Shown: positions 1-37,090, counted from the first letter of the stretch. The stretch: DNA of 37,090 bases from Acidiferrobacterales bacterium (GCA_022340825.1 JAJDNE010000085.1:1-37090), one strand, 5' to 3'. Notes: a model not told the origin generated them from the letters alone. Program-made: numbers and translations.

Positions 1-12
1 GGAGTCGAGATT

Positions 13-40
13 AAAAAGCCCCGCATGGCGGGGCTTTTTT
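13..40. terminator. Bidirectional rho-independent terminator
   Basis: A GC-rich 7 bp stem (18-24 with 28-34, three-base loop) is flanked by five A on the left and six T on the right, so it can stop transcription on either strand. It lies just beyond the stop of the leftward SYLF gene and also serves whatever rightward gene precedes the window. Confidence 0.9.
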
Positions 41-60
41 ATGCGAACCGGGAAGGTTTC

Positions 61-588
61 CTATTTCTTGCCCTCGTACTTGAAACTTTGGCCGGCGACG
101 GTGGCTTCATACATCAAGCCGCCCTTTTCCATGGTGAACACGGCGACGCCATTATTGAAGGAGGCCTGTGCTGCGGCGCCGGCAGTAATTGCTACCGCGG
201 AAACACCCGCGCCAAACTTCAAATCGCCGTTGATGAATTTGTTGAAGGTGCTCTTGTTCTGGAAAAAGATAATCTCGCTGTAGGCCTGACCACCGAGCTG
301 GAAGCCGACCGACACCTGGGTGAGTTTGGCCGTACCGATCTTCGTGCCATTCCGGTAGACATATCCCGTGCCATAAGCGCCACCGATACCAATGCCAGCC
401 TTTCCGACGGTCGGAAATACCGCATAGGCATACGAGGATTTAAAGAACGAATCGATGCCTTTATCCCTTTTCTTGAACTTGCTAATCGTCGACTGTACTT
501 CCTCGGAACCTGCGGAGGCCGGAAGCGAGGGCAGCAGGATCAGCAGCAGGGCTGCCGCAATACCGAATTGTTTCATCATCTGTTTCAT
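61..588 (-). CDS. SYLF-domain (YSC84/DUF500) lipid-binding protein, exported
   Basis: Leftward 175-residue protein with a signal peptide (hydrophobic run IAAALLLILLPSLPASA followed by a charged mature start) and then a SYLF/Ysc84 domain covering most of the chain. Recognisable family features are the AYAVFPTVGKAGIGIGG segment, the GY.Y.NG turn and the C-terminal GLMYEA segment. In this family the domain binds phosphoinositides or other lipids; the bacterial members are mostly periplasmic and of unknown role. An upstream ATG at 624 is also in frame, but the start at 588 places the signal peptide normally (Lys, then hydrophobic core). It stands alone and ends at the terminator at 13-40. Confidence 0.85.
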   Translation of the reverse strand: MKQMMKQFGIAAALLLILLPSLPASAGSEEVQSTISKFKKRDKGIDSFFKSSYAYAVFPTVGKAGIGIGGAYGTGYVYRNGTKIGTAKLTQVSVGFQLGGQAYSEIIFFQNKSTFNKFINGDLKFGAGVSAVAITAGAAAQASFNNGVAVFTMEKGGLMYEATVAGQSFKYEGKK

Positions 589-753
589 GTTTTCAGTACC
601 AGGTTGTGCTGTGGGGCACACCAATATAGCCGAAGCGGGTAGTCGGTAAAAGCCCGCCAGTCATGAAATTCTCCACGGAAATACCGCTGGTTTCAGCTGG
701 CAAGGCGGCGATAGATGTCCGGGACCTTCAACTACAGGGGCGGTAAAGGGTAT

Positions 754-795
754 GGTAGGTATTGCTACCAGTTGACGATTCCGAAACCTGGAATC
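754..795. promoter_or_regulatory. Two adjacent dyads upstream of the oxidoreductase operon
   Basis: Two perfect inverted repeats lie close together in front of the oxidoreductase start at 821. The first is GGTAG-N6-CTACC (754-769, extended by a T/A pair), the second GATTCC-N7-GGAATC (777-795). A TTGACG hexamer at 772-777 sits between them but I see no good -10 box at the usual distance. The arrangement resembles repressor operators overlapping a promoter; no regulator gene is adjacent. Function is inferred from symmetry only. Confidence 0.35.
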
Positions 796-820
796 GACGG
801 GAAATCACGGAGGAATGCTT

Positions 821-1822
821 ATGAAGGCAATCGTCTTTAGCGCCTACGGGTCACCTGATGTGCTTCATCTTGCCGACGTCGAAAAACCCGTTCCGAAAGA
901 CAATCAGGTGCTGGTCAAGGTCCATGCCGCCTCCGTCAATGACTGGGACTGGGCCATCATCCAGGGAGTCCCGTTTGTTAATCGCATGGAAACCGGCCTG
1001 TTCAAACCCAAAAAAAGGATGCTTGGCACCGATGTTGCCGGCACAGTGGAAGCAACTGGCAGGAACGTTACCCGTTTCCGTCCCGGTGATGCCGTCTTCG
1101 GTGACATTTGCCGAAGCGGCTGGAAGGATATTCCGGCGTATAACGGCGGCGCATACGCCGAGTATGTCTGTACCACTGAAGATACGCTTTTACCGAAACC
1201 CGCCGGCATGTCTTTCGAGCAGGCGGCCTCCTTGCCCCAGGTCGGCGGGCTGGTCGTTCAGGGGCTGCGCCGCTGCGGGGGGGTCCAGGCCGGGCAAAAT
1301 GTTCTGGTCAATGGAGCATCCGGTGGAGTCGGGACACTGGCGGTGCAGATCGCCAGGTCACTGGGTGCCGACGTCACCGGCGTATGCAGCACCGGCAAAA
1401 TGGAGATGGTGCGTTCACTGGGTGCGGATCACGTCATTGACTACACCAAAGAGGATTTCACCAGAAACGGAAATCGCTATGACTTCATTCTGGACGCCAA
1501 GGGATTCCACTCTATTTTCGACTATCGACGGGCGCTCGCGCCGAACGGGTGCTATGCGATGCTCGGTGGTGGAAACCGCAGTACTACCCAGATGATGATG
1601 TTTGGTTGGCTGGTTTCACTGACAGGAAGCAGAAAACTGGGTCTCGTGATTTACCGGCCTAACCGCGGCCTGGATTACCTGCTAGAACTGGTCGAAGCCG
1701 GCAGCGTAAGTCCGGTTATTGATAGCGTGTTCCCGTTGAGCGAGACGGCGGATGCTTTTCGGTATTACGTAGACGGCAAGGCCAAAGGTAAAATAGTTAT
1801 TACTGTAGCGAGTGAAACGTGA
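821..1822 (+). CDS. NAD(P)-dependent medium-chain oxidoreductase (quinone reductase/alcohol dehydrogenase-like)
   Basis: A 333-residue zinc-independent MDR-superfamily protein: GroES-like N-terminal domain (GTDVAGTVEATG, RPGDAVFGD) followed by a Rossmann domain with the nucleotide loop NGASGGVGT near residue 165. Family members reduce quinones, enones or similar carbonyls with NAD(P)H; the substrate here cannot be read. It lacks the structural-zinc cysteine cluster of true alcohol dehydrogenases. The ATG at 821 is preferred over the ATG at 815 because GGAGG at 809-813 is 7 bases away. It is followed after 23 bases by a paralogue of similar length and domain order. Confidence 0.85.
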   Translation: MKAIVFSAYGSPDVLHLADVEKPVPKDNQVLVKVHAASVNDWDWAIIQGVPFVNRMETGLFKPKKRMLGTDVAGTVEATGRNVTRFRPGDAVFGDICRSGWKDIPAYNGGAYAEYVCTTEDTLLPKPAGMSFEQAASLPQVGGLVVQGLRRCGGVQAGQNVLVNGASGGVGTLAVQIARSLGADVTGVCSTGKMEMVRSLGADHVIDYTKEDFTRNGNRYDFILDAKGFHSIFDYRRALAPNGCYAMLGGGNRSTTQMMMFGWLVSLTGSRKLGLVIYRPNRGLDYLLELVEAGSVSPVIDSVFPLSETADAFRYYVDGKAKGKIVITVASET

Positions 1823-1845
1823 ACTGACTGAAGCAGGGGAAATGC

Positions 1846-2826
1846 ATGAGAGCTGTGATTTACACCCATTACGGGCCACCGGATATTCTTGAGCTTAGAG
1901 AGGTAGAGAAGCCCGTCCCGAATGACAATGAAGTGTTGATCCGGGTCCACGCAACAACCGTCAATCGAACAGACTGTGCGACCATCCGGGCGATACCGTT
2001 TTTCGCAAGGGTGGTGACCGGGCTGTTTAGACCGAAGAAGCAGACACCTGGAACGGAATTCGCGGGAGAAGTGGAGGCAACCGGAAAAGCGGTGTCGACA
2101 TTAAAAGTGGGCGACAGGGTTTTCGGGTTTGATGATCAAGGTGCGCGTTCTCATGCACAGTATCTGGCGATACGGGAAGACTATGCATTAACAATTCCAG
2201 GGGGCCTAAGTTATGAGCAAGCGGCTCCTGGTTCCGAGGGTGCACATTATGCCTATAACTTTATCAATAAAGTGGATCTTGAACCGGGGCAAATGGTTCT
2301 GGTCAATGGTGCAACGGGTGCAATCGGATCGGCGGCCGTGCAGCTATTAAAGTCGATGAACGTCAATGTCACTGCGGTATGTGCGGGGGAAAATTTTGAA
2401 CTGATCAAATCACTGGGCGCCAGCAGGCTGATCGATTACACGAAGGACGATTTCACCGAAGATAATAAGAAATACGATTGTGTTTTTGACACCGTGGGCA
2501 AGAGCTCATTTTTTAAATGTAAAAAACTTCTTAAGCCGGGTGGCGTCTATCTTTCATCAGATCTTGGCTATTTGGCGCAGAACATATACCTGCCGCTTAT
2601 CACTCCGCTAATAAAGCCAATGTTGGGAAATCGGAAGACCGTATTTCCAGTTCCAGTCGATCTTCGCGGGAGTTTGCTCTTGGTGAGAAGACTACGGGAA
2701 GAAGGTAAATTCAGGGCAGTGATAGATAAAACATATCCGCTGGAGGAGATTGTCGAGGCTTACCAGTACGTGGAAAAGGGACACAAAAAGGGAAATGTTG
2801 TTATTACAGTGGGAGAGAATCAGTAG
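1846..2826 (+). CDS. NAD(P)-dependent medium-chain oxidoreductase, tandem paralogue
   Basis: A 326-residue MDR-superfamily protein closely resembling its upstream neighbour: the N-terminus (YGPPDILELREVEKPVP), the GTEFAGEVEATG turn, the Rossmann loop NGATGAIGS and the block LGASRLIDYTKDDFTE all have counterparts in the first copy. It therefore looks like a diverged duplicate, probably of the NAD(P)H:quinone oxidoreductase type. Its codons are visibly richer in A and T than those of the upstream gene, so independent acquisition followed by side-by-side placement is an alternative to local duplication. It is probably co-transcribed with the upstream gene (23-base gap). Confidence 0.85.
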   Translation: MRAVIYTHYGPPDILELREVEKPVPNDNEVLIRVHATTVNRTDCATIRAIPFFARVVTGLFRPKKQTPGTEFAGEVEATGKAVSTLKVGDRVFGFDDQGARSHAQYLAIREDYALTIPGGLSYEQAAPGSEGAHYAYNFINKVDLEPGQMVLVNGATGAIGSAAVQLLKSMNVNVTAVCAGENFELIKSLGASRLIDYTKDDFTEDNKKYDCVFDTVGKSSFFKCKKLLKPGGVYLSSDLGYLAQNIYLPLITPLIKPMLGNRKTVFPVPVDLRGSLLLVRRLREEGKFRAVIDKTYPLEEIVEAYQYVEKGHKKGNVVITVGENQ

Positions 2827-2851
2827 CGCGACTGACCCATAACAGAGATCC

Positions 2852-2876
2852 GATAAATACCAGACTGTTATTTATC
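2852..2876. repeat. AT-rich hairpin between genes
   Basis: An 8 bp perfect inverted repeat, GATAAATA (2852-2859) and TATTTATC (2869-2876), with a nine-base loop, lies between the second oxidoreductase and the SRPBCC gene. There is no T-run after it, so it is not a typical terminator; it could stabilise or process the transcript. Confidence 0.4.
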
Positions 2877-2902
2877 ATCTGAAAATACAGCGGGAGACCT
2901 AT

Positions 2903-3313
2903 ATGCAAATTGGCATCGAAACAATAGTCCGCTCAGGTATTGATTTAGTGTGGAACAAATGGAACAACCCGGATGACATCAAGCAGTGGAACGCGGCATC
3001 GGATGACTGGCATACCACGAGTAGCACGGTGGATTTACGCGAAGGCGGAAAATTTTCCTCGAGAATGGAAGCCAAAGACGGCAGCATGGGATTCGACTTC
3101 TCCGGGACATACACCAAGGTAATTGAAAAACAGCGAATTGAATATACGATTGATGACGGCCGGAAAGTAGTTGTTATTTTCAGTCCGGTTGGAAACGATG
3201 TAAAAGTTGAAGTAACGTTCGAAGCGGAAGACCAGAATGACCCCGAGTTCCAGCGCGAAGGCTGGCAGCGCATCCTGAATAACTTTGCCAGCTATGTAGA
3301 ATCCAGGAAGTGA
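2903..3313 (+). CDS. SRPBCC (AHSA1/START-like) domain protein
   Basis: A 136-residue single-domain protein with the pattern of SRPBCC ligand-binding proteins of the AHSA1/polyketide-cyclase-like group: a beta strand and the helix V..KWN.PDDIKQW.AASDDW, the LREGGKFSSRMEAKDGS hairpin, and the C-terminal helix EGWQRILNNFASYVES. Such proteins bind hydrophobic ligands; no catalytic assignment is possible. A GGGAG ribosome site is 7 bases before the ATG. It follows the oxidoreductases in the same direction and precedes a YCII-like gene, a combination typical of small accessory or detoxification gene sets. Confidence 0.8.
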   Translation: MQIGIETIVRSGIDLVWNKWNNPDDIKQWNAASDDWHTTSSTVDLREGGKFSSRMEAKDGSMGFDFSGTYTKVIEKQRIEYTIDDGRKVVVIFSPVGNDVKVEVTFEAEDQNDPEFQREGWQRILNNFASYVESRK

Positions 3314-3401
3314 CTGAAGTTGGCAGATAGCAGCACTTGTTGCGATCTGGGAACAGTAGGCGGGATGGTTGAGTGACAATTTATTCAATGAGGAAATCAG
3401 A

Positions 3402-3722
3402 ATGACACAGTACGTATTTGTTTACCTGGGCGGTAATCCGCCAACCAGCCCGGAAGAGTCAAGCAAGCATTTTTCGAAATATATGGAGTGGTTAACATCG
3501 CTCGGTGACTCGGTTGTCATCCCTACTATCCCGTTAAAGGATACAACTACGGTAAGCCCGGACGGGACGGTAAGGGAAGGAGGAAGTAGTGCCATGTCCG
3601 GGTTTTCGATTATCAAAGCAGAATCGATTGAGGCAGCCCTTTCTATTGCAAAGGATTGTCCGTTTCTTGAGATTGGTGGATCACTCGAAGTGTCCGAGAT
3701 GATGGAGATGCCTGTTCAATAA
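3402..3722 (+). CDS. YCII-related (DGPF-type) domain protein
   Basis: A protein of about 106 residues starting MTQYVFVYLGG, with the ferredoxin-like layout of the YCII/DGPF family: a hydrophobic first strand, a helix containing KYMEWL, a central GFSIIKAES strand and a helix IEAALSIAKDCPF with a final strand. The family's role is mostly unknown; relatives include the small subunit-like partners of ECF sigma factors and YCII-type hydrolases. The ATG at 3402 is chosen over the TTG at 3369 because TGAGGA at 3389-3394 is a good ribosome site. It is directly upstream of an attC-like hairpin in the orientation expected for a cassette gene. Confidence 0.75.
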   Translation: MTQYVFVYLGGNPPTSPEESSKHFSKYMEWLTSLGDSVVIPTIPLKDTTTVSPDGTVREGGSSAMSGFSIIKAESIEAALSIAKDCPFLEIGGSLEVSEMMEMPVQ

Positions 3723-3810
3723 TAAATTAAGGACAATGCAGATTGTGTGAGCGAATGAACGCTCGCTACTTTCCATAAAAAATTGAAGTTATTGTTTTGA
3801 GCAAGGGATC

Positions 3811-3867
3811 ACATAACAAGCCTCCCTCGCGGACGTGTAGCTACACAGCCAGGCTCAAACGTTAGGT
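3811..3867 (+). other. Integron attC-like recombination site
   Basis: A 57-base imperfect palindrome bounded by ACATAAC (3811-3817) and GTTAGGT (3861-3867). The right end matches the consensus GTTRRRY; the left end differs from the expected RYYYAAC complement at one base. Inside, AGCCT (3819-3823) pairs with AGGCT (3851-3855), and the centre is the perfect palindrome GTGTAGCTACAC. The bases before the right core, CTCAAACGTTAGG, resemble the ends of known attC sites. The site lies 88 bases after a YCII-like gene in cassette orientation. Against it: the spacer between the two stems is asymmetric, and no integrase or second site is visible. Confidence 0.45.
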
Positions 3868-3917
3868 ATTAAGTGCCTGCTTCTGGTCGAAAGCGGTTCC
3901 AGTGAATAAAATATTCG

Positions 3918-4580
3918 CTAGCTTGTTTCGGGTGTACCACCGAATGTCGCGTTCGGTACGGTGATGGTAGCGGGTCGACGATCTGACTCGAGATAGGCCT
4001 TAATGCGTGGACGCGCTTCAAATGTCTGCTTCAGGTGGTTTAGTGTGTTGTAATTTTCAACAATATTACCTGCCAAAGCACGAGTGCAATCCAGGTAGTG
4101 CCAGCCCAGGAAATCGATGTAGGTAAGATTCCGACCTACCCAGTGGTCTTTATCTCGAGGGATATCGTTGATGAAGCGTTCAAGGTTGGCAAGGGTGCTG
4201 GTTAATGGACCGTCGATGAATTCCTGTCGTTTTTCCTCGAAATCCTTGCTCCAGCTAAGCCTGCCAAAGGCCTCGATGGCATCACTCAATGCATGCTCGA
4301 GAATCTCGCAATTGATGACATCCTGCTCGGTGCTGCCATAGAGATCATATTTACGTGCCAGGTATCGGTAGATTGCGTGGCTTTCATAAATTCTTAATTC
4401 GCCATCCTGGTACATGGGCACTTTGCCAAACGGCATCTCGCGCTTCAATTTAGCCCACTGACGGCCCGCCACCGGATTTTCGTCATAGCGAATATCCAGC
4501 TCTTCCAGCATCAGGCGGATGGGCTCCGCACGGCCCCGGATCGGGAAATAGGTGATAATTGGTTTCTCTGGATTGGACAT
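3918..4580 (-). CDS. Glutathione S-transferase family protein (sigma/pi-like)
   Basis: A 220-residue cytosolic GST. The thioredoxin-like N-terminal domain (about residues 1-85) has the signature TYFPIRGRAEPIRL, in which the early Tyr is the expected glutathione-activating residue of the alpha/mu/pi/sigma group, and ESHAIYRYLA, containing the Glu-Ser glutathione gamma-glutamyl contact. The all-helical C-terminal domain follows, with a plausible N-capping segment TYIDFLGW. GSTs conjugate glutathione to electrophiles or isomerise substrates; the substrate is not readable. Length is normal for the family. It is transcribed opposite to both neighbours. Confidence 0.9.
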   Translation of the reverse strand: MSNPEKPIITYFPIRGRAEPIRLMLEELDIRYDENPVAGRQWAKLKREMPFGKVPMYQDGELRIYESHAIYRYLARKYDLYGSTEQDVINCEILEHALSDAIEAFGRLSWSKDFEEKRQEFIDGPLTSTLANLERFINDIPRDKDHWVGRNLTYIDFLGWHYLDCTRALAGNIVENYNTLNHLKQTFEARPRIKAYLESDRRPATITVPNATFGGTPETS

Positions 4581-4677
4581 AAAACTACCGATTCCTTGCC
4601 GGTTTTATCCCTGCTATGGATAAGCGTATTAGCAGAGTATAATCTCTTTACTATCTGCTCCGAAGAGGCTGAATACG

Positions 4678-4959
4678 ATGCACCCGTTATTAAAAGTATT
4701 GCGACTTATTATTTTGTTTACGTTTACATGGGGCATCATCATTGGCGGCACGATTGGAGTCTTTTTCCTGGTCCGCGATACATTAACCAACCACAATACC
4801 GAAATCGCCGCGATCGCTACCGTGATTTTTTTGTTCGCCTCTATCCTGGTCGGCGAGAAGATGGCCTTTATGGTCAATTGCATGTTGGCCAGGCTCTCCA
4901 ACCAGGACCCGCCCGCCTGCTCCACCAAGGGTGATAGCCCGGTGAGTCCGAACGACTGA
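4678..4959 (+). CDS. Small two-helix membrane protein, unknown function
   Basis: A 93-residue protein with two predicted membrane helices (about 9-31 and 43-58) and a polar tail ending QDPPACSTKGDSPVSPND. I do not recognise a family. The ATG at 4678 is preceded by AGAGG at a suitable distance. It stands between the leftward GST and the rightward carbamoyl-compound operon, separated from the latter by about 260 bases, so it is probably an independent unit. Confidence 0.65.
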   Translation: MHPLLKVLRLIILFTFTWGIIIGGTIGVFFLVRDTLTNHNTEIAAIATVIFLFASILVGEKMAFMVNCMLARLSNQDPPACSTKGDSPVSPND

Positions 4960-5221
4960 TAGCCACCGATTGCCGTTCACGCGGCAACTCCCCCGGAATA
5001 ACTCGCTTGGCCAACCCCGGTAACCGGCGACGATTGTGCTGCCTATTCCAACTTACAGCCACTGCTGTCTGATAAATCAGCGTAAAAAAAGCACAAAGAT
5101 GAAGAAAAATGGCAGTTATGGCAGAATACAGCTGAACTTACTTAAAAAATCGCTCCACTGTTTCATTTGAACAGCTTGAGAATGTACTTACCTGAAGTGC
5201 AGTGGAGTTTTCGGAGCTATT
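4960..5221. other. Intergenic region upstream of the carbamoyl-compound operon
   Basis: A 262-base stretch without a convincing gene. Its right half is AT-rich and contains a separated inverted repeat, CTCCACTG (5153-5160) and CAGTGGAG (5200-5207), that ends 14 bases before the first start codon of the operon. This could be an operator pair or a leader hairpin that affects translation. I see no clear -35/-10 pair that I would defend. Confidence 0.4.
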
Positions 5222-5749
5222 TTGTTTTTTATTCGGGTAATAAGTCGAGCTGCCCATCTGGGCGCGCGTCTGTTCCTACCACTTCCCGGGCGCAGAGATT
5301 GCCCCCTGCGCGAAATAAAATTCGCGTTACTGGTATTCCCCGGCATCGTGCTGGCCTTGATGGCCCAGGCAGCGAGCGCGGCTAACCTGCATCTCGCCAG
5401 CGATAGCGAAATTGCGACCGCCGGTTTTTACCAGCTGTCCTGGAAAATTCCCAAGCCGCTCAAACAGGTCGAGTTGTATGAGTCCCGGGATCCGGGATTA
5501 CGCGATCATCGGGTCATTTACCGAGGGCCGGATCTGGCGCGCGCTGTCAGCGGCAAGTCTGACGGTGATTACTATTATCAAATCGTTTCAACAGACGACA
5601 ATGATCGATACGCCAGTAATATCGTCAAGGTGAACGTTGCGCACCACCCACTAAAGAATGCCTTTCTGTTTTTTGCTCTTGGGGCCACCGTTTTTATTGC
5701 CATTCTTGTTGCGATTTTTACCGGCAACCGGCGAGGTAGTGCTCAATAA
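5222..5749 (+). CDS. Exported membrane-anchored protein with Fn3-like domain
   Basis: A protein of about 175 residues. After a charged N-terminal stretch comes a signal-peptide-like segment (ALLVFPGIVLALMAQAASA, cleavage near residue 54), then a roughly 85-residue extracytoplasmic beta domain whose W..PKPLKQVELYES..., DYYYQIVSTDD and ASNIVKVNV strands resemble a fibronectin type III fold, and a C-terminal membrane helix (FLFFALGATVFIAILVAIF) with a basic end. Function unknown. The TTG at 5222, with GGAG five bases before it, is the only reasonable start I see but leaves an unusually long N-region. It is two bases upstream of the amidohydrolase, so it is probably the first gene of that operon. 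Confidence 0.65.
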   Translation: MFFIRVISRAAHLGARLFLPLPGRRDCPLREIKFALLVFPGIVLALMAQAASAANLHLASDSEIATAGFYQLSWKIPKPLKQVELYESRDPGLRDHRVIYRGPDLARAVSGKSDGDYYYQIVSTDDNDRYASNIVKVNVAHHPLKNAFLFFALGATVFIAILVAIFTGNRRGSAQ

Positions 5750-5751
5750 TC

Positions 5752-6996
5752 ATGGAAACGCTGGCGATCAACAGGGAGCGATTGCAGGCCGATATTGAGG
5801 CTCTGTCTCAAATCGGGCGCAAGGAAGACTATGGCCTCTACCGCATGGCATTTTCGGAAGGCGATCTTCAGGGGCGTGAGTGGTTTAAAAATAAAATCGC
5901 TGAAGCCGGCCTGGAGTTGTATCAGGACGGCGCCGCCAATATTCATGCCCGACTTGGATGGGATGGCAAAACCCCCTCGGTCATGATGGGTTCACACCTG
6001 GATACCGTTCCTGCCGCCGGCCACCTGGACGGAGCACTCGGCGTTCTTGTTGCGCTGGAGTGCCTACGTCGAATTAAAGAAGAGAATTTGCAGCAGGATT
6101 ACCCCCTTGAAGCAGTCGCATTCAGCGACGAAGAAGGCCGTTTTGGTGGCATGCTCGGTTCGCAGGCGCTGTCCGGTACGTTGAGTCCGGAATCTATTCT
6201 CGCCGCGGAAGATCTTAACGGTGTCAAACTGACCGATGCCATGAGCGCCGTCGGTTTGAATGCCATGGATGCGCTGCACGCTAAGCGCAGTCCTGAATCG
6301 ATTCACGCCTTTATTGAGCTGCACATCGAACAGGGGCCGATGCTCGACAATATGGGTATCAGTGTGGGCAATGTCGATGCTATTGCCGGCCTGTTCAAGT
6401 GGGACGTCAGCCTGATTGGCAAGGCCAACCATGCCGGCACAACGCCGATGGACATGCGCAACGACGCGTTTATGGGGCTGAGTGAATTCTCCAGCGAGAT
6501 CCAACGGATACTCGATGAAAACGGCAGCGCGCGCAGCGTTGCCACCATTGGCCGTGTTGAAATCAAACCCGGGGCAGCAAACGTCATCCCGGGTATCGTC
6601 AATTTTTCTCTGGAGTCGCGCGATACCGAGCAAACCGTCCTCGACGATTTGGCCAATGCATTCCGCAAAGCACTTTCTGCAGTCGCTCGTCGTCGTGGCC
6701 TGATGTTTGAATTCAAGGTGCTGAGCGAGATCGCTCCGGTGAAAAGTGATCCCGGCATTGTTAAAACCATCGAAAACGTCGCCAAGTCACTCAGTATTCC
6801 GTTTTTACAGATGGCCAGTGGCGCCGCGCATGACACCCAGTTCATGGCGCATATTACCCGTGCCGGCATGATCTTTGTGCCCAGCAAGGATGGCCGCAGT
6901 CATTCCATTGCGGAGTGGACCGATATGGATGACATTGAGAAAGGCGCAAACGTCGCACTGAATACCTTGTATCGAATTGCCGGAGGTCGGCTGTGA
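5752..6996 (+). CDS. M20-family N-carbamoyl-amino-acid hydrolase/allantoate amidohydrolase-like
   Basis: A 414-residue di-metal M20 amidohydrolase of the group that includes allantoate amidohydrolase, beta-ureidopropionase and N-carbamoyl-L-amino-acid hydrolase. All expected motifs are present: GSHLDTV (His82, Asp84), HLDGALG (Asp93), FSDEEGRFG (Glu127/128), ELHIEQGP (His191), NHAGTTPMD in the lid domain (His227) and GRSHSIAEW (His384). These enzymes remove the carbamoyl group of a ureido compound as ammonia and carbon dioxide. The exact substrate cannot be told from sequence. Its end overlaps the next start by 4 bases, implying translational coupling with the isochorismatase-fold gene. Confidence 0.9.
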   Translation: METLAINRERLQADIEALSQIGRKEDYGLYRMAFSEGDLQGREWFKNKIAEAGLELYQDGAANIHARLGWDGKTPSVMMGSHLDTVPAAGHLDGALGVLVALECLRRIKEENLQQDYPLEAVAFSDEEGRFGGMLGSQALSGTLSPESILAAEDLNGVKLTDAMSAVGLNAMDALHAKRSPESIHAFIELHIEQGPMLDNMGISVGNVDAIAGLFKWDVSLIGKANHAGTTPMDMRNDAFMGLSEFSSEIQRILDENGSARSVATIGRVEIKPGAANVIPGIVNFSLESRDTEQTVLDDLANAFRKALSAVARRRGLMFEFKVLSEIAPVKSDPGIVKTIENVAKSLSIPFLQMASGAAHDTQFMAHITRAGMIFVPSKDGRSHSIAEWTDMDDIEKGANVALNTLYRIAGGRL

Positions 6997-7736
6997 AGGA
7001 TTTCAAAAAAACGGATCTGAAAGACCTGGATGAAAAGTATTTGCACATCGACCCGCTGGAAGAAAGTTACCGTGAGTCAATCACGGAAGCACCGGAGATC
7101 ACGGAATCGGTCGAGCAGCACAAGACGGCGTTGCTGGTGATTGATCTCCAGTACCTGGATGCAGCGCCTGGCCATGGAATCTTTGCCGACGTCGCGAAAT
7201 CGGGTGTGCCGAAAGAATCGCAAGAATACTATTTCAAGCGTCTTGATCACGTGGTCCTGCCGAACGTCAGAAAGCTGCAGGACCGCTTCCGCGATGCACA
7301 CATGGAAGTCATCCATACGCGAATCATGTCGTTGACGAGGGATGGGCGTGAACGCAGTCCTGGCCACAAGCGGCTTAACCTGCATGCGGCCCCGGGCTCC
7401 AAGGAATCCGAGTTTCTTCCGGAGATCGCACCGAAGGGTGACGAGATCGTAATCAACAAAACTGCCAGCGGCGTCTTCAATTCCACGAACATCGAATTTA
7501 TTTTGCGTAACCTCGGTATCACCGGCCTGTTTATATGTGGTGTCTATACCAATGAATGCGTCTCCACCACGGTGCGCGATGCCAGTGATCGCGGTTTCTA
7601 TACCACCTTGATCAATGATGCCTGTGCCACTGTAACACCCGAACTGCACAATGCGACGATCAGTACTATCAAGGATCGTTACGCCAGGGTGCTCACGACT
7701 GAAGAGGCAGTAAAAGAAATCAAGCGGGTGATTTGA
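6993..7736 (+). CDS. Isochorismatase-fold cysteine amidohydrolase
   Basis: A 247-residue cysteine hydrolase with an intact Asp-Lys-Cys triad: LVIDLQ (Asp51), INKTASGVF (Lys156) and GVYTNECV (Cys189, with the usual cis-peptide just before). The fold family includes N-carbamoylsarcosine amidase, biuret hydrolase, ureidoacrylate amidohydrolase (RutB) and nicotinamidase, which all split amide or carbamoyl C-N bonds. It carries an N-terminal extension of about 40 charged residues. The GTG start overlaps the stop of the preceding M20 gene (GTGA). Next to a carbamoylase and a carbamoyltransferase, a ureido or amide substrate is a reasonable inference, not a demonstrated one. Confidence 0.88.
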   Translation: MKDFKKTDLKDLDEKYLHIDPLEESYRESITEAPEITESVEQHKTALLVIDLQYLDAAPGHGIFADVAKSGVPKESQEYYFKRLDHVVLPNVRKLQDRFRDAHMEVIHTRIMSLTRDGRERSPGHKRLNLHAAPGSKESEFLPEIAPKGDEIVINKTASGVFNSTNIEFILRNLGITGLFICGVYTNECVSTTVRDASDRGFYTTLINDACATVTPELHNATISTIKDRYARVLTTEEAVKEIKRVI

Positions 7737-7737
7737 G

Positions 7738-9180
7738 ATGAATAACGTAAATTCTGCGGTCCTGGACGCGAATACTGGCTGGATGATTCTGGCACTGTTC
7801 AGTGCGCTCTGGATTGCGCTTGGCTGGCTCTGGGGGCGCAAGGCCAAACAACTCGATGACTATATGTTGGCAGGGCGCAACGTTGGATTGGCGCTTGGCA
7901 CGGCGACGGCCATGGCAACCTGGGTAACCAGCAACACCACGCTGGTCGCCCCACAGTTTGCACTCCAGCTGGGGATCTGGGGCATGCTGGGCTATTCGCT
8001 TGGCTCGGTCGGCCTGCTGTTATTCGCGCCCATGGTCCGACGCATTCGCGAGCTGGTGCCCATGGGGTATACCAGCGGTGATTTTATGCGCCTGCGCTAC
8101 GGTGTATGGACCTGGCGAGTGTTTCTACTGATTTCCATGTGCTATGCCATCGGCTGGATGATCAGCCTGGGCATGGCCGGCGGTATCCTGATTCATGCGC
8201 TGACGGGTATTCAGTACGAGTACGGGATGACCGTGATACTGATGATCTGCGTCAGTTATACCCTGCTGGGCGGGTTGCGTGCGGTGATCGGTACTGACTT
8301 TATTCAAACGCTGTTGATACTCGTTGGTGTCATAATTCTGGCGGTCTTGACCATCACCGGGATTGGTTTCGACACGATGCACCAGACTGTGCTGGCGGAA
8401 AGGCCGGAACTTTTAAACCTGCTGATGCCGGCGGCAATCATGTTTCTGTTCAACAATCTGCTATTCGGCATTGGTGAGATATTTCACTCTAACGTCTGGT
8501 GGTCACGCGCCTTTGCCTTCAGGGAGAACGTCGGCTTCAAGGCTTACCTGATTGCAGGCATCGTTTGGGCACCAATTCCGATTGTCGCCGGTTTCATTGC
8601 GCTGGCGGTGCCTTCCCTGGGCCTGAACGTTCCTGCCGCTGATATGGTGGGGCCAATGGTGGCAGCAAAGTTGCTCGGGTTTACCGGCGCGGTCATCGTT
8701 TTCATTGTCGTTTTTTCCTCACTAGCTTCCAGTCTCGATTCGCTTCTGGCCGCAACCGGCGACTTGATCCTGCAAGACATCTATCGCGGCCACATCAATC
8801 CTGATGCCACTGACGAGCATCTGCGGGTTATGGCGAAGCGTATTATTTTGTTGCTGGGTGTTGTCACCTGGATCATTTGCCTGCCGCGCGTTGCAACGCT
8901 TGGCAGCCTGTTGCAGTACCTCGGCGCATTCGTCGCCAGCACTATCTGGCCGATTATCGCCGGCCTGTACTGGCAGCGGGCAAATGCCAACGGTGCGTTA
9001 TGGGCGATGCTGCTGGGAACCCTGACCGGCATCTGGGCCTACTTCGCTATCGGATTTTATGTCGCGGCACTGGTATCGGCGGCAGTCTCCATGACGATTG
9101 TCATCGTCAGTACCTGGTTGATGCCGGGCAACTTTGAATGGGCGCAGCTGGCGTATGCAGGCAGGGGGGAGCGAAAGTGA
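7738..9180 (+). CDS. Sodium:solute symporter (SSS family)
   Basis: A 480-residue membrane protein with about 13 hydrophobic segments and the SSS family pattern: a first helix leading into GRKAKQLDDYMLAGRN, then GTATAMATWVTSNT, GLRAVIGTDFIQTLLIL and the region SSLASSLDSLLAATGDLILQDIY, which in this family contains the second sodium-site serines. It would import a small organic solute with sodium. The ligand is unknown; its position between the amidase and carbamoyltransferase suggests it brings in, or takes back, the pathway's nitrogen compound. The start is one base after the preceding stop, and its stop overlaps a small membrane gene. Confidence 0.9.
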   Translation: MNNVNSAVLDANTGWMILALFSALWIALGWLWGRKAKQLDDYMLAGRNVGLALGTATAMATWVTSNTTLVAPQFALQLGIWGMLGYSLGSVGLLLFAPMVRRIRELVPMGYTSGDFMRLRYGVWTWRVFLLISMCYAIGWMISLGMAGGILIHALTGIQYEYGMTVILMICVSYTLLGGLRAVIGTDFIQTLLILVGVIILAVLTITGIGFDTMHQTVLAERPELLNLLMPAAIMFLFNNLLFGIGEIFHSNVWWSRAFAFRENVGFKAYLIAGIVWAPIPIVAGFIALAVPSLGLNVPAADMVGPMVAAKLLGFTGAVIVFIVVFSSLASSLDSLLAATGDLILQDIYRGHINPDATDEHLRVMAKRIILLLGVVTWIICLPRVATLGSLLQYLGAFVASTIWPIIAGLYWQRANANGALWAMLLGTLTGIWAYFAIGFYVAALVSAAVSMTIVIVSTWLMPGNFEWAQLAYAGRGERK

Positions 9181-9299
9181 TTATTTCAAAATTCATGTTT
9201 CAGCTAATTATCACGGTGGCGCTCATCGTCACCATAATTTCACCGATCGTACTTATTCTATTCTGGGTCAAGGACTGGAAAGACAGGAAGCTATGGTAA
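9177..9299 (+). CDS. 40-residue single-pass membrane protein, symporter-linked
   Basis: A short reading frame, GTG at 9177 to TAA at 9297-9299, starts inside the stop codon of the symporter (GTGA overlap) and ends 7 bases into the carbamoyltransferase gene. The product is one membrane helix (FQLIITVALIVTIISPIVLI) with a charged tail, WVKDWKDRK. The double overlap, the clean membrane segment and the absence of other space argue that it is real. By analogy with other two-component symporters having a tiny second subunit (for example DUF4212-type partners), it may assist the transporter; this is inference. It is not related by eye to a named family. Confidence 0.7.
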   Translation: MIISKFMFQLIITVALIVTIISPIVLILFWVKDWKDRKLW

Positions 9300-10342
9300 A
9301 GAAACTGCACCCCAAACTGACGGAACGGGTTAGCCAGGATGTCTGGGCAGAAGGCATTGAGCAGCCGGTCGCCCTGCTGGAACTGATTGAAGAACAGCCC
9401 GGTGTGATCGCCGAGCTCGCCGGGTATTCGGTTATCTCCTCCCGACAATTCTCGCGTGAGCAGATCGTGCAACTGTGCCGCCTGGCTGCCAAGTACGAGG
9501 CGCAGCAAATATTCAGTCAATTTCCACTTACTGGAAAGATATTGATCAGTGCATTTTATGAGCCAAGTACACGTACGCGCTTGTCATTCGAAAGTGTCTG
9601 GCACCGGCTGGGTGGCGACATAATCTCCATCACTGATCCATCCACGACCGGTATTGCCAAGGGCGAGTCGCTCCAGGATGTTGCCGAGATGATGAATCAC
9701 TATGGCGACGTGGTGGTGTTGCGTGACTCCAACAACGGCGCGATTTACGAAATGCTGGAAGGGCTGCGTATCCCGATCATCAATGCCGGCAACGGTACCG
9801 ATGAACATCCGACCCAGGCATTGGCTGATATTTACGCGATCCTGAAATGGCGACCGGATCTGGTGCAGGATGATTTCCCGGAAGAAAAGAAAATCACGAT
9901 AGGCATTATCGGGAATCCGGCACGAATGCGGACAGTCAGGAGTGTGTTGCTGTTTCTCGCGAAGTTCAGCGAGGGTATTCGTGAAGTGGTAATCATCACC
10001 AACTCGATTCAGCCTTTTTCAGATGATCAGCGCGAAGAACTGGAAAAGGAGGGCCTTTCGTTTCGGGTCAGCAATGATCTCGACGGCAGTCTGCCAGATA
10101 TGGATGTGGTGTATATCAATGCGATTGCCTGGGTTGGCGACAGCTACGAGGAGCACGGAATTGAATACAAGCTGTCAAAGGATTCCCCGCTCAAGAAAGA
10201 CGCCATCATCCTGCACCCGTTGGCGCGTGGAGAGGAACTGTCTACCGATCTGGATAAGACCGACCACAACTGGTATTTCGCGCAGGCACGCGGTGCGGTG
10301 TTTGTGCGCATGGCGCTGATGTCCAGCATCATGCGCTTCTAG
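9293..10342 (+). CDS. Aspartate-carbamoyltransferase-like enzyme with altered acceptor site
   Basis: A 349-residue carbamoyltransferase, closest in pattern to PyrB but with an N-terminal extension of about 40 residues. The carbamoyl-phosphate site is intact: STRTR (92-96), AKGES (Lys123), VLRD (Arg144) and HPTQ (172-175). In the amino-acid half, the Arg of the RMRTV segment (Arg213, matching E. coli Arg167) is kept, but the motif equivalent to TRVQ (Arg229 and Gln231, which hold aspartate) reads NAIA (276-279), and HPLPR has become HPLAR (308-312). I infer that aspartate is not its substrate. The ATG at 9293 lies inside the end of the preceding small gene, so translation is probably coupled. 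Confidence 0.85.
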   Translation: MVKKLHPKLTERVSQDVWAEGIEQPVALLELIEEQPGVIAELAGYSVISSRQFSREQIVQLCRLAAKYEAQQIFSQFPLTGKILISAFYEPSTRTRLSFESVWHRLGGDIISITDPSTTGIAKGESLQDVAEMMNHYGDVVVLRDSNNGAIYEMLEGLRIPIINAGNGTDEHPTQALADIYAILKWRPDLVQDDFPEEKKITIGIIGNPARMRTVRSVLLFLAKFSEGIREVVIITNSIQPFSDDQREELEKEGLSFRVSNDLDGSLPDMDVVYINAIAWVGDSYEEHGIEYKLSKDSPLKKDAIILHPLARGEELSTDLDKTDHNWYFAQARGAVFVRMALMSSIMRF

Positions 10343-10377
10343 ACTATTTATTCGCAATTAAGGATTTCTCAAGACTC

Positions 10378-12396
10378 ATGTGTGGTATCGCAGGTATTTT
10401 CAATCGTCTTCCGGAACGGCCGGTTGACCCGCAACTGCTGGTCAACATGGCCGCGATTCAGTATCACCGGGGCCCTGACGGCTTTGGTTACAAGATTCTG
10501 AAAGACAAGGGTGTTGGTTTCAGTCATGCACGACTGTCAATTATCGATCTGGACGAAAACCGGGCAAGACAACCGTTCGTCTCTGCCGACAGTCGACTGT
10601 TGCTGGCACACAACGGCGAGTTTTACGATTACAAGCGCTTGCGCGCCGAATTGACGCTGGACGGCGCACGGTTTCAGACCAAGAGTGATTCCGAGCTGGT
10701 GCTTCATCTTTATCCGCGACTGGGGCTGGAAGATGCGCTCGAGCATCTTCGCGGCGAGTTTGCGTTTGCGCTCTACGACAATAATCACGATCGGCTGATG
10801 CTGGTGCGAGACCGCTTTGGCATCAAGCCGCTTTACTGGGCAGAAACAGATAACGGAGTGGTATTCGGCTCCGAACTGAAAGTGCTGTTTGCCCATCCGG
10901 ACGTAAAGCGTGAGTTTGACGCGAAGGGCGTGTTCCACCAACTCATGCAGACGATTGTCCCCGGTACCACTGCGTTCAAGGGAATTCATCAGGTGAAGCC
11001 GGGTCATGTGCTCACTATTGAGAGACACCACGGCAAGATCCAGGTGCACGACGAAAAGTACTGGGATATGGATTTCCCACTGATGTCCGAGCGCGCAAAA
11101 CAGGATCGCGAAGACGAGCAGTATTATATAGATGGCGTCAGAAATGAGCTTCTTGAGGCATTGCAGTTACGACTGGAGGCCGATGTACCAGTTGCCTGCT
11201 ATCTGTCCGGCGGCATTGATTCCTGCTCAACGCTGGGCATGGCTGCTGCCAGTCAGCAGTCGCCGGTAAAGGCCTTCACTATCGGTTTTGACGACAAGGA
11301 CTACGACGAGACACCCATCGCCACGGAAATGGCGGAATCCGTCGGTGCCGACCAGGATGTCATGCGTCTGAATGCCAGTCATTTGTATGACAACTTTGTC
11401 GAAACCATCTGGCATACCGAGCGCACCATCTACAACACCCTTGGTGTCGCCAAGCTGTTAATGAGCCGTCACGTCAACAAGGCCGGCTACAAGGTGGTGG
11501 TAACCGGAGAAGGGTCGGATGAACTGTTTGGCGGTTATCCCGCTTTCCGTCGTGACATGTTTCTTCATGGCATGGATACCCTGTCCGAGGCAGAACGTGC
11601 CGAATGGGAAAGCCTGTTGGCCGAGGGCAACAAGATATTCAAAGGCGCGATGCTGGCAGAAAAAGAAGTCAACGATCCGGCATTGAACGAGTTGGTCGGG
11701 TTTACTCCCTCGTGTCTGCAGCCCTGGCTGGCTTCGGCAGAACACGTGGAAGGGCTGATGAGCAAGGCAATGCAGAAAGAAGTGGCAGGCTATCAGCCAG
11801 GTGCGGCGATCGCCGACGCACTGGACGCAGACATGCTGGCGGGCCGTCACCCGCTCGACAAGGCGCAATATGTCTGGATCAAGACCATGCTAGAGGGCCA
11901 GATCCTGACCTGGGGTGGTGATCGGGTAGACATGGCCAATTCCATGGAAGCACGTCCGCCGTTCCTGGACCATCACCTGGCGGAATTCGCAGCACAACTA
12001 CCACCGACCATGCGCATAAAGGGACGAACTGAAAAATATGTCTTGCGTGAAGCGATGAAGGGCGTGTTGCCGAAAGTACTTTATGAGCGGGAAAAGTTTG
12101 CCTTTATGGCACCACCTGCCCATACCGATGAAGACAAATGGAAGGCGATGAAGGCGTTGGCTGAAGAGTATTTATCAGACGAAGCCATTGATGCTGCCGG
12201 TCTGCTGGATAAGGAGGGGGTGAAGGCTTTGTTTACACTACACGAAGACGAGGACACCAGTGCATCGACCCAGGTACAGCTGGACGCAGTGATCAACCAC
12301 ATGATCGGCGTGCAAATATTGCATCACCACTTCGTCGCAACTGACGTTCCAGAGCATGCCAGGCAGAAAGCCGATCAGCTGGGTTGGCGCCCCTAG
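10378..12396 (+). CDS. Asparagine synthase (glutamine-hydrolysing)-type amidotransferase
   Basis: A 672-residue two-domain enzyme. The N-terminal class II glutamine amidotransferase domain (about 1-210) starts with the catalytic Cys2 (MCGIAGIF) and contains RGPDG, HNGEFYD and RDRFGIKPLYW. The synthetase domain has the ATP pyrophosphatase loop LSGGIDS (276-282) and GEGSDELFGGY (377-387). It is about 100 residues longer than E. coli AsnB and closer to larger AsnB relatives. AsnB makes asparagine, but relatives amidate other carboxylates. Placed 35 bases after the odd carbamoyltransferase, it may amidate the pathway compound rather than provide housekeeping asparagine; either remains possible. 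Confidence 0.85.
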   Translation: MCGIAGIFNRLPERPVDPQLLVNMAAIQYHRGPDGFGYKILKDKGVGFSHARLSIIDLDENRARQPFVSADSRLLLAHNGEFYDYKRLRAELTLDGARFQTKSDSELVLHLYPRLGLEDALEHLRGEFAFALYDNNHDRLMLVRDRFGIKPLYWAETDNGVVFGSELKVLFAHPDVKREFDAKGVFHQLMQTIVPGTTAFKGIHQVKPGHVLTIERHHGKIQVHDEKYWDMDFPLMSERAKQDREDEQYYIDGVRNELLEALQLRLEADVPVACYLSGGIDSCSTLGMAAASQQSPVKAFTIGFDDKDYDETPIATEMAESVGADQDVMRLNASHLYDNFVETIWHTERTIYNTLGVAKLLMSRHVNKAGYKVVVTGEGSDELFGGYPAFRRDMFLHGMDTLSEAERAEWESLLAEGNKIFKGAMLAEKEVNDPALNELVGFTPSCLQPWLASAEHVEGLMSKAMQKEVAGYQPGAAIADALDADMLAGRHPLDKAQYVWIKTMLEGQILTWGGDRVDMANSMEARPPFLDHHLAEFAAQLPPTMRIKGRTEKYVLREAMKGVLPKVLYEREKFAFMAPPAHTDEDKWKAMKALAEEYLSDEAIDAAGLLDKEGVKALFTLHEDEDTSASTQVQLDAVINHMIGVQILHHHFVATDVPEHARQKADQLGWRP

Positions 12397-12551
12397 ATAC
12401 CGGGATACGAGACATCAAATCCCCGGCGTGCTCTCGGTATCGATATTAACAATAAAGGGGAACTGCCGAATTACTGCACAATCATCGCCAGAAAAAATTC
12501 CAGCATTTCAGTAGCAGGTTGAGTGAGATAAAAAGTGGGGTAGAAGCGGGA
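12397..12551. other. Convergent intergenic region with weak hairpin
   Basis: Between the end of the operon and the leftward membrane gene. GATACCG (12396-12402) can pair with CGGTATC (12435-12441), giving a long-loop stem without a T-run. It may contribute to transcript ending, but it is not a canonical rho-independent terminator. Confidence 0.3.
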
Positions 12552-12893
12552 TCAGGAATGGGCCAGATTAACGAAGAATACGATCCAGCATGCTATCAGG
12601 CCACCAGCGGCAATATATTGGGAGCGGCTTTTGAACAATGCGATAAAAATGCGAAATAAAAACACTCCCACCACCAGCACAATTGCTCCTTGCCACCAGG
12701 GATACAAGTGAATAGCCAGTCCCGGCGCCATAAAAATACTGAACACGCCTGACAGCTTGACGTAGGAATTTCCCCGCAGCGACGGTTCAATGAACCACAC
12801 TCTGGGTACCGCAAATTGCTCATACGTCACGATAATGAAACCAAACGTGACGATAAGTGTCAGGACGACCAGCTCTAGATACGCATCTATCAT
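12552..12893 (-). CDS. Four-segment small membrane protein, unknown
   Basis: A 113-residue leftward protein with several hydrophobic segments (about residues 5-23, 46-62, 67-86 and 93-110). I do not recognise the family. There is no strong ribosome site before the ATG at 12893. Neighbouring genes on both sides run in the other direction, so it is probably expressed alone. The membrane-rich composition and clean frame support a real gene, but without homology information the confidence is moderate. Confidence 0.6.
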   Translation of the reverse strand: MIDAYLELVVLTLIVTFGFIIVTYEQFAVPRVWFIEPSLRGNSYVKLSGVFSIFMAPGLAIHLYPWWQGAIVLVVGVFLFRIFIALFKSRSQYIAAGGLIACWIVFFVNLAHS

Positions 12894-13001
12894 TGTTGTG
12901 ATTATCGTTATGCTCCCCGGGCCTGATTATACTGGAAAGGCGGGCAAATTTGCGCGCAAAATGGAGTTGGCTTACAGACCGGCTCGGCCAGGAGGTGATG
13001 G

Positions 13002-13331
13002 ATGGCGTACGATGAAGGGTTGTCGCAACGCATACGGGAATTACTGGAAAATGAGTCAGGCGTTGATGAAAAACGGATGTTTGGTGGTCTGGCGTTCATG
13101 GTACACGGCAATATGTCGGTGGGGGTGACGCACTCAGATTTGATGGTCCGCGTGGGGCCGGATGACTATGACGCGGCGCTCGCCGAGCCCCATACACGGC
13201 CGATGGATTTTACCGGCAAGCCGCTGCGCGGCTTCGTGTATGTTGATGCCAGGGGCTACGAATCTGACGAGGGGCTCGAGAAGTGGGTGGCAAGGGGCGT
13301 TCACTATGCACTTAGCCTGCCGCCCAAGTAG
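13002..13331 (+). CDS. TfoX N-terminal domain protein
   Basis: A 109-residue protein matching the stand-alone TfoX-N domain: RMFGGLAFMVHGNM, LMVRVGPDDY.AAL, the MDFTGKPLRGFVYVD turn and the closing helix LEKWVARGVHYALSLP. In competence regulator TfoX this domain is paired with a C-terminal domain that is missing here; stand-alone versions are common and uncharacterised. GGAGG at 12991-12995 sets the start at 13002. The methyltransferase-like gene follows after 27 bases and is probably co-transcribed. Confidence 0.85.
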   Translation: MAYDEGLSQRIRELLENESGVDEKRMFGGLAFMVHGNMSVGVTHSDLMVRVGPDDYDAALAEPHTRPMDFTGKPLRGFVYVDARGYESDEGLEKWVARGVHYALSLPPK

Positions 13332-13358
13332 CAACTGGTTGTATCGAGGGAACCAGCA

Positions 13359-13865
13359 ATGAACTGGAGTATGCTGCGTGCGATTTTGATACTGCCAGGA
13401 AATGTTGTAGTGGTTATCCCGGCATTTATTTTGTGGCTGAGCTCGAGTACACGCTTTACGTATCATGTATCGGGACCGAGCGATTACCAGTTCTGGCTCG
13501 CGTTGTGTTTGCTGATACCGGGCCTATGGTTAAGCATCTGGACTTCCCGCCTGTTTCTTGAAAAAGGCGAGGGCACCCCGGCTCCCTGGGATCCACCCAG
13601 GAAGCTCGTGGTGCGGGGTCCGTATTGTTTTGTGCGTAATCCGATGATCACTGGTGTCATCGCCATGCTTGGTGCGGAGGCTGTCTTCTTCCAGTCTTGG
13701 CCCCTGTTTGGCTGGGCCATTTTATTTTTCCTGGGTAACGCGGTGTATTTTCCCTACTTTGAGGAAAAAGGTCTGGAGGCTCGCTTTGGTCTTGCATACC
13801 GCGAGTACAAACAGAATGTACCGCGCTGGATTCCACGATTGACTCCCTGGCAGAGGCGCAGTTAA
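13359..13865 (+). CDS. ICMT/PEMT-like membrane methyltransferase family protein
   Basis: A 168-residue integral membrane protein with four hydrophobic segments and the C-terminal signature of the isoprenylcysteine carboxyl methyltransferase/phospholipid methyltransferase family: LVVRGPYCFVRNPM, which binds S-adenosylmethionine together with the downstream EEKGLEARFGLAYREYKQNV. In bacteria these proteins methylate small or lipid substrates that are mostly unknown. It sits 13 bases upstream of a CarS-like gene that also acts in membranes, which may indicate a lipid-related pair. Confidence 0.85.
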   Translation: MNWSMLRAILILPGNVVVVIPAFILWLSSSTRFTYHVSGPSDYQFWLALCLLIPGLWLSIWTSRLFLEKGEGTPAPWDPPRKLVVRGPYCFVRNPMITGVIAMLGAEAVFFQSWPLFGWAILFFLGNAVYFPYFEEKGLEARFGLAYREYKQNVPRWIPRLTPWQRRS

Positions 13866-13878
13866 GGCGACATTAGTG

Positions 13879-14367
13879 ATGGAGATGGCGCCGGTATTTA
13901 ACTCCCTTTTATTATTGTTGCTCGCCAACGGCGCACCGGTAATCGCCAAGCATCTATTGGGCGAGAAGCTCGCCTTTCCCGTCGATGCACGAAAATGTTT
14001 CTTTGATGGCCGTCCCTGGTTCGGTACCTCGAAAACGGCAAGAGGAATAATAATCTCTATCGCCGCCACCGCAGGCGGCGCTATCGTGCTCGGTTATCCG
14101 CCAACGCTTGGTGCACTGTTCGCCACGTTGTCGATGGCAGGCGACCTGACTTCCAGTTTTATCAAGCGCCGACTTGCATTGCCTCCGGGCCACTCCGTGG
14201 TGGGTCTTGACCAGATTCCCGAATCGCTTCTGCCGCTGTTGATTTGCTGGAATGTCCTGGCACTGACTCCAGCAACGGCAATCATGGTCCTGGCTGTTTT
14301 TCTAGTCGTAGACCTGGCCCTTTCAAAAATGCTTTCTCGCTTGCCGTTTTTTGGCCGATCACGATAA
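13879..14367 (+). CDS. CarS-like (CDP-archaeol synthase/DUF46 family) membrane protein
   Basis: A protein of about 162 residues with five hydrophobic segments and the family's conserved polar loops: FFDGRPWFGTSKTARG, where CDP-archaeol synthase has the comparable D..G.SKTWRG, then MAGDLTSSFIKRRLALPPGH and LDQIPESLLPLL. Archaeal CarS transfers CMP from CTP to an unsaturated archaeal ether lipid; bacterial homologues exist and their substrate is not established. ATG at 13879 is preferred over the GTG at 13876 because AAGGCGA lies about 8 bases before it. Short spacing links it to the upstream methyltransferase. Confidence 0.8.
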   Translation: MEMAPVFNSLLLLLLANGAPVIAKHLLGEKLAFPVDARKCFFDGRPWFGTSKTARGIIISIAATAGGAIVLGYPPTLGALFATLSMAGDLTSSFIKRRLALPPGHSVVGLDQIPESLLPLLICWNVLALTPATAIMVLAVFLVVDLALSKMLSRLPFFGRSR

Positions 14368-14458
14368 ACAGGCGATTCCTGGTTTTTCTGGCGCGTTTTC
14401 GGAAACCGACTAGACTAAGGAATTGATGTTACAAGTAATCGAATTCAGGGAGAAAGAT

Positions 14459-15196
14459 ATGGTTAACAAGAAAATGGGCAGGGTTTTGCCCTTGGGAATC
14501 GCCATCCTCGCGTTTGTTTTCACCTCCGGATTTCTGATATCCAAGATGAAGGTAGAGCCGAGTGCATTTGGAAAAAGCAAACGCTTCGCCATTGTTTCCA
14601 TTATGAGTATCGACAAGATTTCGGCGAATCAGGGCCAGGCCGGGCTGTTCGGATCAATCAAGGCAATGTCGAAAAAATACAGTTTTTCCGCTGAAAGCGA
14701 TCCCGTGTTGAAGAAGGCGGTCCCGATTATTTACAAGAAAATGGCGAGAAGTGGTCATTTCACCCTGGTATCACCCAATCGGGTCCTTAAATCGAATGCA
14801 TACCGGTCTGCCAAGGGTGTCAAACCGAAGAGTTTCCTTGGGGCGACGATGATTACCGCGCCGGGCTATAAATACTTCAAGTCAGAAAAAGAGCTTGCAG
14901 GCCTGGCCAAGGGATTGAACGTCGATGCCGTCGTGATGGTGCACGCCGTCTATGGTGTCGCGACCGCTTACGTTGGTCCCGTGGGCAAGAACTATGGTTC
15001 GGTAACCCTGGCAATTTCCGCGGTGGACCGGAATGGTAAAGTCGTCTGGCAACATTCAGTAGCCGAGAAAGACGATAAAGGCCGCAAAATATTCGGCATC
15101 GGTTCGGCGGACTTCAAGGCGCTGGAACCCGGTTTCTATGCCGCTACCGAACGCGCCTTTGACACAGAGTTCGAGAAGCTCAGCAAAAAACTCTAG
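14459..15196 (+). CDS. Exported or membrane-anchored protein, unknown
   Basis: A 245-residue protein with an N-terminal hydrophobic helix (VLPLGIAILAFVFTSGFLI) that acts as signal peptide or anchor, without a lipobox. The mature part is lysine-rich and has an alpha/beta look (FAIVSIMSIDKIS, GLNVDAVVMVHAVYGVA, GSVTLAISAVDRNGKVVWQHSV), the last two segments recalling periplasmic proteins that measure or bind envelope components. I cannot name the family. The start at 14459 is chosen because AGGGAGA lies at a proper distance. It ends at a strong terminator. Confidence 0.65.
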   Translation: MVNKKMGRVLPLGIAILAFVFTSGFLISKMKVEPSAFGKSKRFAIVSIMSIDKISANQGQAGLFGSIKAMSKKYSFSAESDPVLKKAVPIIYKKMARSGHFTLVSPNRVLKSNAYRSAKGVKPKSFLGATMITAPGYKYFKSEKELAGLAKGLNVDAVVMVHAVYGVATAYVGPVGKNYGSVTLAISAVDRNGKVVWQHSVAEKDDKGRKIFGIGSADFKALEPGFYAATERAFDTEFEKLSKKL

Positions 15197-15220
15197 CAGC
15201 AATTCATTTGTAGACGGGCC

Positions 15221-15249
15221 AAAGGGCCGGCGTTCGCCGGCCCTTTTTT
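15221..15249 (+). terminator. Strong rho-independent terminator
   Basis: An 8 bp GC-only stem (15224-15231 with 15236-15243, loop GTTC) is followed by six T. It ends the rightward unit that contains the exported protein. Three A before the stem give only a weak T-tract on the other strand, for the leftward reductase. Confidence 0.93.
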
Positions 15250-15264
15250 ACGTCGCCAGTTGCT

Positions 15265-16194
15265 TCAGACAAGGAATCCACTTTCTGTCAGCGCGTCCGC
15301 CAGGGGAGTATTTACTATCTGTTTTTGCAGCGTGCTCGCAAGCTTTTCGTCTGACAGACTGATCTCCCGCGTCCACAGGTAGCGCATTTCCACCAAGCCA
15401 CTTAGCATTACGCTGAAGGGTGACAGCAATTGAATGGCAAACCACGGAAAACGCCCTAGCTTTACTTTCTTGCCGGTCGCCTGCCGGATGGCATCAGCAA
15501 TGTCCGAAAATGTGGTTCGGTATCCCCTGAAGTGGAACACGCTAAAGGGTTCGATTTTATCCCTGACCGCCACCAATTCGGCTGTGGTGCGTGCCGCATC
15601 GGGCAGGTAGGCCCAGGTGTGAGTCAGATCCCGTGGACCGGCGGTATTCAGGACATAGCCGGTTTTTGTCTTTCTGATCAGGTGGCTCATCCAGGTGCTG
15701 GGAGCGTCAGCAGCAATAAAATCGCCCATGCGAATGATAATTACCCGGGCACCATGCTCGCTGGCCTGTTTCAGGCGTTGTTCCATTTCCACGCGCATCT
15801 GTCCACGGGAGGCCACCGGGTGAATCGGCGACTGTTCGTCGAATTCGGGACCATCCTTCGGATCAAACACATAAACATTTCCCGGAAAAACAACTGTCAG
15901 GTGGTTTTCCTCGGCTACGGTAGCGGTTGCGTTGATCAACGGCAGCACGATACCTTCCCATTTGTAATTGGGCGGATTCACGCCGTAAACGATGAGATCG
16001 ACATCTTCAGCTGCCTTTCGGACATCGTCGATATTGGCCGCATCACCGCGAATTACCTCTGCTCCGTGAAACCGGGACGGAAGCCTGGTCGGGTCACGCA
16101 TTAATGCCCGAATTGCCCAGCCCTGACGCGCCAGTGCCTGCGCCACCTGACCACCAAATCCCCCGGTAATACCCATAATAAGCGCCGTTTTCAT
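15265..16194 (-). CDS. NAD(P)-binding epimerase/reductase (extended SDR family)
   Basis: A 309-residue protein starting MKTALIMGITGGFGGQ, whose G-x-x-G-x-x-G loop marks the dinucleotide-binding site of atypical or extended short-chain dehydrogenases. A DxD-like segment (GDAANIDDV), the YGVNPPNY strand end and a tail with membrane-like helices follow; it lacks the clear YxxxK catalytic pair of classical members, so it may be an atypical NmrA-like or epimerase-like member. GAGGAGG just before the ATG at 16194 fixes the start, although the frame is open to 16296. It is divergent from a LysR gene, which is its likely regulator. Confidence 0.82.
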   Translation of the reverse strand: MKTALIMGITGGFGGQVAQALARQGWAIRALMRDPTRLPSRFHGAEVIRGDAANIDDVRKAAEDVDLIVYGVNPPNYKWEGIVLPLINATATVAEENHLTVVFPGNVYVFDPKDGPEFDEQSPIHPVASRGQMRVEMEQRLKQASEHGARVIIIRMGDFIAADAPSTWMSHLIRKTKTGYVLNTAGPRDLTHTWAYLPDAARTTAELVAVRDKIEPFSVFHFRGYRTTFSDIADAIRQATGKKVKLGRFPWFAIQLLSPFSVMLSGLVEMRYLWTREISLSDEKLASTLQKQIVNTPLADALTESGFLV

Positions 16195-16298
16195 ATCTGC
16201 CTCCTCGTCGTGACGTTGATTGGTTGAAACGTGTTGACTAGTATGGCTATCCAAAAATATATGTAGAATAGACAAAAAATCATAGTAGCTATGCAAAT
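16195..16298. promoter_or_regulatory. Divergent promoter region, reductase and LysR gene
   Basis: A 104-base AT-rich gap between divergent starts. It holds TTGACT, and several CTAT/ATAG half-sites arranged as loose dyads (for example around CTATCC...GAATAG and ATAGTAGCTAT), as expected for LysR binding between a regulator and its target. The exact operator cannot be fixed by eye. Confidence 0.4.
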
Positions 16299-17198
16299 AT
16301 GAATAACATGGATTGGGCTCTTATACGTTCTTTTCTGGCGGTTTCGCGCCTCGGCAGTGTCTCCGCCGCCGCCAGGGAATTAGCCGTTTCCCAACCTACC
16401 GTTAGCCGGGAGATCCAGGCATTGGAGAGTGCCACCGGCCTCAACCTGTTTCGCCGGACGACCCAGGGGTTGCAACTCACCGATGCTGGTCAGGCACTTG
16501 TTGACGCCGCCAGCCGCATGGAAGAAGCGGCAGACCTGTTTTCAAGACAGGCATCCGGATTGTCGGTGGAGCTGGAAGGTGATGTTCGTATTAGTGCCAA
16601 CGAGGTCGTTGGAATCTACCTGTTGCCACCGGCGATCGCCGCGTTTCGTGAACAACACCCGGGCGTCCACGTGGAGATCGTTATCTCCAATCGCGTCAGC
16701 AGCTTGAGCAAGCGCGAGGCCGATATCGCCATGCGCATGTTTCGGCCAACACAGCCGGATCTGGTAGTGCGTCGTCTGCCGGACATGGAGCTTGGTTTCT
16801 ATGCTCACGCCAACTATGTAGAAAAATATGGCGAACCTGGTTCGATCGAGGATTTTCAGCGGCACACCATAATCGGCTACGACGAAAGCATGGAATATAT
16901 CGAGGCCGCCGCCAAACTTGGCTTCACGTTTGTGCGTGATAATTTCGCCCTGCGTACCGACCACATGCTGGCGCAAATCAATCTCGCGCGCGCCGGTGCC
17001 GGAATCGTCGGTACCCATGTCGAGCTGGCAAAACACTGGCCCGAGCTGACACGTATTCTCAAGTGGGTGCCGTTGCCTGCGCTGGAGTACTGGATCGTTT
17101 GTCACCGGGATGTGCAGTACAATAGCCGCATACGTGAACTGGTGCAGTTTCTGGCTAATTGGTTCGCCGAGGACCCGTATCGACAAGCGATCGTCTGA
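16299..17198 (+). CDS. LysR-family transcriptional regulator
   Basis: A 299-residue LysR regulator: an N-terminal winged helix-turn-helix (LIRSFLAVSRLGSVSAAARELAVSQPTVSREIQALE, given here in parts as SRLGSVSAAARELAVSQ and PTVSREIQ) and a periplasmic-binding-protein-like effector domain from about residue 90 (DVRISANEVVGIYLLPP onward). Length and layout are normal. It is divergent from the NAD-binding reductase, the classic arrangement of a LysR regulator and its target gene. The effector is unknown. Confidence 0.93.
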   Translation: MNNMDWALIRSFLAVSRLGSVSAAARELAVSQPTVSREIQALESATGLNLFRRTTQGLQLTDAGQALVDAASRMEEAADLFSRQASGLSVELEGDVRISANEVVGIYLLPPAIAAFREQHPGVHVEIVISNRVSSLSKREADIAMRMFRPTQPDLVVRRLPDMELGFYAHANYVEKYGEPGSIEDFQRHTIIGYDESMEYIEAAAKLGFTFVRDNFALRTDHMLAQINLARAGAGIVGTHVELAKHWPELTRILKWVPLPALEYWIVCHRDVQYNSRIRELVQFLANWFAEDPYRQAIV

Positions 17199-17265
17199 TC
17201 GCCGGGTAAGAATATCATTTCGCCACAAGCAAATTGGCCCTGTCTTTTTTCAGGAGGTAACGCAT

Positions 17266-17604
17266 ATGAAGCAGTCTCAGAATTTAATCTCGATAGCGTC
17301 ACTCTTATTTATATTAATGACATTGACGGCGTGCAGCGCGGTCAGGGTGGGGGAAGATTTTGACGTACAACTATTTGAGAAGCACGTACAGCAAAATGTT
17401 TCGACCAAAGGCGATATTAAAAAGTGGTTGGGAAATCCCGGCAGTACCGGCGTGGTGATGAATTCAGACGGCAGTCGACAGGAAAAGTGGGTTTATTTCT
17501 ATGGAACCGGAAGTGTCGGTGGTAAGACAGCCGCTACCATCAAGTTACTGGAAGTACAGTTTGACGAGAGCGGAAAGGTGACCAGCTACAACTGGTCGCA
17601 GTAG
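17266..17604 (+). CDS. Small lipoprotein with BamE/SmpA-like domain
   Basis: A 112-residue lipoprotein. AGGAGG at 17252-17257 sets the ATG at 17266; the frame upstream (open from 17110) overlaps the LysR gene and is not used. The signal peptide ends in the lipobox LTAC (Cys23). The mature part has the SmpA/OmlA-like pattern: V..NVSTKGDIKKWLGNPGS, then EKWVYFYG and LLEVQFDESGKVTSY. BamE itself stabilises the outer membrane assembly machine; this copy is more likely one of the many unassigned relatives. Confidence 0.8.
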   Translation: MKQSQNLISIASLLFILMTLTACSAVRVGEDFDVQLFEKHVQQNVSTKGDIKKWLGNPGSTGVVMNSDGSRQEKWVYFYGTGSVGGKTAATIKLLEVQFDESGKVTSYNWSQ

Positions 17605-17668
17605 CTAGAAATTGCGTAAAAAGGGAAATTGTAAAAGCACATAAAACATATAATAAGGAGCGAACAGG

Positions 17669-18343
17669 ATGAAATTCGTGAAGGGAGTTGTAACCATATT
17701 GGTATTTTCGATATCCGCCGCTGCATCAGCCGGTGCGCTGGATATGCTGAAGGCAGCCAAGACTGCAAACGAGGGATATGGCGCCTACCAGTCCGGCCAG
17801 ACCATTGCCGGCATGGAGAACGCAAAACCGATTTTTACCGGTGTGAAGCGGGTCTATGTTGTTTCCAGGACGTCACCAGGCAAAGGGTCTACCGGTGCGA
17901 TGAATGTGCTGGTGGAAAAGGTTGTCTGCGACAACATCGATCGCATCGTCGACAACCTGGATGATTACGATATGGAGGGAGCCGAGCCGAAGTGCAGCGC
18001 TGGTATGCCATCAAAGGCAAGCAAGAAAAAGGAAGTACTGATGCTGATAAACCAGACCGGTGACAGTAGTAGCATCAACCTGACGGTCGAATACAAGGAT
18101 CGAGCCAGCAATGAAACCCTAAAGACCCTGACCGTGGCACCAGCAGAAAATTATTACATCGCAGTATCCTCACTAATCGACGATCTGCACAACGACATGG
18201 TGATTTCCAGCCGTACCAACAATCCGCTGACACTGAAAAAGTGGCCCAAGCGTTTCTCGAAATACAGCAAGAAGAAGAAACACCGCGAGGTCGACATGAA
18301 ACGCAAGGAGAAAAAACAGCTTGAGGCAAACGAAGCGAAATAG
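17669..18343 (+). CDS. Exported lysine-rich protein, unknown
   Basis: A 224-residue protein with a signal peptide (VVTILVFSISAAASA) and a mature chain containing a MLKAAKTANEGYGAYQSGQ segment, a central beta-rich domain (VKRVYVVSRTSPGKGS, LMLINQTGDSSSINLTVEY) and a strongly basic C-terminal tail rich in Lys and Arg. AAGGAG stands at the right distance before the ATG. Two cysteines (in VVCDN and EPKCSAG) could form a disulfide. I do not recognise the family. It is separated from the preceding lipoprotein by 64 bases in the same direction. Confidence 0.65.
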   Translation: MKFVKGVVTILVFSISAAASAGALDMLKAAKTANEGYGAYQSGQTIAGMENAKPIFTGVKRVYVVSRTSPGKGSTGAMNVLVEKVVCDNIDRIVDNLDDYDMEGAEPKCSAGMPSKASKKKEVLMLINQTGDSSSINLTVEYKDRASNETLKTLTVAPAENYYIAVSSLIDDLHNDMVISSRTNNPLTLKKWPKRFSKYSKKKKHREVDMKRKEKKQLEANEAK

Positions 18344-18393
18344 GGCATTTTTCGGGATAGCGGACGACAGAAGCAGGTTCGCGGGACAGGTGA

Positions 18394-19038
18394 ATGAAGA
18401 CTGACGTTTCACAACTACGTCAACAATACATGGCCGAAGGCTTGTCCCGTGACGCACTGGATCCAGACCCGGTCCGGCAGTTCGCGCAGTGGTACGAACA
18501 GTTGCACCAGGCTGATATTTTTGAGCCTTCGGCCATGACCGTTGCCACGGTGTCGCCAGACGGACAACCCTACCTGCGCACAGTATTGCTAAAACTGTTC
18601 GACGAGAGCGGTTTCGTTTTTTATACAAATTATGGAAGTCGAAAGGCGAAACACATAGAGACCAACCCCAGGGTTGGTCTTCTATTCGCCTGGGTACCAC
18701 TGGCGCGCCAGGTAAAAATTACAGGTATTGCCGAGAAAGTGCCGACAGCGGAATCACTGAAATACTTTGCCACGAGGCCACGTGGCAGCCAAATTGGCGC
18801 GTGGGCATCAGCACAGAGCGAGATCGTCAGCTCGCGTTCTATGCTGGAGGCCAAGTTCGAGGAACTGAAACAGAAGTTCTCCCAGGGCGAAGTGCCACTT
18901 CCGGAGTTCTGGGGCGGTTACCGGGTCGTACCACAGAGTATCGAATTCTGGCAGGGTCGTGACAATCGTCTGCACGACCGGTTTATCTATACAAGAAAAG
19001 AATCCGGCGACTGGCAAATCGCCCGTCTGGCCCCATAG
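18394..19038 (+). CDS. pdxH: Pyridoxamine/pyridoxine 5'-phosphate oxidase
   Basis: A 214-residue FMN oxidase of vitamin B6 biosynthesis and salvage, forming pyridoxal phosphate from PNP or PMP with oxygen. Recognisable segments in order: EPSAMTVATVSPDGQPYLRTVLLK, FVFYTNYGSRKAKHIETNPR (FMN phosphate binding), WASAQSEIVSSR, LPEFWGGYRVVPQSIEFWQG and the C-terminal IARLAP, matching the family's RLxP ending. Length is normal. It is a housekeeping gene placed in an accessory neighbourhood. AGGTG precedes the ATG. Confidence 0.96.
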   Translation: MKTDVSQLRQQYMAEGLSRDALDPDPVRQFAQWYEQLHQADIFEPSAMTVATVSPDGQPYLRTVLLKLFDESGFVFYTNYGSRKAKHIETNPRVGLLFAWVPLARQVKITGIAEKVPTAESLKYFATRPRGSQIGAWASAQSEIVSSRSMLEAKFEELKQKFSQGEVPLPEFWGGYRVVPQSIEFWQGRDNRLHDRFIYTRKESGDWQIARLAP

Positions 19039-19049
19039 CTGGTTGGCGG

Positions 19050-19715
19050 CTACTTGTTGTCCAGATAACGGCTGTCGTCAAAGCTACTTACCCATTCAGG
19101 TCGGTAGGCAATAAACACGCTCATCAACATGCCAGTAATAAATGCCTCCGGCAGCATCGCCAGTGGCACATATCGTGTGTAATTCTGCCAGAGGTATTCC
19201 CAGGTATAGGCGCCGCTCATCCAGTGAACTGCGCTGGTAGCGAACACCACCGCTGCAATGGCGATGGCTGCCCCGAAAAAAGCGCAGACGAATATATAGA
19301 TAAAAAAATTGTTTGGAAGACGTGAATCAGACGCGCGAAAAATAGCGTGAGTCACCAAAGACGGTAGTGCTCCAACAAGCACAGTGTTGATTGGCAGCGC
19401 CAGCCAGGAAGTTCCTGCATAAATAGTATGTGCCGCGAGCACAACTGCGATGGCAAGCGTGGCAAACTCCCAACCGAACATCAACGTCAACAGGGTTGCG
19501 CCCACAATGTGAATATCGAGACCGGGAGCCAAACCGGCGCGTAGTGTCCACAGCACCATGATTCCAACCGTGATACCCAGCAATATATTCAACGATTCGG
19601 TTTCTTTTAGATGAAACCAGGGTGCGCGATAGATTGCGATAGCAACCACGATCACAGAAACCAGGTAAAAGACGATCAGTAGCGACATCGATAGATGTGA
19701 TGCAAGTATATTCAT
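19050..19715 (-). CDS. CbiM-like membrane protein (COG3235 type)
   Basis: A protein of about 221 residues with six or seven membrane segments, resembling the stand-alone relatives of the cobalt/nickel ECF transporter S-component CbiM: AGLAPGLDIHIVGATLLTLMFGWEFA has the conserved early His, and MLPEAFITGMLMSVF resembles the C-terminal end of the family. CbiM captures a metal ion, but no CbiN, CbiQ or CbiO partner lies nearby, so a metal role is uncertain. The ATG at 19715 has AGGCGA before it; the longer frame starts with an unsupported TTG. Confidence 0.75.
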   Translation of the reverse strand: MNILASHLSMSLLIVFYLVSVIVVAIAIYRAPWFHLKETESLNILLGITVGIMVLWTLRAGLAPGLDIHIVGATLLTLMFGWEFATLAIAVVLAAHTIYAGTSWLALPINTVLVGALPSLVTHAIFRASDSRLPNNFFIYIFVCAFFGAAIAIAAVVFATSAVHWMSGAYTWEYLWQNYTRYVPLAMLPEAFITGMLMSVFIAYRPEWVSSFDDSRYLDNK

Positions 19716-19793
19716 TCGCCTATTTAATCGGTCGATTCGAGCTGTCGTCAATGGCTAATGTGGTACAAGGCAATTACCTTGTTGATTCACCAT

Positions 19794-19818
19794 AAAAAAA
19801 GCCCCGCCGAAGCGGGGC
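19794..19818 (-). terminator. Rho-independent terminator of the small lipoprotein gene
   Basis: A 7 bp GC stem (19801-19807 with 19812-19818, loop CGAA) with seven A on its left, which is a seven-U tail when read leftward. It follows the stop of the lipoprotein gene at 19849. Confidence 0.9.
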
Positions 19819-19848
19819 CAATTTTGAGTCATACCCTGGGAGGTATAT

Positions 19849-20166
19849 TTAATCGAGATAATTGACAGTGGCATTGGCTTCGGCCATCGCCTGTGCCTGG
19901 GCCAATTCACTATGGTCCTTGGCCTTCTTGGCCAGCTTCATGGCCTTTTCCCAGTCTCCTTCTTCAGCAGCCTTCTTGGCGTCGGTCAGTGCATCGTCGG
20001 CAGTCGACCAGGCGTGGTCCATCATCGCGCTTTTATCGAAGGCGGCCTGGGCTTCACCCAGCACACGCTCGTAATTGGTTTTGTTTGGCGTATCAGTAGT
20101 TGCGCAGCCGGCGGATACCAGTGCGATTGCGATTACAGGTATTACAGTAGAAAACAGGTTCTTCAC
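19849..20166 (-). CDS. Small helical lipoprotein, SoxXA-binding-protein-like
   Basis: A lipoprotein of about 105 residues: signal peptide ending SAGC (Cys21), then a largely alpha-helical, Ala/Lys/Glu-rich domain (AQAAFDKSAMMDHAWSTADD, LTDAKKAAEEGDWEKAMKLA) resembling the SoxXA-binding protein (SoxK) family of sulfur oxidisers. It starts with GTG at 20164-20166, because AAGGAGA precedes it at a good distance. No sox genes are nearby, so the resemblance may be only to a shared helical fold. It ends at a strong terminator. Confidence 0.7.
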   Translation of the reverse strand: MKNLFSTVIPVIAIALVSAGCATTDTPNKTNYERVLGEAQAAFDKSAMMDHAWSTADDALTDAKKAAEEGDWEKAMKLAKKAKDHSELAQAQAMAEANATVNYLD

Positions 20167-20299
20167 GACGATTCTCCTTACGTGTCTTGCCGTCAAAGTA
20201 GTGGAAGTATTGCGGCCAGAAACAGGAAGGAAAATTGAAATTTATCGATCTTTACGATTGATAACGGTAATCATCACCGTCGCTTATTGGCGGCTGGCG

Positions 20300-20974
20300 C
20301 TAGAAGCTGATCGTGTCAAAACTGCTAAATTGCGGGTGGTCTGCTTCCGGATCCGGTGCCTGTTCGCGAACCAGCCAGCAGGTCTGCATGCCAGCCGCCC
20401 TGGCAGCGTCGAGTTCTTGCCTGATGTCAGAAAGAAACAGGATCTCTTCGGACGGCAGGTCCAGCTCGCGGGCAATCTCCTGATAACTTTCCGGCTCCTG
20501 CTTGTGACCGATGTGGGTGTCGAAGTAACCGCTAAACAGTGGTGTGAGGTCGCCGTAGTCGGTATGGGCAAATAGCAGTTTCTGGGCATAGATGGATCCG
20601 GAGGAGTAGACGTAGAGCCTGATACCCAGTTCGTGCCACTGGCGGAGTTTGTTTACTGCATCCGCATAAATATGGCCGGTGTAATCGCCATTGCGATAAC
20701 CTTGCTCCCAGATAAGGCCTTGCAGGGATTTAAGCGGTGTAACTTTCCGATCTTCATCAATCCATCGGATCAGCTGATCCAGCACTTTGTCATCATCGAG
20801 GCCGCCACCCGCCTCGACATTGGCCTGATCCAGTAATTCGCGGACTGAGGCATCATCCTTGTGTTGATGAACGAAATCGGCCAGGTGTTCCCTGGCATAG
20901 GGAAACAGCACATCTTTGACAAATGAAAGCGAAGAAGTGGTTCCCTCGATATCAGTAACGATTGCTTTGATCAT
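20300..20974 (-). CDS. mtnC: Enolase-phosphatase E1 (methionine salvage)
   Basis: A 224-residue HAD-superfamily enzyme starting with DIEGTTSS, where the first Asp is the nucleophile, followed by VYSSGS (motif II) and LFLSDIRQELDAARAAGM (motif III/IV). MtnC enolises 2,3-diketo-5-methylthiopentyl-1-phosphate and removes its phosphate, giving acireductone. Its start overlaps the stop of mtnD by 4 bases, so it is the last gene of the mtnB-mtnD-mtnC run. mtnA and mtnK, for the earlier steps, are not in the window. Confidence 0.96.
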   Translation of the reverse strand: MIKAIVTDIEGTTSSLSFVKDVLFPYAREHLADFVHQHKDDASVRELLDQANVEAGGGLDDDKVLDQLIRWIDEDRKVTPLKSLQGLIWEQGYRNGDYTGHIYADAVNKLRQWHELGIRLYVYSSGSIYAQKLLFAHTDYGDLTPLFSGYFDTHIGHKQEPESYQEIARELDLPSEEILFLSDIRQELDAARAAGMQTCWLVREQAPDPEADHPQFSSFDTISF

Positions 20975-21528
20975 GCATGGCCTGTCAGCTGATCAAACGT
21001 TGGGAATTGCCCGGCAATCTTGCTACCAGTGAAGTTGCCGACCCAGCCCTCGGGCGTGGTGAAAAATCGTATGCACTTGAATTCGGGTTGTTCACCCATG
21101 TCAAACCAGTGCGTGGTATTGGCCGGTACCGAGATCAGGTCGCCCTTTTCGCACAGCACGGCATAGACATGATCATTCTTGTGAATATAGAAAATACCGC
21201 TGCCATCGACGAAGAAGCGAATCTCGAAGTCGTCATGCGTATGTTCATCCAGAAACTTTGCGCGCATCTCTGCTTTCTGCGGATGATCCGGGCCGAGTGC
21301 GACCACGTCGACGGTGGTGAAGCCGTGGGCGTTATTCAGGCGCTCAATGTCTTCCTTGTAGGCATCCAGGATTGCCAGCTGGTCGGCATTGGCGGAAAGC
21401 GGTTGATCCGCCTGCCACTGCTCGAATTGCACGCCGATAGCAGAAAGGCGATCGGTAATCTCCTGGTACTCGGTAAAGTCTTCATGGCTGTTTGGATTGG
21501 TATCCTGAAAAATGGTCAAGCGGCTCAT
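20971..21528 (-). CDS. mtnD: Acireductone dioxygenase
   Basis: A 185-residue cupin enzyme whose metal ligands are visible: HTHDDFEIRFF (H-x-H-x4-E) and the His of NTTHWFDMG. With iron it forms the keto acid precursor of methionine plus formate; with nickel a dead-end product. The length is normal. It overlaps mtnC by 4 bases and mtnB by 4 bases, so the three are translationally coupled. Confidence 0.96.
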   Translation of the reverse strand: MSRLTIFQDTNPNSHEDFTEYQEITDRLSAIGVQFEQWQADQPLSANADQLAILDAYKEDIERLNNAHGFTTVDVVALGPDHPQKAEMRAKFLDEHTHDDFEIRFFVDGSGIFYIHKNDHVYAVLCEKGDLISVPANTTHWFDMGEQPEFKCIRFFTTPEGWVGNFTGSKIAGQFPTFDQLTGHA

Positions 21529-22136
21529 GGTTTTTCTACCTCGCGTAGTTTCAGTTCACAGGCAAACAGGAATTCAAATGCTTCCAGGTGACGCATGGTT
21601 TCCTTGATATCGTGGCCCCATGTGTAAAGACCATGACCGGCAATGAGATAGCCGTGTATCGGCGGGTGATTATCCATATATTCATCAACGAGCTTTGCCA
21701 GTCGGGGAATGTCCTGGTCGTTGGGGAAAACCGGCACGGTGATTGACGATTCGTGCGAATCAATCCCCCGAAATGCCTTCAGCAATTCGTAGTCCTGAAG
21801 TTTCACCTCACCCGGATACAGGCGTGAAATCAAAGTCGCGTTCATTGAGTGTGTATGCAAGATTGCACCGACGTCGGGGAATCTGCGATACAGCTGGCAA
21901 TGGAGAATGGTTTCTGCAGATGGTTTCTTGCCACTCTCGAGAGGTTGCCCGTCCAGGTCGGCACGCAGGATGCCGTCGCGGGTCAATTCACCCTTGTGCC
22001 AGCCGGAAGCCGTTATCGCCATCTCATCGTCGCCAAGGCGCGTGGAAAAATTGCCGCTGGTCGCGGGCACCCAACCCTTGTCATGGAGAATGCGGCCCGC
22101 CTCAATCAGGGCGTCGGCGCTGTCAGCTAAACTCAT
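21525..22136 (-). CDS. mtnB: Methylthioribulose-1-phosphate dehydratase
   Basis: A 203-residue class II aldolase-fold enzyme. The zinc ligands are seen as HTHS and the later His of AGHGLYTWG; TSGNFSTRL is the phosphate-binding turn. It dehydrates 5-methylthioribulose-1-phosphate. The chosen ATG at 22136 starts MSLADSADALIEAGR, which fits the family; the open frame continues upstream to 22244 with no family similarity. It is the first gene of the coupled mtnBDC group. Confidence 0.94.
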   Translation of the reverse strand: MSLADSADALIEAGRILHDKGWVPATSGNFSTRLGDDEMAITASGWHKGELTRDGILRADLDGQPLESGKKPSAETILHCQLYRRFPDVGAILHTHSMNATLISRLYPGEVKLQDYELLKAFRGIDSHESSITVPVFPNDQDIPRLAKLVDEYMDNHPPIHGYLIAGHGLYTWGHDIKETMRHLEAFEFLFACELKLREVEKP

Positions 22137-22226
22137 ATTGTATCCGTGTGTGCAATAGAGAACGAATGCTAGCACACACCTGATCGACCGACAGTCCCCG
22201 GCAAACAGCGAGTTGCTGTTCCAGAT

Positions 22227-22255
22227 AAAAAAAGGGGCAGCCATCTGGCTGCCCC
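22227..22255 (-). terminator. Rho-independent terminator of the PhoX-like gene
   Basis: A 9 bp stem (22234-22242 with 22247-22255, loop ATCT) preceded by seven A, which read leftward is a seven-U tail. It lies downstream of the leftward PhoX-like gene and just upstream of mtnB, insulating the two. Confidence 0.92.
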
Positions 22256-22296
22256 CAAGGTCCGATAGCAGGGGAGGCTATCAGGCAGTAAGCCAG

Positions 22297-23616
22297 TCAA
22301 TGATTATCATGAAACCAGTGGCCATGGCCGGCACGGGTAATCGCCCAGGTACCGTCACCGTCCGGTGCAGCAGAGTGCTGGATGTTGACGTACAGGGTGC
22401 GCGGATCCAGAGGGCTGAAGTAGATGCCCGTTCCCTCTGCTTCCGGGTCGGTCAGGGATGCAAACAACTCAACCTGCTTTGATGCGCCGAACTCGTTGGT
22501 TTTAGTGCTGGCAAACCAGATATCGGAAGGAACATTATCCTCGATGATAACCAGGCTTCCGTCCGGAGCTTCCGCCAGGTTATCGACACTATCCCAGCCT
22601 GACTGGTGATTGGCGTCGCCTGGTCGACCAATCTCAACGGGTACGTTAACACCGGGTTTGATGAAATTGGTTACGGCCATGGTTTTCAGGTTGACGGCGA
22701 TTACACGAGCTTCGTAAACCTCTTTACCGGTTCCCTGTGCGCGAGGACCTTCCGTTACCGCGACATAAAGTGTGTCATCGATAATTTCCACGTCTTCGGG
22801 GCGTTGATAACTGGTACCACCGGCCGAAGTGCCTGACTCGCGAGCATTGAACGGATCAATTGGGCCAACCCAACTACCCTGGCCAACGCCATCCAGACCG
22901 TTCACCTTGAGTGCATACAGCTTGCCGGAGGACAGGTCGCCGAAAGTGTCAGGAACAAACTTGTAAACGCCGCCACCGCAAGGGGTACCCAGGGAGCAAC
23001 CCTGAGATTCGCCGCGGTGCTCGTCCACAACGTAGACGTTGCCACCCGAGTCCACATCGATACCTTCATGGGCAAGACGACCAACAGCGGGGCGATCAAT
23101 CACCTCATCTGCTTTCATCAGGTCGTTTGAATTCAGCTTGATTTCGAACAAACGGCCGCCTTCAACCTCTTCCGCAATCAGTACTGTTCCCCATGGCGTC
23201 CAGCGAATGCCGTCAACAGCATTCCAGGTAGGATCCTGCGCCAGCACTTTGGTATTTCCGGTCTTGAGATCAACCACCGATACTGCGCCGCCTTCGGGTT
23301 CTCCACGGACCTCGTGGGTGCGGTACATGTAGCGACCGGCATCCTTACCCGTTTCGTTTACGGTATTCATGTCATTCCAGTCGTCACGACTGGCATCGTA
23401 AATATTTAATGCTGACTCGCCGGAAACCAGGCGCTGGGTAAAACCGTATGGTAGTTTCCATGGTGCGGTTGCATTCCAGTCATTGCTATTGGCGGATGAA
23501 TCAATCGGCTTGAAGCTGAAGTTGTATCCCTTGTCTGCAAGCGCATTGCCGGTGAATGCAATGGAGCCCGCGATGGCCACCGTCGAAACAGCAGCAATCA
23601 CTTTTTTTCTTAGCAT
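22297..23616 (-). CDS. Exported PhoX/DUF839-like beta-propeller protein
   Basis: A 439-residue exported protein with a Sec-type signal peptide (VIAAVSTVAIAGSIAFTGNALA). The mature chain has the DUF839/PhoX layout: AGRYMYRTHEV, WGTVLIAEEVEGG, HEGIDVDSGGNVYVVDE, SYQRPEDVEI....LYVAVTEG, SLVIIEDN and LYVNIQHSA, corresponding to blades with acidic metal ligands. PhoX proteins are calcium- and iron-dependent alkaline phosphatases; many DUF839 proteins are not tested. A PhoX-type twin-arginine signal is absent, and the chain ends in the unusual His-rich GHGHWFHDNH. AGAGGAA before the ATG supports the start. Confidence 0.8.
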   Translation of the reverse strand: MLRKKVIAAVSTVAIAGSIAFTGNALADKGYNFSFKPIDSSANSNDWNATAPWKLPYGFTQRLVSGESALNIYDASRDDWNDMNTVNETGKDAGRYMYRTHEVRGEPEGGAVSVVDLKTGNTKVLAQDPTWNAVDGIRWTPWGTVLIAEEVEGGRLFEIKLNSNDLMKADEVIDRPAVGRLAHEGIDVDSGGNVYVVDEHRGESQGCSLGTPCGGGVYKFVPDTFGDLSSGKLYALKVNGLDGVGQGSWVGPIDPFNARESGTSAGGTSYQRPEDVEIIDDTLYVAVTEGPRAQGTGKEVYEARVIAVNLKTMAVTNFIKPGVNVPVEIGRPGDANHQSGWDSVDNLAEAPDGSLVIIEDNVPSDIWFASTKTNEFGASKQVELFASLTDPEAEGTGIYFSPLDPRTLYVNIQHSAAPDGDGTWAITRAGHGHWFHDNH

Positions 23617-23928
23617 TTTTCCGTTCCTCTCTAGATGTTAGTTGATGGGGGAAAGCTCTAACTGGTTAATCAAGACCAGTAGTCAGCGATGCGGTGTTGG
23701 CCGGCTCGCTGACCGTAGAGGAGTATGGTTGTCTGATGTGTAATTCGGTTTAAAAAAAAGTGATAGTTTTGTTTCTTCCGTTTCCTAAGTGGAGGAGAAA
23801 TTAGGGAATTATTTATGCCGGTAGAATTACGCGAAAGATTCATAAACCATCGCAACTGGCCCAGTTGTTTTGCATTTTGATTGCAGTGGTAACATTCGGA
23901 ACTGGTTTGGGGAGACAGGTGCGCTTAA
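23617..23928. promoter_or_regulatory. Divergent intergenic region
   Basis: 312 bases between the divergent PhoX-like and YceI genes. The middle (about 23745-23820) is AT-rich with an A8 tract and GGAGGAG, and is where promoters would be expected. I checked for short genes; only peptides of about 20 residues without conserved character were found. No Pho-box-like repeat that I would defend is visible. Confidence 0.4.
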
Positions 23929-24621
23929 ATGAGTAGTAGAATTCTGACCATGAGAACTGTGATCGGGGCGTACCTGGTACTGCTGTCGAGTCCGGCATTT
24001 GTTGCTGCGGCACTACCCGTGCATGTCAATGACTATACGGTCGATGCCAGTCGGTCTCTTGTCATCATTCATGTCTCCCGTGCGGGGATGGCCAGCGCGT
24101 TGGGTCACGACCACCTGATCAGTAGCCGGCAGCTTTCCGGCACGGCCACGTATGCGAGCGCTGAACTGCCTCGATCACAGTTCTCACTCCAGTTACTGGT
24201 CAATACCCTGGTGGTGGATGATCCGGTTCTACGGAAGCAGGCAGGCGGTAAATACGCGAAGGCTGTTAGCGAGTCCGCGCGCGAGTCGACACGCAGAAAC
24301 ATGCTGAGCGACAAAGTGCTGGATGCTGCCGTTTTTGGCGAGATCAATGTGCAGGGTCGCTGGCAATCGGGAAATTTGACCAACGGTCGGCTTGCGTTAA
24401 GTGTTTCCCTGCATGGTGTGCGGCGCGAGATGAATGTGCCGGTGCAAATCGAAATAGATGCCGGGAAACTGATTGCGACCGGAAAATTCCAGGTTCGTCA
24501 GAGCGATTTTGCCATTAAGCCGTTTACGACCCTGGCCGGGGCATTGGCCGTGGCAGATATGATTGAGGTCAACTACCGGATAGTGCTCACACCTGGCCGG
24601 GGAGCAGGCGGGACCAAATAA
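23929..24621 (+). CDS. YceI-family exported protein
   Basis: A 230-residue exported protein with a signal peptide (residues about 8-28) and a YceI-like lipocalin barrel: YTVDASRSLVIIHVSRAGM, ALGHDHLISS, then FGEINVQGRW, LALSVSLHGVRREMNVPV and a final FQVRQSDFAIKPF. YceI proteins bind long isoprenoid or fatty compounds in the periplasm; the ALGHDH subclass is poorly studied. The first ATG at 23929 has only a weak ribosome site; a second ATG at 23950 would also give a normal signal peptide. Confidence 0.87.
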   Translation: MSSRILTMRTVIGAYLVLLSSPAFVAAALPVHVNDYTVDASRSLVIIHVSRAGMASALGHDHLISSRQLSGTATYASAELPRSQFSLQLLVNTLVVDDPVLRKQAGGKYAKAVSESARESTRRNMLSDKVLDAAVFGEINVQGRWQSGNLTNGRLALSVSLHGVRREMNVPVQIEIDAGKLIATGKFQVRQSDFAIKPFTTLAGALAVADMIEVNYRIVLTPGRGAGGTK

Positions 24622-24627
24622 CCGTTT

Positions 24628-25905
24628 TCAGAACAACAGGCTGACCAGATAAAGACTGAACCACGGAACATAGGTAATGATGATTAGTGCAAATATCAGC
24701 ACGAACATCCAGGGCAGTGCCGCCTTGGTGACCTGGCCAAGGCTCATGCCAGTGAGCCCCGCGGCGACGTAGAGATTCAAGCCGACAGGTGGCGTAATCA
24801 TGCCGACTTCCATGTTGGTCGTCATAATAATGCCAAGGTGAATCGGATCGATGCCAAGGTTCACAGCAATGGGATGGAATAGCGGCGCAAGTATTAGAAG
24901 TATTGACGACGGCTCCATAAAGTCGCCGGCAAACCACAGGATGACGTTCACCAGTAGCAGGAAGCTCCATGGGCTCAGGTTGTGCTCGATTACCTTGCGT
25001 GACAGATCTTGTGGTACTTGCTGTTCGGTCAGCACGTGGGCAAAGATCATGGCGCAGGCAATGATAAACATGATCACTGCCGTCATTTTTGCCGAATCCA
25101 GCATGACCTTGGGGATATCGGAAAAATCCATGTCTTTGTGAACAAACAGTGCGACAAACGCGGAATAAACCGCGGCTACCGCTGCTGCTTCCGTCGGCGT
25201 AAACACTCCACCGTAGATTCCGCCGACCACAATCACAATTAGAAGTAGTCCGGAAAAGGCACGGCCTAGCGCCTTGCCAAGATGCGCAAAACCTTGCCAT
25301 TCCTCGCGCGGCATCTTCATACGTTTGGCAGTGATCCAGGTCGCCGTCAACAGCAGGAAGGCCATTAACAGTCCGGGAAGGATGCCAGCGATAAACATCT
25401 TTCCGACGGATTCCTCGACCGCATCGGCGTAAACAATCATCGGGATCGATGGCGGGATCAGTATCCCCATGCTGCCAGCGGTCGCGATGACACCCACGGC
25501 ATAGCGGGGGTCATAACCGGCCTTGATCATTCCTGGAATCATGATCGATCCGATAGCGACCACGGTTGCCGGAGAAGAGCCGGAGATCGCCGCGAACAGC
25601 ATGCATGCCACCACACCGGCCATGGCGAGACCGCCATGCATCCAGCCGACGGTAGCCTTGGCCAGATCGATCAGACGAAGTGATACGCCGCCAGTCGTCA
25701 GGAAGTGGGAGGACAGAATAAAAAACGGGATCGCCAGGAGCGTGGTGTGCTCCATGGTGTCGAAAAGCTTCTGCGCAATAATTACCGGAGAGTCTTCAGT
25801 GGCAAGCATCACGTAGGCAAGACTGCTTGAACCCAGGCTGATCGCAATCGGTACACCGATCAACAACAGGATCAACAGTCCGACAAAGAGGAGCGCGACG
25901 CTCAT
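24628..25905 (-). CDS. dctM: TRAP transporter large permease subunit (DctM)
   Basis: A 425-residue membrane protein with about 12 helices and DctM family features: SSHFLTTGG, MFAAISGSSPATVVAIGSIM, GSMGILIPPSIPMIVYA and EVGMITPPVGLNLYV. It forms the sodium-driven channel of a tripartite TRAP transporter. The correct start is the ATG at 25905, whose ATGA overlaps the end of dctQ; the open frame reaching 26082 carries unrelated residues from the overlapping dctQ gene. It is the last gene of dctP-dctQ-dctM. Confidence 0.95.
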   Translation of the reverse strand: MSVALLFVGLLILLLIGVPIAISLGSSSLAYVMLATEDSPVIIAQKLFDTMEHTTLLAIPFFILSSHFLTTGGVSLRLIDLAKATVGWMHGGLAMAGVVACMLFAAISGSSPATVVAIGSIMIPGMIKAGYDPRYAVGVIATAGSMGILIPPSIPMIVYADAVEESVGKMFIAGILPGLLMAFLLLTATWITAKRMKMPREEWQGFAHLGKALGRAFSGLLLIVIVVGGIYGGVFTPTEAAAVAAVYSAFVALFVHKDMDFSDIPKVMLDSAKMTAVIMFIIACAMIFAHVLTEQQVPQDLSRKVIEHNLSPWSFLLLVNVILWFAGDFMEPSSILLILAPLFHPIAVNLGIDPIHLGIIMTTNMEVGMITPPVGLNLYVAAGLTGMSLGQVTKAALPWMFVLIFALIIITYVPWFSLYLVSLLF

Positions 25906-26423
25906 TTCTCCAGCTCTTCGAGGGCGTGGGCTTGTTCCCTGAGGTGAATACTGTCGCGCCTGTTTAACGCAATCTCCCAGCCCACCACCAGGAAGTGATA
26001 CAGCATCAGGCTCATGCCCACCGGTATGGCGAGATAGGGTATCCACTGCGGGATTCGCAGGTCTTCCGTGAGGTCGCCCCACTGGTAAATGCGGACGATG
26101 TACCAGAAAGATTCATAGTCGACGATGGCGACAAAAATAATGCAGCAACTGATCGCGGTAATTAGTGCAGCGCGGTGCATTTTCGGTGACAACTTTTCAA
26201 GCAGGATATCGATACCCAGATGGATGCCTACCTTCACGCCATGTGCCGCGCCGATCAGCACCACCCAGGCAAACAGATACTGGACAAATTCAAGCGCCCA
26301 GATCAACCCGGTGTCGAATACATACCGAAGCACCACGTTGGTGAATAACACCAACGTGGCGACGGCAAAGCCAACAGTAATTGTGTATTTCTCGAAAAGA
26401 TCGATGTATCGGTTAAAACGCAT
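25902..26423 (-). CDS. dctQ: TRAP transporter small permease subunit (DctQ)
   Basis: A 173-residue four-helix membrane protein of the DctQ family (YTITVGFAVATLVLFTNVVLRYV near the start; ALEFVQYLFAWVVLIGAAHGVK with the typical aromatic/Gly pattern). It links DctM to the substrate-binding protein. ATG at 26423 is preferred over the GTG just before it. It overlaps dctM by 4 bases and begins 35 bases after dctP. Confidence 0.93.
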   Translation of the reverse strand: MRFNRYIDLFEKYTITVGFAVATLVLFTNVVLRYVFDTGLIWALEFVQYLFAWVVLIGAAHGVKVGIHLGIDILLEKLSPKMHRAALITAISCCIIFVAIVDYESFWYIVRIYQWGDLTEDLRIPQWIPYLAIPVGMSLMLYHFLVVGWEIALNRRDSIHLREQAHALEELEK

Positions 26424-26458
26424 CACATCTTTTTTAAGTTGTTAAACGGTTGTTATGC

Positions 26459-27466
26459 CTAGCGTCCCAACAACTTGCTGATATCGTCGATCAGGTCACC
26501 ACCAATCTTGTCGCGGAATTCCTTCCACACCGGTGCCGTCGCCTTGCGCCATGCGCCGCGTTCCGCCGCAGACATCTCTACAACCTTGGCATAGCCAGCC
26601 TTTTCGATCTTCTTGCGATCGGCGGTGTCGGCCTCGGCCGCAAAGCGGCGATTGGCCGCGGTGGCTTCCTTCAATGCCTCGGTAACCTGTGCACGCACGT
26701 CCTCGGGCAGACCGCTCCAGAAATCACGGCTAACGACCACCAGGTAACCGAGATAGGAGTGATTTGAAACCGATATGTAATCCTGTACCTCGAAAAACTT
26801 CTTGGAGTATATATTCGACCAGGCATTTTCCTGACCATCTACCACACCCTGTGCCAGCGCGGTGTACACTTCCTTGAATGGCAGTTTCTGTGGTGTGCCG
26901 CCCAGGTGGGTGATCATGGAACTGGCGACATCCGATGACTGGATTCGGAATTTCTTGCCAGTGAAGTCGTCCGGTGATTTCTTCAATGGCTTGTCGCCCT
27001 TGATCGAGAACACCTTCATGCCGTTGTCCCACACTGTGAGTGCACGCAAGCCTTTGCTACCCAGGCCATCGGTCATACGATCCATGATTGGCGAGTCCAC
27101 CAGCTTGTGGACATCTTTGACGTCATCAAACAGGTAAGGCAAATCGAATGCCTGCAGTGTGTTTGAGAATTTCACGAATTTCGACAGACTTGGCGCGGCC
27201 ATGATTCCCGTGGTTTTGCTCTTACTCAGGCGCATGGCTTCCAGCACCTTGTTGTCGTTATATAGCTGGGAGTTGGGAAACACCTCGATCTTCACACGGC
27301 CGTTTGTCTTTTTGTGCACCAACTCGGCAAATAAGTCAGCCGCTCGCCCCTTCGGGGTATTCTGTGCAACAACGTGGGAGAATTTGATGACGTACTCTTC
27401 AGCGAATGCCTGAACACTGCCTACTACCAGGAACGCTGCGACCAATACTTGCGAAAGCATTTTCAT
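26459..27466 (-). CDS. dctP: TRAP transporter substrate-binding protein (DctP type)
   Basis: A 335-residue periplasmic solute receptor with a signal peptide (LSQVLVAAFLVVGSVQAFA). Conserved DctP features include the HVVAQNTPKGRAADLFAELV start, LPYLFDDVKDVHKL, GKKFRIQSSDV, where the Arg normally clamps the substrate carboxylate, and QGVVDGQENAWSNIYSKKF. The pattern is closest to C4-dicarboxylate receptors, so a dicarboxylate or similar acid is the likely ligand. It is first in the dctPQM operon. Confidence 0.93.
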   Translation of the reverse strand: MKMLSQVLVAAFLVVGSVQAFAEEYVIKFSHVVAQNTPKGRAADLFAELVHKKTNGRVKIEVFPNSQLYNDNKVLEAMRLSKSKTTGIMAAPSLSKFVKFSNTLQAFDLPYLFDDVKDVHKLVDSPIMDRMTDGLGSKGLRALTVWDNGMKVFSIKGDKPLKKSPDDFTGKKFRIQSSDVASSMITHLGGTPQKLPFKEVYTALAQGVVDGQENAWSNIYSKKFFEVQDYISVSNHSYLGYLVVVSRDFWSGLPEDVRAQVTEALKEATAANRRFAAEADTADRKKIEKAGYAKVVEMSAAERGAWRKATAPVWKEFRDKIGGDLIDDISKLLGR

Positions 27467-27713
27467 AATGCCGCCTCCTTAATTACAGTAGTTGTTATTT
27501 GTTGGCCGGTTTTATTCAGCCGTTTTTCTGCAAGCCATTATTAACACAATATGACAGAGTGGCTACTGGTAAATGCCCTGTTACCTGTCCGGAAAAACCT
27601 GAAGAAAATGCAGGTAGATAAGAATTTGTTGAAAAACGAAAGGTTACTGCGATTTGGTGACGTGCCTTCTCATCCAATGCTCGTAGTAATCCTGCTCAAC
27701 CAATGGGGGTGGA
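27467..27713. promoter_or_regulatory. Divergent intergenic region, TRAP operon and TauE gene
   Basis: 247 bases between divergent dctP and the TauE/SafE gene. It should hold the promoters of both units. It is AT-rich around 27487-27560. No clear dyad stands out; an upstream frame on the leftward strand from 27644 is a shadow of the TauE gene. Confidence 0.4.
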
Positions 27714-28505
27714 ATGCCTGATCTGGGTTTTTTGCCGATATTGCTGGTTGGCGCCTTTGTCCATGGGGTCCTTGGCTTTGGATTCCCGATGCTGTCAACG
27801 CCGGCACTGATCCTGTTCATGGAATTGCCCAGGGTTGTACTGTTAACACTGGTGCCGACAGTCAGTATCAATGTCATCAGCATTGCCGGTGAAAAACACT
27901 GGCGCGAAGCACTCAGGCGTTACTGGCCGATCCCGGCATTTGCCATCGTTGGTAGTATGCTCGGTACGGAGGTAATGCTGAGCGTTGATCCGGAACCATT
28001 GCGACTGTCGCTCGCATTTGTGCTGGTCGTCTATCTCATTGCAGAGCGGCTACCGGGCGCGGAAGTCGAACGCTACGTCCCGCGCTGGCAGATGGCCCTG
28101 CTGGGGCTGGGGCTGGGGCTGATGGGTGGCATGATTAACATCATTGCGCCTGCCATCGTCGTTTACGCTCTGTTTACCCGAATGAGCCCGCTACTGATGG
28201 TGTCGGTTTTCAATTTCAGCTTTCTCGTCAGTAAAAGCGGCCAAATTCTGGGGTTTATCGCCAACGATGCACTTGACTGGAACGTAGTAAAAATCACAAT
28301 CTGGGTATTGCCGCTGATACTGCTGACGCTTTGGTTCGGTATGCGCCTACGTCGCAAATTGAACCTGAAGACCTACCAGAAGTTGTTGCGCACGAGCCTT
28401 TGGTTGATCGCAATCGTGATACTGGTTGACAGTGCAACGAGTCTGCTGGACGGCGGGCAAGACACCGGCAGTAATTCGGTGAAGCAGGTGAACCTCCAAC
28501 GTTAA
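27714..28505 (+). CDS. TauE/SafE-family (sulfite/anion exporter-like) membrane protein
   Basis: A 263-residue membrane protein with about eight helices arranged as two repeats, typical of TauE/SafE: the first repeat has LVGAFVHGVLGFGFPMLSTPAL, the second LGLGLGLMGGMINIIAPAIV. Family members export sulfite, sulfoacetate or related anions, though many have other roles. GGGGGTGG before the ATG supports the start. It is divergent from a TRAP transporter and 19 bases upstream of a pirin gene. Confidence 0.88.
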   Translation: MPDLGFLPILLVGAFVHGVLGFGFPMLSTPALILFMELPRVVLLTLVPTVSINVISIAGEKHWREALRRYWPIPAFAIVGSMLGTEVMLSVDPEPLRLSLAFVLVVYLIAERLPGAEVERYVPRWQMALLGLGLGLMGGMINIIAPAIVVYALFTRMSPLLMVSVFNFSFLVSKSGQILGFIANDALDWNVVKITIWVLPLILLTLWFGMRLRRKLNLKTYQKLLRTSLWLIAIVILVDSATSLLDGGQDTGSNSVKQVNLQR

Positions 28506-28524
28506 CCAACGGGGCAACATCCAG

Positions 28525-29538
28525 GTGATAAAACGACTGATACCGCTCGACTTTCAATGGCCAACCCTGGATCCATTTCTTTTCTGCGTGCATCACGACG
28601 ATGCCTATCCGGCGGGCAATGAGGAGATGGGGCCCGATGCATCGTTGCATGGTCGAATGATAGGGCAGGATTTTGAGCCGCGTGAGGGCTGGCGCATGTA
28701 TCACGGTGACAAAGTACCGGGGTTCCCGGTTCACCCGCACCGCGGTTTCGAGACGGTAACCATCGTACAGAAAGGCATTGTCGACCATGCCGACTCTATG
28801 GGTGCTGCCGGACGCTATGGTCAGGGCGACACCCAGTGGATGACCGCCGGCGCCGGCGTGCAACATTCGGAAATGTTTCCATTATTGCGCCAGGACAGGG
28901 ATAACCCGCTGGAGTTGTTCCAGATCTGGTTGAACCTGCCTGCGGCTAACAAGATGGTGGCGCCGCATTTTGCCATGCTCTGGGGCGACAAAATTCCGCG
29001 CCATCAACACCATGATGAAGCGGGGCGGGTGACCGAGATAGAAATTGTTGCCGGCAAACTCGATGCGGTTTCTGCATTGGCGCCACCACCCGATTCCTGG
29101 GCAGCCAATCCCGAGAATGACGTTGCTATCTGGATTATCAGCATGGAGCCCGGCGCTTGCTGGTCGCTACCGGCAACCAGTGCAGATGCAAACCGGGTAC
29201 TGTATTTTTTCGAAGGGGCTTCGCTCGCGGTCGGCAGTGAAACCGTAAGCGTAAAGAACGGAATCGAACTGGATGCCGCTTCTTCTGTGGACCTGGAAAA
29301 CGGCGATGAGCCGACAAGATTACTGCTGTTGCAGGGTCGACCGATTGCCGAGCCGGTGGCGCAGTATGGCCCGTTCGTTATGAATACCAGCGATGAAATA
29401 CGGCAGGCGTTCGCCGACTATCGTCGCACGGAATTCGGCGGCTGGCCGTGGCCTAGAGCGGATTTTGTCCATCCACGTACCAAAGGCCGGTTTGCCCGGT
29501 ACAGTGACGGGACGGAAGAGGAGCGCCAGAACAGGTAG
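28525..29538 (+). CDS. Pirin-family bicupin protein
   Basis: A 337-residue protein with the two-cupin layout of pirins. The metal ligands of the first cupin are present: VHPHRGFETV (H-x-H) and GVQHSEMF (H-x-E). Human pirin and bacterial YhhW have quercetinase activity or regulate metabolism through protein contacts; the role here is unknown. It is longer than the usual 230-290 residues, with a C-terminal extension (RTEFGGWPWPRADFVH and on) seen in some pirins. It starts with GTG at 28525, 19 bases after the TauE gene. Confidence 0.9.
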   Translation: MIKRLIPLDFQWPTLDPFLFCVHHDDAYPAGNEEMGPDASLHGRMIGQDFEPREGWRMYHGDKVPGFPVHPHRGFETVTIVQKGIVDHADSMGAAGRYGQGDTQWMTAGAGVQHSEMFPLLRQDRDNPLELFQIWLNLPAANKMVAPHFAMLWGDKIPRHQHHDEAGRVTEIEIVAGKLDAVSALAPPPDSWAANPENDVAIWIISMEPGACWSLPATSADANRVLYFFEGASLAVGSETVSVKNGIELDAASSVDLENGDEPTRLLLLQGRPIAEPVAQYGPFVMNTSDEIRQAFADYRRTEFGGWPWPRADFVHPRTKGRFARYSDGTEEERQNR

Positions 29539-29575
29539 GTGGCTACGCGCAGAGCAATGACGATCACGTCTGAGC

Positions 29576-29764
29576 TCAATACATGTCCCCGGGAAAGCCC
29601 TCGAATACCATCAGGATTTCCTTCAGTCCGCTGTCCAGAATTACCTCTGACGGAATTCCTATTGTCGCCATGATGACAGCGGTGAACGCGGTATAACCGA
29701 AGACGCCGCTCATCAGCAATATAAACCACTCATTTTCCAGCAATCGACTCAGGCGTTTTTTCAT
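29576..29764 (-). CDS. Short single-helix membrane protein, unknown
   Basis: A 62-residue protein (start M at 29764, with GGA a few bases before it; a longer frame begins at 29779) with one hydrophobic segment, WFILLMSGVFGYTAFTAVIM, and a short polar C-terminus with an acidic patch. I do not recognise it. It follows the pirin gene on the opposite strand. The clean membrane helix makes it more likely to be real than a shadow. Confidence 0.5.
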   Translation of the reverse strand: MKKRLSRLLENEWFILLMSGVFGYTAFTAVIMATIGIPSEVILDSGLKEILMVFEGFPGDMY

Positions 29765-29879
29765 GTCTGTTCCATCCATTTCAAACGGCTATCAAGCCTG
29801 ACTACAGACAAAGCAAAAAACGTTCCCGGGATAAAACGGCTGAATTTAAGCGAATTTTTTGGTGGAGCGCGCCGGACGA

Positions 29880-29903
29880 GTGCATTAGCAAATGCTAATG
29901 CAC
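29880..29903. repeat. Perfect 10 bp inverted repeat
   Basis: GTGCATTAGC and GCTAATGCAC separated by AAAT. There is no T-run on either side, so it is unlikely to be a rho-independent terminator. It lies in a gap of about 180 bases, just past the end of the leftward SRPBCC gene, and could be an operator or a protective 3' hairpin. Confidence 0.55.
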
Positions 29904-29947
29904 CAGATTGGTGAGAATGGGTGTTTCCCGATAGCCGGGGTGACTGG

Positions 29948-30559
29948 CTAGCGGTATTCCACGAACCAGATGGCTACACCGAGGGCGATTAGCGCCACCT
30001 CGACAACACTAATCCACAACAGGATATAGGTAATGCGACGGGCCATCGGTTTCATCGGCTGCCAGACGCGACGCATGTACCAGCGCCAGGGTGCAATCCG
30101 GTGCCAGCGCCGCCAGCTAATCAGGAAGCTCTGAAGATATTCCGCCCATCGCACGAGGCTGCGATCAACCTCTTTCAGGTGCTGCTCACGATCTTCGGAC
30201 GGAAGGCGTTCATAGGCGTCAGTGATGGTCAGTTTAGAGCCCTGTGGGGCGTCTTCAATCGTCAGACGCGTGCTCGACTTGATGCCCGAGTCGTAATCAA
30301 TCTGCAGCCCATCGGGCAGGTCTTTTACTGAAAAGCTGATGTCGAATTCGAACGGTGTTTCCTGGCTGATGTTGCTCCCTGCCATGGAATAGCGATTGTC
30401 CCCCAATGATTTGAAGGCGCTGAATTCCAGCATCGGGTTGATGCGAAACAGTCGCTCGACGTCGCGGCAGAACTCGTGCAGCTGGTCTGTTGATAATGGC
30501 GTGTTGATTGCCGCCCAGGCGGCATCTTCTGCCGCGGTAGGGTTCACCATTTCATTCAT
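29948..30559 (-). CDS. Membrane-anchored SRPBCC-like protein
   Basis: A 203-residue protein with a START/SRPBCC-like soluble domain (roughly residues 15-140; RINPMLEFSAFKSLGDNRYSM, FDISFSVKDLPDGLQIDY, SSTRLTIEDAPQGSKLTIT) followed by an Arg/Trp-rich amphipathic part (SWRRWHRIAPWRWYMRR) and a C-terminal membrane helix (ISVVEVALIALGVAIWFV). The tail would hold the domain on the cytoplasmic face. It overlaps the universal stress gene by 8 bases if the first ATG is used, so they are one transcription unit. Confidence 0.7.
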   Translation of the reverse strand: MNEMVNPTAAEDAAWAAINTPLSTDQLHEFCRDVERLFRINPMLEFSAFKSLGDNRYSMAGSNISQETPFEFDISFSVKDLPDGLQIDYDSGIKSSTRLTIEDAPQGSKLTITDAYERLPSEDREQHLKEVDRSLVRWAEYLQSFLISWRRWHRIAPWRWYMRRVWQPMKPMARRITYILLWISVVEVALIALGVAIWFVEYR

Positions 30560-31019
30560 CGGGGTAGGGCACGATTACGGTGGGAACACCGAGTGACCGC
30601 GTTGAGTCGGTCAGCATGCGTGACTTCAGCCCGGCGACGCCCTTGGGGCGGGGCGATCCCATCACCAGCAGATCGAACACCTCTTTCTTGCTGGTATTGA
30701 TCAGGCATTCTTCCGGCTCACCAACGATGACCTCGGTGGTGTAGTTAAGATCCTTGGCCTTCGCAGCCTCGCTGACACGCGCCTGGTGCTCTTGCACTTC
30801 CTGCGAAAGCTGATCCTCCAGGTAGCGACGAAAGGTGTCGCGCGTCGACCCATTGTTCAGCCAGTCATCGCCGGTCATGCCTTCCCAAAGGCGTTTCGGG
30901 ACTACGATCAGGTGATGCACGTGACCACCCTTGTTACACAATTCGATTGCCATTTGTTCGGCAGCCTGCGCACCCTCGGTGCCATGACTTGCCAATAGTA
31001 TGTTATTTGCTGATTCCAT
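30552..31019 (-). CDS. Universal stress protein (UspA family)
   Basis: A 155-residue UspA-like alpha/beta protein: NILLASHGTEGAQAAEQMA at the start and a nucleotide loop near the end, LVMGSPRPKGVAGLKSRML, which differs somewhat from the usual G-x2-G-x9-G-S pattern; ATP binding is therefore uncertain. It follows directly after the terminator at 31031-31067 and precedes the membrane-anchored SRPBCC gene, with which it overlaps. Confidence 0.87.
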   Translation of the reverse strand: MESANNILLASHGTEGAQAAEQMAIELCNKGGHVHHLIVVPKRLWEGMTGDDWLNNGSTRDTFRRYLEDQLSQEVQEHQARVSEAAKAKDLNYTTEVIVGEPEECLINTSKKEVFDLLVMGSPRPKGVAGLKSRMLTDSTRSLGVPTVIVPYPDE

Positions 31020-31030
31020 AATTCACCACA

Positions 31031-31067
31031 GAAAGAAAAGCGGCGCCCGTCTTTACTCGGGCGCCGC
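31031..31067 (-). terminator. Terminator between the YeiH unit and the stress protein gene
   Basis: A perfect 10 bp GC-rich stem (31040-31049 with 31058-31067) with an 8-base loop; read leftward it is followed by TTTTCTTTCT. It closes the YeiH/small protein unit. The start of the stress protein gene is only 11 bases beyond the U-rich part, so it also could act as an attenuator with partial read-through. Confidence 0.85.
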
Positions 31068-31091
31068 CAGTTTACTACTTATTTACAAAGA

Positions 31092-31214
31092 TCAGTAAGA
31101 GACATAAACAGCAAAGGCAATTACCAGGGCAAATACCAGAGCCATGAAGTCTTCTTTTCGGTCACTGCCGAAGATCGACAGCGCTGATCCACGATCATAT
31201 TTATTCTCAGACAT
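31092..31214 (-). CDS. 40-residue membrane protein next to the YeiH-type transporter
   Basis: A short frame starting MSENKYDRGSALSIFGSDRK and continuing into one membrane helix (FMALVFALVIAFAVYVSY). AAGGAG is at an ideal distance before the ATG at 31214, and the gene is placed between the transporter (12 bases upstream) and a terminator (25 bases downstream). It is too short to be found by usual ORF size limits. The context suggests a small partner of the transporter; no family is recognised. Confidence 0.75.
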   Translation of the reverse strand: MSENKYDRGSALSIFGSDRKEDFMALVFALVIAFAVYVSY

Positions 31215-31226
31215 TGTGATCTCCTT

Positions 31227-32801
31227 TTAGACCTTGTCACTAATCAGCATCAGTACCACTACCAGCGACAGGATCGCCTTGGTAGCACCTACGATACCAC
31301 CGATGACTGCCGGCTGACCGCCTGCCTGCTTCATGGAAGCAACGGTAATTTGCATACCGAGTCCAGTCAGACCAAAGGCAAACAACCAGACAATCCAGTG
31401 ACGGAATGCCTTAACCTTCTTGGCAGTGTGACGAACAGCCTTATGGGCGTGCTTGAGGATATGGTTGGCATCCTTGGACAGTACCTTGGAGTTAACCAGG
31501 CCACGCAGCACATCATCATCGTCGATCGACATGACCTTGCCATTCTCGATCAGGCGACCCAGGGCGGCTTTGCGATCTTCACGCTCAACCTTGCCCAATT
31601 CTGACTGCAACGTAGCTTTATCTTCAGCCTTCAGCAGTTTGCTTTCCTTGAAGTCAGTCGTGTTGTTGAAGTACTTGCCCTTGTAGTGATTGGCCGGAGC
31701 AAAAATACCGGTAGTGGACAGAGCAAACAACAGGATGAAACCAAGTACGAATACCGGGAACTTGTTGAAAATCACTTCACCAACGTTCACCTGCGCAGCG
31801 CCTTCTTCACGGCGCACATACCACACGGCCAGCCACAGAACGATAATCGGCAGAACCAGTACGCGAGTGATGTTGAAGATTTCCGCTACCTTCAGGGTTT
31901 CGATACCGTCCGGCTGGAAGGCCAGGGCTGCACCTGCTACCTGAGCAGAGTTAAGGATACCGGTACCGGCCCAGGCACCAAACTGGATGTAGCTCATGCC
32001 AAACAGGTGACCGACGATCGGGAAGACGAACATACAGCCGACACCCCAGAGCAGGATGGTGCCGATGGTGTATGCGATTTCAACCGACTTGGCTTGCACA
32101 ACCGGAGCCGCGGCAACCGTTGCCGACACACCGCAAACACCCATACCGGCTGAAAGTACGCCGCCCATGGAGTTCGGGATGTTGCGACGAGCACCGATCC
32201 ACAGGGTCATGCCTACTGAACCCAGAACGAAGAAACCAATCATGACGATTGACAGTCCACCCAGGTTCTTCAGCTCTGCCGCACTATAAAGTGTACCCAG
32301 CAGAATAACACCGGTCTTCAGGCCCAGGCGTGACAGGCGCACACCGTTTTGTGCCCATTCCGGGACCTTGAATACATTGACAACAATAATACCGGCCAGA
32401 ATGCCCAGAACAACGTAGTTCAGGCCAAGCAGCTTGTGTATGTATTTGCCAGTCTCACCAACCTTGCCCATTGCGTGACTGACTACTGCCACTTCCGGCG
32501 CAACGAACCAGCGCACCAGCATGGCAATCAGCAGAATGAACATGCCACCGGCGATGGTGGATGAGTAGTAGTCGAAATGTCCCTCTTTATGGCTGCCAAA
32601 AAGCTGCCAGGCGCCGAGCACCGCTGAGATTACGCCAAAGTAAAGCGGCAGCGTAGTCAGCTCGCTCATCATTTTATATTTCTTACCCATTGCGAGATGC
32701 TCAAGATAGCCATTCATCATGCCGCTCTGTGCTAGATACCAGATCGCGAGCAAGACAATGCCTATTATGAGCAACGCGGGTGACTTCTTGGTATACACCA
32801 T
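31227..32801 (-). CDS. YeiH-family putative sulfate exporter, enlarged
   Basis: A 524-residue membrane protein of the YeiH/UPF0324 (putative sulfate exporter) family: VRLSRLGLKTGVILLGTLYS, SMGGVLSAGMGVCGVSATVAAAPVV, GAWAGTGILNSAQVAGAAL and EIFNITRVLVLPIIV match the family core. It is clearly larger than the usual ~340 residues: there are extra N-terminal helices (1-100) and a charged, soluble insertion of about 90 residues (around 385-475) before the last helices. AGGAG precedes the ATG at 32801. The downstream 40-residue gene is linked. Confidence 0.87.
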   Translation of the reverse strand: MVYTKKSPALLIIGIVLLAIWYLAQSGMMNGYLEHLAMGKKYKMMSELTTLPLYFGVISAVLGAWQLFGSHKEGHFDYYSSTIAGGMFILLIAMLVRWFVAPEVAVVSHAMGKVGETGKYIHKLLGLNYVVLGILAGIIVVNVFKVPEWAQNGVRLSRLGLKTGVILLGTLYSAAELKNLGGLSIVMIGFFVLGSVGMTLWIGARRNIPNSMGGVLSAGMGVCGVSATVAAAPVVQAKSVEIAYTIGTILLWGVGCMFVFPIVGHLFGMSYIQFGAWAGTGILNSAQVAGAALAFQPDGIETLKVAEIFNITRVLVLPIIVLWLAVWYVRREEGAAQVNVGEVIFNKFPVFVLGFILLFALSTTGIFAPANHYKGKYFNNTTDFKESKLLKAEDKATLQSELGKVEREDRKAALGRLIENGKVMSIDDDDVLRGLVNSKVLSKDANHILKHAHKAVRHTAKKVKAFRHWIVWLFAFGLTGLGMQITVASMKQAGGQPAVIGGIVGATKAILSLVVVLMLISDKV

Positions 32802-33180
32802 CGTTGTTTTCTCCTATGTGATGATCATCATTATCGTGTTTATAAATTTCATAGGCGGCTTATCTAGATAGTCTGTTTTTATTATTGTGCTAACTATTTT
32901 TATCGCCGCACACTTAATATCTGTTCTAACGCAATAATACAATCACGCTATGACAATATAATTACCTACTAATTAACTAATATATAATGAAATTCAGTGG
33001 TTATAGGCGATATCGGCAAATAATTATTTCATCGTCTCGACAGACGGTATGAATGCGTTGAAATCCGTCCAGGTTAACTTTTTTATTGACATCGCAGCCA
33101 GACGCAGTGTCAGGACTGTTTTTTGTGCTGCAACATTGTCGGGGGTGGCAATTCTTGTCCGTATTTGCGCATCCTGAGCC
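32802..33180. promoter_or_regulatory. AT-rich region upstream of the YeiH-type gene
   Basis: About 380 bases with no convincing gene. The stretch 32815-33030 is markedly AT-rich and contains the palindrome ATGATCAT near 32820 and many TATAAT-like words, consistent with promoters and an operator for the transporter. Frames at 33024-33233 on the leftward strand overlap the DUF3565 gene and look like shadows. Confidence 0.4.
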
Positions 33181-33423
33181 TCAACCCCTGTCGCATTCCT
33201 TGCATTCCAGCTCTGTGCCGAGGTGCCGGACACGACCCTTTTCTGTAATTACCCACGGGCGACTTGTCCATGGCGGGTTGTGGCGCAGATGCTGCGTATG
33301 GCCGCAGGCGAGATCTGCAACCCAGTAGCCTTCCTCGTCCTGATGGTAGTTAATGATTTTCTGCTTCACACCAAAGATCGTAATGGAAATGAATTTGCCA
33401 GGGAATGGTGGTTTTCGCGCCAT
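33181..33423 (-). CDS. DUF3565-family zinc-ribbon-like protein
   Basis: An 80-residue protein of the DUF3565 family: INYHQDEEGYWVADLACGH, then TQHLRHNPPWTSRPWV and ELECKECDRG. The Cys-Gly-His and the final C-x2-C are probable zinc ligands. The function is unknown. It starts with an ATG at 33423 and is divergent from the membrane-anchored amidohydrolase-like gene; the promoter at 33456-33486 lies between them. Confidence 0.85.
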   Translation of the reverse strand: MARKPPFPGKFISITIFGVKQKIINYHQDEEGYWVADLACGHTQHLRHNPPWTSRPWVITEKGRVRHLGTELECKECDRG

Positions 33424-33455
33424 ATTATTTACTGGTGTCCTGCTGGCGAATGGTC

Positions 33456-33486
33456 TTGCCTAAAGTTTGGGCAGCCGAGGTATAAT
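33456..33486 (+). promoter_or_regulatory. Candidate sigma-70 promoter
   Basis: TTGCCT (33456-33461) and a perfect TATAAT (33481-33486) with a 19-base spacer, 33 bases before the start of the amidohydrolase-like gene. The spacer is longer than the optimum of 17. Confidence 0.55.
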
Positions 33487-33518
33487 CCCGGTTCTTCATC
33501 CACCGTAATGGAGGTTGA

Positions 33519-34442
33519 GTGTTGGCTGCAATCCGTATCAAGTCCTGGCTTGGGCTGGTTGGTCAGCTGTTTACACGAACCCGGGTCGGGCGCGCACTGG
33601 TGTTCGTGAGCCTTCCCGCCGCCTTGGTGCTGTTCCTTTTTTACAAGCCAAGTTACTCACCTCCTATCTTCGATGCGCAGGTTCACTACAATGAAAATTC
33701 GTGGCAGCGTGTTTCTGTTGACGCAGTAATCAATACCGCAGAAGAATTGAATGTCCCCTGGCTGCTGGTGGGCAGCACACCGAACGAAGGCACGTGGAAG
33801 TTGTATCGACGCGATCCGGAGCGTGTGATCCCGATGCTGGTGCCGGGCTTTACGCGTGAAGACCGCGATACCTGGTTCAACAATCCAAAAATCCAGACTT
33901 ACATTGACGAGGAAATACGGAATCGTCCGTATCGCGGCATCGGTGAATTCTTTCTCTATGATGGCCAGGTCAATACGCCGGTCGTCAAGCGCGTGGTGTC
34001 GCTGGCGCTGGAGCGCAACCTCGTGTTGCATGCCCGCTCCGACCCCAACGCGCTTGGCCAGTTATTCAAACTTGGTCCCGAGCTACGCATACTCTGGGCG
34101 CATGCAGGCGTGTTTACCCAGCCTGAGACAATCAACAAGATGCTGAATCGGTATCGTAATCTGTGGCTGGAGATATCCCATCGTGGAGATATCGCGCCGC
34201 GAGGGAAGCTGGATCCGCGCTGGCGCGAGTTGATCTTGCGTCATCCGGATCGGTTTATACTGGGCAGCGGTACCTACAATGTTGAATACTGGTACCAGTT
34301 CCGCACTTTCCTCAGTAAGTATCGTGGATGGTTAAAAGAGTTACCGCCCGATGTCGCCGAGAAGATTGCCTTTCGCAACGGCCTGGCGCTGTTCAATCTC
34401 ATGCATCTTGCGCCGGAAGTGGCAAAGATTCGGGATATCTGA
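33519..34442 (+). CDS. Membrane-anchored amidohydrolase-like protein, degenerate metal site
   Basis: A 307-residue protein with an N-terminal membrane anchor (ALVFVSLPAALVLFLFYK) and an amidohydrolase-2-type barrel. Expected ligand positions are recognisable: DAQVHY (usually D-x-H-x-H), LVLHARSD, LWAHAGVF, and ILGSGTYNVEYW, where the active-site Asp (usually G-S/T-D-T) is Gly. Two ligands are therefore replaced, so metal binding or activity may be lost or changed. GGAGG at 33510-33514 precedes a GTG at 33519 and a TTG at 33522. The soluble part is likely on the periplasmic side. Confidence 0.72.
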   Translation: MLAAIRIKSWLGLVGQLFTRTRVGRALVFVSLPAALVLFLFYKPSYSPPIFDAQVHYNENSWQRVSVDAVINTAEELNVPWLLVGSTPNEGTWKLYRRDPERVIPMLVPGFTREDRDTWFNNPKIQTYIDEEIRNRPYRGIGEFFLYDGQVNTPVVKRVVSLALERNLVLHARSDPNALGQLFKLGPELRILWAHAGVFTQPETINKMLNRYRNLWLEISHRGDIAPRGKLDPRWRELILRHPDRFILGSGTYNVEYWYQFRTFLSKYRGWLKELPPDVAEKIAFRNGLALFNLMHLAPEVAKIRDI

Positions 34443-34476
34443 GGAAATACAGATCAGAAATAGTCCTGGCGACTAC

Positions 34477-34839
34477 TCATCCTATCAGTGAATTGATTCG
34501 GTCCAGCAGGGCAGCTTCATCGGGCGGTTTGACGAAGAAGTCGACCGCGCCTTGTCGCTTGGCCCAGACCCGGTCCGTTTCCTGATCCTTGGTAGTGAGA
34601 ATAATAACCGGGATGTCCTTGGTGTCTGCACCGGTAGTCAATTTACGGGTCGCCTCGAAACCGCTCATCCCGGGCATCACCACGTCCATGCAAATCAGTG
34701 CCGGTTTTTCACTGGCTGCTTTCTCAATACCTTCTTCACCACTACCGGCAGAAATCACCTGGTGACCTGCGGATTCCAGAATTTTCTTTGTCGCGGTCAT
34801 CATCGTCGTGGAGTCATCAACAACCAGTATTTTTGCCAT
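34477..34839 (-). CDS. Stand-alone response regulator receiver (PilH/CheY-like)
   Basis: A 120-residue receiver domain with VVDDST (Asp8/Asp9), the phosphorylation site CMDVVMPGMSG (Asp52), LTTKD (Thr82) and VKPP (Lys104). The segment TDRVWAKRQGAVDFFVKP is typical of PilH/PilG twitching-motility receivers. No kinase or pil gene is nearby, so its partner is unknown. Confidence 0.9.
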   Translation of the reverse strand: MAKILVVDDSTTMMTATKKILESAGHQVISAGSGEEGIEKAASEKPALICMDVVMPGMSGFEATRKLTTGADTKDIPVIILTTKDQETDRVWAKRQGAVDFFVKPPDEAALLDRINSLIG

Positions 34840-34949
34840 GCCAGGTCTCTTTATTTGGTTTTATTGGATAAGCCTAGTAATAAAGGTAGTTTACCCGTAG
34901 CGAACTGCAATAAATATTTCTATCCCGCACGGAACAATTCTGCCTGCAT

Positions 34950-35474
34950 TCAGGCGACCGTATCGGCGAATTCGTCGGCAAACTTTTTCACTTTGTCCCA
35001 GTCAGTATATTCATGGTTCGCCGAGGTATCGGTATTCATGCGGGTTTTTTGCGCTATTTTCTTCATAATCATGCGCGTGATGAAATTGTATTTGCGATAA
35101 TCAAGGGCCCCGGCAAAGCTCCTGAAGATGGCAGGTTTCCAGCCCGAGTCGCTAATGAATTTTTCAAGCCAACTCGTTTGAAAGCCACCACCTGCCTCAG
35201 CCATGGAAACCGAAACAAAGGCGGAAGGTAATTTCTGCAACAGCTGGCAGTGGGTACGGGCAAACGAAACAATATACTTCTGGTACTTCATACTTCGGAC
35301 CGAAGCTGCGACGATAATGGCTTCGTAAGTCTCGGGTGAAAGATTTCGCGGCAGACGTTTGCCAAATACGATATCCACCTCATTGCCCCGTTCACGCAAT
35401 CGCTTCGCAATAAATTCCGCGATTTTTTGAGTCTGGCCGTAGCCGCTACCGTAAACAATAAGAACCTTTGCCAT
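34950..35474 (-). CDS. hemG: HemG-like flavodoxin-fold protein (protoporphyrinogen oxidase type)
   Basis: A 174-residue flavodoxin-like protein starting AKVLIVYGSGYGQTQKIAE, where the FMN phosphate loop lies, then VVAASVRSMKYQKYIVSFARTH (in the family I-V-A-A-S-I-R-x-G-x-x), LDYRKYNFITRMIMKKIA and DTSANHEYTDWDKVKKFADEF, the characteristic HemG C-terminus. HemG oxidises protoporphyrinogen IX in heme synthesis, passing electrons to quinones. The KYNF...MIMK stretch is the family's long insertion. It is followed leftward by the PilH-like gene. Confidence 0.87.
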   Translation of the reverse strand: MAKVLIVYGSGYGQTQKIAEFIAKRLRERGNEVDIVFGKRLPRNLSPETYEAIIVAASVRSMKYQKYIVSFARTHCQLLQKLPSAFVSVSMAEAGGGFQTSWLEKFISDSGWKPAIFRSFAGALDYRKYNFITRMIMKKIAQKTRMNTDTSANHEYTDWDKVKKFADEFADTVA

Positions 35475-35736
35475 GGGGGGAGACTCCTTAAGTTTTCCAA
35501 ATCACCAGGGGAATAATACCGCCTTCCTTGTCGATATCCTTGATGCGCGTCAACCGGGGTAAGGGAATATCGCTGGCACCGCTGACCGTTGTCTGCAACG
35601 ATATCGCAATTCATGGTTCCGACGCAGTTCAGGGCAATCCGATGCTTGGGCTGCCCCGGGATCGCGCTTGCCGTTGATACTTATATATATAGCAGCATGT
35701 TGAATAGGGATTACCGGTTCCCGGAGCAAACGAGAA
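35475..35736. other. Intergenic region upstream of the DUF2238 gene
   Basis: 262 bases. It contains a TATATATATA stretch at 35683-35692 that could be part of a promoter. The open frame at 35550-35882 on the leftward strand is a shadow of the DUF2238 gene region. No further gene seen. Confidence 0.35.
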
Positions 35737-36351
35737 TTGTCCAACGTGTTTAAGAAAACGCTTATTGCCATATTCCTGTTGTGCTGGCTGGTGCTCGCGA
35801 TCAATCCTGTCGACCGCGGAATCTGGATGCTTGAAAATGTACTGGTAGTGTCAGTTTTTCCGGTAGTGCTGTGGTTAGACAAGCGCTACGTCTTCAACAA
35901 CCTGACATTTCTGAGTCTGACGCTGTTTGTAATCCTGCATCTGTTTGGCGCCAATACGACCTACAACGCAATGTCCTACTTCAACTGGTTCTCGGACTGG
36001 CTCGGCCTCCAGCGAAACTACTATGACCAGGTCATCCATTTCCTGTTCGGTCTCATGGTGTTTGCTTCGTTTTTCGAGATCTTCTATCACCAGGGTCACT
36101 CGCGCAGGTTGAGCTATCTTGTCGCGCTGCTTTTCATAACAGCCATTGGCTCTTGGTACGAGATACTGGAATGGCTGGCGATGGTGCTTTTCTGTCCGGG
36201 CACCGGGCTTGAGTGTTTCGAGGGCGTTACCCAGGGAGACTTGTGGGATACACAGAAGGACATGGCTTATGCGGTGGTGGGTGCCAGCATAGCGATGTTG
36301 ATGCACAGTATGTGGGGCAAGCGTCGCCAGAGCGACATACAGCTCAGATAG
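35737..36351 (+). CDS. DUF2238-family membrane protein
   Basis: A 204-residue membrane protein with about six helices and the DUF2238 (YjdF-like) pattern: LFVILHLFGANTTYNAM, YYDQVIHFLFGLMVF, and the acidic/His motif GSWYEILEWLAMV followed by GDLWDTQKDMAYAVVGA. Function unknown. The start is a TTG at 35737 or the GTG at 35746; neither has a strong ribosome site. Confidence 0.83.
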   Translation: MSNVFKKTLIAIFLLCWLVLAINPVDRGIWMLENVLVVSVFPVVLWLDKRYVFNNLTFLSLTLFVILHLFGANTTYNAMSYFNWFSDWLGLQRNYYDQVIHFLFGLMVFASFFEIFYHQGHSRRLSYLVALLFITAIGSWYEILEWLAMVLFCPGTGLECFEGVTQGDLWDTQKDMAYAVVGASIAMLMHSMWGKRRQSDIQLR

Positions 36352-36461
36352 TAACCGGGTACCTAGGTTTGTTGCCAAATTCCATTTAAAATGTATTTTT
36401 TACTGTTGGCCACTATGTTCAGGCGTACGCGGTCGACCGTATCCGGTTAGCAGGGGTCAAG

Positions 36462-36917
36462 ATGACAAGAATCAAGATATTTATTTTTCTGTTGCTGTGG
36501 TCTGCAGCATTACCAGCCGCAGAGCTGAAGACCTTCGAAATAGAAACCGAAGGCGGATCATTTACCGTTACGCAGGATATCCCAGAATATTTTTTCGGAC
36601 AGTACAGCCCCCTGCCGGTATCAATGGAAGCAGGCGGCCTGGAGCTGGTAAAGAGTCGCAACCCGGCCAGCCAGCATTGGCTTGTGTCGCAAGACAGGGC
36701 AAGAAAATTTACCTGGGGCGTTATCGTGAAAGACGGCAAGATCGAGACAGAAAAGGTTACGCCCGCCAATGTCGAGTACCGGCCATATGAAAAAATGCGG
36801 TTGATACTCCAGTACGAGGATGGCGCACTAGAGGCCATGCAAATGTATCGTGCAGTCTCCGGGAAATACGGTACAAGAATAGTTATCGGGCGTTATCTGA
36901 AAAATGCAAAAAAATAG
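36462..36917 (+). CDS. Exported protein, unknown
   Basis: A 151-residue exported protein with a signal peptide (IKIFIFLLLWSAALPAAE). The mature part is beta-rich with TFEIETEGGSFTVTQDIPEYF and WLVSQDRARKFTWGVIVKDGK. No family is recognised. GGGG precedes the ATG at 36462. The next gene begins 26 bases later and is also an exported protein. Confidence 0.6.
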   Translation: MTRIKIFIFLLLWSAALPAAELKTFEIETEGGSFTVTQDIPEYFFGQYSPLPVSMEAGGLELVKSRNPASQHWLVSQDRARKFTWGVIVKDGKIETEKVTPANVEYRPYEKMRLILQYEDGALEAMQMYRAVSGKYGTRIVIGRYLKNAKK

Positions 36918-36943
36918 CACGGGCAAATAATACGGATGGAGCA

Positions 36944-37090
36944 ATGAATAAATTGAACCTCGGTCTGAGTATTTGTTCGTTGGTGTTGCTAGTCGTGTGG
37001 CAGACGGGTGCCATTGCTGCTGAGGAAACCGTCGAGTTATCACCTCGTACCGGCGCGACAATTCAGCTAGTTTTGATACCGACGGATAAA
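36944..37090 (+). CDS. Exported protein, N-terminal fragment (window edge)
   Basis: A frame open to the window end, at least 49 residues: signal peptide MNKLNLGLSICSLVLLVVWQ and a cleavage region GAIAAEET, then ELSPRTGATIQLVLIP. GGA lies before the ATG. It follows the upstream exported protein closely and is probably in the same operon. Its function cannot be told from the fragment. Confidence 0.7.
   Translation, partial: MNKLNLGLSICSLVLLVVWQTGAIAAEETVELSPRTGATIQLVLIPTDK

Follow-up and report, generated by a model that had tools for sequence, protein, structure and literature searches.

Seven tightly packed genes that combine carbamoyl- and amide-forming enzymes with hydrolases raise the question of which compound they handle. 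They lie at positions 5222-12396 of the window, the 37,090-nucleotide stretch from an Acidiferrobacterales bacterium that was analysed here. A first-pass annotation of this DNA had described seven rightward genes and read them as a self-contained route for uptake and breakdown or rebuilding of a carbamoylated nitrogen compound. Our ORF call found seven ORFs on the plus strand with gaps of +2, -4, +1, -4, -7 and +35 bases, reproducing all of the annotated coordinates and gaps (Table 1). Pfam and TIGRFAM profile matches agreed with the domain assignments of the four enzymes and the symporter, while promoter and terminator scans gave signal no higher than chance. The annotated operon was recovered and proved to be a conserved unit with modules; the product, which had been left unnamed, is probably N-carbamoyl-glutamine amide, which the operon would make, import and recycle as an osmolyte by an enzyme chemistry that is predicted.

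Table 1. Genes of the operon, with positions in the window.
Feature	Position	Strand	Basis
Exported Fn3-domain protein with one C-terminal TM helix; optional uptake module	5222..5749	+	ORF and fold match
M20 N-carbamoyl-amino-acid hydrolase (proposed decarbamoylation once the amide is gone)	5752..6996	+	PF01546, TIGR01879
Isochorismatase-fold amidase (proposed C1-amide hydrolysis)	6993..7736	+	PF00857
SSS-family sodium/solute symporter (proposed solute uptake)	7738..9180	+	PF00474
40-residue single-pass membrane protein, presumed symporter partner	9177..9299	+	GTG start overlaps symporter stop
ATC-branch carbamoyltransferase paralogue (proposed glutamine N-carbamoyltransferase)	9293..10342	+	PF02729/PF00185
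AsnB-type glutamine-dependent amidotransferase (proposed C1 amidation of N-carbamoylglutamine)	10378..12396	+	PF13537/PF00733, TIGR01536

We examined whether these genes travel together. In a class sample of 369 genomes, the transferase paralogue was present in 22 genomes besides the window's, at 61-75% identity; within the window's order, the remaining 56 genomes sampled were without it. The transferase and the amidase occupied an identical set of 23 of the 369 genomes, and the amidotransferase occurred in 20 of the 369, all inside that set; of its three gaps, two (G089 and G390) match contig ends and the third (G295) a disrupted reading frame. Since the genes are linked and share ancestry, no formal probability is to be derived from co-occurrence in these 369 genomes. 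The order M20, amidase, (symporter, small protein), transferase, amidotransferase was kept across 20 neighbourhoods fetched from other genomes, with one exception in which the contig stops within the transferase, before the amidotransferase. A scan of named genomes returned at least 575 stretches encoding relatives of the transferase query, the weak end of which may include ordinary ATCases; the best 80, at 58-78% identity to the query, were retained, and most of these also kept the enzyme set. The search thus revealed near-perfect co-occurrence of the enzymes and not the scattered homologues that would have spoken against a coupled operon. The four enzymes are a tight evolutionary unit, not a chance grouping.

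Further structure was seen in the losses. Ectothiorhodospira and a few others lacked the Fn3, symporter and small-protein genes altogether and retained just the four enzymes; across the 20 neighbourhoods and the best 80 of at least 575 loci, the Fn3 gene was missing wherever the symporter was missing, and in E. mobilis and others the 40-residue gene was missing along with both. Idiomarina, Aliidiomarina and Kangiella carried an Fn3-symporter-transferase-amidotransferase block without the amidase; no amidase was found anywhere in the checked genomes of these genera, where M20 was present only as a 46-48% relative. In Leptospiraceae/Spirochaetaceae MAGs the M20-amidase pair was placed between the transferase and the amidotransferase, and in Thiorhodospira sibirica all four core enzyme genes were present but unlinked, at separate places. 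From these patterns of loss and rearrangement across lineages, the genes therefore split into a synthesis pair (transferase and amidotransferase), a breakdown pair (M20 enzyme and amidase) and an uptake module, in which the Fn3 protein, the sodium symporter and the 40-residue protein stand apart from the enzymes and can be missing.

The transferase paralogue matches both OTCace domains (PF02729, 128 bits; PF00185, 58 bits) and is a member of the transcarbamylase superfamily. As in PyrB, the domain pair is accompanied by a carbamoyl-phosphate site: the STRT (SxRT) motif was kept in 81 of 81 aligned sequences, and in HPTQ (HPxQ) the H was kept in 81/81 and the Q in 80/81. The AlphaFold model was moderate (pLDDT 71.7), so active-site residues were taken from the sequence alignment. 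The equivalents of ATC residues S52, T53, R54, T55, K84, R105, H134 and R167, the last of which contacts the alpha-carboxylate in PyrB, were retained in 81 aligned sequences and that of Q137 in 80, whereas those of R229 and Q231 were lost in 81/81 (R229 replaced by A, S, T or K; Q231 by A, V, L or S). The RxQxER motif, common to all known ATCases, was absent; R229 and Q231 hold the beta-carboxyl of aspartate, and R167 and K84 help to place the alpha-carboxyl (PMC4581275). The residue pattern would fit a substrate, for example glutamine, whose alpha-carboxylate is free and whose side chain is neutral, and retention of R167 and K84 with loss of R229 and Q231 implies that carbamoylation would come before amidation. 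The HxLP position, HPLP in PyrB, reads HPLA, with the final A in 81/81, and the geometry at the second substrate is therefore uncertain. Further departures from PyrB were an N-terminal extension of about 40 residues and scores under the ATCase equivalog cut-offs (TIGR00670, 193 vs 237 bits; NF002032, 192 vs 263 bits). The OTC equivalog gave 99 vs 281 bits, and the DxxxSMG loop was absent, the position reading NAIAWVGDS. Ureidoglycine transcarbamylase likewise sits in the ATC branch without acting on aspartate (PMC4581275), but its H(T/S)LP motif was absent from the 81 paralogues and no purine-degradation context was seen. The motifs exclude a true ATCase, OTCase or UGTCase.

The amidotransferase scored 430 bits against TIGR01536 (cut-off 267), with GATase (PF13537) and Asn_synthase (PF00733) domains, and fell under the AsnO, XrtA and AsnB equivalog cut-offs. 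Both of its active sites were intact, with the glutaminase residues and the SGGIDS loop retained, and in a small tree these amidotransferases grouped as a separate clade (support 0.76) with a long branch.

Turning to the hydrolases, we found that the M20 enzyme scored 379 bits against the hydantoinase/carbamoylase family TIGR01879 (cut-off 204), and that its nearest solved relative was N-carbamoyl-L-amino acid hydrolase 3n5f (E 5.5e-77). Residues H82, D93, E128, H191, H384, N277 and R290 were invariant in 20 sequences; we take them to be the metal ligands and an Asn/Arg pair for a free carboxylate. The enzyme thus has the score and residues of the L-N-carbamoylase/M20 hydantoinase family, and this activity is predicted for it; the invariant Asn/Arg pair implies that the amide would have to be removed first in breakdown. 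The amidase matched PF00857 with 129 bits, and D51, K156 and C189 were invariant in 21 sequences. Allantoate, Rut and reductive pyrimidine degradation likewise split ureido compounds with M20 and isochorismatase-fold enzymes. However, the M20 enzyme reached 270 of 598 bits for allantoate deiminase AllC (TIGR03176), under the cut-off, and the amidase only 61 of 378 bits for RutB and 84 of 370 bits for biuret hydrolase, both far under, and the amidotransferase and transferase have no place in those routes. Purine and pyrimidine degradation were excluded by these family scores and by gene content.

For the uptake module, no above-threshold Pfam match was obtained with the first gene product, but its AlphaFold model (mean pLDDT 85.7) consists of an Fn3 sandwich followed by one C-terminal helix (best fold match E 5.7e-5), which bears out the initial description of a fibronectin type III-like protein. 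The annotated 40-residue membrane protein is genuine: its length was 40 in 16 of 16 aligned copies, and its consensus end is LxxLWIxDWKxGxLW. A known symporter-accessory family was sought for it, with no library match.

We propose that the transferase paralogue would move the carbamoyl group from carbamoyl phosphate onto the alpha-amino group of glutamine, and that the AsnB-type enzyme would then amidate the alpha-carboxylate using ATP and a second glutamine. In breakdown, the isochorismatase-fold amidase would remove the C1 amide, after which the M20 enzyme would take off the carbamoyl group, and import of the solute would fall to the symporter, acting with the exported Fn3 protein and the 40-residue partner. 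Making N-carbamoyl-glutamine amide takes a single N-carbamoylation and a single amidation; the operon's two synthetic chemistries are just these, and the hydrolase types would reverse both.

N-carbamoyl-glutamine amide was found in 1991 as a salt-protecting solute in a purple bacterium, and a 2013 review still gives one organism only. It was described from E. marismortui, which is E. mobilis (PMC1224877, PMC3857566); E. marismortui is listed as DSM 4180T (PMC7824335). The taxonomy likewise treats the two names as one species. We found the four-gene form of the operon in E. mobilis DSM 4180 (L065/L144), that is, in the species known to produce the solute and in the matching strain accession, and the 1991 study reportedly worked on this strain. 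ATC/OTC-type carbamoyltransferases in the E. mobilis genome number just three: PyrB, ArgF and the operon paralogue. PyrB was named by its pyrR/pyrC-like neighbours and ArgF by an argD-like neighbour, and neither was used for residue claims. The exact product is supported, though not proven, by the E. mobilis coincidence together with the active-site change.

The glutamine identity rests on this E. mobilis link and on the lost carboxylate-binding residues, and the latter would suit asparagine too. The co-occurrence and neighbourhood evidence would apply equally to a different carbamoylated amide osmolyte with the same mechanism and role, such as N-carbamoyl-asparagine amide or N-carbamoyl-glutamate diamide. 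Such a product is unlikely, given that no carbamoylated amide osmolyte other than the glutamine compound has been reported from a carrier species and that E. mobilis is without a second candidate transferase of the superfamily. In the literature we found no record of other carriers making N-carbamoyl-glutamine amide, and in the open-access literature no gene assignment for it; the few papers naming the solute give no genes. Raman work did not detect it as a minor solute in E. marismortui.

The neighbourhood of the operon was informative as to its role. Among the best 80 of at least 575 loci, a glycine/sarcosine methyltransferase (GSMT) gene (NF051855, 495 vs 350 bits) starts 46-54 bp past the amidotransferase in 5 loci and 478 bp past it in a sixth, with a sarcosine/dimethylglycine methyltransferase-like (DMT-like) gene next after GSMT and then, in two loci, a BCCT transporter. 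In the same set, a divergent sucrose synthase gene (TIGR02470) lies about 0.65-0.75 kb upstream in 7 Ectothiorhodospira loci, separated from the operon by a MarR gene, BCCT transporters flank the operon in other loci, and a MarR-like gene is near the operon in 31-33 of the 80. No MarR gene adjoining the operon was seen in the window itself. In the class sample, the betaine-synthesis gene GSMT was commoner with the operon (11/23 genomes vs 13/346 without; Fisher p 6e-9) and ectoine synthase (EctC) was not associated with it (2/23 vs 48/346), the species being related and the tests thus not independent. In the 86% complete genome of the window itself no GSMT or EctC match was obtained, and the osmolyte context is therefore unproven for that genome. 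Collectively, the neighbours point to osmoprotection, and the osmolyte role is well supported.

These results also bear on the direction of the pathway, for which the first-pass annotation had offered two options. In the catabolic one, the transferase would run toward carbamoyl phosphate and an imported ureido compound would be broken down to supply nitrogen and energy, as the two hydrolases, the symporter and the closeness of the M20 enzyme to carbamoylases might suggest. We consider this improbable: the ATP-consuming amidotransferase is part of the unit throughout, it persists with the transferase in the three genera that lack the amidase, the uptake module is missing in Ectothiorhodospira, the neighbours are osmolyte-synthesis genes, and the recurrent neighbours examined included no recognisable carbamate-kinase-like gene. 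The biosynthetic option, carbamoylation followed by amidation, is favoured by the modules and the neighbours.

AsnB-type enzymes also act in natural-product clusters, which would suit a specialised metabolite (an antibiotic, siderophore or signal) with a carbamoylated amino acid at its core. Transcarbamylases are known from the zwittermicin, viomycin and padanamide clusters (PMC4581275). Such a product is very improbable here, as the recurrent neighbours examined included no recognisable peptide synthetase, ligase or tailoring gene, and a hydrolase pair that would cancel both synthetic steps, together with an import symporter, fits a stored and recycled metabolite.

A stored solute of the proposed kind has a counterpart in N-acetylglutaminylglutamine amide (NAGGN), whose operon asnO-ngg-peptidase is found, for example, in P. 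aeruginosa (PA3459-PA3461, with the MarR repressor PA3458) (PMC8070244). In both, the amino end of glutamine would be blocked and the carboxyl end amidated by an AsnB-type enzyme, and both have a hydrolase in the operon and, here by proposal, a role in osmoprotection (PMC8070244). The MarR-like gene near some of the loci may correspond to the MarR repressor that adjoins the NAGGN operon and controls it. Unlike NAGGN, an N-acetyl dipeptide made via Ngg, the product proposed here is a single carbamoylated residue made via a transcarbamylase. Membership of the NAGGN system was rejected, the operon enzyme not reaching the AsnO score (TIGR03104, 305 vs 570 bits); in E. mobilis a true AsnO is encoded separately, as is an XrtA amidotransferase. 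The operon MarR could not be matched to one beside the E. mobilis asnO, no MarR being apparent among the ORFs around that gene.

Carriers among the best 80 of at least 575 relatives include E. mobilis DSM 4180 and DSM 237, E. marina, E. haloalkaliphila, E. shaposhnikovii, E. magna, Thiorhodospira, many Thioalkalivibrio, Thiohalophilus, Thiohalobacter, Kangiella, Idiomarina and Aliidiomarina, as well as symbionts of lucinids and lineages not yet cultured. The genera named here come from marine, saline or haloalkaline habitats. If the N-carbamoyl-glutamine amide pathway is correct, an orphan metabolite would gain a pathway and the transcarbamylase superfamily a new substrate, many genes that would otherwise be labelled aspartate carbamoyltransferase or asparagine synthase would be re-assigned, and a solute reported from one organism would turn out to protect many marine and haloalkaline bacteria against osmotic stress. 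Direct tests would become possible of how Thioalkalivibrio, Ectothiorhodospira, Kangiella, Idiomarina and many uncultured marine lineages adapt to such stress, and likewise Thiorhodospira sibirica, which reportedly has no osmotic stress genes annotated (PMC7824335).

As a separate observation, at 3 M Na+ both glnA and nitrogen assimilation go up in T. versutus D301 (PMC9062515), a salt response that is consistent with the operon model, but indirect.

No match to glycine/sarcosine methyltransferase (GSMT), which serves betaine synthesis from glycine, or to ectoine synthase was found in the genome that carries the window (G000, 86% complete), suggesting that the seven-gene operon may be the main osmolyte route there.

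In Thiorhodospira sibirica (locus L085, genome G423), the four core enzymes are all present and are encoded at four separate, unlinked sites, which provides a useful example of function retained without linkage. In four Kangiella loci (L115, L120, L121 and L123), a divergent M20 gene adjoins the synthesis block on the opposite strand. The amidase was absent from the Kangiella genome checked, and breakdown in Kangiella may use a different amidase. At another related locus, L029 (contig C104 of genome G295), the genes for the M20 enzyme and the amidotransferase (6357-7363 and 888-2877) both appeared to be broken, with a missing stretch and a frame change, which may reflect either sequencing error or decay.

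The 40-residue membrane protein of the operon matched no family in the library, and it may represent a new subunit of the symporter. It is listed below with two further groups of window genes.

Features of the window
Feature	Position	Strand	Remark
40-residue single-pass protein	9177-9299	+	fixed length; accompanies symporter
Methionine-salvage-like trio (enolase-phosphatase, dioxygenase, dehydratase)	20300-22244	leftward, three ORFs	resemblance by eye only
TRAP-transporter-like genes (large and small membrane subunits, binding protein)	24628-27466	leftward	resemblance by eye only
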